In this document: in pieces, positions 1 through 64,000 of the stretch
Numbering within the stretch: position 1 is the first letter of the stretch
Layout of the letters: each line of letters begins with the position of its first letter
Source of the DNA: Propionigenium maris DSM 9537
GTDB taxonomy: Bacteria > Fusobacteriota > Fusobacteriia > Fusobacteriales > Fusobacteriaceae
DNA: 64,000 nucleotides
Assembly (NCBI RefSeq): GCF_027925155.1
Contig: NZ_BSDY01000016.1
Span: 1 to 64,000 of the forward strand
Reading direction: 5' to 3'
Made by a program: the position numbers and the translations under genes
Notes under the pieces: generated by a model
What the model saw: only the letters and a program-made list of their open reading frames with translations
Told to the model about the DNA's origin: nothing
The model's database searches: none

Positions 1-182
1 GTAGTTTGAGGTATATACATTACTGGTCATATCCTTTCGAGTAGAATTTTGTGTGGTAACTCAATTATTACTCTATATTGGATATGATTTTTAATTTTTT
101 GTGAATTACTTTTGCAACACTCTATTTTATTTTTATAATTAAGTAGATGAGGTATTGTATAGCAGGTTATGGAGGGGATTTT

Positions 183-221
183 AAAAAAGGAGGTACCTTT
201 TATTAGATACCTCCTTTTTTT
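183..221 (-). terminator. Rho-independent terminator of the HMA-like gene
   Basis: GGAGGTA (189-195) pairs with TACCTCC (208-214), flanked by an A-run on the left and a T-run on the right. The symmetrical flanks could stop transcription from either side. It lies 7 bp beyond the stop of the leftward gene at 229. Confidence 0.7.
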
Positions 222-228
222 CTTTAAG

Positions 229-441
229 CTATCTGAGCACCTGGAAGACCTCGAAGCCCATAAGTTCGATCCTGTCCCTTATCTGCTGCTCTTCTACACT
301 ATCGTCCAGGATTATCTCTCCCCTCTTCTTGTGGAAGTTGATCTTGATATCCTCTACTCCTTCTATTTTCATCATACTCTCCTGAAACTCCAGCATCTGG
401 TTTTCCGCCTGCATCCCGTGAATAAAAAAGCTTAATCTCAT
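229..441 (-). CDS. Small HMA-like (ferredoxin-fold) protein lacking the metal-binding cysteines
   Basis: This 70-residue protein has the size and likely beta-alpha-beta-beta-alpha-beta pattern of heavy-metal-associated (HMA) domains. The loop that normally carries GMxCxxC reads HGMQAENQ (residues 8-15), so both metal-ligand cysteines are absent. The ATG at 441 is chosen because a strong AAAGGGGGTG site lies just upstream on the minus strand; a longer frame reaching 525 has no comparable site. It is transcribed away from the neighbouring envelope-protein gene. Cysteine-less HMA-like proteins are known in anaerobes, but the function of this one is unknown. The fold call rests on pattern only. 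Confidence 0.6.
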   Translation of the reverse strand: MRLSFFIHGMQAENQMLEFQESMMKIEGVEDIKINFHKKRGEIILDDSVEEQQIRDRIELMGFEVFQVLR

Positions 442-598
442 AGAAACACCCCCTTTATATTTTTTTGGCAAAAAGTAGATATTTTCCTCTCTTAAAATAA
501 TATTTAGCTTTTCCTGAAATGACAAGGTGGTGTCACTATCCCGTCACAGAGGGGAGGTAGACTTAGGCAAAGAGAACGATAGTAAAGGAGGGACAGTT

Positions 599-1024
599 AT
601 GAAGAAAGCAGTAGTAGCAGGAATGTTGGTGGTATCGGCTCTTACCTTTGCAACTAACGGGAGCAGCAGACCTATGGATGGACAGAGAAGAGGAGGAATA
701 GAAACTCAGCTTGCAGGACTTACAGATGCCCAGAAAGAGGAGTTGACCACCATGAGGGAGGTCCACAGAAGGGAGAATCAGGAGCTGAGGCTGAATATGA
801 GGGAAGCAGACCTGAAGATGGAGAGGGAGCTTCTCAGGGATAAACCCAACAGGTTGGCAATAAATAAGCTCATCGATGAGAAGGCCAAGTACAGGGTGGC
901 TATGGAGAAGAACAGTATGGATTACAAGCTGGATGCCAGGGAGAAGTTTGGTATAGATGTAGGAAGGCATCACAATAAAAACAAGGGGCACACGGGTTCC
1001 AAGGGGAAGCACAGACACAATTAG
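599..1024 (+). CDS. Spy/CpxP-like periplasmic LTxxQ protein with His-rich tail
   Basis: A 141-residue exported protein. Residues 1-20 form a signal peptide (MKK, then a hydrophobic stretch ending near ATNG). The body contains LTDAQ, which fits the LTxxQ motif of Spy/CpxP/ZraP-type envelope proteins, followed by long charged amphipathic helices. The C-terminus is rich in His and Lys (RHHNKNKGH, then KHRHN) and may bind metal. The ATG at 599 is preferred over an in-frame start at 527 because AAAGGAGGG lies 6-15 bases upstream and the signal peptide begins there. The family acts as envelope chaperones or metal-stress sensors in the periplasm; the specific role here is inferred. The gene is single, with its own terminator. 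Confidence 0.65.
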   Translation: MKKAVVAGMLVVSALTFATNGSSRPMDGQRRGGIETQLAGLTDAQKEELTTMREVHRRENQELRLNMREADLKMERELLRDKPNRLAINKLIDEKAKYRVAMEKNSMDYKLDAREKFGIDVGRHHNKNKGHTGSKGKHRHN

Positions 1025-1034
1025 AATGAAAAAC

Positions 1035-1065
1035 AGAGACCGGATCTTAATTCGGTCTCTTTTTC
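1035..1065 (+). terminator. Rho-independent terminator
   Basis: AGAGACCG (1035-1042) pairs with CGGTCTCT (1053-1060) and is followed by a T-run. It ends the Spy-like gene. Confidence 0.85.
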
Positions 1066-1142
1066 TATGAAAACGGGACAAAGTGTGACAAAAGGATATA
1101 GTGGATATATAAGTGGGTAAGTCATTCATTTCATATATTTAT

Positions 1143-1171
1143 TAGAAAAATAGCTGAAAAGGGTTTATAAT
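1143..1171 (+). promoter_or_regulatory. Possible sigma70 promoter of the fumarase genes
   Basis: A perfect TATAAT (1166-1171) lies 55 bases before the fumarase alpha start. The -35 candidate 17 bases upstream, TAGAAA (1143-1148), is weak, which suggests dependence on an activator. Confidence 0.4.
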
Positions 1172-1225
1172 AAGTAGAATAGCAAGGTTTAGAACTACAT
1201 TAAATTATAGAAAAAGGGTGGTTAT

Positions 1226-2068
1226 ATGAAGGAGATCAGTTTAACTAGGGTAACGGAAGAAGTAGAAAGAATGTGTATCGAAGCAAACTACTTTATCGGA
1301 AGCGATGTGATAAATAAGATTAAGGAAGCACACGCAAACGAGGAGTCTCCAGTGGGGAAGAATGTACTGGAGCAGATCATCAAAAACGATGATATAGCTG
1401 CAACAGACAGAGTACCTATGTGTCAGGATACAGGTCTAGTGGTAGTATTTTTAGAGGTAGGTACAGAGGTAAGAGTAAATGGAGATATCTATGCATCTAT
1501 CCAGGAGGGTGTAAGAAGAGGATATGAGAAGGGATTCCTAAGAAAATCCATCGTAAAGCACCCATTTGACAGGGTAAATACAAAGGACAACACTCCTGCA
1601 GTAATCCACACTAAGCTTGTGCCAGGATCTGACAAGGTGAAGATTATCGTAGCTCCTAAGGGTGGAGGAAGTGAGAACATGTCTCTAGTTAAGATGCTGA
1701 AGCCTGCAGACGGTATAGAGGGAGTAAAGCAGCTTGTGGTAGAGACTATTAAAAATGCAGGTGGAAATCCATGTCCTCCAATCATCGTAGGAGTAGGTAT
1801 AGGAGGAAGCTTTGAGAAGGCAGCACTTCTAGCTAAGGAAGCTCTTATGAGAGATGTAAATGACAGCAGCTCAGACCCAATCAACGCAAAGCTTGAGGGA
1901 GAACTGTTAGAGCTTATCAACAACACTGGTGTAGGACCGCTTGGACTAGGGGGAAGAAACACAGCTCTAGCTGTAAAGGTTGAGACTCACCCATGCCACA
2001 TAGCTTCACTTCCAGTAGCTATTAACATTAACTGTCACGCAGCAAGACACAAGGAGGTAGTACTATAA
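1226..2068 (+). CDS. Class I fumarate hydratase, alpha subunit
   Basis: This 280-residue protein is the N-terminal (Fe-S) subunit of the two-subunit class I fumarase/tartrate dehydratase family, which interconverts fumarate and malate using a [4Fe-4S] cluster. Candidate cluster cysteines are C66 (PMCQDTG), C183 (NPCPP) and C257 or C270 (THPCHIA and NINCHAARH); their spacing fits the three ligands of FumA-type enzymes. The next gene overlaps by one base (stop and start share TAATG), as expected for tightly coupled subunits. Tartrate dehydratase TtdA is a close relative. Fumarase is favoured because malic enzyme is nearby. Confidence 0.9.
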   Translation: MKEISLTRVTEEVERMCIEANYFIGSDVINKIKEAHANEESPVGKNVLEQIIKNDDIAATDRVPMCQDTGLVVVFLEVGTEVRVNGDIYASIQEGVRRGYEKGFLRKSIVKHPFDRVNTKDNTPAVIHTKLVPGSDKVKIIVAPKGGGSENMSLVKMLKPADGIEGVKQLVVETIKNAGGNPCPPIIVGVGIGGSFEKAALLAKEALMRDVNDSSSDPINAKLEGELLELINNTGVGPLGLGGRNTALAVKVETHPCHIASLPVAININCHAARHKEVVL

Positions 2069-2610
2069 TGAAATTAACAACACCTTTTAAAACTGAGGAT
2101 TTAGAAAAGCTAAAAGCAGGAGATACAGTGGAGATCACTGGAGTAATCTATACAGCAAGAGACGCTGCCCACGCAAGACTTGTGGACCTATTAGAGAAGG
2201 GGGAGAAGCTGCCTCTAGAGCTAGAGGGACAGGTGATATACTATGTAGGACCTACTCCTGCTAAGCCAGGAAAGGTAATCGGAAGTGCCGGGCCTACTAC
2301 AAGCTACAGAATGGATCCATATGCTCCAAAGCTTATCGAGCAGGGGCTAAAGGGAATGATCGGTAAGGGAGCAAGATCTGCAGAGGTAAAGGCAGCTATA
2401 AAGGAGCACAAGGCAGTTTACTTTGCAGCAGTTGGAGGAGCAGCAGCTCTTATTGCAAAGTCCATCAAGAAGGCTGAAGTAATAGCTTATGAGGACCTTG
2501 GAGCTGAGGCAATCAGAAGACTTGAAGTAGAGAACTTCCCTGCAATAGTAATTAACGATGTACACGGTAATGACCTTTATGAAGAGGGACAGGCAAAATA
2601 CCGTAGATAA
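2068..2610 (+). CDS. Class I fumarate hydratase, beta subunit
   Basis: This 180-residue protein is the C-terminal subunit of class I fumarase. Family-typical segments are the RDAAHARL stretch near residue 31, the GPTTSYRMD loop near residue 75 that contributes to substrate binding, and a C-terminal ParB-unlike alpha/beta swivel domain containing AVGGAAAL. Length fits the separate beta subunit. Its start overlaps the alpha stop, so the two are translationally coupled and should assemble into one hydro-lyase. The LysR gene follows after 18 bases and may share the transcript. Confidence 0.9.
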   Translation: MKLTTPFKTEDLEKLKAGDTVEITGVIYTARDAAHARLVDLLEKGEKLPLELEGQVIYYVGPTPAKPGKVIGSAGPTTSYRMDPYAPKLIEQGLKGMIGKGARSAEVKAAIKEHKAVYFAAVGGAAALIAKSIKKAEVIAYEDLGAEAIRRLEVENFPAIVINDVHGNDLYEEGQAKYRR

Positions 2611-2628
2611 TAAGGTGAGGTATGGAGT

Positions 2629-3513
2629 ATGAAGTTATCTCAGATAAGATATTTTTTGGAAGTTGCTAAATGCAAAAATATAACCCAAGCCTCTAAAAAA
2701 CTATATGTTTCTCAGCCTACAATAACAGTTGCTATAAAGGAGCTGGAGAAGGAGCTGGAGATAGACCTATTCCATAGAGAAAAGCAAAGGATATCTCTCA
2801 CAGATGATGGTAGATTCTTCTATGAAGAGGTTCTCGAAATAGTGGAGAACCTCGATAATCTGGTAGAGGTAGTAAAGGATAGAAAGAAGGAAAGCAGCCT
2901 GAAATTAGGAGTACCGCCTATGACAGGTGCTTTTCTATTTTCAAAGATATTAAAGGGGTTTAGATCCAAGTATCCCCATATCAACCTGGAGATCTATGAG
3001 CACGGGACTATAAAATCAAGGGAGCTTCTTCAGGAGGAGGAACTGGACCTGGCCATAACAACCAGTGGTTACTCAAAGCCAAATAATACAAACTTTATTC
3101 CCATATTAAAAACGTCATATGGACTCTACACATCTAAGGATCAGCCTATACTGGAAACAGAGAATACTCTGAACTTTGAGGATATCAAGAAGGTTCCTTT
3201 GATCCTCTTTAATAAAGGGTTTAACATAAATCAAAAGGTAATAGAGGAGTTTGAAGGGATAGGGGTAAAACCTAATATTCTCCTGGAAACGGGACAGATA
3301 GAAACAGCTAAGCAGATAATATCAGAGGGCTTAGCCAGTGGATTTATAATAAAGGAATGCATAAAGGATAGTGATGGCCTCATAGAGGTTCCCTTTAAAA
3401 ATCCAATGTCTGTAAGTATAGGAGTAGAATGGAAGAGGAAGAAGTATCAAAGCTCAAGTGTGGAATCATTTATAGAGTACCTAAAAAATAACTATGAACT
3501 AAATAGTATATGA
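2629..3513 (+). CDS. LysR-family transcriptional regulator
   Basis: A 294-residue LysR regulator. The winged helix-turn-helix occupies residues 1-60, with the signature ITQASKKLYVSQPTITVAI and then LFHREKQRISLTDDG. The remainder is a periplasmic-binding-protein-like effector domain beginning near SLKLGVPP. It sits between the fumarase and malic enzyme genes, which points to control of malate/fumarate metabolism; the inducer cannot be read from the sequence. The gene follows fumarase with only 18 bases between, so it may be cotranscribed and also act on the malic enzyme promoter downstream. Confidence 0.88.
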   Translation: MKLSQIRYFLEVAKCKNITQASKKLYVSQPTITVAIKELEKELEIDLFHREKQRISLTDDGRFFYEEVLEIVENLDNLVEVVKDRKKESSLKLGVPPMTGAFLFSKILKGFRSKYPHINLEIYEHGTIKSRELLQEEELDLAITTSGYSKPNNTNFIPILKTSYGLYTSKDQPILETENTLNFEDIKKVPLILFNKGFNINQKVIEEFEGIGVKPNILLETGQIETAKQIISEGLASGFIIKECIKDSDGLIEVPFKNPMSVSIGVEWKRKKYQSSSVESFIEYLKNNYELNSI

Positions 3514-3578
3514 TAGTTAAAAACTATTAAGTTGATAAAAAACAAGTATTTTACATCTGATTTCAGATTGGTTATAAT
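3511..3578 (+). promoter_or_regulatory. Malic enzyme promoter with palindromic operator candidates
   Basis: TTACAT (3551-3556), a 16-base spacer and TATAAT (3573-3578) form a promoter about 30 bases before the malic enzyme start. The spacer holds the palindrome ATCTGA-TT-TCAGAT (3555-3568). A second inverted repeat, ATAGTT-AAA-AACTAT, lies at about 3513-3527. Both are plausible binding sites for the LysR regulator encoded just upstream; this is inference. Confidence 0.45.
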
Positions 3579-3609
3579 AAGTCATAAAATGTTTAATGGA
3601 GGAAGAAGA

Positions 3610-4785
3610 GTGTCAGTATATGAGGATTCATTAAAGTTACATGAAGAGAATAAAGGTAAGATCGAAGTAGTATCTAAGGTAAGAGTAACTTGCAAGGAGG
3701 AGCTATCCCTTGCATATTCTCCAGGTGTAGCTGAGCCATGCAGAAAGATATCTGAGAATAAGGAAGACGTTTATAAATATACATCAAAGGGTAACCTTGT
3801 AGCTGTTATCACAGACGGATCTGCAGTACTAGGTCTTGGAAATATCGGACCAGAGGCAGCACTGCCTGTAATGGAGGGGAAATCAATTCTTTTTAAGGAG
3901 TTTGGAGGAGTGGACTCTATCCCTCTTTGCCTGGATACTCAGGATGTAGATGAGATAGTAAGAACTTGTAAACTTCTTGCACCAGGGCTTGGTGGAATAA
4001 ACCTTGAGGATATCTCAGCACCTAGATGTGTAGAGATAGAGACAAGACTGAAGGAGGAGCTGGATATTCCTGTATTCCACGACGATCAGCACGGAACAGC
4101 TATTGTAGTTGTTGCGGGAATGATAAATGCCTATAAATTCCTTGGAAGAGACCTTGCAGATGCAAAGGTAGTAGTTTGTGGAGCTGGAGCGGCTGGATCA
4201 TCTATCATCAAGATGGTAAGGGAGCTTGGAGTAGCTGATATCCTGGCACTGGATGTAGATGGAATTATCGCAAGAGAGGATGCATCTAGAGAGTATGACT
4301 TCCTGACAAAGGAACTATCTGAAATTACAAACAAGGACAACGTTACTGGTGGACTAGCTGAGGCAGTGAAGGGAGCGGATATCTTTATCGGTGTATCTGC
4401 AGCTGGAATCCTTAAGCCTGAGATGGTTAAGACTATGAACAAGGACAGCGTAATCTTTGCCATGGCTAACCCTACACCTGAGATCATGCCTGAGCTTGCC
4501 CTTGAAGCTGGAGCTAAGATCGTGGGAACTGGAAGATCCGACTATCCAAACCAGGTAAACAACGTACTTGCGTTCCCTGGACTGTTCAGAGGAGCATTGG
4601 ATGCTGGAGCTAAGAAGATAACTGAGGAGATGAAGATGGCAGCAGCTCAAGGTATCGCGGCGATACTTAAGGAAGAGGAGCTAAGAGCCGACTATATCAT
4701 CCCAGATGCCTTTGATGAGAGGGTAGCAAGGGTAGTGGCAGACTCTGTTATGAAGATAGCTAGGGAGCAGGGAATCTGCAGATAG
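3610..4785 (+). CDS. NAD(P)-dependent malic enzyme
   Basis: A 391-residue short-form bacterial malic enzyme that oxidatively decarboxylates malate to pyruvate. Visible motifs are [10 protein letters not shown] near residue 37, GLGNIGP, the FHDDQHGTA metal/substrate loop near residue 160, the dinucleotide-binding [11 protein letters not shown] near residue 193, and [13 protein letters not shown]. The GTG at 3610 is chosen because GGAGG lies 6-8 bases upstream; an in-frame ATG at 3532 lacks a site and overlaps the promoter. It forms a C4-dicarboxylate cluster with fumarase. Whether NAD or NADP is used cannot be told. Confidence 0.92.
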
Positions 4786-4812
4786 TCTTGGATATTAGAA
4801 TAATATAATTTT

Positions 4813-4845
4813 AAAGGACCTGAGTTTATACTTGGGTCTTTTTTT
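4813..4845 (+). terminator. Rho-independent terminator of malic enzyme
   Basis: AAAGGACCTGAG (4813-4824) pairs, with G-U pairs, with CTTGGGTCTTT (4831-4841), followed by seven or more T. Confidence 0.75.
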
Positions 4846-5220
4846 ATTGAGGGATTCGATACTTTTGTCTTGATACAAACGTATCCAAAAAATCAAGTCT
4901 TCCGGCAATTGTCTTTGGGAGTGATACAGACTTACCATTGCTCTCCTGGGCTCTCTACAGAGCCTGAAGAAGTTAAACACAATGAAGTAGGTTGTTGTTG
5001 TGAAGCTAGACGACAGCCTGCAGACGTCTAATTTAATTCAAAACCTTAATTCGTGTTAATTGGTGTAATTCGTGGTTGCTGATTTTAATTTATAGAGATT
5101 TCTTAACTAAAAACCTTTAAAGGTCAAAGATATTTATTCATTTACTAAAGATAAATAATCTTAATAGTTATGAGGTTTACAGAGGAAAAAATATAAACAA
5201 AAAATAGTTTACAGGAAAAG
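4846..5220. other. Gene-poor intergenic stretch with a tandem AATTCGTG-type repeat
   Basis: No convincing gene. A minus-strand frame at 4795-4980 has no ribosome binding site and overlaps the terminator. At 5047-5077 three near-identical units follow one another: TAATTCGTGT, TAATTGGTGT and AATTCGTGGT. The rest is AT-rich. Confidence 0.5.
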
Positions 5221-5249
5221 TTGACTTTTTAAGTAAGATATTATAAACT
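5221..5249 (+). promoter_or_regulatory. Possible promoter of the transporter gene
   Basis: TTGACT (5221-5226) is followed 17 bases later by TAAACT (5244-5249), or 15 bases later by TATAAA (5242-5247). It lies about 80 bases before the transporter start. Confidence 0.4.
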
Positions 5250-5329
5250 TGTAAAAAAGAGCAAGAGTGAAATATTTGAACTTCAAAATAAAAAAATGAA
5301 CAGAACAGAATGAAGAAGAGGTGGCATAG

Positions 5330-6544
5330 ATGAGGATACTTGATAATTTTTTAGACATAGCTTACACAGCAGCAGCAGATACATTTATAGCTGTGGGAAG
5401 TTTCGTGGGAATAACACTATTACTATTTGGTTATATTAACTATAGGTCGGAAGGAAGGCTTATAAGGGCTATAGAGGAGAGGAAGAAACTGCAGGTTGTC
5501 ATAGGGGCCTTTCTGGGGCTTACACCGGGATGCGGAGGAGCTATCATGGTAATGCCCCTCTACCTCCTGGGAAAGGTAAGCTTTGGTACAGTGGTGGCTA
5601 CCCTTATTGCCACAATGGGAGATGCCGCCTTTGTAATACTGGTGTACTCGCCGAGGCTGTTTATTCTGGTTTCCCTGGTGTCCTTCATAGTGGCTGTAGT
5701 CACTGGATACCTCATGGATCGGTTTAAGATCGGAGTAGATCTTGTGGAGAGGGTAAGATCCAGAGAGGAACTTAAGAACCTTCACAAGGCCTTTGAGGAT
5801 GAGCCTACAGAGTTTGAGCTGGATGCAGAGAACGGTAGCGTGGCCTTTATGCACATAGGGCATGAGGAGGGGGATATTGTAGATATGGCCCTTCACCATG
5901 AGCACAGTGTCCAGGGGAACCTTCACAGGTTCAGACACGAGATAGGCTACAAGCTCTTCTGGATGCTCATAGTTCCGGGATTCATCCTGGGAGTTATGGA
6001 CCTTATGCAGATAGACCTGGATAGCGGTCTGCCCATTAAAAATCTGACCCTTATAGGGGCAGTGGGAACATTCTTTTCACTTATCTATACAATTATCTCC
6101 AAGAAGGTGTTAAAGGATGACAACCATGCAGAAACGGAGAGCAAGATGCACTCATTAAAGGAGACCCTGGTACACAACGCCGAGGAGACAGCCTTTGTGA
6201 TAAGCTGGGTATTCCTGGCCTTTCTACTATACGAGGTGGGCCTTGAGCTCATGGGGGGAGAGGAGGTTCTTACAGCCTTTATGAGTAAAAGCGGCTTCCT
6301 TGTGGTGCTTATAGCAGTCCTTGTGGGGCTTATCCCTGGATGCGGTCCCCAGATCCTTCTGGCTACCCTCTACGTCACTGGAGTGATACCATTTTCAGCC
6401 CTCATAGCCAACGCCATATGTAACGATGGGGATGCATTATTTCCTCTACTTGCCATAAATAAGAAGTCAGCTGTATGGGTAAGTGTGTATAACCTTATAC
6501 CGGCTCTCATAGTAGGCGGAGGATTCTATCTTTTCGGGTACTAG
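5330..6544 (+). CDS. Putative manganese transporter (ArsP_2/PGCG-repeat membrane protein)
   Basis: A 404-residue polytopic membrane protein with two homologous halves. Each half carries a PGCG motif (residues 66-69, LTPGCGG; around 336-339, LIPGCGP) followed by a GDA motif (MGDAAF and DGDALF). The halves are separated by a hydrophilic, His- and acid-rich segment near residues 150-200. This architecture matches the family annotated as putative manganese transporter (10 TMS). The substrate is known only by family annotation. AGAGGTGG precedes the ATG. The gene stands alone, ending just before the tRNA promoter. No yybP-ykoY-type manganese riboswitch was recognised upstream. Confidence 0.75.
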   Translation: MRILDNFLDIAYTAAADTFIAVGSFVGITLLLFGYINYRSEGRLIRAIEERKKLQVVIGAFLGLTPGCGGAIMVMPLYLLGKVSFGTVVATLIATMGDAAFVILVYSPRLFILVSLVSFIVAVVTGYLMDRFKIGVDLVERVRSREELKNLHKAFEDEPTEFELDAENGSVAFMHIGHEEGDIVDMALHHEHSVQGNLHRFRHEIGYKLFWMLIVPGFILGVMDLMQIDLDSGLPIKNLTLIGAVGTFFSLIYTIISKKVLKDDNHAETESKMHSLKETLVHNAEETAFVISWVFLAFLLYEVGLELMGGEEVLTAFMSKSGFLVVLIAVLVGLIPGCGPQILLATLYVTGVIPFSALIANAICNDGDALFPLLAINKKSAVWVSVYNLIPALIVGGGFYLFGY

Positions 6545-6558
6545 AGGGGAAAAAGTGG

Positions 6559-6587
6559 TTGACAGTATCTGGAGAAAAGTGTATACT
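6559..6587 (+). promoter_or_regulatory. Strong promoter of tRNA-Thr
   Basis: Consensus TTGACA (6559-6564), a 17-base spacer and TATACT (6582-6587), with the tRNA 5' end 13 bases downstream. Confidence 0.85.
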
Positions 6588-6599
6588 CTCAGTGGAAGT

Positions 6600-6675
6600 G
6601 CCGCCTTAGCTCAGTAGGTAGAGCAATACCATGGTAAGGTAGAGGTCGCCGGTTCGACTCCGGCAGGTGGCACCA
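6600..6675 (+). tRNA. tRNA-Thr (anticodon GGT)
   Basis: A 76-nt cloverleaf including an encoded CCA end. The acceptor arms GCCGCCT and AGGTGGC pair with one G-U. The D-stem is GCTC/GAGC. The anticodon stem ATACC/GGTAG has one terminal mismatch and the loop ATGGTAA presents GGT. The T-arm is GCCGG/CCGGC around TTCGACT. Its 3' 46 nt form the left attachment core of the element that follows; the gene is intact because the element restores its 3' half. Confidence 0.95.
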
Positions 6676-6678
6676 GTA
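6630..6678 (+). repeat. Left attachment core (attL of element 1)
   Basis: 49 bp, from the C before the tRNA anticodon region to three bases past CCA, identical to 26090-26138. Divergence begins immediately on both sides. Confidence 0.92.
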
Positions 6679-6690
6679 AAAATGGTATCT

Positions 6691-6719
6691 AGAGCAGACC
6701 TTGGTCTGCTCTTTTTTTT
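6691..6719 (+). terminator. Terminator after tRNA-Thr
   Basis: AGAGCAGACC (6691-6700) pairs with GGTCTGCTCT (6703-6712), followed by T8. A related AGAGCAGA/TCTGCTCT terminator lies at the same distance from the second att copy. Confidence 0.85.
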
Positions 6720-6789
6720 ATCTGGCAAACTTTTGGCAAACCAATTAAAAAAAACTTTTCTGATAACTTATACTAGCCTTCTTTCTATC

Positions 6790-7380
6790 TTATAAGTTAA
6801 ATTCTTCTATTATTTTATTCATTTTTTCTTGCGTTATCCCAAGGTACTTCAATGTAGATCTTTCTGAACTATGATTCAGCCTTTCCATTACAAGGGCAAT
6901 GTTCTTAGTTTTTTGATATACCTGAACTCCCCAGGTTTTTCTGGCTGAATGTGTAGCTATATGGATATCTAAATTTAAGTAGTCAACCACTTCCTTATAT
7001 ACCCTAAATACCTGGATTCTGCTTATGTGTTTCACCGAATTTCTACTTCTATTGGATCTCGAGACAAAAAGATAGGGATTATTTTCATTCATCATAGTAG
7101 ATTTTAACTCTAAAGCTCTAATAAGTGCTGCCTTAGTATTTTCATTTAACTTCACTCTATTGGATTTATTTGTTTTTCGATCCTTGCCGAGATAATATCC
7201 AGTCCTAATAAACCTTTGGGCATCTTTCTCTGTTATTGCAAGTGTATCTGAAATTCTCAACGCTAAATTGAGTGAAACCTTCCAGATGAGATATACTAGT
7301 TCATTATTTTTAAGAAGCTCCTTCTCAAAAGCTTTTATCATTTTAAGGTCCTCAAACCCTTCAACAGTTTTATTAATCAT
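6790..7380 (-). CDS. Small catalytic-domain-only tyrosine recombinase
   Basis: At 196 residues this contains only the catalytic domain of the tyrosine recombinase family, the size of FimB/FimE-type invertases. All active-site elements are visible: Arg in ALRISD (residue 42), Lys in the GKDRKTNKSN hairpin, HSARKT (H-x-x-R) near residue 144, the second His in LNHSS, and the nucleophile Tyr in LKYLG. It lacks an N-terminal arm- or core-binding domain. It lies next to attL, while a full-length integrase sits at the other end, so it is probably not the main integrase. It could act in resolution, inversion or dimer processing. AAGGTGATG lies at the ribosome-binding position. Confidence 0.75.
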   Translation of the reverse strand: MINKTVEGFEDLKMIKAFEKELLKNNELVYLIWKVSLNLALRISDTLAITEKDAQRFIRTGYYLGKDRKTNKSNRVKLNENTKAALIRALELKSTMMNENNPYLFVSRSNRSRNSVKHISRIQVFRVYKEVVDYLNLDIHIATHSARKTWGVQVYQKTKNIALVMERLNHSSERSTLKYLGITQEKMNKIIEEFNL

Positions 7381-7550
7381 TTATCATCACCTTAGCCCTA
7401 TTTTTTTAAGTTTTCTATGTAACGTTTTTTTAGATGTAGATATTTTAGTATGATGCTGAAATAAATACAAGTACTTTCAATAAATTCTAAGTAACATAAT
7501 GTGATAATGTTACTTAGCTTCAAAAGGTTAAATATTTTACTTTATATTAA

Positions 7551-7605
7551 TTTTTATAGCTGCATCATTATGGGTTCCGCCTTATTACTGGTGTAGCTAT
7601 AGAAA
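7551..7605 (+). promoter_or_regulatory. Long leader hairpin upstream of the replication gene
   Basis: Positions 7551-7567 pair with 7589-7605 over 17 bp. Three of the pairs are G-U and the rest Watson-Crick, a pattern that favours RNA over DNA function. The 21-nt loop includes GGGTTCCGCC. It precedes the leader ORF and the primase-helicase gene, a typical place for antisense-RNA or attenuation control of a replication gene. Confidence 0.5.
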
Positions 7606-7653
7606 ATAATATAGGAGTAAGTTATATCCTGCCCCTATGAAGGAGGATAGTGT

Positions 7654-7683
7654 ATGGAAATTATTGATTTAATGGATGGCTAA
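7654..7683 (+). CDS. Nine-codon leader ORF overlapping the primase-helicase start
   Basis: ATG at 7654 is preceded by a strong AAGGAGG (7640-7646). It encodes MEIIDLMDG and stops at 7681-7683, eight bases inside the next gene, whose ATG (7676) has no ribosome binding site and follows an in-frame TAA at 7670. This implies that translation of the replication gene depends on ribosomes finishing the leader, as with leader peptides of some plasmid rep genes. The mechanism is inferred. Confidence 0.5.
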   Translation: MEIIDLMDG

Positions 7684-10516
7684 TAATTACAGAGTAGGAG
7701 AAAACAACTTGCATCAGACACTGCAATACTTAGAAAAAGAAGGGATTCAACATCAGCTGTTGTATGAAAATCTTCACTATAGCATATTAAAAGGTAAAGC
7801 AAACCACGAAGCCTTTAAGGTAAAGCATTCAGAAGAAGAAAAAGTGAATGCAACTGGTGTAAAGGTTATGTATGGCAAATTGCAGGAAAATATATATACA
7901 GTTGGCGGGGACATAGATGTTGCAGGTAATTGGAAGTTAGGAGAAGAGATTTTTGAAGAGCTTGTCAGACTATTTCCTTTTATGAGGGATACTGGGATAG
8001 CCAGAACGAAGTCTGGAGGCTACAGGCTAAACTTTAAGACGGACTTTAAGGCAGAGTTTGATAGTAAAAAGGTTGCAAAATATGTTTTCAAAAGTCCTTT
8101 GCCAAGAGTAGAGGTGGCACCAGATGAAAAGGGAGAGATAGAGTTTTTCTTTAATGCACCTGCTACGATAGCTCCTACAAACGCAACAAATTGGAGGGTG
8201 GACAGACCAGGGGTCTACAAAGAACTGAACGATAATGGGTTCCCTTTTATCCCAGGAAAAAAAATTAAAGAGATGCTACTATTTCTTTCAGATAAAGCGA
8301 CTAACCCTTTAAACAAACAAATAATGGGGATAGGGGGTACTACTGGTGGTGATTCTACTTCACTTTCTATTCAAGGAGAGGACCTGGAGCGACTGATTAA
8401 TATCCTAAATCTTAACAAACTGAAATATCAATTTAAGGGTAAAGATGTGTGGGTATACAAGTACGACGATGGGAAAAAACCTGATTTAAAGGTTAATCTT
8501 TATTCAAAGGGAGGCTTATTTTTTCTTTGGGATAAAAAGGTTATGTTTGGTGAAAAGTTGACTATCAGGGGATATGTGGAAAGTTATGGTAAAGAGTATA
8601 TCCTTACTCCAGAGGAATTGACAAGAGGGTTAGACAGGAGAAGTAGAGAAGAAGTAGAGACGTACTATTTGAAAGAGGGGGAGAGGGTTACACAAAACGA
8701 GGAGTTTATGGCAGCTATAAAGAGTCATACAGAAGGCACTCTGATGATTGATGGTGGTTGTGGCATTGGAAAGACCACAATGGCTGTAGAATGGTTGCCA
8801 AGGGTATATAAACGCCCTATTTTAATAGGAGTTCCAACAACAAGTATAAAGGACCAAATTAAAGAGGGGCATGAGGAGATAATTCTGGTTGGAGGAAAGG
8901 ATAAGAGTGGAAAGAAACTTCCAAGTTTCAATTCTATAAAGGATGAGCTACAGCCAGGGGATGTAGTTGTATTCTGTTATGAGGCTCTAAGGGAGACTGA
9001 TCCTAAAGAGCTAGAAGGGTTCGTTCTAATTATTGACGAGGCCCACAAAATAACTGACGATGCAGGATACAGAGAATTACTATTCCTTGTAACAAGGTTA
9101 CAATATGCAGATATAGGAATCCTTCTGTCAGGTACAACATTTGATATTCCAAAAGTCTGGAACAGGTTGATAAGGGTGAAAGGTGGAGTTAAGTTTCCTG
9201 TAAAGCTTCATATGTTTACTGGAAAGAATGGGAAAGAGCTGACAAGAAGACAGAAGTTCATAGCCTTTCAGAAGCTCAGAGCTAACTGTCAGAAACATAA
9301 TATACCAATTTTAGTTGTATGTGATACCAAGCTTGACTCTAAAGAGAAGTATCTGGGGTTTAAAATTCTTACTGCTAGAGATAAAGACCATGAATACTAT
9401 CAAAACATCTTAAAAGGGATACAGCCTGATCTTGTTGGCTTCACCATGTTGATAAGTGAGGGGGTGAATATCATGACACCTGGAAGGGTTGCTGTGTGGT
9501 TAGATGTAGAGCCTGTAAATACCAAAGCAAGCACATTTATTCAGTTACCTCAGAGGTGGAGAAAGGCAATCAGGATAGACATGTATGTGGTGGAGAAGTT
9601 ACCAAAGCAATCATGGGCATCTGAAAAAGAGATTCGAAAAGAAATTGGAAAAGTACTAGATAGTTTCAATAATAAAATGAATTTCATCAACATAATGCAA
9701 GATATAAAAGCTTCTATAATGCCCTATCTATATTTAGAGGATGGAAAGTTTAAGTTCAAAGAAGAAGTATTTCATGTGTATTATACCCTTCTGAACAGTG
9801 GAGCAAGCAGAACCAGGAACGTTTTGAATTTTGTAAGTGAAGATAGAGGATGGCCTTTATCAATAAAAACACTAGATGATTTTGAAGATGAAGATAAAGA
9901 AACAGAAAAAGAGGTACAACCTAAGAAGGCTCACAGAAAGCTCTTGATGAATGGAGATAAGTTGAGAGAAGGAGCGAACCTCTTAGTGAGTGTCCTAAAG
10001 GCTGGAAAAAAACCAGAAGAGAACCTGAACCTTAAAGATTACTATTCAGATATAGTAGCTGATTATTTTAAGATGATATTGGAGCCAAAAGTTCAGGTGA
10101 ACTTCAATAGAAAGTTGAAAGAGTGGAGAGAAGATAGAGAAAAGACAACAGAGGAGCAGATACTGGATTACTTCAAAGTGGAAAAACAGTTCACATTCGA
10201 GGTTGATGAAAAGATAGTTGAGAAGATTTTGGGAAAGAATAACTATAGAATCGACACTAGAAGGTTCCTGGAAACTAAGGATATTATAATAAGTGTGATA
10301 GGTTATGTCTTTACCAGAGGACAAGATGCTAAGAATGAAAAGATAGTTAGGTACATTCTAAAGGAAGCTGGTCTTAAGGTTAGAGAAGAGAAATCGATTA
10401 AAAAGGTTATTATTTATAGAAATGTAGTTGTCGGTAACAGAGGAACTAAGGAATATAAAGCTTCAAAAGCTATGGAAAAAGAAATGTTACTAAGAGCCAG
10501 GAGTGAAATATCCTAA
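7676..10516 (+). CDS. Primase-polymerase / SF2 helicase fusion (element replication protein)
   Basis: A 946-residue protein with two enzymatic parts. The N-terminal region (about 1-200) looks like an archaeo-eukaryotic-type primase: GGDIDV near residue 77 gives the D-x-D metal pair (D79, D81), and RTKSGGYRL follows near residue 110. The second part is a superfamily 2 helicase with Walker A GGCGIGKTT near 361, DEAH (LIIDEAHK) near 453 and a motif VI-like QLPQRWRK near 622. The C-terminal 250 residues are charged and unassigned. Such fusions replicate plasmids, satellites and integrative elements. It begins 7 bases before the end of a 9-codon leader. The exact family is not recognised. Confidence 0.65.
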   Translation: MANNYRVGENNLHQTLQYLEKEGIQHQLLYENLHYSILKGKANHEAFKVKHSEEEKVNATGVKVMYGKLQENIYTVGGDIDVAGNWKLGEEIFEELVRLFPFMRDTGIARTKSGGYRLNFKTDFKAEFDSKKVAKYVFKSPLPRVEVAPDEKGEIEFFFNAPATIAPTNATNWRVDRPGVYKELNDNGFPFIPGKKIKEMLLFLSDKATNPLNKQIMGIGGTTGGDSTSLSIQGEDLERLINILNLNKLKYQFKGKDVWVYKYDDGKKPDLKVNLYSKGGLFFLWDKKVMFGEKLTIRGYVESYGKEYILTPEELTRGLDRRSREEVETYYLKEGERVTQNEEFMAAIKSHTEGTLMIDGGCGIGKTTMAVEWLPRVYKRPILIGVPTTSIKDQIKEGHEEIILVGGKDKSGKKLPSFNSIKDELQPGDVVVFCYEALRETDPKELEGFVLIIDEAHKITDDAGYRELLFLVTRLQYADIGILLSGTTFDIPKVWNRLIRVKGGVKFPVKLHMFTGKNGKELTRRQKFIAFQKLRANCQKHNIPILVVCDTKLDSKEKYLGFKILTARDKDHEYYQNILKGIQPDLVGFTMLISEGVNIMTPGRVAVWLDVEPVNTKASTFIQLPQRWRKAIRIDMYVVEKLPKQSWASEKEIRKEIGKVLDSFNNKMNFINIMQDIKASIMPYLYLEDGKFKFKEEVFHVYYTLLNSGASRTRNVLNFVSEDRGWPLSIKTLDDFEDEDKETEKEVQPKKAHRKLLMNGDKLREGANLLVSVLKAGKKPEENLNLKDYYSDIVADYFKMILEPKVQVNFNRKLKEWREDREKTTEEQILDYFKVEKQFTFEVDEKIVEKILGKNNYRIDTRRFLETKDIIISVIGYVFTRGQDAKNEKIVRYILKEAGLKVREEKSIKKVIIYRNVVVGNRGTKEYKASKAMEKEMLLRARSEIS

Positions 10517-10526
10517 TATTGCAAAA

Positions 10527-10587
10527 TTACCCACAGAAAATGCTATAAAGTCTCTATATAAGATTTTATAGCAAAACTTGTGGGTAA
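10527..10587. repeat. Two-tier inverted repeat behind the primase-helicase gene
   Basis: Outer arms TTACCCACA (10527-10535) and TGTGGGTAA (10579-10587); inner arms TGCTATAAA (10541-10549) and TTTATAGCA (10565-10573), separated by 5-nt AA-rich internal loops on each side. It could be a weak terminator, since an A-run follows, or a replication or protein-binding site. Confidence 0.6.
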
Positions 10588-10824
10588 AAAAGCAAGATTC
10601 ATACCTCAGGTGGAAATCATGGAAATAGAATTCTATGATGGATTAAATCAGGAGACATATACATTCCTAAAGGTAATATGGTTTTCAATTTTGAGAAACC
10701 AGTTATCTTAAATAAATTATCTGGAAGATTTTTAATTGCTACTAAGACAATGTATATTAATGTTTTGAAAGGGCAATTAGATTTATAAATATCACTATTT
10801 TTAAAATTATGGGAGGGATCTAGC
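10588..10824. other. Gene-poor stretch with a broken small reading frame
   Basis: A frame starting at 10619 (MEIEFYDGLNQ) stops after 30 codons. A different frame (10678-10788) continues with a protein-like sequence, NFEKPVILNKLSGRFLI, suggesting a decayed or frameshifted small gene of unknown family. GGGAGGGAT before 10825 is the ribosome binding site of the next gene. Confidence 0.35.
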
Positions 10825-11157
10825 ATGTTTAAGATAAGAATTATCGATGATGGTGTCTATAACTATTTTATGACAGAGAAGGTTGATGTTTTCAATTATA
10901 GTGACACAAGGAAGGTGACAATGCTTGATGAAGGTCTTGAAGGTGATGATACGTCTCAAGAAATGGAGATGAAAATTGATCTCTGTTCAGTTCACATTTA
11001 TCTAAAGGAAGACAAGGAAAAAGAGTGTTACATATACGAAGTTCATAAGAATATAGACCCTCTAAAAATAAGTGTAGAGGTTCAAAACTGTACGACCGTT
11101 GTTGATGATCTCTTGATAGATGGGATTTCAGTGCTTTCGGTTCAAGAAAAAAGTTAG
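10825..11157 (+). CDS. Hypothetical protein (110 aa)
   Basis: This acidic protein of 110 residues has a good ribosome binding site (GGGAGGGATC) and ordinary codon use. It is beta-strand rich with several short hydrophobic strands (IHIYL-like VHIYLKED, KISVEVQN). There is no signal peptide, transmembrane segment or recognised motif. It lies between the replication gene and the membrane module with its own spacer on each side. Function unknown. Confidence 0.5.
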   Translation: MFKIRIIDDGVYNYFMTEKVDVFNYSDTRKVTMLDEGLEGDDTSQEMEMKIDLCSVHIYLKEDKEKECYIYEVHKNIDPLKISVEVQNCTTVVDDLLIDGISVLSVQEKS

Positions 11158-11303
11158 AAACTCTATATCTAACTTTATATAGTAGGAATGTTTGTAAAAG
11201 GGTTAATTTTTACTCCTCTTCTGTCATAATATATATAGAAGGGTGTCAATATGTTTATTTTAGAGAATTTCTTGACTCAGATTATTTATAGGATCTTATA
11301 TAG

Positions 11304-11338
11304 CCTGGTAGTTGCACATATGCCGCTGCCAGGTTTTT
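11304..11338 (+). terminator. Rho-independent terminator (possible short transcript)
   Basis: CCTGGTAG (11304-11311) pairs with CTGCCAGG (11326-11333), followed by T5. A 29-codon hydrophobic frame (11251-11340) runs through it, so either a short RNA or a very small peptide gene ends here. Confidence 0.6.
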
Positions 11339-11344
11339 AATATG

Positions 11345-11397
11345 TTTTATAAAGTAATCAATTATAAAGAAGGAATACATACGATTACTTTATAAAA
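11345..11397. repeat. Perfect 15-bp inverted repeat with 23-bp spacer
   Basis: TTTTATAAAGTAATC (11345-11359) and its exact reverse complement (11383-11397). The spacer, 11360-11382, contains AAGAAGGAATACATAC. It lies 66 bases upstream of the membrane module, so it may be its operator, or part of an origin or transfer site. Confidence 0.65.
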
Positions 11398-11463
11398 GCT
11401 ATATATGGTTCATTTTAAAGCTTTAATGTTAATGGTTTCTAAATTTTATTTTAGGAGGTGACT

Positions 11464-12891
11464 ATGAGTAGGCAGTTTTTAAAAGATGTTACTACAGAAG
11501 GTGTAACGCAAGTAATTGTTGATAGCAACTGTATAGAAGGTCTTCCAAATACTTTGTTATCTGATACATTAAATGAACTTAAGAAAAGAGGTATAGGCTA
11601 TGAAGAAAGTAATGACCTTCTTAAAACAAGTATGGAGTATGGTGAAGATGAGGGAACTAAGAGGATCTTCATTATATCGAACTCGACACAGTATCGAAGG
11701 AAGATAGCAAAGATAATAGGTAGGAGGGTAGATTTTTACAGCCCCTTAAACCTAAAAAAGATACGGGATAAAAGAAATTTAACCTATGTAGCTCTTGGGA
11801 TAGCTGCCCTTGTGCTAACGATAATTAGTATAAATAACTATGATATCAAGAGGGAGCTACAAAGTGATAGGGGACTCATAGATGTTAAACCACAGACTAA
11901 ACATCAAGTAGCACCTGAAAAAAGTGAAGATAAGGAAAAAGAGAGAATAAGAGCATTAGAGGAAAAAGAGAGGATAAGAGCATTAGAGAAAAAAGAAAGG
12001 GAATCGTTAAAATCTGAAAAAAAGAAGTTAAAGACTAAGATTCAGATAAGTGAAACTATTTATAGGGAGCAGCAGCGGCAAGCAAGGGTTAAGACTGAAA
12101 GAAAAATTGAAAGAATAATAAATGGCACTCAAAATAAGTTGTTGTCAAATTTAGGTCCATTTTATAAAGAAACATTCGCTGCTTCTTCAGTTACTAAAAT
12201 ATCAAAACTATATTTAGAAGATGTCTGGAATAAGTTGGTTCATAAAAAAAATACTAACTTCGCTGAGGGGAAGATAAATTCACTGACAAACAAGTATTTT
12301 ACTAGTATTATGCTGGAAGGGGAGAGACAAGTTAGCAGAGAGATTAATCTCTATATAGGGAGTACAAAGGAAAAATTATTTAACAGGTCTGTAGAGGTAA
12401 TCGGTGAGTTTGATCGGTTCAACACTCAAAATTACACAACAATAAGTGCCGAGACCTATATAGTGGACACGGTAATGCTTACGAGCACAATTAAGAAAAA
12501 CATTAATTCCAGGGTTCTTTTGGTACCCCTATCTATATTTGACCTTATTGAGCTCTCAAGGACTGTAATCGTTATAAAAAAAATAAGTGCCTATCTAGGA
12601 AGGTTAGTGATCAAAAGACTAGCAAAGGGAGGAGCGGTGGCAGCGGTAGACGGGAACCTCCCTATTGCAGATCTAATTGCCGCAGGGATATTTGCCTGGA
12701 CTATATATGACATAAAGGAAGCATTTTTTGATTTTAGGTCTGAGTTGGAGATAAAGTTAAAAGAAGATATATTGAGGTATGCTGACCAATCTAAAAGGGA
12801 AAGGAAATCAAACCTCGATAGTGTCGATAAGAATTTTTCTGAATTAAACAAGGAAATGACAAATAAATCATTAGCTAAACTAGGAGTGTAG
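11464..12891 (+). CDS. Unknown membrane-anchored coiled-coil protein (membrane module, gene 1)
   Basis: A 475-residue protein of unknown family. Residues 1-100 are a soluble N-terminal domain. A single transmembrane helix follows at about 107-126 (VALGIAALVLTIISI). Next comes a highly charged coiled coil with the repeated phrase KERIRALE (about 157-185). A long helical region follows, and the C-terminus has a hydrophobic glycine/alanine-rich segment (GGAVAAVDG to GIFAWTIYDI, about 390-420). ATG 11464 is preferred over GTG 11458 because AGGAGG (11453-11458) then has normal spacing. The next gene starts 2 bases after its stop, so the two act together, probably at the membrane. Function unknown. 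Confidence 0.6.
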   Translation: MSRQFLKDVTTEGVTQVIVDSNCIEGLPNTLLSDTLNELKKRGIGYEESNDLLKTSMEYGEDEGTKRIFIISNSTQYRRKIAKIIGRRVDFYSPLNLKKIRDKRNLTYVALGIAALVLTIISINNYDIKRELQSDRGLIDVKPQTKHQVAPEKSEDKEKERIRALEEKERIRALEKKERESLKSEKKKLKTKIQISETIYREQQRQARVKTERKIERIINGTQNKLLSNLGPFYKETFAASSVTKISKLYLEDVWNKLVHKKNTNFAEGKINSLTNKYFTSIMLEGERQVSREINLYIGSTKEKLFNRSVEVIGEFDRFNTQNYTTISAETYIVDTVMLTSTIKKNINSRVLLVPLSIFDLIELSRTVIVIKKISAYLGRLVIKRLAKGGAVAAVDGNLPIADLIAAGIFAWTIYDIKEAFFDFRSELEIKLKEDILRYADQSKRERKSNLDSVDKNFSELNKEMTNKSLAKLGV

Positions 12892-12893
12892 AT

Positions 12894-13697
12894 ATGAAGA
12901 AGACATTACTATTATTTATAATGGTTTTTAATATCATTTACTCAGCACCGGCTTCTGTCATCGATGATGTAATAGAAATGATATTTAAGTCCGGAGATGA
13001 AGTGGTAGAGTTCAGCTCGAAAAAAGCTGCAAGAGAAACTCTGGAGAGAGGTGTAGGAAAATATGGCGATGAAGTATTAGATGTAGTAAGAAAGGGCGGA
13101 ATAGAGCTGCTGGAAGCTTCCGGAAAGTACGGAGATGAGGTTTTGGAGTTAGCGGTTAAAAATCCAGATGCCATATACAGCCTCACCCATAACACCGATG
13201 AGATTCTCGGTCTGGTCAGAAAACACGGAGATAAAATTTTAGAGTTAGAAGGTTTTGCACCGGGAATATCCAAAAGGATAATCGATAACTTCGGAGATGA
13301 TGCAATAGGCAAACTGAGTAAAGTTGGTAATAAGTCGGAGTTATCTAGGGTCATCGCATACGGCGAGAAAGCTGATTCACCTGAAACACGGAAGCTATTA
13401 TGGAAAAATTACGAGAAAAATGGTGCTAAGTTTCTAGATAAAATAGACTATAAAATGGTAATGGCAGGAGGGCTTACAACATCAATGATAATAACGGCAA
13501 ATAATATCAGTGGAGGGGTCGAAGAAGGGATTAAGATAGTTGCTGAAGAAAACTCTGAAGTACTTTCAGATGTAGTTTCTGAGCCAATTAATGCGGTGAT
13601 GAAACCCTTTGTACCTGCTATTACAATTTTTACAGTAGGTCTGGCACTTCTATATCTAGTAAAGGTTTATAAAAAGCTATTTTCAGGAAATAAATAA
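12894..13697 (+). CDS. Unknown secreted/membrane protein with GD-E repeats (membrane module, gene 2)
   Basis: A 267-residue protein with a signal peptide (residues 1-18, ending YSAPA) and a C-terminal transmembrane helix (about 238-257) followed by a basic KVYKK tail. The region between holds six degenerate repeats built on (Y/H/S)GD(E/K)(V/I)L: near residues 33, 57, 79, 100 (NTDEIL), 111 and 133 (FGDDAI), spaced about 11-24 residues. It is coupled to the coiled-coil membrane protein upstream (2-base gap). The pattern predicts a repeated helical ectodomain anchored in the membrane. I do not recognise the family, and no enzymatic motif is visible. Confidence 0.6.
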   Translation: MKKTLLLFIMVFNIIYSAPASVIDDVIEMIFKSGDEVVEFSSKKAARETLERGVGKYGDEVLDVVRKGGIELLEASGKYGDEVLELAVKNPDAIYSLTHNTDEILGLVRKHGDKILELEGFAPGISKRIIDNFGDDAIGKLSKVGNKSELSRVIAYGEKADSPETRKLLWKNYEKNGAKFLDKIDYKMVMAGGLTTSMIITANNISGGVEEGIKIVAEENSEVLSDVVSEPINAVMKPFVPAITIFTVGLALLYLVKVYKKLFSGNK

Positions 13698-13839
13698 AGG
13701 AAGAGCTTACAGTACTTGCTTCACAGCTGGATTTGATGGATTAGTCCGGGATTTATATAGACTTCCAGAATGCCTTTAAAAGCAAACCTGAGAACAGCTC
13801 ATATAAGTCTACTAGTTTAAAAAGTACATATAAATTTCA

Positions 13840-13866
13840 AGAGGAGTCGAGACGGACTCCTCTTTT
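13840..13866 (+). terminator. Terminator of the membrane module
   Basis: AGAGGAGTC (13840-13848) pairs with GACTCCTCT (13855-13863) ahead of TTTTT. The rest of the 13698-14000 gap holds no gene that I can support. Confidence 0.8.
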
Positions 13867-14000
13867 TATTTCACTTAAAGGCCAGTTTTTCGACAGTAAT
13901 TATAAACCTCTTTCCCTTATAAGGTGGGTGGTATTTTTATTTACTGAAATAATAATAGAATCTATATTGTAATTTTTAAGAAATGATGGAGGTGGTGAAT

Positions 14001-14885
14001 ATGGTAAGACAACACACTAAAGAAGAAAAAAGAGAGGTTTTCAGAAAACAAATGGATGAACTTAAAGGTGGCATCGAAGATAAAATACAGGACTTTCTAG
14101 ATAATTCAGAGGAACTCAACAAGTTTATAGAGTTCAGGAGGAAGCATTTCCACAGTTACAGTCTAAATAACAGTCTCCTCATATTTAGGCAGTATCAAAA
14201 AGCTACGTATGTTGCTGGATATAAGAAATGGAGTGAACTAGGCTACAAGGTGAAGAAGGGATCTAAGGCACTAGCTATACTCATTCCTCTAATCAAGAAT
14301 GAAGAAAATAAGGATACTGGCGAAGTGGAAAGGAGGCTTTATGGCTATAAGAAAGGTAATGTCTTCGATATCAGCCAAGTAGAGGCTACTGAGATGGCCC
14401 AAGAGCTACCGAATATAGATGTAGGCATAAAAGCAACTAAAGATATCTCGTATACTCCTGTACAGCTTTTCAGTGCTACTAGAGAATTTATAGAACAGTA
14501 TTGCCCAGTGATAGAGTCTAAGGAATTGGGACAAGCTATGGGGATGACTAATGGTAAGGAGATCTTTATAAAGCCTACTAAGAATCTGATGGACATGGCA
14601 GGAGTGTTGATACATGAGTTTCACCATTACTATAATCACTATAAAGAAAATAGAGCGGAACTTACAAAGGACCTGAAAGAGACAGAGGCAGAACTATGCA
14701 CTCTCATCTTTGGGTCCTTTTTTAATCTCGATATAGAGGGAACCTATAAATATCTAGCTATGTACAGAAAAGATAGATACCTAACCTACTGTTTTGAGAA
14801 AGCATACAATACTTTCATTGAAATATTGGAAGGTTCTGAAAATAAGGTAGGGCTAGAGAGCATCCTAGAAGCCCAAAGTTATTAA
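14001..14885 (+). CDS. ArdC-family antirestriction / metallopeptidase-like protein
   Basis: A 294-residue protein with the ArdC layout. The N-terminal ssDNA-binding domain (about residues 10-130) includes HSYSLNNSLLI, TYVAGYKKWSELGYKVKKG and KGNVFDISQ, typical of the family. The C-terminal domain carries the zinc-peptidase motif HEFHH near residue 203 with a downstream E (ETEAEL). ArdC proteins protect incoming single-stranded DNA from restriction in the new host. The ATG at 14001 has GGAGG 9 bases upstream; in-frame ATGs at 13983 and 13986 overlap this site. Its presence on an element that also encodes type I R-M is notable. Confidence 0.85.
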   Translation: MVRQHTKEEKREVFRKQMDELKGGIEDKIQDFLDNSEELNKFIEFRRKHFHSYSLNNSLLIFRQYQKATYVAGYKKWSELGYKVKKGSKALAILIPLIKNEENKDTGEVERRLYGYKKGNVFDISQVEATEMAQELPNIDVGIKATKDISYTPVQLFSATREFIEQYCPVIESKELGQAMGMTNGKEIFIKPTKNLMDMAGVLIHEFHHYYNHYKENRAELTKDLKETEAELCTLIFGSFFNLDIEGTYKYLAMYRKDRYLTYCFEKAYNTFIEILEGSENKVGLESILEAQSY

Positions 14886-14905
14886 ATTTTAAAGGAGGAT
14901 TAAAT

Positions 14906-15463
14906 ATGAAGATACAACATAAAGACTTTTATAGGATGAATGAAAATCTTGAAGAAAATACTTTGGCTGAATGGGTTAAAGTATTGGAAGAAAGAGCTAT
15001 TGAATTATTAGATGATGGGAATCCTATAAGTACGGCTATGATGGAAGCTTGGAGTAACTTATATGAATTAATTCTAGAGGATAGTGAAAGGTGGAATTTT
15101 TATATATTAGACTTACGGGAAAGATTTTTTGATGGTTCTATAGGAAAACTTAGAGAATATCAAGTTTCTTTAAATGATAAAGAAGAACAATTCCATTTTT
15201 ATATTACAAAAAATGTCGGCGATTCTTTAGATGGAAAATTACTTATCTATATTCAGAGTTTAATAGAATCTATGAACGTAGAGAAAGACTATCTCCAGGT
15301 GTTTGAGATCTCAGGTAATACACTAACCCATAGTCAAGAGGAGCCAGAGTACTCAAAGGAGTACAAACTAAATGAAAAATATGAGAATGGTAAGCTCTTC
15401 TGCATAAGGACTGCTGAAGAAGAAAGTAGTTTTTGGACACTTATGTTTGCCTATGAATATTAA
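14906..15463 (+). CDS. Hypothetical protein (185 aa), N-terminal domain shared with a prophage protein
   Basis: AAAGGAGG precedes the ATG. The protein is acidic (pI low by eye). Residues about 22-75 (AMMEAWSNLY, LEDSERW, RERFFDG) align with the 70-residue product at 29691-29903 in the prophage (AMKEVWDSKY, TEDFTDE, RDKFFND). The C-terminal half is unrelated. It lies between ArdC and the Rad52-like gene in one rightward run. No known motif. Function unknown. Confidence 0.5.
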   Translation: MKIQHKDFYRMNENLEENTLAEWVKVLEERAIELLDDGNPISTAMMEAWSNLYELILEDSERWNFYILDLRERFFDGSIGKLREYQVSLNDKEEQFHFYITKNVGDSLDGKLLIYIQSLIESMNVEKDYLQVFEISGNTLTHSQEEPEYSKEYKLNEKYENGKLFCIRTAEEESSFWTLMFAYEY

Positions 15464-15517
15464 TATTTTTATGTATGGTTATCATCATTTATAAGTATAA
15501 GAGAATGGAGGTATATT

Positions 15518-16192
15518 ATGAACAAATCAATGGAAGATATTGTAAAGGAACTTAAAGCTCCATTTGATGAAAATAAAATAGAGTTTAAAGTAGGAGCAAC
15601 AAATCAGGAAAAGACTATGGGGCTGGCGTTAGCATATGTAGAAGCAAGAGCGATTCAAGAACGGCTAGATGAAGTAGTAGGTTTCACAAATTGGAGTGTG
15701 TCATATAGAGAAGTCCAAGGCGGCTTCCTTTGTTGTTTATCTCTAAGGATAAATGGGGAATGGATAGCAAAAGAAGATGGAGCACAAGTTACGGAATATG
15801 AATCTCTAAAGGGAGGCATTTCTTCAGCGTTTAAACGTGTGGCTTCAAGTGGATGGGGAATTGGAAGATACCTCTATGACGTAGAGAGCCGGTGGTATTC
15901 TATACGAAAGAGAGGAAAATCCTATGAGTTTACTATTAATCCAACTATCGCCACACAACCTAAAGGCGAAATGCCTCCTAATAATAGACAGTTAAATAAT
16001 CAAGAAGAGATACAGGATAAACTAAAAAAATCTCTGCTCATGAAGGTTTCTTTTGGGAAGTATAAGGGTCTGAGCCTGGGAGAAATTTTTGAGCTAGACT
16101 ATAGATATATTCAATATCTTATAGATAAATCTAGAGATACCTCTTTGGTCAATGCTTGCAGCTATCTTAAACTAAAATATGGTAAAAATTAG
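15518..16192 (+). CDS. Rad52/22-family single-strand annealing protein with C-terminal ExoX-like extension
   Basis: A 224-residue protein. Residues 1-150 match Rad52/Rad22 double-strand break repair proteins: ALAYVEARAIQERLDEVVG, FTNWSVSY, CCLSLRINGEW, and the SLKGGISSAFKRVAS-GIGRYLY segment. After a Pro/Asn-rich linker, residues about 175-222 (FGKYKGLSLGEI to YIQYLID) resemble the small domain found at the C-terminus of exodeoxyribonuclease X-like and DUF3820 proteins. The role is annealing of complementary strands during replication or recombination of the element. AGGAGG-like TGGAGG lies upstream. Confidence 0.8.
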   Translation: MNKSMEDIVKELKAPFDENKIEFKVGATNQEKTMGLALAYVEARAIQERLDEVVGFTNWSVSYREVQGGFLCCLSLRINGEWIAKEDGAQVTEYESLKGGISSAFKRVASSGWGIGRYLYDVESRWYSIRKRGKSYEFTINPTIATQPKGEMPPNNRQLNNQEEIQDKLKKSLLMKVSFGKYKGLSLGEIFELDYRYIQYLIDKSRDTSLVNACSYLKLKYGKN

Positions 16193-16220
16193 AACTAGGA
16201 AATTTCCTGGTTCTTTTTAT
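16192..16220 (+). terminator. Terminator after the Rad52-like gene
   Basis: GAACTAGGAAA pairs with TTTCCTGGTTC (one G-U), followed by TTTTTATTTTT. Confidence 0.75.
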
Positions 16221-16239
16221 TTTTAAAGGAGGGTTAATT

Positions 16240-16776
16240 ATGAGATGGAATGATAAAAATAGCGATTACGCCAAGGAAAGAAGAGGTGAAGATAAGGAGC
16301 TAGACTGGAGAGAAGATCATGTAGCAGGTTGGGATCGGTGGTCTTTAGCTTGCTTAGGTGCAGGAGGAGAAGAGAACCTTTTAGAAGAAATTAAACAAAG
16401 GAAGGTAGAAGAGCTGGATATTCAGATTAAAAGGTTGGAATTGAAGGTGTCACAAATAGTAGAAGCTCCCTTTGAACTATACTGTATTAAAGATAAACAT
16501 GACAGGATAGCCGCTAAACTAAGAGATAAGCATCAAGAAGTTGAAGATGGTGAGGTGATTTATTTTTATAGAGAAAGGTATTGGAGAGAGATAGAAGAAG
16601 TAGAGGTGAATATGGATTGGCATAACATTCATCGAAAATTAGAAGAATATGAAAAGAAGAGTGAGTATATTGAGACATTAGAAAAGATGTATAGTAAAAG
16701 AAAAAAGCTCAGCATGGATTTATCCAGAGAGGAGCTTTTTTCTTTTACTGTAAAATATAATTTAAGACTTAATTAG
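16240..16776 (+). CDS. Hypothetical protein (178 aa), helical
   Basis: AAAGGAGGG precedes the ATG. The first 60 residues are hydrophilic and rich in Trp (RMRWND, DWRED, GWDRWS). The rest is predicted coiled coil with heptad-like Leu/Ile and Lys/Glu (QIKRLELKVSQIVEA, then KKSEYIETLEKMYSKRKK). It is the last gene of the rightward run that starts with ArdC. No family recognised. Confidence 0.5.
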   Translation: MRWNDKNSDYAKERRGEDKELDWREDHVAGWDRWSLACLGAGGEENLLEEIKQRKVEELDIQIKRLELKVSQIVEAPFELYCIKDKHDRIAAKLRDKHQEVEDGEVIYFYRERYWREIEEVEVNMDWHNIHRKLEEYEKKSEYIETLEKMYSKRKKLSMDLSREELFSFTVKYNLRLN

Positions 16777-16807
16777 GAGGTGGTTTTATGGAAGGGGTGC
16801 TGAAGGT

Positions 16808-16834
16808 TAAAAAAAGGGGCTTCTCAGCCCCTAA
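16808..16834 (-). terminator. Terminator of the leftward gene at 16841
   Basis: On the minus strand GGGGCTGAGAAGCCCC forms a stem followed by T7, just beyond the stop at 16841. The converging gene may also use it. Confidence 0.8.
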
Positions 16835-16840
16835 AATCCA

Positions 16841-17353
16841 TTATTCGTTTACTTCTTCTAGTAATTCTATAATCCTATTATAATCTTCCTCATTTATTTT
16901 GCAAAATGTACGCCCTCTAAAAAACAATTTCTGTAAATCAATATCTACCTTATTTTTAGGTAGAAAATTTTTATAGCATCTTACATCGGCAAAATGTATA
17001 TAGCCTCTATCTTCGCTATTTAGCTCTTCTCCGATAAAGGTATCAAATTCTTTAGTAGAATAGTCATTTAGTTCTTCGTTGTTAATTATTGTATCCCTCA
17101 CATAAGCTACTGTCGCATGTCCATATACGTTATTTCTAGCAGAATCAAATAATATTATCTTCCATCCTTCTTCAATCTCATTGAGGTGGCTTCGGTATGC
17201 TCTTTGTCGAATACTGGAAATAATATCTGTTCCTTCTTCATACTTGATAGTCTCTTTCCATGTTCCCAAACTTTCTTCGTGATCGGGGTTATGAAAATCC
17301 TCAGGATCCCATCCTTGAAATACATTAATGTTTCTGTTCATAATGCCATACAT
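16841..17353 (-). CDS. Hypothetical protein (170 aa)
   Basis: Single leftward gene with a good ribosome binding site (AAAGGAGG before ATG 17353). The product is acidic and Trp/Tyr-containing (INVFQGWDPEDFHNP, WKIILFDSARNN). It has no signal peptide and no recognised domain. It lies at the border between the rightward replication/annealing genes and the leftward restriction operon, separated from hsdS by about 240 bases. Function unknown; it could belong to either group. Confidence 0.45.
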   Translation of the reverse strand: MYGIMNRNINVFQGWDPEDFHNPDHEESLGTWKETIKYEEGTDIISSIRQRAYRSHLNEIEEGWKIILFDSARNNVYGHATVAYVRDTIINNEELNDYSTKEFDTFIGEELNSEDRGYIHFADVRCYKNFLPKNKVDIDLQKLFFRGRTFCKINEEDYNRIIELLEEVNE

Positions 17354-17590
17354 AACAATACCTCCTTTTTAATATGAGATAATTAGTTAGCTTATTTTTA
17401 AATTAGGGATCTTATACATCACGCCATGCTTATATTAATAAAATAACACATAGTTAATTTATTTTCTATAGTTTTTTAAAATTCTAAAACCTTGTAATTC
17501 CCTCTCTAAGGACCAATAAATACAGTAAATACTACTCTGAGTAAAGGGGACCCTAAAAAGGGTTCTTAGATAAGAGAAGTTATCTTCTTA

Positions 17591-19294
17591 TCAAAGCTGC
17601 ATAACACTCCCCATAAGTGCTTCCATCTCTCTCTGAGATTTCTCCACCTGCTCTTCCAGCCTGTCACAAAGCTCCATAAGCTTGTCTACCCTCTGGACGA
17701 TCCTCTTCTGTTCTGCTAGAGGAGGTAAAGGTATTGTCAATTGATTTATAATACCTAAATTAATATTTTTTTGTGCTGTTGCAGGCGCAAAACTCTCAAT
17801 ATTTTTTTGAGTTAATTGAAAGAATAACTTAACGTACTTAGGAGTATACTCGTCGCTTAAAGATATAAAACCTACAACACTATCAGGGAAACAGGCGTCA
17901 ATACCCAGAAATCCTACCTCAGCTATATTAGCAGCTATTGTTATACAAAAAGTCCCTTTTTTCCAAAGCCGACTCTGCTCTAATCCAAATTCATTATAAG
18001 TTTTTGAATAATTCTCTATAACGTAGCCGTTAGATTTTGATCTAGCAACATCACCTGTTTGCACAAATGGGTAAGTTCCATTTGTAAATAACTTCTCGTC
18101 ATTTCTAGGTCTATGCTTAGATTTTCCTCTTTCAAATAGTCCAACATTACCTAACCTTGCCCATTCCCAGCTCTCAGGAAGGTCAAATGGCTTCTCCTCC
18201 TCAGAGATGGAAGCAAGCTTCTTAGACCTCTTTATCTTCTTCTCAGCAACTAGCCTTGCTTTCTCCTCCTCTATCCTCTCCAACAGCACACTGGCAGGCT
18301 CATCTGAGCTGTCCTGTGGTACCAGTTTTCCCTTCACTGCCATGGAAAGCACCAGGTCTCTGATATCCTTAATATCCTCCTTCCTCTTCACCACGATATC
18401 GAAGTTCTGGAAGATTAGCTCCAGGTTCTTGAGGAGTTCCTTATCATCAGATGACTTCTCAATCTCAGCCATGATAGATCTCTTAAGGCCTTCTCTTGTT
18501 TTTTCTCTTGTTTGTATCTCATCTCTGAGGTTATCTATGATGCCTTTTAGAGAGTCTATCCTTTCCACTATTCTATTTTGTTCAGATAGAGGAGGTAGAG
18601 GAAGTATTAAATTCTGTAATTTCCCTAAATATATCCCTAACTGAGCAGTTCCTTTTGCATTAGCTATCATTTGAGAGTTAAACATATTAGAGGTAAATAA
18701 ATAACTTAAAAAATATGGATTGTTTAACGTCTGTATTACAGCAACACTTCTTTGTAAAGTAAATTTCTCTTGAATCTTACCTACTACAGCTGATCTTCCT
18801 ATGCTTCCAACAATATTTAATAATATATCCCCTGATTGTATTTGTGTCCTTTTATCTTCTTTTTCAAACTCTTCCTCTGATATTAACCTACAGCTTTCAT
18901 CAAAATCTATATAATGCTCTTTTATGTTCTTAGCACTTAACATTTTGAAACCTTCATCTTTTTTTCTAGGAGGGTTATGTGAGCCATCAGTTAGTTTATT
19001 AGTTATCTTCCCTAGTCTTACCCACTCCCAAGAGTCTGGAATGTTGAAGGGAATCTCTTCCTCAGATATGGGTTCTAGCTTCTTACTCTTCTTTATCTTT
19101 TTTTCAGCTATGAGTCTAGCCTTCTCCTCTTCTATTCTCTCAAGAAGTACACTTGCTGACTCATCTGATTCGTCTTGAGGTACTAACTTCCCTCTTACAG
19201 CCAGATCTAGGATTATCTCCTCTAACTTCTTTAGGTTTTCTTCACTGTCAAATAGCATATTAAAATTATCTAGTATAAAATCCATCTTACTCAC
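17591..19294 (-). CDS. hsdS: Type I restriction-modification specificity subunit HsdS
   Basis: A 567-residue HsdS with two target recognition domains. Each half begins with a similar conserved block: residues about 37-92 (LVPQDESDE, LLERIEEEKARL, SWEWVRLG) and again near 310-367 (LVPQDSSDE, LLERIEEEKARL, SWEWARLG). Each TRD ends with a PLPPL(S/A)EQ(N/K)RIV(E/Q)R turn into a coiled-coil spacer. The symmetrical halves recognise a bipartite target. Its start overlaps the hsdM stop by 8 bases. The repeated blocks are similar in protein but diverged in DNA, so recent recombination between them is not evident. Confidence 0.93.
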   Translation of the reverse strand: MSKMDFILDNFNMLFDSEENLKKLEEIILDLAVRGKLVPQDESDESASVLLERIEEEKARLIAEKKIKKSKKLEPISEEEIPFNIPDSWEWVRLGKITNKLTDGSHNPPRKKDEGFKMLSAKNIKEHYIDFDESCRLISEEEFEKEDKRTQIQSGDILLNIVGSIGRSAVVGKIQEKFTLQRSVAVIQTLNNPYFLSYLFTSNMFNSQMIANAKGTAQLGIYLGKLQNLILPLPPLSEQNRIVERIDSLKGIIDNLRDEIQTREKTREGLKRSIMAEIEKSSDDKELLKNLELIFQNFDIVVKRKEDIKDIRDLVLSMAVKGKLVPQDSSDEPASVLLERIEEEKARLVAEKKIKRSKKLASISEEEKPFDLPESWEWARLGNVGLFERGKSKHRPRNDEKLFTNGTYPFVQTGDVARSKSNGYVIENYSKTYNEFGLEQSRLWKKGTFCITIAANIAEVGFLGIDACFPDSVVGFISLSDEYTPKYVKLFFQLTQKNIESFAPATAQKNINLGIINQLTIPLPPLAEQKRIVQRVDKLMELCDRLEEQVEKSQREMEALMGSVMQL

Positions 19295-20726
19295 CCTTTA
19301 ATGCCATCTCCAGCTCAGATTTCAGCATCTCCTTTAACTTTTTTATCTCATCTCTTGTAGCATTGTACCTCTCCAGTACCTCTTGTGGGTCTCCGTATAC
19401 AACCTCTTCTTTTGTAGGATTCTTGAAGTCCAGGTTATAGTTCTTAGCTGCTATATCTTCAGCACTTACCTTCCATGCATACTCGCTTCCCTTTCTCTCA
19501 TTCCACCATTCCTTCTCCAGGTCAAACTCAGAGAGCTTTATAGGCTTGGTCTTGGTATAGTTCTTGTATCCCTTAGGAAGTGGATGCTCAAAGAACCATA
19601 CATCCTTGGTAGGAGTTCCCTTATCAAAGAATAGCAGGTTTGTGTTGATTCCTGTGTATGGAGCAAATACACCGTTAGGCATTCTTACTATTGTATGTAA
19701 ATTAAACTCTTCCAGAAGCTTCTTCTTGATATTGGTCTTTACTCCCTCACCAAATAAAAATCCATCTGGAAGTACTACTCCTGCTCTTCCTCTGTCCTTG
19801 AGTTGATACATTATCCTTGTCATGAAAAGATCAGCAGTTTCACTAGTCATAAAATCATTAGGAAAGTTCTTTTTTATCCCCTCTTCCTCACTTCCACCAA
19901 AGGGAGGGTTCATAGCGATTATATCCATCTTCTCACTTGCAGGGATCTCTCTTACCTTTACTGCAAGTCCGTTATCATGACGGACATTTGGTGTATCCAC
20001 ATCGTGGAGGATCATATTAGTTAAACATAACATATGGGGCATAGGTTTCTTCTCGATCCCATAGATAGATCTTCCCAAAATCTCCATATCTCCTGTATTT
20101 TCTTTCTTTCGCATTTTTTTCATATGATTTAATGCACTTACAAGAAATCCTCCTGTACCGCAAGCAAAGTCTCCTACTTTATCACCTATTCTTGGATCTA
20201 GTCTATCTATAATGAAGTCTGTAACAGCTCTTGGGGTATAATACTCTCCTGCATTACCTGCACTCTGGAGATCTTTTAGGATGCTCTCATATATATCATT
20301 GAAGGCGTGCCTTTCCTCATAGTCATCCAACTCTATTTCATTTATCTTATTTAGAAGCTGCCTAAGAAGGGTTCCTGACTTCATGTAGTTATGAGAGTCT
20401 TCAAAGAAATCCTTAATTAGTGCCTTTCTAGGATCAGTATCTGCAGAGACCTCTAAGTTCTTTAGGTCTTTAAACATGCTCTCTACAAATTCAAGAAGTT
20501 CTTCTCCGGTGATGCCTTCATCATTAGCAGCCCAATTTCTCCATTGGTATTTCTTAGGAATGATAGCTTTATAGTCATCTTCTAACTCCCACTCTTCCTC
20601 CTTTACATCAAACATCTTAAGAAACAGGACCCATACAAGCTGTTCTATCCTCTGAGCATCTCCGTTTATCCCTGCATCCATCCTCATTATATCCTGTGTA
20701 CCCTTTACAAAATTTGTTAATGACAT
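19287..20726 (-). CDS. hsdM: Type I restriction-modification methyltransferase subunit HsdM
   Basis: A 479-residue N6-adenine methyltransferase subunit. It shows the N-terminal helical HsdM domain, the SAM motif (VGDFACGTGGFLVSAL, near residue 185), the catalytic NPPFGG (near 275) and the C-terminal region that binds HsdS. With HsdS it methylates the host target; with HsdR it forms the restriction complex. The order on the minus strand is hsdR, an 88-codon ORF, hsdM, hsdS, so one transcript is likely. Confidence 0.95.
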   Translation of the reverse strand: MSLTNFVKGTQDIMRMDAGINGDAQRIEQLVWVLFLKMFDVKEEEWELEDDYKAIIPKKYQWRNWAANDEGITGEELLEFVESMFKDLKNLEVSADTDPRKALIKDFFEDSHNYMKSGTLLRQLLNKINEIELDDYEERHAFNDIYESILKDLQSAGNAGEYYTPRAVTDFIIDRLDPRIGDKVGDFACGTGGFLVSALNHMKKMRKKENTGDMEILGRSIYGIEKKPMPHMLCLTNMILHDVDTPNVRHDNGLAVKVREIPASEKMDIIAMNPPFGGSEEEGIKKNFPNDFMTSETADLFMTRIMYQLKDRGRAGVVLPDGFLFGEGVKTNIKKKLLEEFNLHTIVRMPNGVFAPYTGINTNLLFFDKGTPTKDVWFFEHPLPKGYKNYTKTKPIKLSEFDLEKEWWNERKGSEYAWKVSAEDIAAKNYNLDFKNPTKEEVVYGDPQEVLERYNATRDEIKKLKEMLKSELEMALKGE

Positions 20727-20745
20727 CTCTATCTCCTAATTACTC

Positions 20746-21012
20746 TTATTTTTTATATCTTATCTTATATATATCGTCAAAAATTTGATATGTTGTTCTG
20801 CCTTTTTCTATATTTACATCCAACTTATTGTATTCCACATACTCAATTAATATCGTTTTAATAGGAGTCTTAGACACTACTCCATTGACTAATACCTGCA
20901 TGGCATGCTTATTGTCCTCTCTTCTGATATAGATGACTACAATTTCCTCATCTACTTTATTTATAACTAAACTCTTCATCTCTTTGAAATCAAGCTTAAG
21001 TGTTTCCTTCAT
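20746..21012 (-). CDS. Small unknown protein within the hsd operon
   Basis: An 88-residue, lysine- and glutamate-rich protein encoded between hsdR and hsdM with 11 and 19 bases on either side, so it is cotranscribed. It has a mixed alpha/beta pattern (EEIVVIYIRRED, MQVLVNG, TILIEYVEY) and no known motif. GGGAGGCTG precedes its ATG. Its conserved place inside a restriction operon would suggest a regulatory or accessory role, but this is only positional inference. Confidence 0.55.
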   Translation of the reverse strand: MKETLKLDFKEMKSLVINKVDEEIVVIYIRREDNKHAMQVLVNGVVSKTPIKTILIEYVEYNKLDVNIEKGRTTYQIFDDIYKIRYKK

Positions 21013-21023
21013 TTTCAGCCTCC

Positions 21024-23363
21024 CTATTGTGCATAAATCTCTTGTTCTAATTCCCTTACTGCATTCAAGTATCCATCCTTGCCACCAAACATCTTTACAA
21101 CTTTTGCCGGAGATCCTCCTATTTTCTTAAATTCATCCAACTTAAGCACTTTGATGCCCTCTATCTGGGAGATCCCCTGGTTTGTATATTTAGTTAGAAG
21201 TGCTTCTAATACCTCTCTGGCCTTTCCCTCATACTTAGAGAAGTAATCCTTCTTTTTTACATTTTTAGCCCTCTCCCTTCTTGTAAGAGGCTTCCTGTCA
21301 AAGGCAAGGTGGCATATGAGATCAAACTCATCCATATCTCTTCCTATCTCCTCCTTGAGCTCATCAAAGAAAATTCCCTTCTCGTGAAGTTCAGCCAATA
21401 CTGCTTCCTTCTTCTGACTTCTATTCCAGATGCTCAGGAATTCATCTAAGGTTGCAAATTGCTTCTTGATATTCTTCTTAGAGTAATCTACCAGAGACTC
21501 TGTAATCAACTTTCCAGAGGCATCCAGGTACTGTACCCTCTCATTGATTAATTTTACCTCTACATCGTCCACATAGAACTTCTTAGGTGCACCTCCATAT
21601 TCACCTTCAGGTTCATCATCCTCATCGCCCTTACCCTTTGGAGGTTTCTCACCACTATAGCCACCAATACTTGTTGGATCAAAATCTTTATCTGGTATAG
21701 GCTCACCGTCAAAATCCGGATCCGAGAAGAGTCTGGTTACATCTCTGAAGTCCATTATAGTAAAGTATGACTTACCGTAGGCTTCGTCTACCCTAGTTCC
21801 CCTTCCTATGATCTGTTTAAACTCAGTCATGGAGTTTATATTACTATCTAATACTATAAGCTTACACGTCTTTGCATCTACCCCTGTAGTCATAAGTTTA
21901 GATGTAGTAGCTATTACTGGGTAGGCAGTTCCAGGATCAATGAAGTTATCTAACTGTGCCTTCCCCTCTGGGTTATCTCCAGTTATTCTCATTACATATT
22001 TAGGATTTTCTCTGACTAGGTCACTATTTTCATTTATAAGTGCTTGTCTCATCCTTTCAGCATGATCTATATCTATGCAGAATACTATGGTCTTACTGAA
22101 CCTGTCGGTAGCCTTTAGAAATTTTGTTACTTCCTTAGCTACAGTTTTAGTTCTCTCCTCCAGTACTAGACTCTTATCAAAGTCAGTTACATTATACTCA
22201 CGGTCGACTATCTCATTGCCGTATTTATCTACCTTTCCTCTTTCAGGTCTATATCCAACTAGATCCTTGTCTAACCCCTTTCTCATAACCTTATAGGGAG
22301 CTAGGAATCCATCCTCTATTCCTTCTTTTAGTGAGTAGGTATAGAGAGGTTCACCAAAGTAGTGAATATTGCTTACTTCATTGGTTTCTTTAGGAGTAGC
22401 TGTAAGGCCTATATGCGTAGCGCTGGAGAAGTAATTAAGGACCTCCCTCCAAGCACTATCCTCCTTGGCACTTCCTCTGTGACACTCATCTACAACTACT
22501 AGGTCAAAGAACTCTGGACTGTACTCCTTGAAGACCTGCTGCCACTCTTCTGTACCTGTCATAGATTGATAAAGTCCTAAATATATCTCGTGAGCCTTGC
22601 TGATATTTCTTCTATTAATCTTTATCATCTTGTCGTCAAAATCTCTGAAATCATTGGCCATAGTCTGGTCGATAAGTATGTTTCTGTCTGCAAGAAAGAG
22701 GATCCTCTTCTTTTCCCTAGCCTTCCAGAGCCTATGTATAATTTGGAAAGCTGTATAAGTCTTTCCCGTTCCAGTGGCCATTACTAGAAGTACTCTATCC
22801 TGTCCCTTGGATACAGCCTCTATAGTCCTGTTAATGGCTATTCTTTGATAATATCTAGGAGTTTTATTACCTAATTTAAAAAAGTAGTCCTGTTTAACTA
22901 TTCTTTCAGCTTCAGGTGTAATCCCTCTCCCAACACAGTATCTCCTCCATAGCTCCTCTGGTGACGGGAATTCATCTAAACCTAGCTCCACTTCTCTTCC
23001 AGTAAGTCTGTCGTGCTCTATGAACCCATCTCCATTACTGGAGTAGATAAATGGGATATCTAGCTTCTCAGCATGCTGAAGCCCCTCTGAGTAATCTATT
23101 CCCTGTTGCATTCCTGATCCCATAGAATGTTTATTGCTCTTGGCTTCCACTATTGCTAGTGGCATATTAGCCTTGTAGTAGAGCATGTAGTCCACCTTCT
23201 TTTTAACTCCTCTGGTAGCCCCCTTCTTGCTTACGATTATCCTACCATCGGTGAAGCTGTGCTCTCTCTTTATTTGGTTTTCGCTCCATCCCCTCTTTAA
23301 AATAGAAGGATCTATATACTTACTTCTTATATCTGTTTCACTTAATTCTTTCTTGTTAAACAT
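21024..23363 (-). CDS. hsdR: Type I restriction enzyme HsdR (EcoEI-like)
   Basis: A 779-residue motor/nuclease subunit. The N-terminal nuclease domain holds the PD-(D/E)xK-type core (VDYMLYYKANMPLAIVEAK, residues about 55-75). The SF2 translocase follows: Walker A MATGTGKTYTAF near residue 195, DECH (VVVDECHRGS) near 293, and TGVDAKTCKLIVLD and QIIGRGTRVDE (motif VI) near 500. The C-terminal acidic linker and helical region match the EcoEI_R_C type. The length fits EcoEI-like (type IB) enzymes. No disabling mutation is visible. Confidence 0.93.
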   Translation of the reverse strand: MFNKKELSETDIRSKYIDPSILKRGWSENQIKREHSFTDGRIIVSKKGATRGVKKKVDYMLYYKANMPLAIVEAKSNKHSMGSGMQQGIDYSEGLQHAEKLDIPFIYSSNGDGFIEHDRLTGREVELGLDEFPSPEELWRRYCVGRGITPEAERIVKQDYFFKLGNKTPRYYQRIAINRTIEAVSKGQDRVLLVMATGTGKTYTAFQIIHRLWKAREKKRILFLADRNILIDQTMANDFRDFDDKMIKINRRNISKAHEIYLGLYQSMTGTEEWQQVFKEYSPEFFDLVVVDECHRGSAKEDSAWREVLNYFSSATHIGLTATPKETNEVSNIHYFGEPLYTYSLKEGIEDGFLAPYKVMRKGLDKDLVGYRPERGKVDKYGNEIVDREYNVTDFDKSLVLEERTKTVAKEVTKFLKATDRFSKTIVFCIDIDHAERMRQALINENSDLVRENPKYVMRITGDNPEGKAQLDNFIDPGTAYPVIATTSKLMTTGVDAKTCKLIVLDSNINSMTEFKQIIGRGTRVDEAYGKSYFTIMDFRDVTRLFSDPDFDGEPIPDKDFDPTSIGGYSGEKPPKGKGDEDDEPEGEYGGAPKKFYVDDVEVKLINERVQYLDASGKLITESLVDYSKKNIKKQFATLDEFLSIWNRSQKKEAVLAELHEKGIFFDELKEEIGRDMDEFDLICHLAFDRKPLTRRERAKNVKKKDYFSKYEGKAREVLEALLTKYTNQGISQIEGIKVLKLDEFKKIGGSPAKVVKMFGGKDGYLNAVRELEQEIYAQ

Positions 23364-23392
23364 ACAACCACCCCGTAATTGATTTGAATGTG

Positions 23393-24217
23393 CTAATACT
23401 CTTTTTCTGAAACGGCTTTAACAATTCGACCTTCTATCGTCAGTTTCTTTACATCTTCATTCATAATATATCTATCTGGATACTTAGTATTGTTGAAGTT
23501 TTTTAATATGACCATACTTTTAGCTGGAGTAGCTATCTGAGTGATAAAGGTCTTTTCTTCATAAGTTACAAGGTATATCTTATTCTCTATGATTTCTTTT
23601 TCGTCAGGATCTACTATTATCCAATCCCCAGGATTAATCTCAGGGCTCATGGAGTCATTTAAAATCTCAATTATAAAAGAGTTTTTTAAAGCTTTATTCG
23701 TAAAGATCTCTTTAGTTCCGACTTGTTTACTTTTGTTTATATTTATTCCACCTGTTTTTGTTTCTTTATAAACAGGCAACTTAAGATTAATCATTCCGTG
23801 TATTTTTGTGATAGATTTTTTAGTTTCTATTTTATTTTTGCTATATGAATTGATTTTCTGTAGTAAATCATCATAATTGCATGTAAATAAATTAGAGAGC
23901 ATTTCTTTAAAAAGCTTTGTTTCAGTTTTTCCTTCAGCTATAAAAGTAATGATTTTTTTAGCATCAGAATTTTCTTTTCTTATACTTTCTGGAGTCCTTT
24001 TGTAATCCTCATACTTTTTTATATTTTTAATATCTTCATCAGAAATTTTTAAAACCTTGATGAGTTTATCACCAATTTCTTTCTTAGGGAAATTACGTCT
24101 TCCTTTTTCAATATCGTTTATATATCCGACACTTTTATTAACTTCTTCAGCTAATTTAGTTAAAGTATAGTCTTGCTTTTCACGATACTCTTTGATTATA
24201 TCACCTGTTTTTTTCAT
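23393..24217 (-). CDS. CI/LexA-like repressor (XRE HTH plus S24 peptidase domain)
   Basis: A 274-residue repressor. The HTH is at residues 9-65 (TLTKLAEEVNKSVGYINDIEKGRR). The C-terminal S24 domain shows NDSMSPEINPGDWIIVD (Ser nucleophile region, near residue 185) and KIYLVTYEEKTFITQI (Lys region). The family self-cleaves when RecA is activated, linking excision to DNA damage. It faces a small Cro-like gene across a control region containing repeated TTACGC sites. It is the likely switch of element 1. Transcription runs leftward towards the hsd operon. Confidence 0.88.
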   Translation of the reverse strand: MKKTGDIIKEYREKQDYTLTKLAEEVNKSVGYINDIEKGRRNFPKKEIGDKLIKVLKISDEDIKNIKKYEDYKRTPESIRKENSDAKKIITFIAEGKTETKLFKEMLSNLFTCNYDDLLQKINSYSKNKIETKKSITKIHGMINLKLPVYKETKTGGININKSKQVGTKEIFTNKALKNSFIIEILNDSMSPEINPGDWIIVDPDEKEIIENKIYLVTYEEKTFITQIATPAKSMVILKNFNNTKYPDRYIMNEDVKKLTIEGRIVKAVSEKEY

Positions 24218-24265
24218 TTGCAGAATCCCCCAATCCCCTTAAATTTACTAAGACTATTTTACATC

Positions 24266-24340
24266 TTACGCTAAATAAAAGCAAAATAAATTGACTTTTA
24301 GAAAAAAAACTTTGACTTTACGCAGAATAAATGGTAAAAA
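24266..24340. promoter_or_regulatory. Divergent promoters with TTACGC operator sites
   Basis: Leftward: TTGCTT (complement of 24279-24284), 17 bases, TAAAAT. Rightward: TTGACT (24312-24317), 17 bases, TAAAAA (24335-24340). In both, the spacer contains the same motif, TTACGC followed by AATAAA (24266 and 24318), so a repressor bound there would block both promoters. A palindromic copy lies at 24598-24616. Confidence 0.6.
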
Positions 24341-24380
24341 ATATGGTGTAGAGTTTTTTAAATAAGTCAGGAGGAATGTA

Positions 24381-24590
24381 GTGAGTGAGCATTATGAGGT
24401 AGCAAATAATATTAGGGCAGAAATCCGAAGGAGAGATATGACTTTAGAAGATGTAGCAAAAAAAATAGGTTTGTCTAGACAGAGTTATACAACTAGATTA
24501 AATCGTTTTGCCAGGGGTGAAGATGTTTTATTTAGTTTTCTCGAGAAAACAGCCATGGCTTTAGAGGTACCATTAACTATATTTTTTTAG
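24381..24590 (+). CDS. Cro-like small HTH regulator
   Basis: A 69-residue XRE-type helix-turn-helix protein; the HTH is visible as DMTLEDVAKKIGLSRQSY followed by TRLNRFARGED. It starts with GTG at 24381, with AGGAGG 7 bases upstream. It diverges from the S24 repressor, the usual place for Cro or for an activator of excision. The xis/int genes follow on the same strand, so it may control them. Confidence 0.75.
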   Translation: MSEHYEVANNIRAEIRRRDMTLEDVAKKIGLSRQSYTTRLNRFARGEDVLFSFLEKTAMALEVPLTIFF

Positions 24591-24597
24591 AAAAAAA

Positions 24598-24616
24598 TTA
24601 CGCTTTTTTAGCGTAA
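24598..24616. promoter_or_regulatory. Palindromic TTACGC operator copy
   Basis: TTACGCT (24598-24604) and AGCGTAA (24610-24616) with a 5-nt T spacer. It has the same core as the sites in the divergent promoter region, located before the xis/int pair. Confidence 0.55.
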
Positions 24617-24723
24617 AAAACAGGGTGGAGATTTTTTTAAGTTTTACCGATTTATAAAACATAAAAAAATAAATTATTAGAGTTTTATTATTAGAAAAAG
24701 AAACAAAAGAGAAGGGGATAGGA

Positions 24724-24909
24724 ATGAAACAGCTATTAAAAGTAGAAGATGTAATGGAGGTATGTCAGGTAAAGGTTGGAAAAGCATATCAGATAATGAA
24801 AGAAGTGAACAGAGATATGGAGAATGCAGGATACATTACTATAAGAGGAAGGGTAAATTCTAAGTTTCTTTGTAAAAAATTAGGAATAGATATAGAAAGG
24901 AAAAGGTAG
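24724..24909 (+). CDS. Excisionase-like small DNA-binding protein (element 1)
   Basis: A 61-residue protein with an N-terminal HTH (LLKVEDVMEVCQVKVGKAYQIMKE), a motif typical of small excisionase/AlpA-like regulators beside integrases. It is clearly related to the 66-residue product at 27309-27509, which sits beside the second integrase. The stop codon directly abuts the integrase ATG (TAG-ATG), so the pair is coupled. Confidence 0.7.
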   Translation: MKQLLKVEDVMEVCQVKVGKAYQIMKEVNRDMENAGYITIRGRVNSKFLCKKLGIDIERKR

Positions 24910-25998
24910 ATGCCGGTTTATAAAGATGGTAAAAAATGGAGAGTAGTTTACACTTACAAAGAAAGAGGGGTTGTAAAACAATCTCAGAAGAGAGGGTTTC
25001 TTACTAAAAGAGAAGCAAAACTTTGGGAAAGTGAGTATAAATTAAAAGGAAGTAGGTCAGTCAATATGACATTCGCCTCCTTCTATAAATTATATATGGC
25101 CGATGTAAAACCAAGAGTAGAAGATACTACCTATCATCTGAAAGAAATTATATTTCAAGGTAGTATTCTTCCTTACTTTAATAATATGAAGATGTCAAAA
25201 ATAACCCCGATTATTGTTAGAGATTTTCAAAACCGGCTCATCACAGGGGTCAATCCAAGGAATGGGAGACCATATAAGGCTCACTATATTCAGAAGATAA
25301 ATGCACAACTTTCAGCTCTTATGAATCATGCAGTGAATTTTTATGAATTGAGTGAGAATCCATGTAAGAAGGCAGGACCTTTAAAATTAAGGTATGAAAA
25401 GAAGGTAAAGTTTTGGACACTGGATGAATTCAATAGATTTGTGAAGGTGATAGAACATAAACCAATGAGCTATATAGGTTTTCACGTACTCTTTTGGACT
25501 GGTATTAGGACAGGCGAACTCTTAGCGCTTAGTTTGAAGGATATAGACTTAATTAATGGAACGATAAAAATAGACAAATCATATGCTAGGTTGAATGGAA
25601 AGGATATAATTAAATCAACTAAAAATGAAAGCAGTGAAAGAGTTATAAAAATGCCCAAGGATCTTGTAAAGTTGTTAAAGAAATATATTAGAGTGCTCTA
25701 TGGGATAAGTAGTGATGGCAGACTCTTTAATATGACAAGGGAAGTTTTTAAAAATGATCTCTCTAGGTATTGTCATAAGGCAGGTGTTAAAAAGGTTACA
25801 CCTCATGATTTAAGACATTCTCATGCAAGCCTGCTGATAAATGAGGGGGTGAACCCTTTGGCAATATCCAAAAGATTGGGGCATGCTAAGGTAGATATGA
25901 CGCTTAACACATACTCACATTTATATCAATCTACTGAGGATAAAATGGTGGACATTCTAGATGCTGCTTATGGCAAAGTTTTGGCAAAGAAAATATAA
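24910..25998 (+). CDS. int: Tyrosine integrase of element 1
   Basis: A 362-residue phage-type integrase. It has an N-terminal arm-binding domain (MPVYKDGKKWRV...KRGFLTKREA), a SAM-like core-binding domain (about 55-160) and a catalytic domain. Catalytic residues are Arg in TGIRTGELLAL (near 197), Lys in the STKNESSER hairpin, HDLRHSHAS (near 302), GHAKVD, and the nucleophile Tyr in LNTYSHLY (near 340). Its 3' end lies 92 bases from the right att core, which it is expected to recombine with the tRNA copy. It is about half identical by eye to the integrase of element 2. Confidence 0.92.
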   Translation: MPVYKDGKKWRVVYTYKERGVVKQSQKRGFLTKREAKLWESEYKLKGSRSVNMTFASFYKLYMADVKPRVEDTTYHLKEIIFQGSILPYFNNMKMSKITPIIVRDFQNRLITGVNPRNGRPYKAHYIQKINAQLSALMNHAVNFYELSENPCKKAGPLKLRYEKKVKFWTLDEFNRFVKVIEHKPMSYIGFHVLFWTGIRTGELLALSLKDIDLINGTIKIDKSYARLNGKDIIKSTKNESSERVIKMPKDLVKLLKKYIRVLYGISSDGRLFNMTREVFKNDLSRYCHKAGVKKVTPHDLRHSHASLLINEGVNPLAISKRLGHAKVDMTLNTYSHLYQSTEDKMVDILDAAYGKVLAKKI

Positions 25999-26089
25999 AA
26001 AAAGGGTGTAAAATGTTACAAAAAACAAATAAATAAAAAAGAAATAAATGAAAACAAAGGGATAGAAGGTATATAAAAAATCATAAAAG

Positions 26090-26138
26090 CATGGTAAGGT
26101 AGAGGTCGCCGGTTCGACTCCGGCAGGTGGCACCAGTA
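26090..26138 (+). repeat. Shared attachment core between elements 1 and 2
   Basis: An exact copy of 6630-6678: the 3' part of tRNA-Thr from the anticodon stem through CCA. There is no 5' half here, so this is not a working tRNA. It serves as attR of element 1 and, by position, attL of the prophage. Confidence 0.9.
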
Positions 26139-26150
26139 TTTATAATCATT

Positions 26151-26181
26151 AGAGCAGAGCTTACCATCTGCTCTTTTTTTA
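26151..26181. terminator. Terminator beside the second att core
   Basis: AGAGCAGA (26151-26158) pairs with TCTGCTCT (26167-26174), followed by T7. It resembles the terminator after tRNA-Thr at 6691. Confidence 0.75.
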
Positions 26182-26230
26182 TTGGTAACAAAATGGTAAC
26201 ATTTTGAAAAAATAAAAAAGCAGCAAGATT

Positions 26231-27322
26231 TTAAACCTTGTTGCTTTCATTTATTATATCTATTATCTTTTCTTCTTTGGATGGATATAGGTGAGCATAG
26301 GTGTTAAGAGTAATATCCACCTTGGCATGTCCTAGCCGCTTAGAGATGATAAGTGGATTAACATCCTTATTGATAAGGAAGGATGCGTGGCTGTGTCTTA
26401 GATCATGTACCCTGATTTTTTTCACACCGGCTTTTTCATGGTATCTGGTGATATCATTTCTAAAAAGGTGTTGTGTGATAGAGAAGAGCCTTTCCTTCTC
26501 CTTTATCTTGTAGAGCATACCAATATATCTCTTTAAGATTACTGCTAAATGATCATCGATCAATATAGTCCTCTCACTTGACTGGGTCTTAGTGGTTCCT
26601 ATTACCTCTTCTCCTCCGACCAATTTACTATAGTTTCTCCTAATGTGTATTTTTCTATTTTGCAGATCCATATCTTCCCTAGTAAGTGCCAGTAGCTCAC
26701 CCACTCTCATACCTGTCCAAAAGAGGAGATTAAATCCTGTATAGCTTATTGGTTTATGTTTTATGACTTGAATAAACCTGTTGAATTCTTCCACACTCCA
26801 GATCTTGATCTCCTTTTTTTGCTCCTTAACATGCTGCCTGAGGCTCTCGACTTTTGTGAAGGGGTTAGAATTTAAGCCATAGTACCTTACTGCATAGTTG
26901 ATGAGTGATTTTAGCTGAGCGTTTATTTTCTGAAGATAAGCAAGTGTATAGCAACTTCCGGTCCTTGGGTTGGTTTGACTCATTAATTCATTCTGAAAGT
27001 TTCTGATCTTAAGCGGGGTGATATCTGTTAGCTTTATTTCTCCAAAGAAGGGAAGTATCTTAGTGGAGAAGATATATTTTTTAGTTTCCAGAGTTTTAGG
27101 TTTTATCCTCAAGGAAATATCTTTTAAGTACAGATCATAAAGAGTATTGACCTTCATATCGGTACTACCTTTAACTTTATAATGGAATTCCCTTTCATAT
27201 TTGAGAGCATCTTTTTTTGTTTTAAAGCCTCTCTTCTTTTTCTGGATATTCTTATCCAAGATCTCATCTTTGTAACGGAAGAGAAGGGTCCAGGTCCCAT
27301 TATCTTCCTTATATGCTGGCAT
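26231..27322 (-). CDS. int: Tyrosine integrase of the prophage
   Basis: A 363-residue integrase of the same subfamily as the one at 24910. The catalytic set is Arg in TGMRVGELLAL, Lys in the GTTKTQSSER hairpin, HDLRHSHAS, GHAKVD and Tyr in LNTYAHLY. The ATG at 27322 is chosen because it overlaps the end of the upstream small gene and begins the conserved MPAYK-type N-terminus; the longer frame to 27391 would run through that gene. Its 3' end is about 90 bases from the att core, mirroring element 1. Confidence 0.92.
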   Translation of the reverse strand: MPAYKEDNGTWTLLFRYKDEILDKNIQKKKRGFKTKKDALKYEREFHYKVKGSTDMKVNTLYDLYLKDISLRIKPKTLETKKYIFSTKILPFFGEIKLTDITPLKIRNFQNELMSQTNPRTGSCYTLAYLQKINAQLKSLINYAVRYYGLNSNPFTKVESLRQHVKEQKKEIKIWSVEEFNRFIQVIKHKPISYTGFNLLFWTGMRVGELLALTREDMDLQNRKIHIRRNYSKLVGGEEVIGTTKTQSSERTILIDDHLAVILKRYIGMLYKIKEKERLFSITQHLFRNDITRYHEKAGVKKIRVHDLRHSHASFLINKDVNPLIISKRLGHAKVDITLNTYAHLYPSKEEKIIDIINESNKV

Positions 27323-27509
27323 TGTCTCTCTCCAAGTAATCCTCTTTGAATCCAAACTTTTCAACCAGGTAGATCTTGTTGACCTTTCCACTTATGGTTA
27401 GGTATCCCTTGGATGCCATTTCTTTATTTATTTCTTTGATTACCTGATAAGCTCTAGCTCTTGATACACCTAGTAGCTTCTCCACTTCCTTAGCTCCATA
27501 CAATAACAT
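27309..27509 (-). CDS. Excisionase-like small DNA-binding protein (prophage)
   Basis: A 66-residue protein with an N-terminal HTH (KEVEKLLGVSRARAYQVIKE) and a short beta tail (GYLTISGKVNKIYL), closely similar to the product at 24724-24909. It overlaps the integrase start by 14 bases. Likely role: directing integrase towards excision, or regulating it. Confidence 0.72.
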   Translation of the reverse strand: MLLYGAKEVEKLLGVSRARAYQVIKEINKEMASKGYLTISGKVNKIYLVEKFGFKEDYLERDNASI

Positions 27510-27544
27510 ATTTACTCCTTTCCAAATAATAAAATATCTATTTG

Positions 27545-27688
27545 TTACTCTTCAACAAAATATGGACATCCGCTATCATGGGCATTCATATTAGCTTCTA
27601 CAGTATCACAATAACCATCTGCCCCGTAGTTTTTACAATTACAACACATTTCACTGACTATTAAGCTGCTGCCATCTAATATGTTCAC
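27545..27688 (-). CDS. Small cysteine-rich protein (47 aa)
   Basis: GTG at 27688 has GAGGTGG 6-12 bases upstream and follows the stop of the previous gene by 2 bases. The product has five cysteines (MCCNCKNYGADGYCD and SGCPYF), a pattern like a small zinc- or iron-binding knuckle. A longer frame (ATG 27727) overlaps the previous gene and lacks a site. Function unknown. Confidence 0.5.
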   Translation of the reverse strand: MNILDGSSLIVSEMCCNCKNYGADGYCDTVEANMNAHDSGCPYFVEE

Positions 27689-27690
27689 GT

Positions 27691-27966
27691 CTATTCCACC
27701 TCTTTTGTATGTACATCTATTGTCCAAACGGGCTCATTACTAACTGTATATCTATCAAGAGCCCACTCCCAACCTTCATGTTTACAGTGTTCAGCATCTC
27801 TATGGACATAGCTTTGCTTAGGTTCTGCTGGATTTGTAACAATACAAGCTCCTGAAGCATACCCCTTTAAAAAACCTTCAGCTTTTTTTACAGCATCATC
27901 CCATGTACAATCTTTAGTTACAACAACACAAGCCTCTTCATTGTCTATATAAGCCATTTCTACCAT
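27691..27966 (-). CDS. Hypothetical protein (91 aa)
   Basis: AAAGGAGG precedes ATG 27966. An acidic protein with three Cys and several Trp/His (DCTWDDAVKKAEGFL, EGWEWALDRY). It is part of the leftward early operon between the ParB-like gene and the small Cys-rich gene. No family recognised. Confidence 0.5.
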   Translation of the reverse strand: MVEMAYIDNEEACVVVTKDCTWDDAVKKAEGFLKGYASGACIVTNPAEPKQSYVHRDAEHCKHEGWEWALDRYTVSNEPVWTIDVHTKEVE

Positions 27967-27998
27967 TTTTATTCCTCCTTTAATAATTCTTTATTTGA

Positions 27999-28970
27999 CT
28001 ATACACAATATTTTTCTTCAATTTCATACCATTGAAGTCCCAGAGTGTCTTTATTCTCTTGCCACCATTCATATGCCCTGCTTCTCCACCAATCATCTTT
28101 AAGATCTATTTTAGTATGAGTCATGACACCTTTCCTCTTGTTTTTAATTTGTATTAAATGCTCCATCAGATTTTTATAAACTGGGTCTTCATTGAAATCT
28201 AACTTAAGGTTATTAACTTTAGATAGCTCCTCTACAACCTCTGCCCTCTGCTCCCTCAATCTTTTTAGCTTTCTTTCAGTTTCCAGCAGTTCGGTTATTT
28301 CTCTATCTATATCCTTCAGTTCCTTGGTAAGCTCCTTTACCCTCTCGCTCCTTCTGTCATCTTCAATGACAGCAGCCTTTAATGTCTTGCCGGGAGTGAT
28401 GATTTTTCTTTCATTTTTAATTTCTGTAGCTGTAGTTATCTCTCCGGAATAAAACTTACCTCTCACTTCTTTCGGAGACTTTTCAAGTTCTCCGATTATT
28501 CGTTGTGATGCCCCCTCCAGTTTTTTGCCTATCATCTCCGGATTGTCCACAGTGCGGACAATCTCAGCTTCTTCTATTTCTTCAGGTTCATTCACTAAGG
28601 AAGAAGTGGTTTTCTCTGGAGGATCTAGAAGGATACTTTCTTCTGTACCAGCATCAAGAAGAAATAAGTCATACTTTTTTATGAAGGTATAAACTTCCAT
28701 CTTCTTAAAACCTAATTCACTGTATCTCTTTTCAAACTCTCCACTTCCTTTTTTGGAATATCTCTCCTGTAACTCCTTTAATCTCCTCCCAATCTCTCTA
28801 AAGGAAAGGATAGTAGTTCCTCTTAGATGCTTAAGTTCATTCCAGAGGATGTTCTCATCACTGTCTGTTAGGTCCCTGGTCAAATATTTGATCTGTTTGG
28901 GGGTATGAACCAATGAAACTTTTAAAGCCTTAAAACCTTCTAAGTCACTATTAATATCCATTACTCCCAT
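27999..28970 (-). CDS. ParB-like partition partner (by position) with coiled coil
   Basis: A 323-residue protein. The N-terminal 110 residues (TKPKQIKYL-like TPKQIKYLTRDL, LSFREIGRRLKELQ, FKKMEVYTFIKKY) look like a helix-turn-helix DNA-binding region of the kind seen in phage DUF3102/ParB-like proteins. Residues about 205-270 form a coiled coil (ERVKELTKELKDIDREITELLETERKLK). The C-terminus has WWRSRAYEWW. It overlaps the parA stop by 10 bases, the usual arrangement of a ParA/ParB pair. No canonical ParB nuclease-fold motif is visible, so the name rests on position and HTH. Confidence 0.5.
   Translation of the reverse strand: MGVMDINSDLEGFKALKVSLVHTPKQIKYLTRDLTDSDENILWNELKHLRGTTILSFREIGRRLKELQERYSKKGSGEFEKRYSELGFKKMEVYTFIKKYDLFLLDAGTEESILLDPPEKTTSSLVNEPEEIEEAEIVRTVDNPEMIGKKLEGASQRIIGELEKSPKEVRGKFYSGEITTATEIKNERKIITPGKTLKAAVIEDDRRSERVKELTKELKDIDREITELLETERKLKRLREQRAEVVEELSKVNNLKLDFNEDPVYKNLMEHLIQIKNKRKGVMTHTKIDLKDDWWRSRAYEWWQENKDTLGLQWYEIEEKYCV
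28542..28562. repeat. Dispersed palindrome, copy 1
   Basis: ATTGTCCACAGTGC then GGACAAT: one mismatch from the 19-bp palindrome TTGTCCGCAGTGCGGACAA. It lies inside the parB-like gene. Related copies are at 45957 and 54244. Confidence 0.55.
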
Positions 28971-29665
28971 GTGATGATCACATCCATAATTTCGTCATAT
29001 ACAGCTTTTGATTCTAAAGTTTTCTTAGACCTAGAATCATAGATACTCTTACCTTTTAAACATAGCCGTCTTTCAAAAGCGGTATGTTTAATTGCTTTAG
29101 TGAGATACACATTGGTAGATTCAAAGAATTGATCAAGAGCATCATAGATATCTGTTTCATCTTTTGTTCCTAAGAAGAGGTTAGGAACTACACAGCTAAC
29201 CTTTTCTATATCTACAGTCTCCTGGAGTCTCTTAATTGCTTTAATAGATGCACCATCAAGCTGAACCGGGATGATGATTTGGTGTGTGACTTCTGCTGCA
29301 ATTTTAGAAAGCTGGTCTTCTTTGGATGGGGCTCCATCAACTACTACAATGTCATACTCCTTATCGAGTCTTTCAAAAGCTTTAATAACCTTTTTCCTCA
29401 ATCCTGTTCCTATGGAATTAGTTTCCAGAGGGTAATAGTCAAGGTCTTTTCTAATCCTGATTTCGATATCTTCTCCGTATTGAGAAAAGTATTTCAAACC
29501 TTTTTTGTCTGTAAATTCCTGCCCTAGAAGGATGAGAGAATCATTCTGAGAGTCACCACTAACCAAAGCAGTTCTAAACCCTTTAGTAGTAAGGCCATGG
29601 GCTAAGTTCCTTGAGATTGAAGACTTTCCTGTACCTCCCTTATTATTTTTCACATATATGATCAT
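28961..29665 (-). CDS. ParA-type partition ATPase
   Basis: A 234-residue ParA/MinD-family ATPase. The deviant Walker A is KNNKGGTGKSS (residues 5-15), with Walker A' DSQNDS and Walker B DIVVVDGAPS. The ATG at 29665 has AGGAGG upstream; an upstream in-frame Met at 29740 overlaps the previous gene's end and lacks a site. ParA systems segregate low-copy replicons, so its presence in a prophage suggests an extrachromosomal phase. It is coupled to the ParB-like gene by a 10-base overlap. Confidence 0.9.
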   Translation of the reverse strand: MIIYVKNNKGGTGKSSISRNLAHGLTTKGFRTALVSGDSQNDSLILLGQEFTDKKGLKYFSQYGEDIEIRIRKDLDYYPLETNSIGTGLRKKVIKAFERLDKEYDIVVVDGAPSKEDQLSKIAAEVTHQIIIPVQLDGASIKAIKRLQETVDIEKVSCVVPNLFLGTKDETDIYDALDQFFESTNVYLTKAIKHTAFERRLCLKGKSIYDSRSKKTLESKAVYDEIMDVIITWE

Positions 29666-29690
29666 AAACTTCCTCCTAATTTTTTTATTT

Positions 29691-29903
29691 TTAATAGGAC
29701 TGCTTTCTTTCGTAGAGGTCCAGGGTATCAAACTTATCATTGAAGAACTTATCCCTCATGGCTAAGATCTGCTCATCTGTAAAGTCCTCTGTAAGATCAT
29801 CATATTTACTGTCCCATACCTCTTTCATGGCCTGGTCAGCTACCCATCCCTGATCTATATAGCTCTTGCTTTCCTTTATTAATTCCTCTATAGTTCTCTT
29901 CAT
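29691..29903 (-). CDS. Small conserved protein (70 aa) shared with element 1
   Basis: AGGAGG precedes ATG 29903. The sequence GWVADQAMKEVWDSKYDDL and RDKFFND aligns with residues 22-75 of the 185-residue protein at 14906 in element 1. Acidic and helical. It lies between the Ogr-like gene and parA. Function unknown. Confidence 0.55.
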   Translation of the reverse strand: MKRTIEELIKESKSYIDQGWVADQAMKEVWDSKYDDLTEDFTDEQILAMRDKFFNDKFDTLDLYERKQSY

Positions 29904-29919
29904 CTATAAGCCTCCTCTA

Positions 29920-30075
29920 TCACTTAAAAACTTTGATGATAACTTCTTTCTGTTGATAGGTAGTTACAAACCTGGCCCCGCAGGAACACTTGTAGTACCT
30001 TTTTTTCTTACTGCCGTATAAATATTTGGTCGAGTAGTGTTTTACCCTTTCTGAGCAATTTGGGCATTTTTTCAT
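29920..30075 (-). CDS. Ogr/Delta-like zinc-finger late activator candidate
   Basis: A 51-residue basic protein. C4 and C7 (CPNC) and C30 and C32 (CSCG) form a four-cysteine zinc site, with the RYYKCSCGARFVTTY segment typical of the Ogr/Delta family, the zinc-finger activators of P2-type late promoters. The CxC spacing in the second pair is tighter than in P2 Ogr. Since the tail genes of this prophage are P2-like, activation of the late operon is a fitting role. The ATG is preceded by GGGGGC, a moderate site. Confidence 0.65.
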   Translation of the reverse strand: MKKCPNCSERVKHYSTKYLYGSKKKRYYKCSCGARFVTTYQQKEVIIKVFK

Positions 30076-30161
30076 GTGAGCCCCCTAAAATTATATTTAT
30101 AAGTAAAATCTTGTGTTATACTAAGAGCAAGAACTTTCTTCAGGTCTTCTTTGGTCGGGAT

Positions 30162-30416
30162 TCACTGAAGGTTATAGTTCTTTCTTACGAGAGCAGCTGT
30201 CAGTCCCTTAATATCTTTAATCTCACGGTTAAAGGAGTATAGGTCCCTGAGGGCTGCTTTTACATTTTCCTCCCTGTATTTGTGGGAGAAGATCCTGAGG
30301 TATTCCAGATACTCCCATGTTCCCCTCTTGAGCCTGGACACGGCTTTGGATACATAGATATTCTTTCTTGCTCTGTTTAGAGCCTTTTCCAGATCTTTGT
30401 TATAGCTACTGCACAT
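30162..30416 (-). CDS. Hypothetical basic helical protein (84 aa)
   Basis: The ATG at 30416 has GGGAGG 5-10 bases upstream inside the end of the repA gene, with an 11-base overlap; a GTG two codons earlier is less well spaced. The product is basic and helical (RARKNIYVSKAVSRLKRG, KYREENVKAALRDLYSF). It is coupled to the replication initiator, which suggests a role in replication or copy control. No family recognised. Confidence 0.5.
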   Translation of the reverse strand: MCSSYNKDLEKALNRARKNIYVSKAVSRLKRGTWEYLEYLRIFSHKYREENVKAALRDLYSFNREIKDIKGLTAALVRKNYNLQ

Positions 30417-31461
30417 AGACACCTCCCTTGGCTAGATATTCGTTAAACTTTCTGCAGAGGATGTTTCCCAGTTGATCATCTACTCCAGTGCATTCAAAAC
30501 CAATTTCACTTAATACTAAGCCCCTCAACCTTCTCACTTCAGTTTCTCCTAACTTAGATGCCATAAACTCTATTTTTTCATCTCGTCTGATCTCCTTTGG
30601 GGTTATGCTTCCAGAGTTTTTATAGTCTCCATCCCTTAAGATGGCCACAAGGATACCTGGAGTCATGCTCTTATTCTTGAGTTTCATAAAAGCTATGGCT
30701 CTTTCTACCTCTTTGATGTCACCATTGGTTAGGGTAGTGATATTTTTTAGGGTATTGGAGTTGGTGTTTTTTACAGCTGACTCCAGGAGGAGGTTCTTCA
30801 GGTTTTTAGTAAAGTCATCTTCAGGGGCAGCAGTATGATTTTCCTTCCTCTCTGCTACTACTCTTTTATTATCTCTAATAGGTAATACTCTAATAGGGTC
30901 GAAACTTTCGACCACCTCCAAGTCGAAACTTTCGACTGGTTTATCAGAAACTTTCGACGGGTCGATATTATCGACTTCGAGGATTTTAGGAGTCTGAATT
31001 TCATCTTTTATCCTGCTTTCCACCTCCATAACGATATCCTCTTCAGGTCTATCTTTTACTTTTCCCAGGTAAAAAGTATCTGCTTTATGTTGCTCCTTTA
31101 TTATTTTTAACAACCCTACTGTTTCTAATTGTTTTTTACATTTGATAATAGTGTCTCTGGATTTATTCAGCATCTCTGCTAAGGTAGTAACAGAGAGCTT
31201 GATATAGACCTTTTTATCTTTATCAAACCATCCATTCTGAAGAGAGTAATTCAAGTACCGGCACATAACACCGTATACAATTTTAGATGTATCTGATAGC
31301 AGTTCCTCGGTAGTATTAATTTCCTTGGGAACCATTAAACTCTTTTCTTTGACTTTTTTGATTTTTTTGACCCTTTTCTGGTAGTGTTTATTGTTAAATA
31401 GTTTTTCTGGAATAGGGTAAAACCCCTGATTGGCTATATCTCCAACTGTGAAATATTCCAT
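30406..31461 (-). CDS. RepA_N-family replication initiator
   Basis: A 351-residue initiator. The N-terminal winged-helix domain matches RepA_N plasmid initiators: GFYPIPEKLFNNKHY (residues 14-28), KIVYGVMCRYLNYSLQNGW, KVYIKLSVTTLAEMLNKS and KQLETVGLLKI. A hydrophilic linker follows (about 140-215), whose DNA contains repeated palindromes (VESFD is encoded twice). The C-terminal domain resembles DnaD-like or other conserved C-termini. RepA_N proteins initiate theta replication of low-copy plasmids, with the origin inside their own gene. Found next to ParA, it points to autonomous replication. AAGGAG lies upstream. Confidence 0.75.
   Translation of the reverse strand: MEYFTVGDIANQGFYPIPEKLFNNKHYQKRVKKIKKVKEKSLMVPKEINTTEELLSDTSKIVYGVMCRYLNYSLQNGWFDKDKKVYIKLSVTTLAEMLNKSRDTIIKCKKQLETVGLLKIIKEQHKADTFYLGKVKDRPEEDIVMEVESRIKDEIQTPKILEVDNIDPSKVSDKPVESFDLEVVESFDPIRVLPIRDNKRVVAERKENHTAAPEDDFTKNLKNLLLESAVKNTNSNTLKNITTLTNGDIKEVERAIAFMKLKNKSMTPGILVAILRDGDYKNSGSITPKEIRRDEKIEFMASKLGETEVRRLRGLVLSEIGFECTGVDDQLGNILCRKFNEYLAKGGVYVQ
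30898..30975. repeat. Iteron-like palindromes inside repA (candidate replication origin)
   Basis: GTCGAAACTTTCGAC occurs at 30898-30912 and 30922-30936. A variant ending GAAACTTTCGAC lies at 30947-30958, and GTCGATATTATCGAC at 30961-30975. Each full unit is a 15-bp palindrome. Spacing is 24, 22 and 17 bases. They fall in the part of repA coding for the interdomain linker, where RepA_N plasmids are known to carry their origin. Confidence 0.7.
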
Positions 31462-31462
31462 G

Positions 31463-31918
31463 CTACTTCTCCTTTTTTCTCTTTTTCTTATTCAGGTTCT
31501 CTCGGATCATCTGCATATCTATCTTTGAACTCTCATTCTGGGTCCTTTCCAGGGAGGTGGCCAGGTATTCCATGAGCCACTCCCTCAGCTTGTCGTCCAA
31601 TTCTTCATAGTGCAGCTCCAACTCATGAAGGGATTTCTTCTTGTCTGTGTATTTTTTCTTAAAGTCTGATATCTCATCCTTGGTTTTCTTTACTAGGTTC
31701 CAGTTTTCCAACTCTATGGCTTTGTCCAGAAGTCTCGTGAAGTAGATAAGCATATCTTCGGTATGCTTATCGAAACCAAAGGATTTAACTCTTCTATCAT
31801 CATCTGATTTATCTATAACACCTCCATATCTCATGTAATCCTGTATAGTCATGATCCTGACTTGAAGATTCATTCTTTGTTCCAGTTCTAAGGACAAGTA
31901 ACACTCAGGTCTACTCAT
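31463..31918 (-). CDS. Hypothetical coiled-coil protein (151 aa)
   Basis: GGGGGGAAG precedes ATG 31918, and the gene ends 1 base before the repA start. The protein is charged and mostly helical with a long coiled coil (DEISDFKKKYTDKKKSLHELELHYEEL) and a very basic end (NKKKRKKEK). It could be an accessory DNA-binding or replication factor. No family recognised. Confidence 0.5.
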   Translation of the reverse strand: MSRPECYLSLELEQRMNLQVRIMTIQDYMRYGGVIDKSDDDRRVKSFGFDKHTEDMLIYFTRLLDKAIELENWNLVKKTKDEISDFKKKYTDKKKSLHELELHYEELDDKLREWLMEYLATSLERTQNESSKIDMQMIRENLNKKKRKKEK

Positions 31919-31966
31919 AGCTTCCCCCCTTATGATTAAATTATTGTTGTATTTTATTATTTACTA

Positions 31967-31995
31967 TTTGTAAGTAATAAAATTTTACTTACAAA
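31967..31995. repeat. Perfect 11-bp inverted repeat at the end of the HTH gene
   Basis: TTTGTAAGTAA (31967-31977) and TTACTTACAAA (31985-31995) with a 7-base spacer. It spans the stop of the Cro-like gene and the gap to the next leftward gene. Candidate operator or weak attenuator; it shares TTTACA/TGTAA-type words with the repressor control region. Confidence 0.5.
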
Positions 31996-32195
31996 TTTGA
32001 TATTAAGTTTAAATAGTCTATATCAAGAACTTTGGCCCACTTTTTTATAGTTTTGACAGTTGGAGTGTGACCATTTTCCCAACGCTCAAGGGAGTTCCAG
32101 ACGTGTTGGCGTGTTACCCCTAATCTTTTAGATAGTTCTGATTGAGTCATATTTATCTCAGACAAACGATCTTTTACAACTTTACTTAAAGACAT
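31989..32195 (-). CDS. Cro-like XRE regulator (prophage)
   Basis: A 68-residue helix-turn-helix protein: MTQSELSKRLGVTRQHVWNS, then WENGHTPTVKTIKKWAKVL. AGGAGG precedes ATG 32195. It is the first gene of the leftward early operon and diverges from the CI-like gene at 32351, giving a classic lysis/lysogeny switch. Confidence 0.85.
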   Translation of the reverse strand: MSLSKVVKDRLSEINMTQSELSKRLGVTRQHVWNSLERWENGHTPTVKTIKKWAKVLDIDYLNLISNL

Positions 32196-32206
32196 TCTTT
32201 CCTCCT

Positions 32207-32301
32207 GTGTAAACTTTTTTTATTTACACTTGGATTTTACAACCTTGTACTCAGTTTGTCAACTTTTTTTGTTTACACTTTGTAATCAATTTTGTTTACA
32301 A
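32207..32301. promoter_or_regulatory. Prophage switch region with TTTACA operator half-sites
   Basis: GTGTAAAC (32207-32214) faces ATTTACAC (32222-32229). GTTTACAC (32271-32278) and GTTTACAA (32294-32301) follow. Repeated TTTACA/TGTAAA words between two divergent HTH genes are the expected operators of the CI/Cro pair. Confidence 0.6.
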
Positions 32302-32350
32302 AGTCATTAAAAAACAATAAAATCTTTATATCAAGTAAAAAGGAGAAGCT

Positions 32351-33031
32351 ATGAGTTTTGGAAATTTTTTAAAAGAAAAGAGACAAAAAAAAGGTTATAC
32401 ACTTCGACAAATGGCCTATAAGACTGGATTTTCACATACCTATATTTCTGATATTGAAAAAGAAGTAGCTGCTAAAGTGGAAACTATAGAAAAAATTGCT
32501 GATGTATTGGAGTTAACCAAAGATGAGATAGCTTTTTTAAAAAGAGAAATTGAATATTTTAAAACCCCTAAGAGTGTTTTAGAAGAACTTAACCGTCTTA
32601 AAAAAGAAAAAGAATGTAAAAAAGAGGAAAGTAATATCAGCCACATAGTAGAAGGTGACTATATACAAATACCACTATATGATAGTGTGTCTGCCGGAAT
32701 GGGATTAGAACCAGATCCTATGCCTGTTGATTTTATTCCTATGCCTGCAAGTATGGGAAAGGGGTGTGTTGCCATCAATGTAGAGGGAGATTCTATGGAG
32801 ACTACTATTAATAATGGATCTGTAGTACTTGTAAAAAAGGATACTGAGGTTGGGAACAATGAAATTGGCGTATTTCTCCATGAAGAAGAGGCTGTGGTTA
32901 AAAGGTATAGATGCATCGATAAGAAGTGCTATTTGGTTTCAGATAATAAGGAATATCCAGCCAGAGAAGTAAGGAAAGGGGACAACTTTAAGGTTTGTGG
33001 TAAGGTTGTATGGATAATGAATAAGGCTTAA
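32351..33031 (+). CDS. CI/LexA-like repressor of the prophage
   Basis: A 226-residue repressor. The XRE HTH spans residues 8-62 (TLRQMAYKTGFSHTYISDIEK). The S24 peptidase domain covers 105-226: the Ser region is NVEGDSMETTINNGSVVLV and the Lys region EIGVFLHEEEAVVKRY. SOS-type self-cleavage is expected from the family. It is transcribed rightward towards the R-M cassette, so those cargo genes may be expressed in the lysogen. Confidence 0.92.
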   Translation: MSFGNFLKEKRQKKGYTLRQMAYKTGFSHTYISDIEKEVAAKVETIEKIADVLELTKDEIAFLKREIEYFKTPKSVLEELNRLKKEKECKKEESNISHIVEGDYIQIPLYDSVSAGMGLEPDPMPVDFIPMPASMGKGCVAINVEGDSMETTINNGSVVLVKKDTEVGNNEIGVFLHEEEAVVKRYRCIDKKCYLVSDNKEYPAREVRKGDNFKVCGKVVWIMNKA

Positions 33032-33242
33032 TTAGTGGGGGAAAACATATAATTTGAGATCTTATGAATGGAAGTATCTCAGTTGGAAGAAAGCTAGGAA
33101 GGGGAGAATAAAATTTAACAATCTAATGTATTATAAGAAATGATAAATATTTTCTAAATTCTATAATGATTGAAATAGAATGGAATTTTAAGTGAAAAAA
33201 TTAAATTAAAGAATAAAAGAATCAATGAAAGGATAAATAAAT

Positions 33243-34991
33243 ATGCCAATGCTTGAATGGATAGGAAAAGATAAAGTTATTAATCACCATCAAGAGATAC
33301 CATTTAGAATACTGAAATATAGGTATGGATTTGATAATGGGAAGGAAAGCAAAGAAAAAACTGAAAGTGAGAATAAAATAATACATGGAGATAACCTAGA
33401 GGCACTAAAATCATTACTTCCAGAATATGAAGGAAAAGTCAAATGCATTTATATAGATCCACCTTATAATACAGGAAAAGAAAATTGGATTTATAATGAT
33501 AATGTTAATCATCCTAAGATTAAAAAATGGTTAGGAGGAGTAGTAGAAAAAGAAGGAATAGATTTATCTCGACATGATAAATGGCTTTGTATGATGTATC
33601 CTAGGCTCAAGTTATTGCAAAAATTATTAAAAGAGAATGGTGTTATTTTTATTAGTATTGACGATAATGAAGAAGCAAATTTAAAATTGATTTGTGATGA
33701 AATATTCGGATCCAATAACTTCGTTTCGAAATTAGTTTGGAGAACAGAAGGGCATAGTGATAATCAATTTCATATAAAAGTTAATCATGAATACATTTTA
33801 ACCTATGTCAAAAATAGAAATTTTATAGATTCAGCAATTGGACATGCTATTGATCCAACAACTCGTGAAGAAAGTAATATTTGGAAAGGTTATGCAGAAA
33901 ATTCAATTACAAAAAATGGGAAAAAAAATCCCCCCTCATTTATAGATTTACCTGTTGGGTTTCCATGTTTAGAAAGGAATGTGAAAATAGAAAAAAGTAC
34001 GATTTCTGATGATTTTTATATAGAAGTTAATGACCAAAAGTTTATCTCTAAGGAAATAAGAAATAAATATAATTTAAACAATAAGATGCCTGTTAAACTT
34101 AATGACCTAATTGTATCGAATTACAAACTAGAAGAAAAATGTACGGTTTATAGTGGGTGGGCAAACGCAAATAAATTAAAAGACTTCATAGATAATGGTT
34201 TTAAACCACTAAAAGAAAAAGATGGAGAAATAACTTTTTATTTATCAAAAAATGGTGTGATTTATTATAAAAAAACAAGAGAAAAAGCAAGAAATATATT
34301 ATCAGTGATAACCGAAATGGGAACAACAGAGCAAATGAAGACAGAATTAGAAAGAATGGAGATAAAAAAATTTGATTATCCAAAGCCTAACAAACTTATT
34401 GAATACTTGTTAAAAATTGGTGCTCCGAATTCTGAGGACATTATACTTGATTCATTCGCCGGATCAGGAACGACAGGTCATGCAGTTTTAAATTTGAATC
34501 AAGAAGATGGTGGGAAGAGGAAGTTTATTTTAATAGAGTTAGAAGAGTATGCTGATACTGTAACTGCAAAGAGAATTAAAAAAGTAATAACTGGTTATGG
34601 AAAAGGTAAAAGCTTCATAAAAGGAATTAAAAGTAACTTTAATTTTTATGAGCTTGGAGAAAGGTTATTTACACCGGATAACATATTGAATAAAAATATC
34701 GATGAAGAAACTTTGAGAAATTATATTTATTATACAGAAACAGGGGAACAATTAGTCAAAGAGCAAGTAACAAAAAATAAATATTATTTAGGAAGTAAAA
34801 ATAATTCAGATTATTATTTTTATTACGATAGTGATAAAATCACTAAACTTAATTATGAATTTCTATTAACTATAGATAAGCCGTCAGAACAGTATATAAT
34901 TTACGCTGATGCATGTAGTATCGATAAAAACGAATTACTAGAAAAAAATATTATTTTTAAAAAAATTCCAAGAGATATCACACAGCTATAA
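33243..34991 (+). CDS. mod: Type III restriction-modification methyltransferase (Mod)
   Basis: A 582-residue beta-class N6-adenine methyltransferase: IYIDPPYNTG near residue 72 precedes the SAM motif LDSFAGSGTTGHA near 403. The variable region between (about 150-360) is the target recognition domain. The C-terminus has the GSKNNSDYYFYYDSDK type seen in Mod proteins. The res gene follows within 26 bases. The coding sequence is clearly richer in A/T than the surrounding phage genes, a sign of separate acquisition. The upstream ribosome site (AAAGGAT) is weak to moderate. Confidence 0.92.
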   Translation: MPMLEWIGKDKVINHHQEIPFRILKYRYGFDNGKESKEKTESENKIIHGDNLEALKSLLPEYEGKVKCIYIDPPYNTGKENWIYNDNVNHPKIKKWLGGVVEKEGIDLSRHDKWLCMMYPRLKLLQKLLKENGVIFISIDDNEEANLKLICDEIFGSNNFVSKLVWRTEGHSDNQFHIKVNHEYILTYVKNRNFIDSAIGHAIDPTTREESNIWKGYAENSITKNGKKNPPSFIDLPVGFPCLERNVKIEKSTISDDFYIEVNDQKFISKEIRNKYNLNNKMPVKLNDLIVSNYKLEEKCTVYSGWANANKLKDFIDNGFKPLKEKDGEITFYLSKNGVIYYKKTREKARNILSVITEMGTTEQMKTELERMEIKKFDYPKPNKLIEYLLKIGAPNSEDIILDSFAGSGTTGHAVLNLNQEDGGKRKFILIELEEYADTVTAKRIKKVITGYGKGKSFIKGIKSNFNFYELGERLFTPDNILNKNIDEETLRNYIYYTETGEQLVKEQVTKNKYYLGSKNNSDYYFYYDSDKITKLNYEFLLTIDKPSEQYIIYADACSIDKNELLEKNIIFKKIPRDITQL

Positions 34992-35017
34992 TAAAAATAT
35001 ATTTGGACGGAGGAGAA

Positions 35018-37633
35018 ATGGAATTAAAACAATATCAACAAAAAGTAATGTACGATTTAGAAGATTTTTTAGAAATTTTGAATGAAAAGAAAAAAATTAA
35101 TATTTCTTATGAAAAATTTTGGAATAAAAGAGGAATTGCTATAGGACATGGAGGGATGAAACCTTACAAAAATAACATAGCTGGAGTGCCTCACATCTGT
35201 TTAAAAATACCAACAGGAGGTGGAAAGACTTTTGTTGCTTGTAACTCTATCCAACCTATATTCAAAGCAATGCCTTCTATTAAAACTAAAGCTGTAGTTT
35301 GGCTTGTACCTTCAACTACAATTTTGGAGCAGACAATAAAAAACTTAAAAAATAGAGAACACCCTTATAGACAAAAGATTAATACTCATTTTAAGAATAG
35401 AGTAGAAATCTATACAAAAGAGGAACTTTTAAGTGGTCAGGGTTTTGATCTTGGTACAGTAAGTGAACAGTTAAGTATATTTGTACTTAGCTATGACGCT
35501 CTTAGAAGTAAAAAGAAGGATGATAGAAAAATTTATCAAGAAAATGGTTATTTGTATAGTTTTGATAAATTAAATGGAAATAATTCATTTAAAATAGAAA
35601 ATGCAGATGAAACGTCGTTAATTCAAGTAATTAATAAATTAAATCCTCTCGTAATTGTGGATGAAAGTCATAATGCAGAAACTTTTTTAAGCCTAGAAAT
35701 GCTCTATAATTTAAATCCGTCCTTTATACTTGACTTGACAGCAACTCCTAAAGCGAATAGTAATATAATCTCTTATGTTGATGCAATGCAATTAAAAAAG
35801 GAAAATATGGTAAAGCTACCAGTTGTTGTATATAATCATCATGACAAAGAGGAAGTACTAATTGATGCTATTGAACTCCAAAAAAATCTTGAAATTAAAG
35901 CTATTCAAGAAGAAAAGTTAACTGGGAATTATATTAGACCAATTGTTCTTTTTCAAGCTCAGCCTAAAAGAGGAGAAGAGAGTGAAACGTTTGATAAGAT
36001 TAAGGAAGCATTAATAGAAATTGGGATACCTAAAGAACAGATAGCTATAAAAACTTCTAATAAAAATGAGTTAAAAGGATTGGATTTATCAAAAAAAAGT
36101 TGTGAAATCAGATTTATTATAACTGTTAATGCGTTGAAAGAAGGATGGGATTGTCCATTTGCTTATATTTTAGCCACTCTTGCAAATAGAACATCACAAG
36201 TTGATGTTGAGCAGACATTAGGGAGAATTCTAAGGCAGCCTTATGTAAAAAGACATCAGGAAGAACTATTAAATTTATCATATGTTTTTACTTGTTCAAA
36301 TGATTTTTATGGGACTTTAGAGAATATAATAAAAGGACTTAATAAGTCTGGTTATAGTGAAAAGGACTATAGAATAGTTGGTGACAATATTCAAGAAAAT
36401 AAAATTAATAATAATGAGCTTTTTAATTTGAAGCAACAATCAATTTCTCCATTAGTCCCAGAAAATGGAAATAAATTTGAATTTCAAACCAATAAAATAG
36501 TTGAAAATACTGAAAAGACTATAGAATTTACGGAAAAAATTATTGAAGTAGCCAAAAAAGAAGAAAGTAAATTCAAAGAAAAACTTCATGAAATAAAAGA
36601 TGAAAATCCTTTTGACTTGGTTGCTGAGGAGTTGAAATCCAAAATGAAAATATATCATATGAACAAAGAATTTGAAGAAGAAGCTAGAAAGTTAAAGTTA
36701 CCTCAATTCTTTATAAAAACAAAACAAAATAGCCTTTTTGATATAAAAGCTGACAAAAAATTATCTAAAGAAGATTTGTTAGAAGGTTTTTCTTTGAAGC
36801 AAGAAGATATTAAAATTGATTTTGATATTATAAAGGCTGATATTGTAAAAATTGATCTTGAAAATCAAGGTAATGATGAATATATACCAAAGTATCAAAA
36901 ATTGGATAAAGAAGCAATAAGTTATATTAATGAACACGTCTCGCAGAAGACCGATTCTGAAAAAATAAAAGACTTTAAAAACATTATCTTTGCTCAATTA
37001 GGAAAAATAAATTCTATAAGTGAAATAGAAATCAAAAATTACATTGAAAGAATTTTAGGAAACTTTACAAAAGAGCAAATACATGATCTTGAAGCCACAC
37101 CTTATAAATATTCTTCTTCTATAAAGAAAAAAATAAAAGAACTTCAAGAGAAGTACCAAGAAAAAATATTCTACTCATCTATTGAAAGTGATAAGATTTT
37201 TTGTAAAGAAAATTATATGTTAAAAAAAGAAATAAATCCAGTGAATACATCTTCAGGAATAGCAAAATCATTGTATGAATCAGAAGAAAGTGGAAATAAA
37301 TTTGAAAATAAAATAGCTTTAGAAATAGCGAGTCTTAATAATGTAAAATGGTGGCATAGGAATATTTCAAAAAAAGAATATTACATAAATGGTTTTATAA
37401 ATCACTTCCCTGATTTTTTGGTCTTAACACAAGATAGAAAAGTCTTAATGATCGAAACAAAAGGGGATTACTTAAGCAATGAAGAGAATTTAAAAAAACT
37501 ACGTTTAGGAAGGAAATTGGCAGAATTAGCTGGGCCTAAATATAAATATTACATGGTCTTTGAGAGTAAAACTCTAAAAGAAGATGGAGCTTATAATATA
37601 GAAGAATTTTTAAAAATTTTGAGAGATCTGTAG
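35018..37633 (+). CDS. res: Type III restriction enzyme (Res)
   Basis: An 871-residue helicase-nuclease. Walker A PTGGGKTF lies near residue 67, and the DEAD-like VDESHNAE near 214. TLGRILRQPYVKR forms motif VI near 405. The C-terminal PD-(D/E)xK nuclease is NHFPDFLVL and then MIETKGDYLS (about 795-815). ATG 35018 has GGAGGAG upstream; a TTG at 35003 is in frame but unsupported. It restricts DNA with two inversely oriented sites when partnered with Mod. All catalytic motifs are present, so it looks active. Confidence 0.93.
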   Translation: MELKQYQQKVMYDLEDFLEILNEKKKINISYEKFWNKRGIAIGHGGMKPYKNNIAGVPHICLKIPTGGGKTFVACNSIQPIFKAMPSIKTKAVVWLVPSTTILEQTIKNLKNREHPYRQKINTHFKNRVEIYTKEELLSGQGFDLGTVSEQLSIFVLSYDALRSKKKDDRKIYQENGYLYSFDKLNGNNSFKIENADETSLIQVINKLNPLVIVDESHNAETFLSLEMLYNLNPSFILDLTATPKANSNIISYVDAMQLKKENMVKLPVVVYNHHDKEEVLIDAIELQKNLEIKAIQEEKLTGNYIRPIVLFQAQPKRGEESETFDKIKEALIEIGIPKEQIAIKTSNKNELKGLDLSKKSCEIRFIITVNALKEGWDCPFAYILATLANRTSQVDVEQTLGRILRQPYVKRHQEELLNLSYVFTCSNDFYGTLENIIKGLNKSGYSEKDYRIVGDNIQENKINNNELFNLKQQSISPLVPENGNKFEFQTNKIVENTEKTIEFTEKIIEVAKKEESKFKEKLHEIKDENPFDLVAEELKSKMKIYHMNKEFEEEARKLKLPQFFIKTKQNSLFDIKADKKLSKEDLLEGFSLKQEDIKIDFDIIKADIVKIDLENQGNDEYIPKYQKLDKEAISYINEHVSQKTDSEKIKDFKNIIFAQLGKINSISEIEIKNYIERILGNFTKEQIHDLEATPYKYSSSIKKKIKELQEKYQEKIFYSSIESDKIFCKENYMLKKEINPVNTSSGIAKSLYESEESGNKFENKIALEIASLNNVKWWHRNISKKEYYINGFINHFPDFLVLTQDRKVLMIETKGDYLSNEENLKKLRLGRKLAELAGPKYKYYMVFESKTLKEDGAYNIEEFLKILRDL

Positions 37634-38034
37634 TATGGAAAGCCGATATTTCTAATAGAAAAAGGTCATTAGAAGGAAGAGTGTTGAATTTTTCTTTATT
37701 TTATCTTTCAAATACCAATCAATAAACCTCTTGTAATATCTTAAATAACATTAATGTTAAGAGATATATTTTGGGGGGATGAGAAGTAAGGTATTCAAAT
37801 TAATTGAGATAAAACTATAGATTTTTAAGAATAGTAGCTCTATATTTACCATTATCAATATAAATCCAAAGTATAGTACGCTTGTGATCATTTTTACTCA
37901 GATATTACTATAAATATTATTGAATAGAGTTTTTTAGTAATACTCAGACAAGAAGATAAAAAAGCTTAGAAATAAGTGGAAGTTAAAATGATAATACAAT
38001 ATATTTTTTTTAGTAAAAATATGTTGTATTTAAT
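37634..38034. other. AT-rich gap without a supportable gene
   Basis: 400 bases behind res. No reading frame with a start and ribosome site was found. A GGGGGGATGAG stretch at about 37774 leads only into a very short frame. TTATATTTTTTTTAG-type runs before 38030 may include the promoter of the membrane protein gene. Confidence 0.4.
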
Positions 38035-38928
38035 GTGGGGGGGAATATAATTTTACTTGAGATTTTATTGTGCCTAATATTATACGCCTTTTATTTAGTT
38101 ACTATTACAGGAATAAAAATAAAAGGCGTAAAAAGGTTATGTAGCTTATTAAAAAAAAGTGATTTAGATAAGGAATTCCTTAAGATAATTTTGAAGTCAA
38201 TTGTATCTTTAGACTGGGTTAGTGCTCATTTAGGGAAAATATATCTTAAAGGTGAATTTAAAAGGAAAAAATTAGAAAGAAAGCTAGCTAGATACATAAA
38301 AAAAAGAAATTGTATTAATCTAGCAATTTCAATTGTAATGTTCTTTTTAGCAAATTTACCTGTGAAAATTATAAGTTTAAACTATGTTCTCTACTTACTT
38401 ATATATCGTTGTATTTCAAGATCATTTGAATTAATCTTTGCATTTGGGAAAGATGTAGTTGAACCAAAAAAATATATATTAAAAAATGCTAGATATGAAA
38501 CTGAAAGTGGAGAAATAGAAGTTAGAGAAGAAAAAATCAGAAAAAAATCATCTAGTTTGAAATCACATGAAAGAATAAAACTTGCAATCAATAGTTATAT
38601 AGAGTTGAACTTAAACTTTGCAGTTCTTTATCATTTGTTAAACTTAGAAGTTTCTAAAGGTTTTCTGAAAGAATTATCTTCTTTTAAAAAGGGGATCGCT
38701 TATAATTTTTTTAGAGATATTTTTAAAGGAGATTTTTTATTATATGATTTACATACTCAAAGCATAGAGACATTAAGTATTATGGAAAGCTTATATAAAT
38801 CAATCGGTATTTCAACTGCTTCAGGAATAGGAAGCAGTGAACTTGGTTTCTTTTCAGCATTACAATCGATAACAGTAATAGTTCTTGTGATCTTTGCAAT
38901 AGCAACATATCTTGGATCAGATGATTAA
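38035..38928 (+). CDS. Unknown membrane protein in the R-M cassette
   Basis: About 297 residues with three predicted transmembrane stretches: residues 5-27 (LLEILLCLILYAFYLVTITG), about 95-125 (LAISIVMFFLANLPV, then VLYLLIYRC) and 275-293 (ITVIVLVIFAIATYL). The loops are strongly basic. No ATG is available; GTG 38035 is the only usual start and has no ribosome site, while a run of G at 38036-38043 could serve ATA or ATT starts at 38047-38050. It shares the AT-rich composition of mod/res, so it probably arrived with them. Function unknown; a membrane effector of a defence locus is possible. Confidence 0.5.
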   Translation: MGGNIILLEILLCLILYAFYLVTITGIKIKGVKRLCSLLKKSDLDKEFLKIILKSIVSLDWVSAHLGKIYLKGEFKRKKLERKLARYIKKRNCINLAISIVMFFLANLPVKIISLNYVLYLLIYRCISRSFELIFAFGKDVVEPKKYILKNARYETESGEIEVREEKIRKKSSSLKSHERIKLAINSYIELNLNFAVLYHLLNLEVSKGFLKELSSFKKGIAYNFFRDIFKGDFLLYDLHTQSIETLSIMESLYKSIGISTASGIGSSELGFFSALQSITVIVLVIFAIATYLGSDD

Positions 38929-38944
38929 ATAAAGGAGGAAAAAT

Positions 38945-39856
38945 ATGCCGCTATTTAATAGAGGGGGTAATAAACTAGAAACAATAAAACAGAAAAACTT
39001 TCCTCTAGAAAAAGACTTACAAAATTTAGTGGAAAATAACCTTGAAGAGATCTTTAGTTGCAGGTTTGTAGCTTCAGAGTTTCATACAGGTAATGTTCAC
39101 TCTGGAAGGATTGATTCCCTTGCTATATCAGAGGATAATAACCCTGTGATAATAGAGTATAAGAAGGAGGAATCCTCCAGTCTTTTAAATCAATCCTTAT
39201 TCTATTTATCATGGTTAAAGGATCACAAGGGAGACTTTCAAATGGCTGTAAATAAAACCCTTGGGGATGTAGAGGTGGACTGGAGCAGCATAAGGGTCAT
39301 ATGCATAGCTCCAGGGTATAAGAAGTATGACCTTCATGCAGCAGAGATGATGAATGCACCTATAGAGTTATGGAAGTATAAGAACTATGAGAATGGGATG
39401 TTCAATCTAGAGGAGGTCTTCAGCAGAAAGGATATATCTACACCTAAACCTATGAAGGTGAATAAAGGGAAAAAAGAGTGTAAGGAAGAAGCGTCTATCC
39501 ATACCTATGAGGACCGGAAAAGCAAGCTAGGAACAGAAGAATTAAAGAACCTGCTAGATGAAATAAGAGATTATACAGTGGACCTGGGAGAGAGTGTAGA
39601 AGAAGCTCCAAAAAAACTGTATGTAGCCTATAAGACATCTAAGAACTTTATGTGTATAGAGTGTCAGAGAAAGAGGATAATCCTTTATCTAAAGTTTACC
39701 TCTGAGCAACTAGAGGAGTATAGTTCTATAGGTAGAGATGTGACCAATGTAGGTCACTTTGGGACTGGGAACTTTGAGTTCATAGTAAAAAGTCTAGAGG
39801 ATCTGGATAATGGTAAAGGGCTTATTAAAGCTTCCTTTGAGAATATAGGGGAGTAA
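38945..39856 (+). CDS. Nuclease-like protein with C-terminal DUF5655 domain
   Basis: A 303-residue protein. The N-terminal domain has a PD-(D/E)xK-like core (GRIDSLAISEDNNPVIIEYKKE, residues about 56-80: D, then E-x-K). The C-terminal portion (about 200-300: LDEIRDYTVDLG, KLYVAYKTSKNFMCIECQRKRIILYLKF) fits DUF5655. Proteins of this layout (COG3586-like) are often found beside restriction systems. AAAGGAGG lies upstream. Base composition returns to phage/host level, unlike the three genes before it. A terminator follows. Confidence 0.7.
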   Translation: MPLFNRGGNKLETIKQKNFPLEKDLQNLVENNLEEIFSCRFVASEFHTGNVHSGRIDSLAISEDNNPVIIEYKKEESSSLLNQSLFYLSWLKDHKGDFQMAVNKTLGDVEVDWSSIRVICIAPGYKKYDLHAAEMMNAPIELWKYKNYENGMFNLEEVFSRKDISTPKPMKVNKGKKECKEEASIHTYEDRKSKLGTEELKNLLDEIRDYTVDLGESVEEAPKKLYVAYKTSKNFMCIECQRKRIILYLKFTSEQLEEYSSIGRDVTNVGHFGTGNFEFIVKSLEDLDNGKGLIKASFENIGE

Positions 39857-39864
39857 CCTTAAGA

Positions 39865-39893
39865 AAAAAGTACCGTTTCTGGTACTTTTTCTT
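39865..39893 (+). terminator. Rho-independent terminator
   Basis: AAAAAGTACC (39865-39874) pairs with GGTACTTTTT (39881-39890), ending the cargo cassette. Confidence 0.85.
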
Positions 39894-39969
39894 TTTGTAC
39901 CCCTAGTAATTTAAATACAAACTCTATATACTCCTAATATAAGGATCAGAGATCTATTTGAAAAGTTAT

Positions 39970-39998
39970 TTGACAAAAATTTTATTTAGGATTATATT
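39970..39998 (+). promoter_or_regulatory. Strong sigma70-type promoter
   Basis: TTGACA (39970-39975), 17 bases, TATATT (39993-39998). The expected start of transcription is about 40005, only 5 bases before the ATG of the next small gene. Confidence 0.75.
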
Positions 39999-40009
39999 AG
40001 GGGTGAGTT

Positions 40010-40144
40010 ATGAAGGAAATACTTAAAAGAATTGAAAAAGAAATTGAAGAGGTTTCCAAGGATAGTGGACATGGAGAAATTCTTATAGAAGTACATAATG
40101 GAAAGGTCTGTTTTATTAGACCTACGAAAAGCATAAAAATTTAA
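40010..40144 (+). CDS. DUF2292/YezD-like small protein (44 aa)
   Basis: A 44-residue protein: a charged helix (KEILKRIEKEIEEVSKD) followed by the family-like phrase EILIEVHNGKVCFIRPTKS. Length and pattern match DUF2292 (YezD) proteins, whose function is unknown. GGGGTGAG lies before the ATG but overlaps the predicted transcription start, so the mRNA from the promoter at 39970 would be nearly leaderless. Confidence 0.6.
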   Translation: MKEILKRIEKEIEEVSKDSGHGEILIEVHNGKVCFIRPTKSIKI

Positions 40145-40168
40145 TATCTTAGAGCGACTAGGCAAACC

Positions 40169-40298
40169 AGGGCTCTTATCTCATTTTAATATGGGATAAG
40201 CGCCCTTTTTTATTTGGAATTTTATCCTTATCTTAAAGTATGAGCTGGTTTAATCGTCTTTTAGGCAATATCAGCTCACCCTTTGGGATAAGGATAAA
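40169..40298 (+). promoter_or_regulatory. Structured leader with terminator and long-range stem before the methylase gene
   Basis: Hairpin 1 pairs AGGGC-CTTATC-CA (40169-40183) with TG-GATAAG-GCCCT (40191-40206), followed by T6: a terminator. Structure 2 pairs TTTATCCTTATC (40221-40232) with GATAAGGATAAA (40287-40298) and, inside, TGAGCTG (40241-40247) with CAGCTCA (40272-40278). Because CTTATC and GATAAG each occur twice, the two structures could exchange partners, as in attenuators and riboswitches. AGGAGG and the methylase ATG follow directly. Confidence 0.55.
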
Positions 40299-40313
40299 AG
40301 TGAGGAGGTGGAT

Positions 40314-41558
40314 ATGAAGATTGAAAAGGTTAATATTACAGAGTTAGTTCCTTATGCAAACAATGCCAAGGAACATCCTCAGGAACAAATAGATAAGATA
40401 AAAGCGAGTATAAAGGAGTTTGGCTTCAATGACCCCATAGCTATAGATGAAAACAATGTCATCATAGAGGGGCATGGAAGACTTATAGCACTGCAGCAGA
40501 TGGGAAGTGAAGTAGTAGATGTTATAAGGCTAGAGCATCTATCTGAAGTACAGAAAAAGCAATATATTCTAGCTCACAACAAGCTGACTATGGATACAGG
40601 TTTTAATATGGAGATGCTAGAGCTAGAAATAGAAGCCATAAGAGTTATGGATGGCGATCTCATCCTCACCGGATTTGATTTAGATGAGATAAAAGATATA
40701 AATCTTAATCTAAGTGAAGCCATAGAAGAGATTCAAGAAGATGAGGTTCCAGAAGTCGATCTAGAGAGGGAGCCCTTCTCACAATTAGGTGATCTATGGA
40801 AGCTGGGAAAGCATAAGCTATTATGCGGTAATTCTACCAACCAGCAGCATGTTAAGACTCTTATGGGAAATGAAAAAGCACAGTTAGTAGTGACTGATCC
40901 TCCGTACAACGTCAACTATGAAGGAGCTACCAAAGAGAAGCTAACAATCAAAAATGATAATATGAGCGACTCTAAGTTTTATGAGTTCTTATTGAATTCA
41001 TATTCTAGGATATATGAGAGCCTGGAGGATGGTGGTGGGATCTATGTATTTCATGCAGACACTGAAGGGATGAACTTCAGAAAAGCTATGATGGAGGCGG
41101 GCTTCTACTTTGCCCAGTGCTGTGTATGGGTAAAGAATAGTTTGGTAATGGGAAGGCAAGACTACCAATGGCAGCATGAACCTATATTAGTGGGATGGAA
41201 GCCAGGGAAGGCACACAACTGGTATTTAGATAGGAAGCAGACCACAGTATGGAGGTTTGATAGACCTGTAAGAAATGATATTCATCCTACTATGAAGCCC
41301 CTTAACTTAATAGCTTATCCAATAAGAAATAGTTCAAGGCCTGGAGATATAGTTATTGACTTCTTCGGAGGTAGTGGATCTACCCTTATGGCCTGTGAAG
41401 AAACCAAAAGAGTTTGCAGGACTATGGAGCTAGATCCTAGATATGTAGATGCAATAGTTAAAAGGTATCTATCTAGTAGAAGAGAGGATATCAAGCTAGT
41501 TCGTGAAGGCAAAGAGATTTCTTTAGAAGAGATAAGAGCTCCCTTATTTGAGGAGTGA
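40314..41558 (+). CDS. DNA methyltransferase with N-terminal ParB-like domain
   Basis: A 414-residue protein. Residues 1-100 are a ParB/Sulfiredoxin-like domain (LVPYANNAKEHPQEQIDKI, then IIEGHGRLIAL). Residues about 170-405 are a beta-class DNA methylase: VTDPPYNVNY near 197, HPTMKPLNLI near 326 and VIDFFGGSGSTLMA near 347. Such fusions are common in phages and modify phage DNA. The ATG at 40314 has AGGAGG 6-11 bases upstream, favouring it over the GTG at 40308. It is the first large gene after the structured leader. Confidence 0.88.
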   Translation: MKIEKVNITELVPYANNAKEHPQEQIDKIKASIKEFGFNDPIAIDENNVIIEGHGRLIALQQMGSEVVDVIRLEHLSEVQKKQYILAHNKLTMDTGFNMEMLELEIEAIRVMDGDLILTGFDLDEIKDINLNLSEAIEEIQEDEVPEVDLEREPFSQLGDLWKLGKHKLLCGNSTNQQHVKTLMGNEKAQLVVTDPPYNVNYEGATKEKLTIKNDNMSDSKFYEFLLNSYSRIYESLEDGGGIYVFHADTEGMNFRKAMMEAGFYFAQCCVWVKNSLVMGRQDYQWQHEPILVGWKPGKAHNWYLDRKQTTVWRFDRPVRNDIHPTMKPLNLIAYPIRNSSRPGDIVIDFFGGSGSTLMACEETKRVCRTMELDPRYVDAIVKRYLSSRREDIKLVREGKEISLEEIRAPLFEE

Positions 41559-41562
41559 TTAG

Positions 41563-42654
41563 ATGGAATTAGATCTGAGGAGAGTGTGTAGGATAGGAAT
41601 CGACAGGATAGTTATTAGCAATATAGAGTTTACTTCCCCCTCACAAGCCTCAATGAGTATAGAGGGGGAGGACTGGATAGGAGAAAGGGTCAAGCTAGAG
41701 GATGACTACTATACTTTAGAAAAGGTGGAAAAACTTCAAGACAATGGAAAGCATACAGTATGGAGTAATCTTTCCTTCAATCCAAATAAGGTATTGGAGG
41801 GTCACAATATAACAAATGCAAGAGGGGTTGAGTTGAAAGAAGCCCTGGCTATGATATTGGATGAACTAGCACAAAATAAGGTAGAGGTTGATATCTCAAG
41901 AGCTATTATTAGTGAGATAGAAATAAATATAAACCTTGTGGTCAAGTTTGAAGAATATCTTCAGGTCTTGGCATTGTTATTTTTAAATCTTCAAAGGTTA
42001 AGAAAGATAAGCAATAGACAAAAGACACTGCAATATAAGAACTTATTTAAGGACTCCACCCTTGATGGTGGATGGAACAATCATGGAGTACGAGCCTATG
42101 ACAAGATAGAGGAATTGCAAAAAGAAGCAGCCTTCAACAAGCAAAAAGTTGTATTACCCAAGATAGATCTACTGCGTATAGAGTGGTGGCTGCTAAGTAG
42201 CTCATATAGTTACTACACAGAGAAGCTAGGAAAGGACAACACCTTAAAAGCCTTATTAGCAGATGACTCGATCATAGATAATATCTTTAGAGAACTATCA
42301 CATAACAAACTGTTTGTAGATGCATATAACTGTCTAGAGAAGGAGATCGTACCAAGGTTAGAAGCAGAGTACCTTGCTTTTAAGAGGAGCTCTAAACTAG
42401 CTAAAAAAAGCGGGAGAAGAGTCCCCACCAATGTGTATAAACACCTATTAGAAAACTATTGGGTATTTGATTATGAACACCTCATAGATATAGTTAAAAA
42501 GCATGATAGTAAGCATAAAGGAAGAGAAATCAAGAGAATAAAAGACAAATATTTTCACTTAAATAACATGGAAAAATTAAGTTATTTAGTGGAAATAATT
42601 TTTCCCCACAAATCCCGAAAAGTGGGGAAGAATCTCCCAGGCATAATCGTCTAA
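41563..42654 (+). CDS. Phage/plasmid replication protein of the II/X type (tentative)
   Basis: A 363-residue protein. NLSFNPNKVLEGHNI (near residue 68), VEVDISRAIISEIEININL, GVRAYDKIEELQ (near 178) and LLRIEWWLLS (near 206) follow the order of conserved segments in the filamentous-phage gene II/X replication family (S-L-x-K-x-L-x-G-x-N, R-x-D/E, Y-D-K, L-R-x-E). If so, it starts replication by nicking DNA. The match is by eye only. It starts 4 bases after the methylase stop with GAGGAG upstream. Confidence 0.45.
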   Translation: MELDLRRVCRIGIDRIVISNIEFTSPSQASMSIEGEDWIGERVKLEDDYYTLEKVEKLQDNGKHTVWSNLSFNPNKVLEGHNITNARGVELKEALAMILDELAQNKVEVDISRAIISEIEININLVVKFEEYLQVLALLFLNLQRLRKISNRQKTLQYKNLFKDSTLDGGWNNHGVRAYDKIEELQKEAAFNKQKVVLPKIDLLRIEWWLLSSSYSYYTEKLGKDNTLKALLADDSIIDNIFRELSHNKLFVDAYNCLEKEIVPRLEAEYLAFKRSSKLAKKSGRRVPTNVYKHLLENYWVFDYEHLIDIVKKHDSKHKGREIKRIKDKYFHLNNMEKLSYLVEIIFPHKSRKVGKNLPGIIV

Positions 42655-42844
42655 TAACACTATATTTTATAGGGGTTACACAGAGGAGTGAATAGAAATT
42701 TAATTCAAGATATTCCCTAGAGAATTCTTTATAATGAGCTCAAAAATACCAAGGGGTTTATGACAAAAAAATGACACCAGAATAGAAATACATGGAGGTG
42801 ATCTTATTTTAATCTTACTGGAGATAGATCAACTAAAAAAACTA

Positions 42845-43099
42845 ATGGAAACTGCAGAGAAATATGGAATTAGTACTCTATCAACAGATAACAAGAATGA
42901 GACTATAAGCATGTTGGCAAACACGTATATCTACACATGCAATAACCCATTCTTTACTGTAGAGAGTACAAAGGATGTAGAGGAGCTAAGAAAGAGAATT
43001 ATCCAGTACATAAACACAGAGGAGTGCATGGGTGAGAAGATCATAGACCTCATGGAAAACAGACTCTTTATAGGCCTTAGTACCTTGAGGGATGATTGA
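42845..43099 (+). CDS. Hypothetical protein (84 aa, or 97 aa with an ATT start)
   Basis: An acidic helical protein before the terminase genes. The ATG at 42845 has no ribosome site. A perfect GGAGGTGATC at 42794-42803 lies before an in-frame ATT (42806), and the extra residues ILILLEIDQLKKL are coding-like, so a non-standard start is likely. It overlaps the next gene by one base (TGATG). Function unknown. Confidence 0.5.
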   Translation: METAEKYGISTLSTDNKNETISMLANTYIYTCNNPFFTVESTKDVEELRKRIIQYINTEECMGEKIIDLMENRLFIGLSTLRDD

Positions 43100-43605
43100 T
43101 GGCTAAATATAAAAAAATACCTACTCAATTAAAGACTGAGATAAAGAAAGCCTATGAAGCTGGAGTCGACTTAGTAGATCTATCGATAAAGTATACAGTG
43201 AATTATGGAACCCTCAGAAACATAGCCAGCAAGGAAGAGTGGCAGAAGGGAAAGAGTAAAGCAATCCTGCAGCAGGCAATCATTGAGGATGATATAAGCA
43301 AGAGAGTAGAGTTGAGGGATGAAATAATTGGTTATTATCAAAACCTCCATAAATCAAACCTATCATATCTAATGGAGCTAGAAAGAAAAGGTGAAAGGCC
43401 ACTTGTTAAGTCAAAAGAGGAAGCCCTGAAGAATAGGATAATGGCAACCTCTGAGTTATTCAAACTAGGCAAAGAACTATTTAGTATCTTAACACCACTG
43501 GAGCAGGTGGAGCTTGATCTCAAGAGAGTAAAGTATGAGGTAGGGAAGAGAGCAATAAAGGATGGAGTAGGAGTGATGTTTCTCAGCGATAAGGAGGACG
43601 GATAA
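43099..43605 (+). CDS. HTH protein, probable terminase-associated small subunit
   Basis: A 168-residue protein with an N-terminal helix-turn-helix (AYEAGVDLVDLSIKYTVNYGTLRNIASKEEW), typical of small terminase subunits and phage HTH_23/DUF1804 proteins. A long helical remainder ends in VMFLSDKEDG. The ATG at 43099 overlaps the preceding stop. The Nu1-like gene follows within 130 bases, so this may be a second DNA-recognition protein of packaging. A TTG one codon earlier is less likely. Confidence 0.55.
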   Translation: MAKYKKIPTQLKTEIKKAYEAGVDLVDLSIKYTVNYGTLRNIASKEEWQKGKSKAILQQAIIEDDISKRVELRDEIIGYYQNLHKSNLSYLMELERKGERPLVKSKEEALKNRIMATSELFKLGKELFSILTPLEQVELDLKRVKYEVGKRAIKDGVGVMFLSDKEDG

Positions 43606-43637
43606 GTTTTGGGTCCTTCTGGGGAATTTTAAAAGGT

Positions 43638-43669
43638 TTGTGCGGTGGGGAGGCTCGGGCTCTTCCTTG
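43638..43669. other. GC-rich patch before terminase genes: candidate cos site
   Basis: TGCGGTGGGGAGGCTCGGGC stands out against about 30-35% GC surroundings. It lies in the noncoding gap between the HTH gene and the Nu1-like gene, next to a cos-type (lambda) terminase. Cos is the expected site there; the cut positions cannot be read. Confidence 0.4.
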
Positions 43670-43728
43670 TGACAGATTTTTTTTTAGGCAGTTCCGATTG
43701 AAAATTCCCAGATATATTTGGAGGAGAT

Positions 43729-44199
43729 ATGCAGGAGATTTATGCAGATATAAAGTTTTTATCAAGAAGATTTAAAATTTCAGAAAGGTATGCAAGGGAT
43801 ATATTTTTAGATGCTAGGAATAAGAAGGGGAGCTATGACTTCCTGGAGTGCATTAATCTCTATATTGCGTATAGGGATAAACAGTTTGAAGAAGTAGATG
43901 CAAAGCGGGACAAGCTTGTGGATATTAAGGCTGAAGCTGCTCAGTTCAAATTAGATGTGCTAAAGAAAAAATATATTCCAGTGGATGAAGTAGAAATCAT
44001 ACTTGGCGAGGTAACCAGTATGACTAAATCAAAAGTGAGAGCTATTCCTAGTAAAGCAGCACGGCTTTTAGAAGGAGAGACTGAAAGATTAAAGATAGAG
44101 TCAGTTTTAAAAACATTTACAGATGAGATTCTAAATAGCTTATCAGAATACAAAGATCTGGAATGGGAGGAGAGAGATGAGGAAGGTATCAAAGATTAA
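43729..44199 (+). CDS. Terminase small subunit, Nu1-like
   Basis: A 156-residue protein with an N-terminal DNA-binding domain (LSRRFKISERYARDIFLDARNK) and a helical middle containing RDKLVDIKAEAAQFKLDVLKKKYIP, the phrase typical of Nu1-type small terminase proteins before VDEVEIILG. It overlaps the large subunit by 23 bases. Role: recognition of cos and recruitment of the large subunit. Confidence 0.8.
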   Translation: MQEIYADIKFLSRRFKISERYARDIFLDARNKKGSYDFLECINLYIAYRDKQFEEVDAKRDKLVDIKAEAAQFKLDVLKKKYIPVDEVEIILGEVTSMTKSKVRAIPSKAARLLEGETERLKIESVLKTFTDEILNSLSEYKDLEWEERDEEGIKD

Positions 44200-45955
44200 T
44201 AGCAGAACTTTAAAAATATTAAGAAGAGCTCTCAAAGGCTTTAAGCCTCCTAAGAATCTTAAGGTATCGGAGTGGGCTGATAAGTATAGGGAACTAGCAA
44301 GTGAGTCATCTGCTGAAACTGGAAGGTGGAATACAGATAGAACCCCATATTTAGAAAGAATAATGAATTGTATCAGTGAGAATCATATAACTGAAATAAC
44401 TCTAATGTTCTCAGCGCAAACAGGGAAAACAGAGGCAATTCTAAACACCATTGGAAGATACATGCATCTAGATCCGTGTCCAATAATGGTAGTGCAACCT
44501 ACGGTAGATATGGCGAAAGCTTTTTCTAAGGACAGAATAGCACCAATGATAAGGGTTACAAAAGTTCTTAAGGACATAGTTCGGGATCCAAGAAGTAGGG
44601 ATTCAGGAAATACAGTAATGCAAAAGATATTTCCAGGGGGACATATAACTTTTGTAGGAGCTAATTCCCCCTCATCCCTGGCTTCAAGACCTATAAGAAT
44701 AGTTCTTTCAGATGAGGTAGATAGATTTCCAGAATCAGCAGGAAAAGAGGGAGACCCCCTAACCCTGGCAGAGAAGAGAACTACAACATTCTGGAACAAA
44801 AAGCATGTCAGAGTATCTACTCCTACCATTAAAGGAAATTCAAAAATAGAAGATTTATATAATGTGTCTTCTAAAGAGAGATGGAATCTTCCTTGCCCTA
44901 GCTGTGGAGAGTTTCAACCGCTGGAATGGGACAAAGTTAAATGGGGAGAGAACATTGAAGGAATTGTAATGGAATGTGAAACTTGTGGTTCTCTTCACAC
45001 CGAGAAGGAATGGAAGAGCGAGAATCAATTGAATGGAAAATGGATAGCAGAGTTCCCAGAAAATCCACACAAAGGCTTCCATTTAAATGAATTGGCTTCA
45101 CCTTTTAGGACTTGGGAAGATGTTAGAAAGGACTATCTAGAGGCTAAAGGGAATCCAGAAAAGCTAAAAGCATGGACAAACACTTCTCTCGGTGAAACAT
45201 GGGAAGAAGAAATAAAAGACAAGATAGATTATCAAGCACTTTACGATAAGAGGATACCTTACCCGGCAGATCTACCTAATGAAGTATTAATCCTGACTGC
45301 AGGAGTGGATGTGCAGGACGACAGACTGGAGATAGAAGTAGTAGGCTGGGGACTAGGTGAGAGATCCTATGGAATTGAGTATAAAAAGTTCTATGGAAAC
45401 CCTGCTAAAGATGAGGTATGGGAAAAGCTAGATGGTTACCTTCAAAAGGATTTTTATTATGCTGATGGATCACATTTAAATATTACCAATACATGCATAG
45501 ATACAGGGGGACATCACACTAAAAAGACCTATGACTTTATAGCTCCAAGAGAAAGTAAGAGGGTATTTGGTATCAAGGGTAGAGGGGGAGATGGAGTCCC
45601 TATTATCAATAAGCCTAGAAAAGATAAGACAAATAAGATTCACCTCATTCCAATAGGGGTAAATGCTTTGAAAGATCTACTCTTTTCCAGACTGAAAATA
45701 GAGAGTGGACCAGGGACTTGTTATTTCCCTACCAACCCAGATAAAAATTACGATATTAAATATTTTAGATCTTTAACAGCTGAAGTTAAGACCTTTGAAA
45801 ACGGAAAGATTGTCTGGAAGCAGATAAGAGATAGAAATGAGGGGATAGACCTTAGAGACTATGCAACTGCTGCATTTACTTTACTAAGAGTCAACTTAGA
45901 GAAATTGTCAGAGCTGAGAGCTAAGAATAATGCAGGAAAGATAGGAAGATTATAG
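44177..45955 (+). CDS. Terminase large subunit, GpA family
   Basis: A 592-residue lambda GpA-type packaging motor. The ATPase domain has Walker A-like SAQTGKTEA (near residue 77) and IRIVLSDEVDRFP (Walker B, near 175). A zinc-binding loop (CPSCGE then CETCGS) is near 240-275. The nuclease domain starts at AGVDVQDDRLEIEVVGWG (near 376). It overlaps the Nu1-like gene, as usual for the pair. It cuts at cos and pumps DNA into the prohead. Confidence 0.94.
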   Translation: MRKVSKINSRTLKILRRALKGFKPPKNLKVSEWADKYRELASESSAETGRWNTDRTPYLERIMNCISENHITEITLMFSAQTGKTEAILNTIGRYMHLDPCPIMVVQPTVDMAKAFSKDRIAPMIRVTKVLKDIVRDPRSRDSGNTVMQKIFPGGHITFVGANSPSSLASRPIRIVLSDEVDRFPESAGKEGDPLTLAEKRTTTFWNKKHVRVSTPTIKGNSKIEDLYNVSSKERWNLPCPSCGEFQPLEWDKVKWGENIEGIVMECETCGSLHTEKEWKSENQLNGKWIAEFPENPHKGFHLNELASPFRTWEDVRKDYLEAKGNPEKLKAWTNTSLGETWEEEIKDKIDYQALYDKRIPYPADLPNEVLILTAGVDVQDDRLEIEVVGWGLGERSYGIEYKKFYGNPAKDEVWEKLDGYLQKDFYYADGSHLNITNTCIDTGGHHTKKTYDFIAPRESKRVFGIKGRGGDGVPIINKPRKDKTNKIHLIPIGVNALKDLLFSRLKIESGPGTCYFPTNPDKNYDIKYFRSLTAEVKTFENGKIVWKQIRDRNEGIDLRDYATAAFTLLRVNLEKLSELRAKNNAGKIGRL

Positions 45956-45956
45956 G

Positions 45957-45975
45957 TTGTCCGCAGTGCAGACAA
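45957..45975. repeat. Dispersed palindrome, copy 2
   Basis: TTGTCCGCAGTGCAGACAA, one mismatch from a perfect 19-bp palindrome, in the 31-base gap between the terminase gene and the next start. Confidence 0.55.
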
Positions 45976-45986
45976 AAGGAGAAAAG

Positions 45987-46208
45987 ATGATACTGGAAGA
46001 AGCGAAAAGAAGGCTTGCCATGTGGCTAGAAGCGGAGGAAGCAGTTGCCATAGGAGGGCAGAGCTATGAAACTCAAGGTGGCAGAAAGCTTACTAGAGCC
46101 AATATAAGCGAAATCAGGAAGTATGTTGAGTATTATGAGCGGAAGGTAGCAAGTTTAAGTGGAAAATCAAAGATGGGGCGCAGAGTCATCTTTAGAGATG
46201 ATTTATAG
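45987..46208 (+). CDS. DUF6148/gpW-like head-joining protein
   Basis: A 73-residue protein: MILEEAKRRLAMWLEAEEA, then QSYETQGGRKLTRANISEIRKYVEYYERKV, the typical pattern of DUF6148/gpW-class proteins located between large terminase and portal. The ATG at 45987 has AAAGGAG upstream; an in-frame TTG at 45957 would place the palindrome inside the gene. It is probably a head completion or head-tail joining protein. Confidence 0.75.
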   Translation: MILEEAKRRLAMWLEAEEAVAIGGQSYETQGGRKLTRANISEIRKYVEYYERKVASLSGKSKMGRRVIFRDDL

Positions 46209-46216
46209 GAGAAAAA

Positions 46217-47722
46217 ATGAATCTAATCGACAGAGTGATAAATGAGATCAGCCCCAGAGCAGGGCTAAAAAGAGCCTATGCAAGACAAGGGCTAGAAATA
46301 ATCAATAAGGGGTATAGTCATCACGGAGCAAGTAAAACAAAGAGCACATTTCTCTCCTGGATACTAGGGAGAGGCGGGCCTGATGAAGATATAGTGTCTA
46401 ACCAAAAAGAGCTTATAAAGAGATCTCGTGACCTGTATATGGGGACTCCATTAGGGTGTGGAATCCCTAAGAAATTTAGAGCTAATGTAATTGGAGCAGG
46501 ACTTGTTCCAAAGCCTGTAATTGATTATGAATTTTTAGGACTTAAAAGAGAAGAAGCACTTGAAATAGAAAGGACCATCAAAAGAGAGTTTGAACTATGG
46601 GCAGGATCTCCCAATGCAGACAGTATGAGGATGCACACATTTTATATGTTGCAGGCTTTAACAACATTAAGCTGGGCGATGAATGGAGATGTTTTCGCTA
46701 TTCCTGTCTTAAAAAATAGGCAAGGAGTCAGAAGCAAGTTGTCTATCCAGGTTGTAGAAGCTGACAGAGTAATGAATCCTTTTGAAGGAAGTAGTGATGC
46801 TGACATAAAAGGCGGTGTTGAACTAAGTGCTACAGGGGAGCTAGTGGCTTATCACGTAGCTGATAAACATCCAGGAGATGAGTATACGTACTCTACAAAA
46901 AGAATAGAGGCTTTTGGAAAGACTGGAAGAAGAAATATCCTCCACCTATTCGAACCAGAAAGGCCAGGACAAAGGAGAGGAGTCCCAGTGATAGCACCTG
47001 TGGTGGAAGCATTGAAGCAATTAGGAAGATATTCAAAAGCTGAATTAGATGCAGCTATCATAAGCGGGATATTTGGGACATTTGTAAAGAGTGACAGAGG
47101 AGAGGATGGAGAATTTGGAGCACTAGGGGGAGTAGAAGAAGGAGAGAAAATAACTGATTCATCAAAGCTGGAAGTATCATCAAGTAGTCTTCAGACATTA
47201 AACCCAGGAGAGGATATTGTAACAGTATCTCCTTCAAGACCTAATGCACAATATAAATCTTTCGTAGATTCAATAATTGAGGAAATAGGCTGTGCTTTGG
47301 AAATCCCTAAGGAAGTATTACTAAATAGGTTTGAAAGCTCTTATTCAGCTAGTAGGGCAGCTATAGAGGAGGCCTGGAAGAGATTTGTAGCAGTCAGAAG
47401 GTTAATTAATGATTATTTCAATCAACCGATCTATGAGGAATTTGTCTTGGAGCTTGTAGCAGATGGAAAGATCAAAGCTCCTGGATTTTTTGAAGATGAG
47501 CTTAAGAGAAAAGCATACTGTAAAGCTATGTGGGTAGGGCCTAAAAAGGCTAGTCTTGATCCTTTTAAAGAGGTTAAGGCGGCACAAATAAGAGTACAGG
47601 AACACTTTACCACGAGGGAGATTGAATGTCAGGAGTACGGAAATGACTTCGAAGAGGTAATTAAGCAAAGAGGGAATGAAGAGAGGCTGATAAGGGAACT
47701 AAACATAGAAGGAGGGGAATAG
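46217..47722 (+). CDS. Portal protein, lambda GpB family
   Basis: A 501-residue portal. Recognisable segments are YARQGLEIINKGYSHHGASK at the N-terminus, RDLYMGTPLGCGIPKKFRANVIG near residue 75, QVVEADRVMNPF and LHLFEPERPGQRRGVPVIAPV near 245, and SYSASRAAIEEAWKRF near 375. Twelve copies form the ring through which DNA enters and to which the connector attaches. It directly precedes the protease gene. Confidence 0.93.
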   Translation: MNLIDRVINEISPRAGLKRAYARQGLEIINKGYSHHGASKTKSTFLSWILGRGGPDEDIVSNQKELIKRSRDLYMGTPLGCGIPKKFRANVIGAGLVPKPVIDYEFLGLKREEALEIERTIKREFELWAGSPNADSMRMHTFYMLQALTTLSWAMNGDVFAIPVLKNRQGVRSKLSIQVVEADRVMNPFEGSSDADIKGGVELSATGELVAYHVADKHPGDEYTYSTKRIEAFGKTGRRNILHLFEPERPGQRRGVPVIAPVVEALKQLGRYSKAELDAAIISGIFGTFVKSDRGEDGEFGALGGVEEGEKITDSSKLEVSSSSLQTLNPGEDIVTVSPSRPNAQYKSFVDSIIEEIGCALEIPKEVLLNRFESSYSASRAAIEEAWKRFVAVRRLINDYFNQPIYEEFVLELVADGKIKAPGFFEDELKRKAYCKAMWVGPKKASLDPFKEVKAAQIRVQEHFTTREIECQEYGNDFEEVIKQRGNEERLIRELNIEGGE

Positions 47723-48868
47723 ATGCCGGGGGAACATAAAAAAGTAGGGAAGTTCTGGAACTTTTCTACAAACAAAGAAACAAAAGAAACAGATATTTAT
47801 ATTTATGGAGCAATTACTAAGTGGGCCTGGAAAGAATTAGGGGAAGTTAGTTCACAAGCTTTTGTAAGAGAGTTGCATGCAATAAATGCAAAGGACACAG
47901 AAATAATAAATCTTAATATTAACTCGCCTGGTGGAAATGTTTTTGAGGCTCATGCCATAGCAAATAGTTTAAAAAGGTATGCAGCTAAAAACAATATCAA
48001 GACAATAGGTACTATTGATGGTATTGGAGCAAGTGCAGCTAGTTATTTAGGAGTGTCGTGCCAGGAAACAAGGATGTGCCTTGGGGCTGAAATGATGATT
48101 CACAATCCTTCAGGGCTTGCTATGGGAGAAGCTAAAGATTTTAGGGAAGGGGCGGATAAATTAGACAAAATAAAAGAAGATATAATCGATGTTTACATGA
48201 CTAAAAGTAACCTTACAAGAGAAGAAATATCTGACATGATGGATAAAACCACATGGATGAATCCTGAAGAAGCTTTAGCAAATGGATTTATAGATAAAAT
48301 AGAAGACTTCAGTAACTTAGGAACTATTGAAAATTTTGAAGAATTTGAAATCCTAAATTCTTATGACAATACTCCTGAAGGTCTTATTGAAAACTTGAGA
48401 AATAGAGGGAAAATCACTGAGCCTAAAGAACCTGAAGTGAAGCCGGTAAATGAGTCAAAGATAAAAAATACAGTAAATGAGGGGGAAAAGATGACAAAGG
48501 ATGAGCTAAAAAATAAATATCCAGAGCTTTACAATGAAATCTATAACGAAGGTAAGGAAGCAGGAGTATCTGAAGGAGTTACTAACGAAAGAACCAGACT
48601 CCAAAAGCTGGATAATCTAAATACTAAAAATGGAGGAGCTGAGATAGTAGCCAAGGCAAAGTATGAGGAAGTTAAAAATGCTGAAGAAGTAGCTATGGAG
48701 ATCCTTAATTCCGATACGTTTAAAGCAACTTCAGAAATACATGAAAGACAGGAAGATTTTGAGAACAGTGGAGCCAAAGGAGTAGGGCAGCCCACACCAA
48801 CGAACACTGGTGAAGAACTTGATGAAGCAATATTGAATGCAGCTGCAGCTGGATATGAAGCTGTATAA
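47723..48868 (+). CDS. Head maturation protease, ClpP/S14 family, with scaffold tail
   Basis: A 381-residue fusion of protease (residues about 1-200) and scaffold region (about 215-381). Catalytic features are GGNVFEAHAIANSL, Ser in GIGASAASYLG (near residue 104) and His in MMIHNPSG (near 130). The C-terminal part is charged and helical (KNKYPELYNEIYNEGKEAG) and is also encoded by a nested start at 48491. It works as the lambda C/Nu3 pair: prohead scaffold and maturation. Confidence 0.9.
   Translation: MPGEHKKVGKFWNFSTNKETKETDIYIYGAITKWAWKELGEVSSQAFVRELHAINAKDTEIINLNINSPGGNVFEAHAIANSLKRYAAKNNIKTIGTIDGIGASAASYLGVSCQETRMCLGAEMMIHNPSGLAMGEAKDFREGADKLDKIKEDIIDVYMTKSNLTREEISDMMDKTTWMNPEEALANGFIDKIEDFSNLGTIENFEEFEILNSYDNTPEGLIENLRNRGKITEPKEPEVKPVNESKIKNTVNEGEKMTKDELKNKYPELYNEIYNEGKEAGVSEGVTNERTRLQKLDNLNTKNGGAEIVAKAKYEEVKNAEEVAMEILNSDTFKATSEIHERQEDFENSGAKGVGQPTPTNTGEELDEAILNAAAAGYEAV
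48491..48868 (+). CDS. Nested scaffold protein (Nu3-like) inside the protease gene
   Basis: The in-frame ATG 48491 is preceded by GAGGGGGAAAAG, a good ribosome site inside the protease gene. It would give a 125-residue product starting MTKDELKNKYPEL, matching the scaffold portion. Lambda Nu3 is made in the same way from within C. Expression is inferred. Confidence 0.55.
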   Translation: MTKDELKNKYPELYNEIYNEGKEAGVSEGVTNERTRLQKLDNLNTKNGGAEIVAKAKYEEVKNAEEVAMEILNSDTFKATSEIHERQEDFENSGAKGVGQPTPTNTGEELDEAILNAAAAGYEAV

Positions 48869-48879
48869 GGAGGGGAAGA

Positions 48880-49224
48880 ATGAAAAATACAATAACAACT
48901 TTTGAATGGGAGGCAGCTAAGGCGGGCCTTTTTCCCGAAGTAGTAGGAAAAGCAATAATAAAGTCAGGAGCCGTATTAGAAGCGGGATCCCTCCTTGGAG
49001 AGCATTCTGATGGGACAAGTAACATAGCAGGGGAAGTCGATTATACAGATATCAATGCGATACTCATCGAAGATGTAGACGCTACTGCAGGAGACACTGA
49101 GGTAGATGTGATACTTACAGGAGAGTATAACCAGGAATATCTTAAGGTTAAAGAAGACAGCGATATAAAAAGCTTTATCAAGGCTGCTAGAAAGAACTCT
49201 ATTTTTATAAAAGAAGTTTATTAA
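48880..49224 (+). CDS. Head decoration protein, lambda gpD-like
   Basis: A 114-residue protein between protease/scaffold and major capsid, where lambda D lies. KSGAVLEAGSLLGEHSDG and VILTGEYNQEYLKV fit the D family (beta-rich, capsid-stabilising trimer). AAGGAGGGG precedes the ATG. Confidence 0.82.
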   Translation: MKNTITTFEWEAAKAGLFPEVVGKAIIKSGAVLEAGSLLGEHSDGTSNIAGEVDYTDINAILIEDVDATAGDTEVDVILTGEYNQEYLKVKEDSDIKSFIKAARKNSIFIKEVY

Positions 49225-49235
49225 CGGAGGGAATA

Positions 49236-50243
49236 ATGGGAATTTATAACAGCAAAACAATTAGAAAAATAAGAAAGAAACAGAAGGTTAAGAGAAGCTT
49301 TTTAAGGGATTTATTCTTTCCAACAAGAGTAACAGTAGGGGAGGAGGAAGTCTGGCTAGAAACAACAGCTAATGGTAACCAGGTAGCACCTATAGTATCT
49401 CCGATAGAAGATGGTAGGGTAGTAAAAGAAAAAGCGATAAGTACTAATGCAATAACAGCTCCTAGCATATCTCCTAAGTATGTATTAACGCCTAGAGATG
49501 CGTTTAAAAGGGATGCTGGAGATAGTCTTAATGATGGTAAAAGTGCAAGTTTAAGAATGGCAACTAGGGTTGGAAAGATCTTAGGAAATCAAGAAAATCA
49601 AATCACTAACAAAGAGGAGCTGTTTGCAGGACAGTTTTTAAGTGAAGGAAAGATTACTTCTTCATCAGGAGACCATCCATATGAGATTGATTATAAGATG
49701 TCAAATAAGGGGACTTTAGGAGTTGGAGAAACTTGGGATGTAAACACAATAAAAGCATTAGACGATCTTGATGGATTTATTGTAGAGGCTGAAAAATACG
49801 GAACAAAAGTAGGGGCAGTGGTAATGGATGGAAAGGCTTCATCAGCTTTTGTAAACAACCCTCAAACATTAGAATACTTAGATAACAGAAGGTTGGAAGC
49901 AATTGAATCTAAGCAAAAGGACCTGGCTCCAGGAGTAGCCTATATAGGTTTCTATAAGAAGAGATCTGTTCATATATATCAATATGATAGAACACTAGAA
50001 GAAAATGGTGCGATCAAACCTATTATCCCAGAGGGGACAATAGTGGGAGGTCCTACTTATGGTGAAGTCCTGTATGCTCCGGTTGTTTACTTTAAAGATG
50101 GAGGGAAGGATATTCACGAGGAAATTAGACACTCAAGGGTGAGTATAAGTAAAAATGGAAAAGAAAAATCTATTTCAACTGAGTCAAGGCCTGTTTTCCA
50201 GCCTTCAGACATGTCAGCTTACTTCTCATGGAAGGTGGTGTAA
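49236..50243 (+). CDS. Major capsid protein, lambda gpE family
   Basis: A 335-residue capsid subunit. Typical segments are FPTRVTVGEEEVWLETTANG (near residue 28), IKPIIPEGTIVGGPT (near 255) and the C-terminal SRPVFQPSDMSAYFSWKVV. It follows decoration protein D in the lambda order. CGGAGGG precedes the ATG. Confidence 0.9.
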   Translation: MGIYNSKTIRKIRKKQKVKRSFLRDLFFPTRVTVGEEEVWLETTANGNQVAPIVSPIEDGRVVKEKAISTNAITAPSISPKYVLTPRDAFKRDAGDSLNDGKSASLRMATRVGKILGNQENQITNKEELFAGQFLSEGKITSSSGDHPYEIDYKMSNKGTLGVGETWDVNTIKALDDLDGFIVEAEKYGTKVGAVVMDGKASSAFVNNPQTLEYLDNRRLEAIESKQKDLAPGVAYIGFYKKRSVHIYQYDRTLEENGAIKPIIPEGTIVGGPTYGEVLYAPVVYFKDGGKDIHEEIRHSRVSISKNGKEKSISTESRPVFQPSDMSAYFSWKVV

Positions 50244-50600
50244 ATGAAAAGGTTTATTCGAAAATATAGGACAGCTAAAAAGACATATGAAATAGGAGAT
50301 CTTGTAGACATAAAGGATGAGAAAGTCCTGGAGAGTCTTATAGCCAACGGTACTGTAAAGGAATTTAAAGAAAGTAAAAATCCTCTTGAAAAAAGAATTG
50401 AGGAGCTGGAGGCAGAAAATAAGAACCTTAAAAAGTCTCAGGAAGACAAGGCACCTCTTTCTTTTGCTGAGCTCATGAAAATGACTGTTCCTGATCTTGA
50501 TGGAGTTGATGAAAAGCTAGATATAAAAACTACTGGAAATAAAGCAGAGAGAGCAGCGGAGGTTTGGGCCAAGTTAAGCGAAGGTTATGAGGTTAAGTAG
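50244..50600 (+). CDS. Hypothetical head protein (118 aa; lambda FI position)
   Basis: The start abuts the capsid stop. The N-terminal part is beta-rich (YRTAKKTYEIGDLVDIKD). A coiled coil follows (LEKRIEELEAENKNLKKSQ), then a small domain with DGVDEKLDIKTTGNKAERAAEVW that resembles SAP-like/FI C-termini. Placement after E suggests a packaging or head-completion role. Confidence 0.55.
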   Translation: MKRFIRKYRTAKKTYEIGDLVDIKDEKVLESLIANGTVKEFKESKNPLEKRIEELEAENKNLKKSQEDKAPLSFAELMKMTVPDLDGVDEKLDIKTTGNKAERAAEVWAKLSEGYEVK

Positions 50601-50936
50601 ATGGTAACCTTTAAGGATTACCTTAACAAGGATATCGCTAATACCTTTTTTAATTCAAATGAATTTGCAGAGAAGGTGGTTATAGAAGGAATTGAGATGA
50701 CCGTTCTCTTTGAGGAGGAACAATCAAAAAGAACTAGGAAAAAAAGTACCTATGACTATGGGTATAGTAATAATTCAGAGGCCACTAAAATAGTTTCTTT
50801 AAAGGAGAGCGATTATGCTCTCCTAGGGAGTCCAGGAAGAGAGGAGAGACTTCTTATAGGCTCTATTTCCTATGAGATAGTTGAAACCGAGGAAGATGAT
50901 GGGGTTATAAACCTGAAGGTGAAGGTGTACCGGTGA
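50601..50936 (+). CDS. Head-tail connector-like protein (111 aa; FII position)
   Basis: A beta-rich 111-residue protein (VVIEGIEMTVLFEEEQ, GREERLLIGSISYEIVETEED) of the size and position of lambda FII/ATP-binding-sugar-transporter-like connectors. It overlaps the next gene by 4 bases. Family not certain. Confidence 0.55.
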   Translation: MVTFKDYLNKDIANTFFNSNEFAEKVVIEGIEMTVLFEEEQSKRTRKKSTYDYGYSNNSEATKIVSLKESDYALLGSPGREERLLIGSISYEIVETEEDDGVINLKVKVYR

Positions 50937-51511
50937 TATTTGTAGACCAAAAAGAGTTTGAAAAAGCTAAGAAAGAACTAGAAGGGATTAGCGAGCGGGC
51001 TGGATCTGCCTTGAGTGTGGTGACAGCAAGGCTAGTAAATGAAGCAGCCAAAGAAGCAAAGAGGGAAGTTGTAAAGAAAATTATAGAGGAATACTTCATA
51101 GATAAAAAACCCATAAAAGAATCCTTAACAATAACTTCAGCAAAGCCAGGGAACATTGAAGCAAAGCTTGAAAACAACCGGAAGAGAAACAAGGACAGGT
51201 TCACCTTAGCAAGGTTTAAGGTAGAAGTTCCCTCCAATGGGCCTATAAAGGTAGCTCAAAGTAGAAGCGGAGGATTAAAGGAACTGAAGAGAGCTTTCTT
51301 GGGAGAAAAAAGGAATCAACCGGGAAATATGCAAGTCTTCAGAAGGTCTGGCCCCAACAGATATCCTATGGATGTGGAGCGGAGTTACTCAGTGGGAGGG
51401 ATGATAGGAGCCTCTAACCTGGATAAGTATATAGAGGAGACTGCCCAGGAGTATGTGGACGAGAGGTTCCCTCAGATGGTGGATGAATATTTTGAAAAGG
51501 CAGGGAAATAA
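50933..51511 (+). CDS. Minor tail/tail completion protein, gpZ-like
   Basis: A 192-residue basic helical protein (NEAAKEAKREVVKKIIEEYF, RPNRYPMDVERSYSV-like NRYPMDVERSYSVGGM) matching phage minor tail protein Z-type proteins found between head connectors and the tail terminator. The start is an ATG or GTG overlapping the previous stop (GTGA). Role: completing the head-tail joint. Confidence 0.65.
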   Translation: MIFVDQKEFEKAKKELEGISERAGSALSVVTARLVNEAAKEAKREVVKKIIEEYFIDKKPIKESLTITSAKPGNIEAKLENNRKRNKDRFTLARFKVEVPSNGPIKVAQSRSGGLKELKRAFLGEKRNQPGNMQVFRRSGPNRYPMDVERSYSVGGMIGASNLDKYIEETAQEYVDERFPQMVDEYFEKAGK

Positions 51512-51990
51512 TGTCAATTAGAAATCTGGAAGAGGAAATAAAAAAAAGAATTAAGGAATCAACCAAGGGAATAAAACTCATTGATATTGAAGGAGAGTAC
51601 GTAGATCCTCTTATTGAGATCGGAGCACTTCCCAAGAAGGCAGCTAAAGGAAATCCTTATATCCTGATACAGACAACCTACGTTGGGGATGAGGCCAATG
51701 AGAGTGATGTAGAAGTAGCAGTCCTTTACGGAACTGTAGGAATGAGCGAAGCAGATCATAGAAATGAAGAAAAAATGAAACAGACATATGCCTATGGGCA
51801 TTGGGATGTGATTTCTATCATAGATAAAATTAGAGAAAACTTTTTAAAGGATACAAACTTTAATTTTGGTCACTTAAAAAGGAAGATGAAGCACGAGGTT
51901 TTTGGAGAGGTAAAATTCCCTTATTACCTAGGGGAAAGTAAGCTGAATTTTACTGTGGCAACAGTAGCACCTCAAGATGATTACCTGTAA
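51511..51990 (+). CDS. Tail terminator-like protein (159 aa)
   Basis: Start overlaps the previous stop by one base. An alpha/beta protein with NPYILIQTTYVGDE and HWDVISIIDKIRENFL, and a C-terminal KLNFTVATVAPQDDYL strand, in the position just before the sheath where tail terminators or tail-joining proteins sit. Assignment by position and length. Confidence 0.55.
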   Translation: MSIRNLEEEIKKRIKESTKGIKLIDIEGEYVDPLIEIGALPKKAAKGNPYILIQTTYVGDEANESDVEVAVLYGTVGMSEADHRNEEKMKQTYAYGHWDVISIIDKIRENFLKDTNFNFGHLKRKMKHEVFGEVKFPYYLGESKLNFTVATVAPQDDYL

Positions 51991-51999
51991 GGAGGAAGA

Positions 52000-52296
52000 A
52001 TGTCTGAAAAGAAAAAGACAATGGAAAGAAAGGAAACAAAAGCCAAGCCAAAAAAGAGACCACCTATTTTTTATATAGGACCTACTGTAAGAAGAGGGAT
52101 CCTGGAGGAAGGTATGGCTTTTAGAGGAGGGCTCCCAAAAGAAGTAGAGGAGCTGAAGGAGAAGTATCCATTAACAGCTCCTCTTTTCATTGAAAAGAAA
52201 GACTATATAGGAGCTTGCCAACAACTCAAAATTGCTGAGTCGAGGATGAGTATCATATATGGGAAAGCCTTGGAAAGTATCAGAGGAGGTAAATAA
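52000..52296 (+). CDS. Small conserved tail-region protein (98 aa)
   Basis: AAGGAGG precedes the ATG. The Lys-rich N-terminus is followed by PPIFYIGPTVRRGILEEG and PLFIEKKDYIGACQQL, a pattern seen in small proteins encoded before tail sheath genes. It ends one base into the sheath start. Function unknown. Confidence 0.55.
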   Translation: MSEKKKTMERKETKAKPKKRPPIFYIGPTVRRGILEEGMAFRGGLPKEVEELKEKYPLTAPLFIEKKDYIGACQQLKIAESRMSIIYGKALESIRGGK

Positions 52297-53717
52297 TGTC
52301 AGTAAATCACGGTGTAAGAGCAGGAGAGAGTCCTACTTCCCTGTCTACAATCTTACAGATGGGAAATACCGCTGTAGTGGTAGGGACAGCTCCTGTAAAT
52401 ATGGCAACTAGTCCTAAAGTCAATACACCAGTTATCTGCTATACAGAAAAAGAGGCTATAGAAGCCTTTGGGTATAGCGACGACTGGAAGAAATATACTC
52501 TTTGCGAAGCTATAGATGCATTTTTCAGGTTATTTAAAACAGGACCAGTAGTTATGATAAACGTTTTGGATCCAGCGATTCATAAAACCAGCGTAGCAGC
52601 TGCATCAGCTACTTTTGTCGATGGAATAGCAAAACTAGAAGATACAGGTGTCCTACTGGATACTTTAAAGATAACAGGAAAGGAACTAGGAACAGATTAC
52701 ACAGCGGCCTTTAATGAAGATGGGACTGTTAACCTTGTGGCAATAACCATAGCAGACGGAGCCCAAACTGTAGATTTTGATAAGTTAGATCCTTCTGCAG
52801 TAGATGATGATGACATCATAGGAGGAGTAGACCCAGTATCATTTAAAAATGAAGGGTTTGCCCTTATTCCTAATGTTTTCACAAAATTCAACAGAGTACC
52901 TAATATAGGGCTGGCTCCAGGGTGGAGCCATATCCCGGCAGTAGCTCAGTCTCTGGTATCAAGTATGAAAAATATCAATGAGGTCTTTAATGGAATAGCC
53001 CTCACAGATATAGAAGCAAAAACTGTGGATAGCTATAGTAAGGTTCCAGCTTGGAAGAATGATAACAGTTACATCCATGAAAACCAGTATAACTTCTGGC
53101 CTAGAGCTAGTCTAGGAGATAAAATCTATCATATATCCACTCTTGTAGCTGCCTCAATGTATGTCATAGATCAGAAAAACAAGGAGATGCCTTACGAATC
53201 GCCTTCAAACAAACCTCTTATGACTACTGGAATTTGCCTTGAAGATGGTACAGAAGTGGAGCTTAACCTAGGGCAGGCCAACTATCTAAATGACAATGGA
53301 GTGGCTACCTCGATCAACTTCAATAATGGGTGGAGGCTATGGGGGAACAGAACAGGATGCTATCCAAGCAACAGGGATATTAAAGACAACTTTATTAATA
53401 ACAAGAGGATGTTTATCTGGGATAATAACAACTTTATCCTTACTTACTGGTTAGATGTAGACAAACCCGCTACACCTAAGCTGATGGATAAGATCGTAGA
53501 CTCTTATAACGATTATTACAATGGTCTTGTAACCAAACAGGCGATATTGGGAGGAAGAATAGAGTTCAATCAAAATCAGAACCCCACTACAAGCCTTATG
53601 GACGGTAAATATTACTTTAAGAGATATATGGCACCTGTGGGAGTAGCAGAGCTTATAGAATCAGATCTAGAGTATGATACTGAGTATTTAAAAACACTAT
53701 TTGGAGGTGGTAACTAA
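52296..53717 (+). CDS. Tail sheath protein
   Basis: A 473-residue contractile sheath subunit. Sheath signatures are HGVRAGESPTSLSTI at the N-terminus, AVVVGTAPVN, NVFTKFNRVPNIGLAPGW near residue 195 and GWRLWGNRTGCYPSN near 348, followed by RRMFIWDNN-like KRMFIWDNNNFILTYW. It shows that the phage has a contractile (myovirus) tail. The tube gene follows with a one-base overlap. Confidence 0.93.
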   Translation: MSVNHGVRAGESPTSLSTILQMGNTAVVVGTAPVNMATSPKVNTPVICYTEKEAIEAFGYSDDWKKYTLCEAIDAFFRLFKTGPVVMINVLDPAIHKTSVAAASATFVDGIAKLEDTGVLLDTLKITGKELGTDYTAAFNEDGTVNLVAITIADGAQTVDFDKLDPSAVDDDDIIGGVDPVSFKNEGFALIPNVFTKFNRVPNIGLAPGWSHIPAVAQSLVSSMKNINEVFNGIALTDIEAKTVDSYSKVPAWKNDNSYIHENQYNFWPRASLGDKIYHISTLVAASMYVIDQKNKEMPYESPSNKPLMTTGICLEDGTEVELNLGQANYLNDNGVATSINFNNGWRLWGNRTGCYPSNRDIKDNFINNKRMFIWDNNNFILTYWLDVDKPATPKLMDKIVDSYNDYYNGLVTKQAILGGRIEFNQNQNPTTSLMDGKYYFKRYMAPVGVAELIESDLEYDTEYLKTLFGGGN

Positions 53718-54235
53718 TGTTAGGAGGAATTCCTACTTCCCTACAGGGATTTAGTGTTTATGTAGATGCATTAAAAGAGCTTGGAGTTGTGGATATAGAA
53801 CTTCCTAATATCCAGTTTATGACTGATACAGTATCAGGCTCTGGAATAGCTGGGGAGATAGATATGCCAATAGCTGGTCTTACCCAGGGGATGCAGATAA
53901 AGATCAAGAAAAGGTCTCCAAATATGCAATTTTCAACACTGCTGGCCCCTAGAACTCATAACCTAACTTTTAGAGGGAAGATGCTCGTAGAGGACTCAGG
54001 ACACCCGCTTTCTAAGTCAAAGGCTAGAAATATTAGAGTAGTGGCTAATGTGAAGCCAAAGGGTAAGAATCTAGGTAAGGGTGAAGTGGCAAAATCCATG
54101 GAAACTGAAGCTGAATTTGAGGTAATCAGTTTATTGGTATTTATGGATGAGATCCCTACTCTTCATATAGACAAGTTTAATAATAAATTTGTTGTGGATG
54201 GCATAAATTACCTGGACGAAGATGATTTTTTATAA
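53717..54235 (+). CDS. Major tail tube protein (P2 FII-like)
   Basis: A 172-residue tube protein: GGIPTSLQGFSVYVDA at the start, VDIELPNIQFMTDTVSGSGIAGEIDMP and the C-terminal IDKFNNKFVVDGINYL are typical of contractile-tail tube proteins. TGGAGGTGG precedes the ATG. It stacks as hexamers inside the sheath. Confidence 0.92.
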   Translation: MLGGIPTSLQGFSVYVDALKELGVVDIELPNIQFMTDTVSGSGIAGEIDMPIAGLTQGMQIKIKKRSPNMQFSTLLAPRTHNLTFRGKMLVEDSGHPLSKSKARNIRVVANVKPKGKNLGKGEVAKSMETEAEFEVISLLVFMDEIPTLHIDKFNNKFVVDGINYLDEDDFL

Positions 54236-54240
54236 GAATT

Positions 54241-54265
54241 AGAATGTCCGCACTTCGGACGTTCT
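54241..54265 (+). repeat. Hairpin related to the dispersed palindrome, copy 3
   Basis: AGAATGTCCG (54241-54250) pairs with CGGACGTTCT (54256-54265) around CACTT. It shares the TGTCCGCA core with copies at 28542 and 45957. Position after the tube gene also fits a weak terminator. Confidence 0.55.
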
Positions 54266-54283
54266 TCTAAATATGGAGGAACA

Positions 54284-54622
54284 ATGGGAGAACAAAATAA
54301 AAATGAAGCAAAAAATAGCGAGATTAAAATAGAGAACGGCACCATATCAATTAAATTAAGCAAAAAAATGAAGTTCAATGATGTAGAAATTGAAAAGGTT
54401 GATTTAGATCTTAACTCGTTGACTGGTGGCGATATATGTGAAGCGGAAACTAATTTTAGAGAGAGATTCTTTCAACCTATACCAGATGCAAACTACTCGC
54501 AAGCATACCAGGCTGCAGTAGCTGCAAAAGCTTCTGGGTTACCTTATGAATTCATCCTAGAGCTTAATCCTAAGGACTTCTCAAGAGTAACAGGTGCTAT
54601 AAAGGGTTTTTTGTTGGGGTAG
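54284..54622 (+). CDS. Tail assembly chaperone gpE
   Basis: A 112-residue protein of the P2 E type: NGTISIKLSKKMKFNDVEIEKVDLDL and PYEFILELNPKDFSRVTGAIKGFL. It ends right after a T6G slippery sequence (54607-54613), in frame as T-TTT-TTG, where a -1 shift gives the longer product. TGGAGG precedes the ATG. Confidence 0.85.
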   Translation: MGEQNKNEAKNSEIKIENGTISIKLSKKMKFNDVEIEKVDLDLNSLTGGDICEAETNFRERFFQPIPDANYSQAYQAAVAAKASGLPYEFILELNPKDFSRVTGAIKGFLLG

Positions 54623-54768
54623 ACCTTGACTCTGAAAAAAAGCTTAAGAAACTCAGAGAAGCGATACTCCTTGCAGGAAAGATAAGTAACAGTGGTGCTG
54701 ATTTTTTTCTAAGCATGAAGCTTACAGAGCTAGTAAAGTGGTTGGAGGTGATCCCGACTGGGCAGTAG
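54284..54768 (+). CDS. Tail assembly chaperone gpE+E' by programmed -1 frameshift
   Basis: A -1 slip at T-TTT-TTG (54607-54613) continues in an open frame: VGVDLDSEKKLKKLREAILL, then FFLSMKLTELVKWLEVIP, stopping at 54766-54768 (about 161 residues). The heptamer is the same as in P2 E/E'. E' has no start of its own. Long-tailed phages need both products in a set ratio. Confidence 0.75.
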
Positions 54769-54778
54769 AGATTTCATA

Positions 54779-57163
54779 ATGAAGATAGGAGGGAGTGTTG
54801 ATCCCTCCTTAAAAAAAGCTTTTGGAAGTTCTTCTAAGGAATTGCAGAAGTTAAGCAATGAAATGAAGGATATGAAGAAGCAGGAAAGATACTTTAAAAG
54901 CCTAAGTAAAACAAGCCTTAAACTTGAAAATCAGTTTGAAAGTGGAAGGGCAGAGTATAAAAAACAGCAAATGGAGCTCATAGCAACCAGTGCCAAAGTA
55001 AGTGAGCTAAGAAAAGCGTTAGACAGTACAAAAAGACCTACCAAGGCAATGGTTAATGAGTTTAAAAGAGCAAAAAAAGCTGAAGACAAGTTGAAAACAA
55101 GCACTCAAAAGCAAAAGCAGGCGCTTGCTGAGAAGATGCGTGAGATGAAAAAAGCAAAGGAAGAAACAGCTAAGTACTCAAGATCGCAAAAAGAGCTCGC
55201 CAACTCTATGAAAAAAGTGAGGGAAGAACAAGAAAAAGTCAAAAAATATGAAGGGCTTAAGAGGTCAGTATCTGATAATGCCGGAGGGACATTTGCCAGG
55301 TCTGCTGGAGAAGCAGCAACAATAGGAGTTGCTGTAAAGTTTGCAATAGATGATGAGACTGCATTTGCTGATGTAAGGAAAACTACAGGATTAGCTGGAG
55401 AAGAGGCTGAGAGATTTAAAAAGGAATTGAAAGCAGCTACTAAGGATATTCCTAAATTTAACTCTGAGATATATGAGATTGCTGCAGCAGCTGGGCAAGC
55501 TGGAATAAAGTTAGATGAAATCCCTAAGTTTGCCGCAGATACTGCCAAGGTATCAGTAGCTTTTGATATGGATGCTAGAACATCAGGAGGTACTCTTGCA
55601 ACTTGGAGAGAAGCCTTTAAAATGAGTCAGAAAGAGGTAATGGTACTTGCAGATCAGATGAATCTAATAGGAGATAGTATCAAGGTAGAACCTGCTCAAG
55701 TAGCAGAGATGACTACAGCTGTAGGATCCCTTGGAAGGATGGCTAACTTCTCTGAAGCTCAAACAGCTGCACTTGGTGGAACCCTTGTAGCATTAGGAGT
55801 AAAGGATTCAAGTACCGCTTCAACAGCTATAAGGAAGCTATATGGAACCCTTGCTTCAGGAGAAGCGGCAACTAAAAGTGTTTCCTCTGCATTTAGTAAG
55901 ATGGGACTTGATGCTACCCAGGTAGCACAAGATCTTCAGAAAGACTCTGAGGGCACTCTACTGAAGGTATTTGAAGGTTTGAATAAGCTGGATAAAGCGG
56001 AACAGCTATCTGTTACAAAGGAACTGTTCGGAGAAGAAGCTATGAGTAGTATGGGGCTCTTAATAAGCAATACAAGCTTTTTAAAAGATAACTTAAAGCT
56101 TGTAGGAGATACAAGTAAGTATTCTGGAAGTGTTATGAATGAATACAATAACAAACTGGATACTACAGGCACTTCCTTAAAGTTGGTCGGAAAATCTTTA
56201 GTCAACTCAGCGGGAACTTTAACCCGAGTATTCCTTCCTCCTATAAGAAGTGGAGCCGATGCTTTAAGAACATTTAGTGATGGGCTTGCCAAGCTTTCAG
56301 AAGAGAATCCTAAGATGACAAAAGCTTTAGCATATGGAGCAGCTGGATTTGTAGGGTTAAAGTTAGGAACTAGCGGAGCTGTACTCGGGATTAAGCAACT
56401 TTCTAAAACAAAGGAAGACTTAATGTTTTTGAAAAATACAGCGATGCTGGTTAAGGATTGGAAGCAGTGGGGACCATTGTTAGGAGGACTTAAAACAGGG
56501 GTAACAGCTCTTGGAAGTGCTGGAAAAGCAATGCTATTTAATCCTTGGGTTCTAGGAATAGGCGCTGTCGTAGCAGGAGGATACCTCATATATAAAAACT
56601 GGGACCTTATAAAGTCAGGCTTTAAAACAACATATGAATATGTTACCGGTGGATTGAAGAAGCTATGGGAGCTTTGGAAAAAGTTTACTATACCGGGTAA
56701 GATTTTTAGCTTTGGAATGGATAAATATAAAGAATGGAAGGAGAAAAGAGGTAAGGATAAGGGGAACTCTACTAATACTATACCAGCCTATGCAAAAGGC
56801 GGTGTAGTAAGCAAGCCGCACCTCGCTCTAGTAGGTGATGGAAGGACTCCAGAATCGATAATTCCCCATGATAGATCAAGAAGGTCACAAGGACTGTGGT
56901 TTGATGCCGGAAAGAAGATGGGGATGTTTGCAGGAGAGGGAATCCCTGCATTAACATCTAAAGTTCAATCTAATGTGTCAAAAGTTAATTCAGAAGTTAG
57001 AAATGAAATATCAATAACATTTGCTCCAGTAATCCATGGAGGGAGCAATATACTAGAGCAACTAAAAAAAGAGTTACCACAGCTATCAAAATTAATTGAG
57101 GACCAGGTAGAAAAGGCATTACAAAAGGCTCAAAAAAATGAAAGGAGGATGAGTTTTGGATAG
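54779..57163 (+). CDS. Tail tape measure protein (TP901 family)
   Basis: A 794-residue tape measure protein. IGGSVDPSLKKAFGSSSKEL opens the coiled-coil N-terminal region (1-160). The TP901 core includes TGLAGEEAERFKKEL and AAAAGQAGIKLDEI (about 190-260). Hydrophobic segments lie near 520-545 and 585-605 (VLGIGAVVAGGYLIYKNW). The C-terminus has GGVVSKPHLALVGDGRTPE. ATG 54779 lacks a ribosome site, while GGAGGTGATC at 54744-54753 sits before an in-frame CTG at 54758, giving LGSRDFI-MKIGG; initiation at CTG is plausible. Confidence 0.9.
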   Translation: MKIGGSVDPSLKKAFGSSSKELQKLSNEMKDMKKQERYFKSLSKTSLKLENQFESGRAEYKKQQMELIATSAKVSELRKALDSTKRPTKAMVNEFKRAKKAEDKLKTSTQKQKQALAEKMREMKKAKEETAKYSRSQKELANSMKKVREEQEKVKKYEGLKRSVSDNAGGTFARSAGEAATIGVAVKFAIDDETAFADVRKTTGLAGEEAERFKKELKAATKDIPKFNSEIYEIAAAAGQAGIKLDEIPKFAADTAKVSVAFDMDARTSGGTLATWREAFKMSQKEVMVLADQMNLIGDSIKVEPAQVAEMTTAVGSLGRMANFSEAQTAALGGTLVALGVKDSSTASTAIRKLYGTLASGEAATKSVSSAFSKMGLDATQVAQDLQKDSEGTLLKVFEGLNKLDKAEQLSVTKELFGEEAMSSMGLLISNTSFLKDNLKLVGDTSKYSGSVMNEYNNKLDTTGTSLKLVGKSLVNSAGTLTRVFLPPIRSGADALRTFSDGLAKLSEENPKMTKALAYGAAGFVGLKLGTSGAVLGIKQLSKTKEDLMFLKNTAMLVKDWKQWGPLLGGLKTGVTALGSAGKAMLFNPWVLGIGAVVAGGYLIYKNWDLIKSGFKTTYEYVTGGLKKLWELWKKFTIPGKIFSFGMDKYKEWKEKRGKDKGNSTNTIPAYAKGGVVSKPHLALVGDGRTPESIIPHDRSRRSQGLWFDAGKKMGMFAGEGIPALTSKVQSNVSKVNSEVRNEISITFAPVIHGGSNILEQLKKELPQLSKLIEDQVEKALQKAQKNERRMSFG

Positions 57164-57368
57164 GAAGGTAGATATTTATACTACTCTCCAAGGAGATATG
57201 TGGGATGGAATCAGCCATAAAGTATATGGAAGTGATAGATATTCTATGGAGCTTATTAAAGCTAATATCAGGTATGCCAATGTAGTAAAGTTCAGCTCAG
57301 GAATTGACCTTATATGCCCTGATATTCCAAGCACTTCTGAAATTCTTCCTCCTTGGAGGCAACAATGA
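57156..57368 (+). CDS. Tail protein X (LysM-like)
   Basis: A 70-residue P2 X-like protein: YTTLQGDMWDGISHKVYGS and a C-terminal LICPDIP, the LysM-like fold seen in X. It begins with TTG at 57156 (AAAGGAGG upstream) and overlaps the tape measure stop. It overlaps the next gene by 4 bases. Confidence 0.85.
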   Translation: MDRKVDIYTTLQGDMWDGISHKVYGSDRYSMELIKANIRYANVVKFSSGIDLICPDIPSTSEILPPWRQQ

Positions 57369-58399
57369 GAGCAAGAAGGAGTTACGTAAAGATAACCTAT
57401 GAGGGAAAAGATATTACAGGAGAGGTCACACCATATCTACAGTCAGCATCATATACAGATAACTTAGATAAGGGGGACTCGGCAACCTTTAACCTCATGG
57501 GAGATAAGTGGATCAATGAGTGGGCTGTCCTTAAAGGGGATAAGTTTGAGTTAGAGATAGGAGTCATAAACTGGAAAGGGGAAGGAGACAACAGGATCTT
57601 GAAGTGTGGAACCTTCACAGTGGACGATATATCATTTAGTGGTGTCCCTGATAAGGTTTCTATCTCAGGGACATCGGTTGATATTAATAAAGGGCTTAAG
57701 AGTGTATCGAGGGATAGTACCTGGGAAAATGTATCACTTCGCAAAATAGCTCAGGAAATAGCTGATAGAAACTCAATGAACCTTTTTTATGATTGTGACA
57801 CTGAATTTCTTTTTGACAAGGTGGATCAGGTAAAGGAATCGGATACTCAATTACTTTATCGGATCTCAAAGGAACAGGGGGCTACACTCAAAATTACTGA
57901 TCTTCAAATAATAATTTTTGATGAGGAAAAATACGAGAAGGTAGAAAGTGTGCTGACCTTCTTAAAACCTAATCTTATGAACTATGAAATTAAGTGTGAT
58001 GACTTTGAGATCTATGATTGTTGTGAGATTACTTATTATGATCCAGAACTCGGGGAAAGTTTAAAGGGAAGCTTTGAAGCCCCAGCTTCAGAGTTTTATA
58101 AAGTCAAAACTGGAAAGATCTTATATAAAAATATAGATACAGGAGTAACGGGAGGTACTAAGGAGGAAAAGGAAAAGTTTCTCAGAGAAAGGGCAAGAAA
58201 ACTACTGAGAAGTAAAAACAAACATGAAACAGAGATAAAGTTTAAAGATATGGGGGATGTCAGTTACCTTGCTGGAATGACTATCACCTTAAATGGGTTT
58301 GGTCGATACAGTGGTGTCTATCTGATAACATCTGTAGAGCATAGCTTAGACGGAGCATACCAATGCAGCATCTCAGCGAGAAGGAGGATTGATTTCTAA
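57365..58399 (+). CDS. Baseplate hub protein gpD (late control D family)
   Basis: A 344-residue P2 D-like hub protein: RSYVKITYEGKDITGEVTPYL at the N-terminus, NSMNLFYDCDTEFLFDKVDQ and SDTQLLYRISKEQGATLKI in the middle. It connects the tail tube with the spike. ATG 57365 has GGAGG at 57354-57358; a TTG at 57353 would overlap that site. V follows with a one-base overlap. Confidence 0.9.
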   Translation: MRARRSYVKITYEGKDITGEVTPYLQSASYTDNLDKGDSATFNLMGDKWINEWAVLKGDKFELEIGVINWKGEGDNRILKCGTFTVDDISFSGVPDKVSISGTSVDINKGLKSVSRDSTWENVSLRKIAQEIADRNSMNLFYDCDTEFLFDKVDQVKESDTQLLYRISKEQGATLKITDLQIIIFDEEKYEKVESVLTFLKPNLMNYEIKCDDFEIYDCCEITYYDPELGESLKGSFEAPASEFYKVKTGKILYKNIDTGVTGGTKEEKEKFLRERARKLLRSKNKHETEIKFKDMGDVSYLAGMTITLNGFGRYSGVYLITSVEHSLDGAYQCSISARRRIDF

Positions 58400-58947
58400 T
58401 GGAGTTTAGAATGATTAGAACTGGAAAGGTATCCTCTATAAATTATAAAAAATCGAGTGTTAGGGTGGTGTTTGATGATTCTCCAGGAATTGTGTCAAAG
58501 GAGCTGAAGGTACTGCTGCCGCATACCAAAGAGGAGAAGAACTATTCCATGCCTAGTCTTAGAGAAGATGTAGTCTGCATCTTTCTACCTCATGCACCAA
58601 GCACAGGGTTTGTTATAGGATCCTATAACTCGGGGAAAAACCTACCTCCAGAAATCGGGAAGGTAAAGTATATCTTCTTTCCAGATGGGACAAGAGTTAA
58701 GTATAACATGGAAACGAACCTTCTAGAGGTAGATTGTGTGGGCGATATAAATATAGCAAGTGGAAGAGTGGTTAATATTCAAGCTAGGGAAGTAAATATC
58801 ACTACAGAAGCTTTTAATGTTTCTGCAGGGGAGAGTAACTTTGATCATGATATTAATTGTGCTGATGTGATAACAGATAAGGGGAGTATGAATAAGCACC
58901 CGCATACTGGAGATTCAGGTGGAAAGACTTCACTTCCATATGAATAA
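58399..58947 (+). CDS. Baseplate assembly/spike protein gpV
   Basis: A 182-residue protein with the OB-like N-terminal domain of P2 V (RTGKVSSINYKKSSVRVVFDD, KELKVLLPHT) and a beta-helical C-terminus (INIASGRVVNIQAREVNIT) ending in a His-containing stretch (KHPHTGDSG), possibly the iron-binding spike tip. It punctures the cell envelope. Confidence 0.88.
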   Translation: MEFRMIRTGKVSSINYKKSSVRVVFDDSPGIVSKELKVLLPHTKEEKNYSMPSLREDVVCIFLPHAPSTGFVIGSYNSGKNLPPEIGKVKYIFFPDGTRVKYNMETNLLEVDCVGDINIASGRVVNIQAREVNITTEAFNVSAGESNFDHDINCADVITDKGSMNKHPHTGDSGGKTSLPYE

Positions 58948-58956
58948 GGAGGAGTA

Positions 58957-59451
58957 ATGATAGGAGTACTAGGAGAGATCCCTTTCTCAGTATCCTTTGA
59001 TGGAGACAATATTGAAGCTTTGATTTTTAGTAACCTCAAGAGGAGTGGAGGAGGGAATTATGAGCAACATAAGCGAAGAGGCCTAAAGCCATTATTGGAA
59101 CTGGTGGATATTTCATTAGAGAAATTAAACTTAGAGATCTCCCTGAGAAGTGACCTGGGGATTAACCCCAAGGAGGTTCTGAGGAAGCTGATAGGTTATT
59201 CAGAAAGCGGAGAAATATTAGACTTTGTTCTAGGAGAAGAGCTTTTAGGGGAATTCGTCATAGTATCCTATGATGCCGGACACGAGCATATAACAAATAA
59301 GGGAAAAGTTAGAAAGATAGATGTCAGCATTTCATTAGAGGAATATATAAAGGAGATAGATGGAAGCATTGAGATAATAACTACACCTAAGAAGGAAACA
59401 ACTAAAAAAAATGTTCATGAAGACTATAACCAAGGAGCTATAAGCCCATGA
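58957..59451 (+). CDS. Tail protein gpU
   Basis: A 164-residue P2 U-like protein: the start MIGVLGEIPFSVSFDG, the central RSGGGNYEQHKRRGLKP and LEISLRSDLGINPKEVLRKL, and GEFVIVSYDAGHEHI follow the U family pattern. The Lys/Thr-rich tail is short. AAGGAGGAG precedes the ATG. It overlaps the W-like gene by 4 bases. Confidence 0.75.
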   Translation: MIGVLGEIPFSVSFDGDNIEALIFSNLKRSGGGNYEQHKRRGLKPLLELVDISLEKLNLEISLRSDLGINPKEVLRKLIGYSESGEILDFVLGEELLGEFVIVSYDAGHEHITNKGKVRKIDVSISLEEYIKEIDGSIEIITTPKKETTKKNVHEDYNQGAISP

Positions 59452-59747
59452 TATATACATTGGAAGCAGGAAAAAATATTAATTTAAAAGCTAAAGGAGT
59501 AGAACGGATTCTCCAAAATGGTTGTAATATCCTTTCAGTGATCCAAGGAGAAGTTGTTCTGGGAAGAGGGATCGGAGTAGATGGTGATATCATAGATACC
59601 CCTTTGAATAGATCCCAGAGACTTATGAATATAAAGGAGCAATTTGGGCGGTATGAGCCTAGGCTCAAGGTAGAAAAGGTATCTTATGTTACAGATCATC
59701 AAAGTGGTGTTCTTAAACCGAGGGTGGAGGTGAAGATAATTGAGTAG
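59448..59747 (+). CDS. Baseplate wedge protein gpW/gp25-like
   Basis: A 99-residue protein: GVERILQNGCNILSVIQGEVVLGRGIG and then INIKEQFGRYEPRLKVEKV-like MNIKEQFGRYEPRLKV match GPW/gp25 baseplate proteins. Position between U and J agrees. It overlaps J by 8 bases. Confidence 0.85.
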   Translation: MIYTLEAGKNINLKAKGVERILQNGCNILSVIQGEVVLGRGIGVDGDIIDTPLNRSQRLMNIKEQFGRYEPRLKVEKVSYVTDHQSGVLKPRVEVKIIE

Positions 59748-60840
59748 CAACTTAGACATCCATAAGGAGAGTGCTGAAGAAATAACTGCAAGATTTATTA
59801 ATAAGTTTGAAAAGTTAGGTGGAGAGAGTCTTGCTCTTTCAGATGAAAGAAGGTGGCTTCTTCAAGCAATAGCTTATGGATTCTTTATAAGGAATCAAAC
59901 CACCAATGAGGGATTTAAGATGAACTTTGTTAGGCATACAAAGGGAGAATTTACTGATGAGATAGGGGTATTTACAGATACAGAAAGATTACCTGCAAAA
60001 GCTGCCACTGACACCTTGAGGTTTGAAATTGAAGAAGCTCAGCCTAATGTTATAGGAGTTACTCCTACCAGAGTAACTCCAGGTAATAATCTATATTTTA
60101 TTACAGATTACTTTGAGTTTGCTCCAGGAGAAACCAGCAAAGATGTGATAGGGACCTGCACGGAGGTAGGAGAGGTTGGTAATGACTTTTTACCTGGTGA
60201 GATAAATAAGATAGTAGATCCTTTCCCATTTTTTAAATCAGTAACTAACCTTGATGGAAGTCAAGGAGGGGCTGAAATTGAATCTGATGCCAGCCTTAAA
60301 GAAAGGATAAGGGAAGCTCCTAGTAAATTCTCTACAGCTGGTCCTGGAGATGGGTATAAGTATTGGGCTAAGACAGCTCACCAGGATATTATAGATGTTA
60401 ATGTGGCTAAAACTACTCCTGGAACAGTTAGAATTACCCCTCTAATGAAAGGAGGAGAGTTACCGACAGATAGCATTCTTGAGGCAGTTAAAACAGTTTG
60501 CAGTGATAAAAAAAGAAGGCCTCTGACTGATAATTTGATAGTCAATAAGCCATCGCAAATTACTTATGATATAGATTTTACTTACTATATATCAAATAGT
60601 AATGTAGGGCTTGTAAATGAAATTAAAGCAAAGGTTCAAAAGTCTGTGAGTGATTATATAGCCTGGCAAAAAGGAGCTCTTAAAAGAGACATTAATCCAA
60701 CTGAACTCAATTATCTTGTGAGAAAAGCTGGGGCTAAGAGAATAGAAATCATCAACCCCAAATTTACCGTTGTAGAAACTTTTGAAGTGGCAAAGGAAGT
60801 TAATGTTAATCCTGTTTATGGAGGTATTGAAGATGATTAA
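59740..60840 (+). CDS. Baseplate assembly protein gpJ
   Basis: A 366-residue J-like protein. RRWLLQAIAYGFFIRNQ near residue 40, LPAKAATDTLRFEIEEAQPN, GAEIESDASLKERIREAP near 185 and KYWAKTAHQDIIDVNVAK are family-typical. It starts with TTG at 59740 behind GGAGGTGAAG. Its end overlaps I by 8 bases. Confidence 0.9.
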   Translation: MSSNLDIHKESAEEITARFINKFEKLGGESLALSDERRWLLQAIAYGFFIRNQTTNEGFKMNFVRHTKGEFTDEIGVFTDTERLPAKAATDTLRFEIEEAQPNVIGVTPTRVTPGNNLYFITDYFEFAPGETSKDVIGTCTEVGEVGNDFLPGEINKIVDPFPFFKSVTNLDGSQGGAEIESDASLKERIREAPSKFSTAGPGDGYKYWAKTAHQDIIDVNVAKTTPGTVRITPLMKGGELPTDSILEAVKTVCSDKKRRPLTDNLIVNKPSQITYDIDFTYYISNSNVGLVNEIKAKVQKSVSDYIAWQKGALKRDINPTELNYLVRKAGAKRIEIINPKFTVVETFEVAKEVNVNPVYGGIEDD

Positions 60841-61438
60841 AATATCTGAAATAAACATATTAAAGTTACTTCCATATTTTTTACAGCAGGATAAAGATAT
60901 TCAAATCATCTGCCAGATAGTACAGGAGGAGCTTAACCTTATTAATGAAAAAGAAAGTAACCTTTTTACTTATGGCTGGTTTAATTCTTTAGATGAGGCT
61001 GTTCTTGATGAGTTAGCATACCAATGGAAGACAGAAGGATATGACCAGACACTGCCTAAAGCAACAAAAGCTAAGCTTGTAGAGACATCCTATATTGTTA
61101 GAAAAACAAAGGGGACCAGCTATGCTGTAGAGAAAACAGTTCAGGATATTCACGGGGATTTTGAACTTTTAGAGTGGTGGGAATCAGATATGGATCCTTA
61201 TCACTTTAAGATAGTGGGAACCAGTTCTCCTCCTGGAGATAAGTTAAGTGAAATCTACAAGGCTATAGAGATGACTAAAAATGAAAGAAGTCATTTAGAG
61301 GGGATTATAGTGAGTAACCAGTGGGAAGGCAGCAATTATCATGGTATTACAACTCACTTATCTTTATTTGAAGAGATACCATTTAGTACAGAGGCAATTA
61401 CAGAAGTAGAGAGATATATTGGAGGTGTAAATGGCTAA
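60833..61438 (+). CDS. Tail protein gpI
   Basis: A 201-residue P2 I-like baseplate protein: LLPYFLQQDKDIQIIC and NSLDEAVLDELAYQWKTEGYD with VETSYIVRKTKGTSYAVEKT. ATG 60833 (GGAGG upstream at 60820-60824) is preferred to a longer frame from 60782 that overlaps J. It overlaps H by 8 bases. Confidence 0.88.
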   Translation: MIKISEINILKLLPYFLQQDKDIQIICQIVQEELNLINEKESNLFTYGWFNSLDEAVLDELAYQWKTEGYDQTLPKATKAKLVETSYIVRKTKGTSYAVEKTVQDIHGDFELLEWWESDMDPYHFKIVGTSSPPGDKLSEIYKAIEMTKNERSHLEGIIVSNQWEGSNYHGITTHLSLFEEIPFSTEAITEVERYIGGVNG

Positions 61439-62354
61439 ATATACAGGAAACTCTCTTACCAATCTAGGAAAAGACCTCCTTGCAAGGGCTGTTATTGGTG
61501 GAGAGTCTCTTACTTTTACAAAGGTGGAATTAGGAAAAGGAGTTCCTGCAGGAGACCCCGAGGAACTTACCCAGTTAGTAGAAACATTTAAGACGTTATC
61601 CATAACAAGTACTGCAAAATTAGAAGGAGGTAGCTACAGAGTAAGAACAGCCTTTAGTAATGCCGGGATAACAGAGGACACTTATTTAAGGGAAATAGGA
61701 GTTTTTGCCAGAGGAGAAGATGGAGTAGAGATACTTTACTCTTACTGCTATACGAATACACCAGATCTTATTCCAGCAGAAGGAGCTGGAGTTCTTGAGA
61801 GGGTAGAGGATGTAATAACTTATATCTCCAATGCTGCTAATGTTAATGCAGTGATAGATCAGAGCAAGGTCTATGCAACTATAAAGGATCTTACAGAGGG
61901 ACTGGCTGGGAAGGAAGATAAGTTTGATAAGAACAGCGGTTTTAACTTAGATAAAACAGATAATGCTGAGATAGACAGCTCTATACTCCTTGCAACTGCT
62001 AAGGCAGTCAAGAAGGCTTGGGATAAGGCAATGGAAGCTTTAGGATTCACAAATACAAATAAGGCTGCTATTTTGAATAATACAGAACAGATAGAGAATT
62101 TGATTGTACAGATGCCTGCTACAATTCCAAAGGAAAAAGTTGGTACCTACTATGCTTTAGAATTGCCGACTGGAGTGACTCCTGCAACACATAGAGTGCT
62201 TGGAATAGCTGATCGTGGTAGCAGCTTAAGTAGTTTAGCAGTATATAAGCAATACCTGTCTGGGAATTATATTTACGTTAGATCGTATTTGGTTGTAGGA
62301 TCAACACCTCCATCTACAGATCTAGGAGTAGATATTTCTTTTGTTAAAATCTAA
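61431..62354 (+). CDS. Tail fibre protein (gpH N-terminal type)
   Basis: A 307-residue fibre. The N-terminal part NSLTNLGKDLLARAVIGGESLTFTKVELG-like segments and YLREIGVFARGEDGVEILYSY are typical of P2 H/DUF3751 attachment domains (about 1-150). The C-terminal part (TNTNKAAILNNTEQIENLI onwards) is the variable receptor-binding portion and is short. TTGGAGG lies upstream. Confidence 0.85.
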   Translation: MAKYTGNSLTNLGKDLLARAVIGGESLTFTKVELGKGVPAGDPEELTQLVETFKTLSITSTAKLEGGSYRVRTAFSNAGITEDTYLREIGVFARGEDGVEILYSYCYTNTPDLIPAEGAGVLERVEDVITYISNAANVNAVIDQSKVYATIKDLTEGLAGKEDKFDKNSGFNLDKTDNAEIDSSILLATAKAVKKAWDKAMEALGFTNTNKAAILNNTEQIENLIVQMPATIPKEKVGTYYALELPTGVTPATHRVLGIADRGSSLSSLAVYKQYLSGNYIYVRSYLVVGSTPPSTDLGVDISFVKI

Positions 62355-62380
62355 ATTTGTTCCGTTGGAAAGGAGAAAAA

Positions 62381-62920
62381 ATGAGATATAACTTATTTAA
62401 AAAAGAAGCAGCTTCTTCATGGGAAGTAGCAAAAGAAAAACTTATGAAGAGTACATCTCTCAATCCTGAAAGAATAGGAGAAGACTATAAGAAGGCCTTC
62501 CCTTATGACTATAATCCTGAGGTACACTTTGTTTTTGAGGGCGATCTTACTACTCCTTATAGAATCGAAGAAGATTTTTCTATCACTTTCTATAATGAGA
62601 GAGAACTTGTTGAACAAGGGTACAGAGTACTGACGGATGGAGAGTTTCTTGAGGGAGATAATATAAGGTATATCCATTCGCCTGGAAAGTTTTATGAGTG
62701 GAATGGTACAGAGTGGACTTATAGTGCTGAGCTGGAGAGAGTGTTCCTTAATAGTGAGATCCAAGCCACAGAAAAACAGATAGAAGCTACACAGGCACAA
62801 GTAGTTTCAAGAGAAGCATTAGGAATGTATACTACCTCATTGGAAATTAAGATTACAGAATTGTTAGAGAAGCATTCAGAGCTTTGTTATGAGCTCTCTA
62901 AAACATATAAGGGGGAATAA
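62381..62920 (+). CDS. Tail-fibre-associated hypothetical protein (179 aa)
   Basis: ATG 62381 has AAAGGAG upstream. It has a central beta-rich region with short Trp motifs (FYEWNGTEWTYSAEL) and a C-terminal coiled coil (EIQATEKQIEATQAQVVSRE). The position right after the fibre gene and the EWNGTEW motif suggest a fibre-assembly or distal-fibre role. Family not certain. Confidence 0.55.
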   Translation: MRYNLFKKEAASSWEVAKEKLMKSTSLNPERIGEDYKKAFPYDYNPEVHFVFEGDLTTPYRIEEDFSITFYNERELVEQGYRVLTDGEFLEGDNIRYIHSPGKFYEWNGTEWTYSAELERVFLNSEIQATEKQIEATQAQVVSREALGMYTTSLEIKITELLEKHSELCYELSKTYKGE

Positions 62921-63175
62921 ATGGTATCTATAGTTGAGTTGCTGTTAAAGGATCCTTTAAAGGGGCTTATAGCAGTATTATTTATTCTTTTCTTCTATCT
63001 TTGGAGAGAACAGGGAAAGATAAAGAGTGAGATCGCAAGTGTAGAAAGATTTTTAGATAAGACAAAATTAGATAAAGAATCTTTTGAAATTTATAGTAAC
63101 AACCATGAGGAGATCCACAAGGGATTCACTGAGCATCTAAAAACAGCAATTAACTTGCTTAGAGGAGGAAGCTAA
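62921..63175 (+). CDS. BhlA-like holin candidate
   Basis: An 84-residue protein with one transmembrane helix (LIAVLFILFFYLW, residues 16-28) and a charged cytoplasmic tail, like BhlA/UviB-type holin-related proteins. It overlaps the amidase start by one base, so a lysis pairing is likely. Confidence 0.65.
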   Translation: MVSIVELLLKDPLKGLIAVLFILFFYLWREQGKIKSEIASVERFLDKTKLDKESFEIYSNNHEEIHKGFTEHLKTAINLLRGGS

Positions 63176-63702
63176 TGAAAAGAGTAGTTATAGTTCCGGG
63201 ACACTCCTATAAAGACCCGGGAGCAGTCAATGAAAGCCTAGGCATTACAGAATATGAATATTGTTTAAATAGAACCTTAGAGCTTTTAAAAGGAGATACT
63301 TGGGATGATATAGATGTGGTTCTCAAGACACGTAATAGAAGTTATTCAGAGCTCCCTGGTGAGATAGATAGTCTTAGTCCAGATTATATATTAGAGCTCC
63401 ACTTAAATGCAGCTAATAAGAAAGCTCAGGGTAGTGAAGTCCTTTACTGCAGGGCATCCAGCAGAGGAAAAAGAATGGCAGAGATCATTCAAAAAAATCT
63501 GGTACAGAGGCTAAACTTAGCTGATAGAGGAGCTAAATCAAAGGAAAGGAAGGAGGCAGGAGGGCATATCCTTTGGGGGACTAAGGCTCCTTGTGTGATA
63601 GTGGAGAGCTTTTTCTTAGATAGTACAAGGGAGTTGCATAGGCAAGAAGTATATGAGGCTCTGAGGACTTCTATCAGAGAAATAGTAGATAAGGGGGTAT
63701 AG
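63175..63702 (+). CDS. Endolysin: N-acetylmuramoyl-L-alanine amidase (Amidase_3)
   Basis: A 175-residue zinc amidase. The metal and catalytic set is visible: VVIVPGHSYKDPGA (His 10), YILELHLNAAN (His near 77; Glu at 75), KAPCVIVESFFLDS (Glu near 144). It cleaves the bond between MurNAc and L-Ala at lysis. GGAGGAAG precedes the ATG. No signal peptide, so it depends on the holin. Confidence 0.9.
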   Translation: MKRVVIVPGHSYKDPGAVNESLGITEYEYCLNRTLELLKGDTWDDIDVVLKTRNRSYSELPGEIDSLSPDYILELHLNAANKKAQGSEVLYCRASSRGKRMAEIIQKNLVQRLNLADRGAKSKERKEAGGHILWGTKAPCVIVESFFLDSTRELHRQEVYEALRTSIREIVDKGV

Positions 63703-63704
63703 AG

Positions 63705-63854
63705 ATGAAAGGGTTTTTAATAAACTTAGGGATTCAATGGATAATTGGAGCATTAAAGAGTGATAGAGAAGGGATCAGAGAGAAAGCGATAGATGGGCTG
63801 AAGAAGATCCCTGATGAAGAATTGTTGAAAGGGATAAATGGAATGAAGAACTAA
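63705..63854 (+). CDS. Small hypothetical protein (49 aa)
   Basis: Starts 2 bases after the amidase stop. The N-terminus is mildly hydrophobic (FLINLGIQWIIGAL) and the rest charged and helical. A ribosome site (AAGGGGG) lies in the end of the amidase gene. It may assist lysis. Function unknown. Confidence 0.5.
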   Translation: MKGFLINLGIQWIIGALKSDREGIREKAIDGLKKIPDEELLKGINGMKN

Positions 63855-63856
63855 TA

Positions 63857-63884
63857 AAGCCAGGGATATTTCCCTGGCTTTTGC
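63857..63884 (+). terminator. Terminator of the late operon
   Basis: AAGCCAGGGA (63857-63866) pairs with TCCCTGGCTT (63871-63880) around TATT, followed by TT. Confidence 0.85.
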
Positions 63885-63922
63885 ATTAATTTTTATAAAA
63901 TCAGTTATTGAAATATAATGAG

Positions 63923-63951
63923 TTGAAGTTTTATTTTAATTGGGCTATATA
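63923..63951 (+). promoter_or_regulatory. Promoter of a gene running off the window
   Basis: TTGAAG (63923-63928), 17 bases, TATATA (63946-63951), about 43 bases before an ATG. Confidence 0.5.
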
Positions 63952-63993
63952 TATTATAGTAGAAACAAATAATTTATAGAAGGAAGTGCCCTT

Positions 63994-64000
63994 ATGTCTG
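63994..64000 (+). CDS. Start of an unidentified gene (partial)
   Basis: ATG-TCT-G after GAAGGAAG; only two codons are inside the window. Its product cannot be judged. It follows the late terminator, so it may be a conversion gene at the right end of the prophage. Confidence 0.45.

What the first reader, a model, noticed from the sequence alone, without database searches (positions are those of the whole stretch)
30898..30975. Iteron-like 15-bp palindromes inside the repA gene
GTCGAAACTTTCGAC occurs twice exactly and twice in variants within 78 bases, in the linker-coding part of repA. RepA_N plasmid origins are known to lie inside rep. The palindromic units are good candidates for initiator binding.
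Basis: partly seen in the sequence, partly recalled or inferred. Interest (0 to 1): 0.65.

Follow-up and report, generated by a model that had tools for sequence, protein, structure and literature searches.

The report
Replication-start repeats inside prophage repA gene
Four short palindrome-like DNA repeats inside a replication gene of an integrated bacterial virus are almost certainly the docking sites where that gene's own protein starts DNA copying, an arrangement known from staphylococcal plasmids but here found in viruses and mobile elements of Fusobacteria.

Summary
In detail: GTCGAAACTTTCGAC occurs at 30898 and 30922, with variants at 30944 and 30961, inside a minus-strand RepA_N gene (30406-31461). 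Every strict GTCGA-N5-TCGAC site in the 4.1-Mb genome (11 sites) lies in the linker of one of four rep genes. The intact arrays share the same spacing (strict sites at +0, +39, +63; an imperfect copy at +17). The sites are a DNA signal, not a protein repeat. Synonymous recoding almost never yields them, the imperfect copy sits in another reading frame, and one relative changed both outer bases together (CTCGA..TCGAG), altering two residues. The sites track the N-terminal DNA-binding domain: 11 of 11 reps with this domain type carry them, against 1 of 17 with other domain types, although most of those share the C-terminal domain. The exception is a chimera with remnant sites. This matches pSK41-type RepA_N origins, where four Rep boxes lie inside rep. 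The most likely mechanism is that RepA binds the boxes, opens the adjacent AT-rich stretch and recruits the primosome. The host element is an integrated ~41.7-kb contractile-tailed prophage, not a resident plasmid. Binding and replication remain untested. New member of a known kind, in Fusobacteriaceae.

The parts
30898..30912 (-). Rep box 4 (nearest the C-terminal domain in the repA sense direction), GTCGAAASTTTCGAC
   Evidence: exact copy; conserved position in C1, C12, UBA2433, G053 and L045 reps
30922..30936 (-). Rep box 3, GTCGAAASTTTCGAC
   Evidence: exact copy, 24 bp from box 4 in all intact arrays
30944..30958 (-). Rep box 2, imperfect unit (sense GTCGAAAGTTTCTGA), different reading frame
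   Evidence: position and sequence conserved in C1, C12, UBA2433 and G053; degenerate in L045
30961..30975 (-). Rep box 1, GTCGATAATATCGAC in sense
   Evidence: strict GTCGAN5TCGAC
30838..30897 (-). AT-rich stretch (68% AT) next to box 4, candidate unwinding region; holds CTCTAATAGG twice (30873, 30888)
   Evidence: the homologous stretch is 68-85% AT in relatives while the boxes are 50-56% AT
30406..31461 (-). repA, RepA_N initiator, 351 aa: N-terminal winged-helix domain, disordered linker (138-214), helical C-terminal domain
31463..31918 (-). conserved all-helical 151-aa partner gene found upstream of most of these rep genes
30162..30422 (-). small gene overlapping the 3' end of repA; a relative in L021 lies in the same place
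   Evidence: no convincing family match
28961..29740 (-). ParA-like ATPase
   Evidence: phrog_164 1.5e-27, Pfam AAA_31
27999..28970 (-). gene overlapping parA, candidate partner of ParA, phrog_1733 (unknown function)
26231..27391 (-). tyrosine integrase of the prophage
   Evidence: Pfam Phage_integrase 1e-22; next to the left attachment repeat
26091..26145 (+). left attachment repeat, 55 bp; the right copy is at contig C16 67799-67853, outside the window

Best explanation
The four repeats are initiator-binding boxes (Rep boxes or iterons) that form the replication origin of the prophage and lie inside its repA gene. The N-terminal winged-helix domain of RepA binds the two GTCGA half-sites of each box as a dimer, and several boxes gather RepA into one complex (inferred from pSK41). 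The adjacent AT-rich stretch opens, and the C-terminal domain brings in host replication proteins such as the primase (inferred from pSK41). This would start theta replication of the excised, circular prophage. The linker that these bases also encode is a disordered spacer whose protein sequence matters little, so the DNA is free to carry the boxes. Shown here: the boxes, their selection at DNA level, their fixed spacing, their linkage to the N-terminal domain type and their absence elsewhere in the genome. Not shown: binding, opening and replication.
For: All 11 strict sites of the genome are in four rep genes. Strict sites sit at +0, +39, +63 in the window, C1, C12, UBA2433, G053 and L045. 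Codon null: three sites in 1 of 20,000 synonymous recodings for the window gene, 0 of 20,000 for C1, C12, UBA2433 and G053. In UBA2433 both outer bases are exchanged (CTCGA..TCGAG in two boxes), changing V to L and D to E. Boxes in 11 of 11 reps with this N-terminal type and 1 of 17 with others, Fisher 5.6e-7. L045 keeps the array with an unrelated C-terminal domain; L101 has a 73% identical C-terminal domain, another N-terminal domain and other repeats. RepA_N Pfam match; PDB RepA and Rep-DNA structures by sequence and fold. Linker modelled as disordered. AT-rich stretch beside the boxes. pSK41 precedent.
Against: No binding or replication data. No DnaA-box-like sequence within 1.2 kb (nearest 29646). 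The cumulative GC-skew minimum (about 31.6 kb) lies near the boxes but also at the switch in gene direction, so it is not independent. Box number varies: L061 has lost all but one, and L110 has one. The reps compared are not phylogenetically independent (L059/L108, L045/L061 and C1/C12 are near relatives), so the Fisher value overstates the support.
Confidence: 0.88

Rival explanations
1. The boxes are a partition centromere (parS-like) bound by a partner of the ParA encoded nearby.
For: A ParA-like gene and an overlapping partner gene lie 1-3 kb away in the same direction; palindromic arrays are typical of centromeres (general knowledge).
Against: No ParA-like protein was recognised among the ORFs read around the boxes in the C1, C12 and C45 elements (ORF list; ten of those proteins scanned). 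The boxes follow the Rep N-terminal domain and are missing from reps with other N-terminal domains.
Confidence: 0.05
2. The boxes are an operator: RepA binds inside its own gene to limit its expression, without serving as origin.
For: Autoregulation by initiators is common in plasmids (general knowledge); the position would allow a roadblock about 490-560 bases into the gene.
Against: No box lies at the promoter side of repA or of its upstream partner. The array with adjacent AT-rich DNA is origin-like, and the closest studied relative uses its boxes as origin. A double role is possible.
Confidence: 0.04
3. The repeats reflect a repeated peptide (VENVD-like) needed in the linker, or an RNA structure in the repA message.
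For: The three strict boxes share one reading frame and encode V-E/D-N/S-x-D; the region folds as RNA better than shuffles in four of five reps tested (z -4.1 for the window; -4.1, -3.2, -2.7 and -1.1 for relatives).
Against: Codon choice is far from expectation; box 2 is in another frame; residues change while the palindrome is kept (UBA2433); the predicted RNA pairing differs between relatives (box 3 with 4 in the window, box 1 with 3 in most relatives) and is weak in L111; the linker is modelled as disordered.
Confidence: 0.02

Closest known systems
pSK41 rep of staphylococcal RepA_N plasmids (PMC5703833)
   Same: RepA_N domain at the N-terminus; four Rep boxes in the middle of rep; boxes overlap the coding sequence of a linker; C-terminal domain conserved within related hosts
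   Different: Box sequence (GTCGA-N5-TCGAC, with GC-richer arms); host phylum Fusobacteriota; carried by an integrated tailed prophage and small integrative elements; identity about 25-31% over the matched part of staphylococcal RepA_N
pPR9 chimeric initiator (HTH_36 N-terminal domain on a pSK41 C-terminal domain; PMC5703833)
   Same: Same kind of swap of N-terminal domain plus origin; the C45 rep joins an HTH_36 domain to a C1-type C-terminal domain
   Different: C45 keeps two boxes of the replaced origin as apparent remnants
PLE RepA_N and its iterons, satellite of phage ICP1 in Vibrio cholerae (PMC7145576, PMC8263062)
   Same: RepA_N initiator on a phage-related element; semi-palindromic iterons; RepA_N domain and origin exchanged together while the C-terminal domain stays
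   Different: PLE iterons are about 30 bp and lie in a noncoding region; here the boxes are inside repA and the window element is a full prophage

Membership tests
RepA_N initiators (PF06970) | RepA_N domain over the curated cut-off | tested here: met
   55.1 bits against a cut-off of 30, residues 54-112
RepA_N initiators (PF06970) | N-terminal winged-helix fold of solved RepA proteins | tested here: met
   4pql, 5kbj (Rep-DNA complex), 4pt7 and 4pta by sequence at about 1e-12 to 4e-11 and as top fold matches; model confidence moderate
pSK41-type origin inside rep | several Rep boxes in the central, linker-coding part of rep | tested here: met
   four boxes at codons 163-188; linker 138-214 with pLDDT below 50
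pSK41-type origin inside rep | N-terminal domain binds the boxes | not testable with these tools
   indirect only: boxes track the N-terminal domain type, 11 of 11 against 1 of 17
pSK41-type origin inside rep | linker protein sequence dispensable | not testable with these tools
   consistent: disordered and divergent; L061 lacks 21 residues between box 1 and box 4
pSK41-type origin inside rep | C-terminal domain conserved among related hosts and separable from the N-terminal domain | tested here: met
   C-terminal domain 38-73% identical in 14 Fusobacteriaceae reps with other N-terminal domains; unrelated in L045 and others with the same N-terminal domain
pSK41-type origin inside rep | C-terminal domain binds DnaG primase | not testable with these tools
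   none
RepA_N plasmid | resident, autonomously replicating plasmid | tested here: not met
   element lies in a chromosomal contig between 55-bp attachment repeats and carries terminase, portal, capsid, tail sheath and tape measure; replication after excision not testable here
ParB/parS centromere | present together with parA/parB-type genes | tested here: inconclusive
   a ParA-like gene is present in the window, UBA2433, G053 and L045, but no ParA-like protein was recognised near the boxes in C1, C12 and C45

The most novel reading that the evidence does not exclude
One origin code is shared by a full prophage and by smaller integrative elements (C1, C12, remnants in C45) in the same genome. 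[quoted passage not shown] The prophage RepA may therefore also fire, or compete for, the origins of these elements, so that they behave as satellites or incompatibility rivals that communicate through shared boxes. Swapping of the N-terminal domain with its boxes would be the escape route, with residue 102 of the recognition helix (R or K with mostly G..C outer bases, L or V where the outer bases differ) setting the outer-base specificity.
Probability: 0.15. Interest if true: 0.6.

Novelty: new member of a known kind. Interest (0 to 1): 0.42.

Why it matters
It predicts a compact (78-bp boxes plus about 60 bp AT-rich DNA) origin for Fusobacteriaceae, where I know of few defined replicons, and gives a natural set of domain swaps (same boxes with different C-terminal domains, same C-terminal domain with different boxes) for testing how RepA_N proteins recognise DNA. 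It also extends origin-inside-rep and module swapping from staphylococcal plasmids and the cholera satellite PLE to tailed prophages of another phylum.

Tried and rejected
Repeated peptide: rejected by the codon null and the out-of-frame copy. Conserved RNA structure: predicted pairing differs between relatives; no Rfam match. GC skew: minimum near 31.6 kb but confounded by gene direction. DnaA boxes: none within 1.2 kb. More relatives: viral scans with A2 and A3 returned the same four loci; genome contigs gave one, UBA2433. The 2-mismatch site on contig C9 is taken as chance. Weaver 2009 and Schumacher 2014 were not held; their content is taken from the review PMC5703833.

Full report
OBSERVATION. 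The finding is correct in sequence and position. Two exact copies of GTCGAAACTTTCGAC (30898, 30922) and two variants with three mismatches (30944, 30961) fill 78 bp. The window holds 9 strand-matches with up to 3 mismatches against 0.75 expected from shuffles. The gene is on the minus strand (30406-31461, 351 aa) and is a genuine RepA_N protein (Pfam PF06970, 7e-15).

GENOME-WIDE COUNT. The strict form GTCGA-N5-TCGAC occurs 11 times in the 4.1-Mb genome, and all 11 sites lie in four rep genes: the window (3), contig C1 (3), C12 (3) and C45 (2) (genes read). The same pattern read backwards has 38 hits per strand, so the specificity is not due to rarity of the composition. If sites were scattered at random, the chance of all 11 falling in these genes (0.1% of the genome) is negligible.

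ARCHITECTURE. In the sense of repA the strict boxes sit at +0, +39 and +63 in the window, C1 and C12, and in three relatives from other genomes: UBA2433, another Fusobacteriaceae genome (G053) and viral contig L045. An imperfect unit at +17 (TCGAAASTTTCNGA) is kept in five of these and degenerate in L045. The TCGA arms on either side are invariant in 26 strict boxes, while the central five bases vary; the invariance of the arms is built into the search pattern, so the informative positions are the outer pair and the centre.

DNA, NOT PROTEIN. Recoding the linkers with synonymous codons at local usage gives three TCGA-N5-TCGA sites in 1 of 20,000 trials for the window gene and in 0 of 20,000 for C1, C12, UBA2433 and G053. 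The +17 unit is in a different reading frame. In UBA2433 the outer pair is changed on both sides in two boxes (G..C to C..G), which keeps the symmetry while changing valine to leucine and aspartate to glutamate. RNA folding of the segment is stronger than shuffles in four of five reps tested, as expected for repeated palindromes, but the pairing partners differ between relatives and one relative is not significant.

LINK TO THE DNA-BINDING DOMAIN. I collected 28 related initiators. Those whose N-terminal domain resembles the window's (alignment scores 312-774) all carry at least one box: 11 of 11. Of 17 with other N-terminal domains (scores 66 or less) only C45 does (Fisher 5.6e-7, not corrected for relatedness). 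Fourteen of the 17 share the window's C-terminal domain at 38-73% identity, so the boxes do not follow that domain. Conversely L045 keeps the full array with an unrelated C-terminal domain. C45 is itself informative: an HTH_36 N-terminal domain with its own inverted repeats is joined to a C1-type linker and C-terminal domain, and two of the four old boxes are lost, although downstream it is closer to C1 (90% nucleotide identity) than C12 is (83%), and C12 keeps all four. L061 has one box left after an apparent deletion between box 1 and box 4.

GENERALITY. Many other rep genes of the family carry different repeats at the same place just after the N-terminal domain, as expected if each N-terminal type has its own boxes; a minority (for example L104, L105) show none.

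STRUCTURE. By sequence the closest solved proteins are RepA N-terminal domains 4pql, 5kbj, 4pt7 and 4pta, and the AlphaFold model of the window protein finds the same structures, including a Rep-DNA complex. The model is of moderate quality (mean pLDDT 63) and treats residues 138-214, which the boxes overlap, as disordered.

CONTEXT. The element lies between 55-bp direct repeats at 26091-26145 and 67799-67853 of the contig (resembling a tRNA 3' end; ARAGORN found no intact tRNA in the right-hand stretch), giving a prophage of about 41.7 kb with integrase, repressor, type III restriction-like genes, terminase, portal, capsid, tail sheath and tape measure. RepA, the upstream helical partner, ParA and its neighbour are on the minus strand beside the integrase. 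The prophage is therefore integrated, and the origin would act after excision or infection.

MECHANISM (inferred steps marked). Boxes are selected at DNA level and tied to the N-terminal domain (shown). RepA binds each box through two GTCGA half-sites (inferred from symmetry and relatives). Bound RepA assembles on the four boxes and opens the adjacent AT-rich stretch, 68% AT here and up to 85% in relatives (composition shown, opening inferred). The C-terminal domain recruits host replication proteins, as shown for DnaG in pSK41 (PMC5703833) and inferred here.

PLACE AMONG KNOWN SYSTEMS. pSK41 rep has four Rep boxes within its coding region, bound by the N-terminal domain, and a dispensable linker (PMC5703833). 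pPR9 has an HTH_36 swap like C45. PLE shows joint exchange of RepA_N domain and origin (PMC8263062). This is a new member of that kind in Fusobacteriota. The literature searches showed no report on it, but most subscription papers are not held, so absence of a report is weak evidence.

OPEN IDEAS. Residue 102, the first of the predicted recognition helix, is R or K in nine reps whose boxes mostly have G..C outer bases (three of those reps have an odd outer base in one box), L in UBA2433 (C..G in two of three) and V in L110 (A..G). Two independent changes are only a lead.

Noticed in passing
L008 3451-4515 (contig C45): Natural chimera: HTH_36 N-terminal domain with its own GAGGGGGTTC inverted repeats fused to a C1-type linker and C-terminal domain, with old boxes 1 and 4 kept and 2 and 3 decayed.
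   Followed up: yes
window 31463-31918: Small all-helical protein (AlphaFold pLDDT 85) with no family match of note in Pfam or NCBIfam, found upstream of most of these rep genes whatever their N-terminal type, in 15 of 98 Fusobacteriota genomes.
   Followed up: partly
L061 2986-3924: Rep nearly identical to L045 in its N-terminal domain but with only one box left, apparently by deletion between box 1 and box 4.
   Followed up: partly
L101 2335-3300 (contig C1 about 239835-240800; same as L021): Rep with a C-terminal domain 73% identical to the window's but another N-terminal domain; its linker carries three copies of ACTGAAAAGTCG instead.
   Followed up: partly
window 30850-30897 and L006, L045, L108, L109: AAAACTACTACT follows the boxes in C1, C12, L045, L108 and L109; the opposite orientation (GAGTAGTAGCAGA) in the window, UBA2433 and G053. 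Might recall DnaA-trio repeats; not tested.
   Followed up: no
L006 2229-9648, L007 1045-7365, L008 521-6469: Elements with serine recombinase, RepA and a 365-aa conserved protein without any family match, no virion genes recognised in the stretches read; possible phage satellites.
   Followed up: partly
window 26091-26145 and contig C16 67799-67853: 55-bp direct repeat ending in a tRNA-like 3' end, the prophage attachment sites.
   Followed up: yes
window 17591-25998: A second integrase, an S24 repressor and type I restriction genes directly left of the prophage: a neighbouring integrative element with a related integrase.
   Followed up: no
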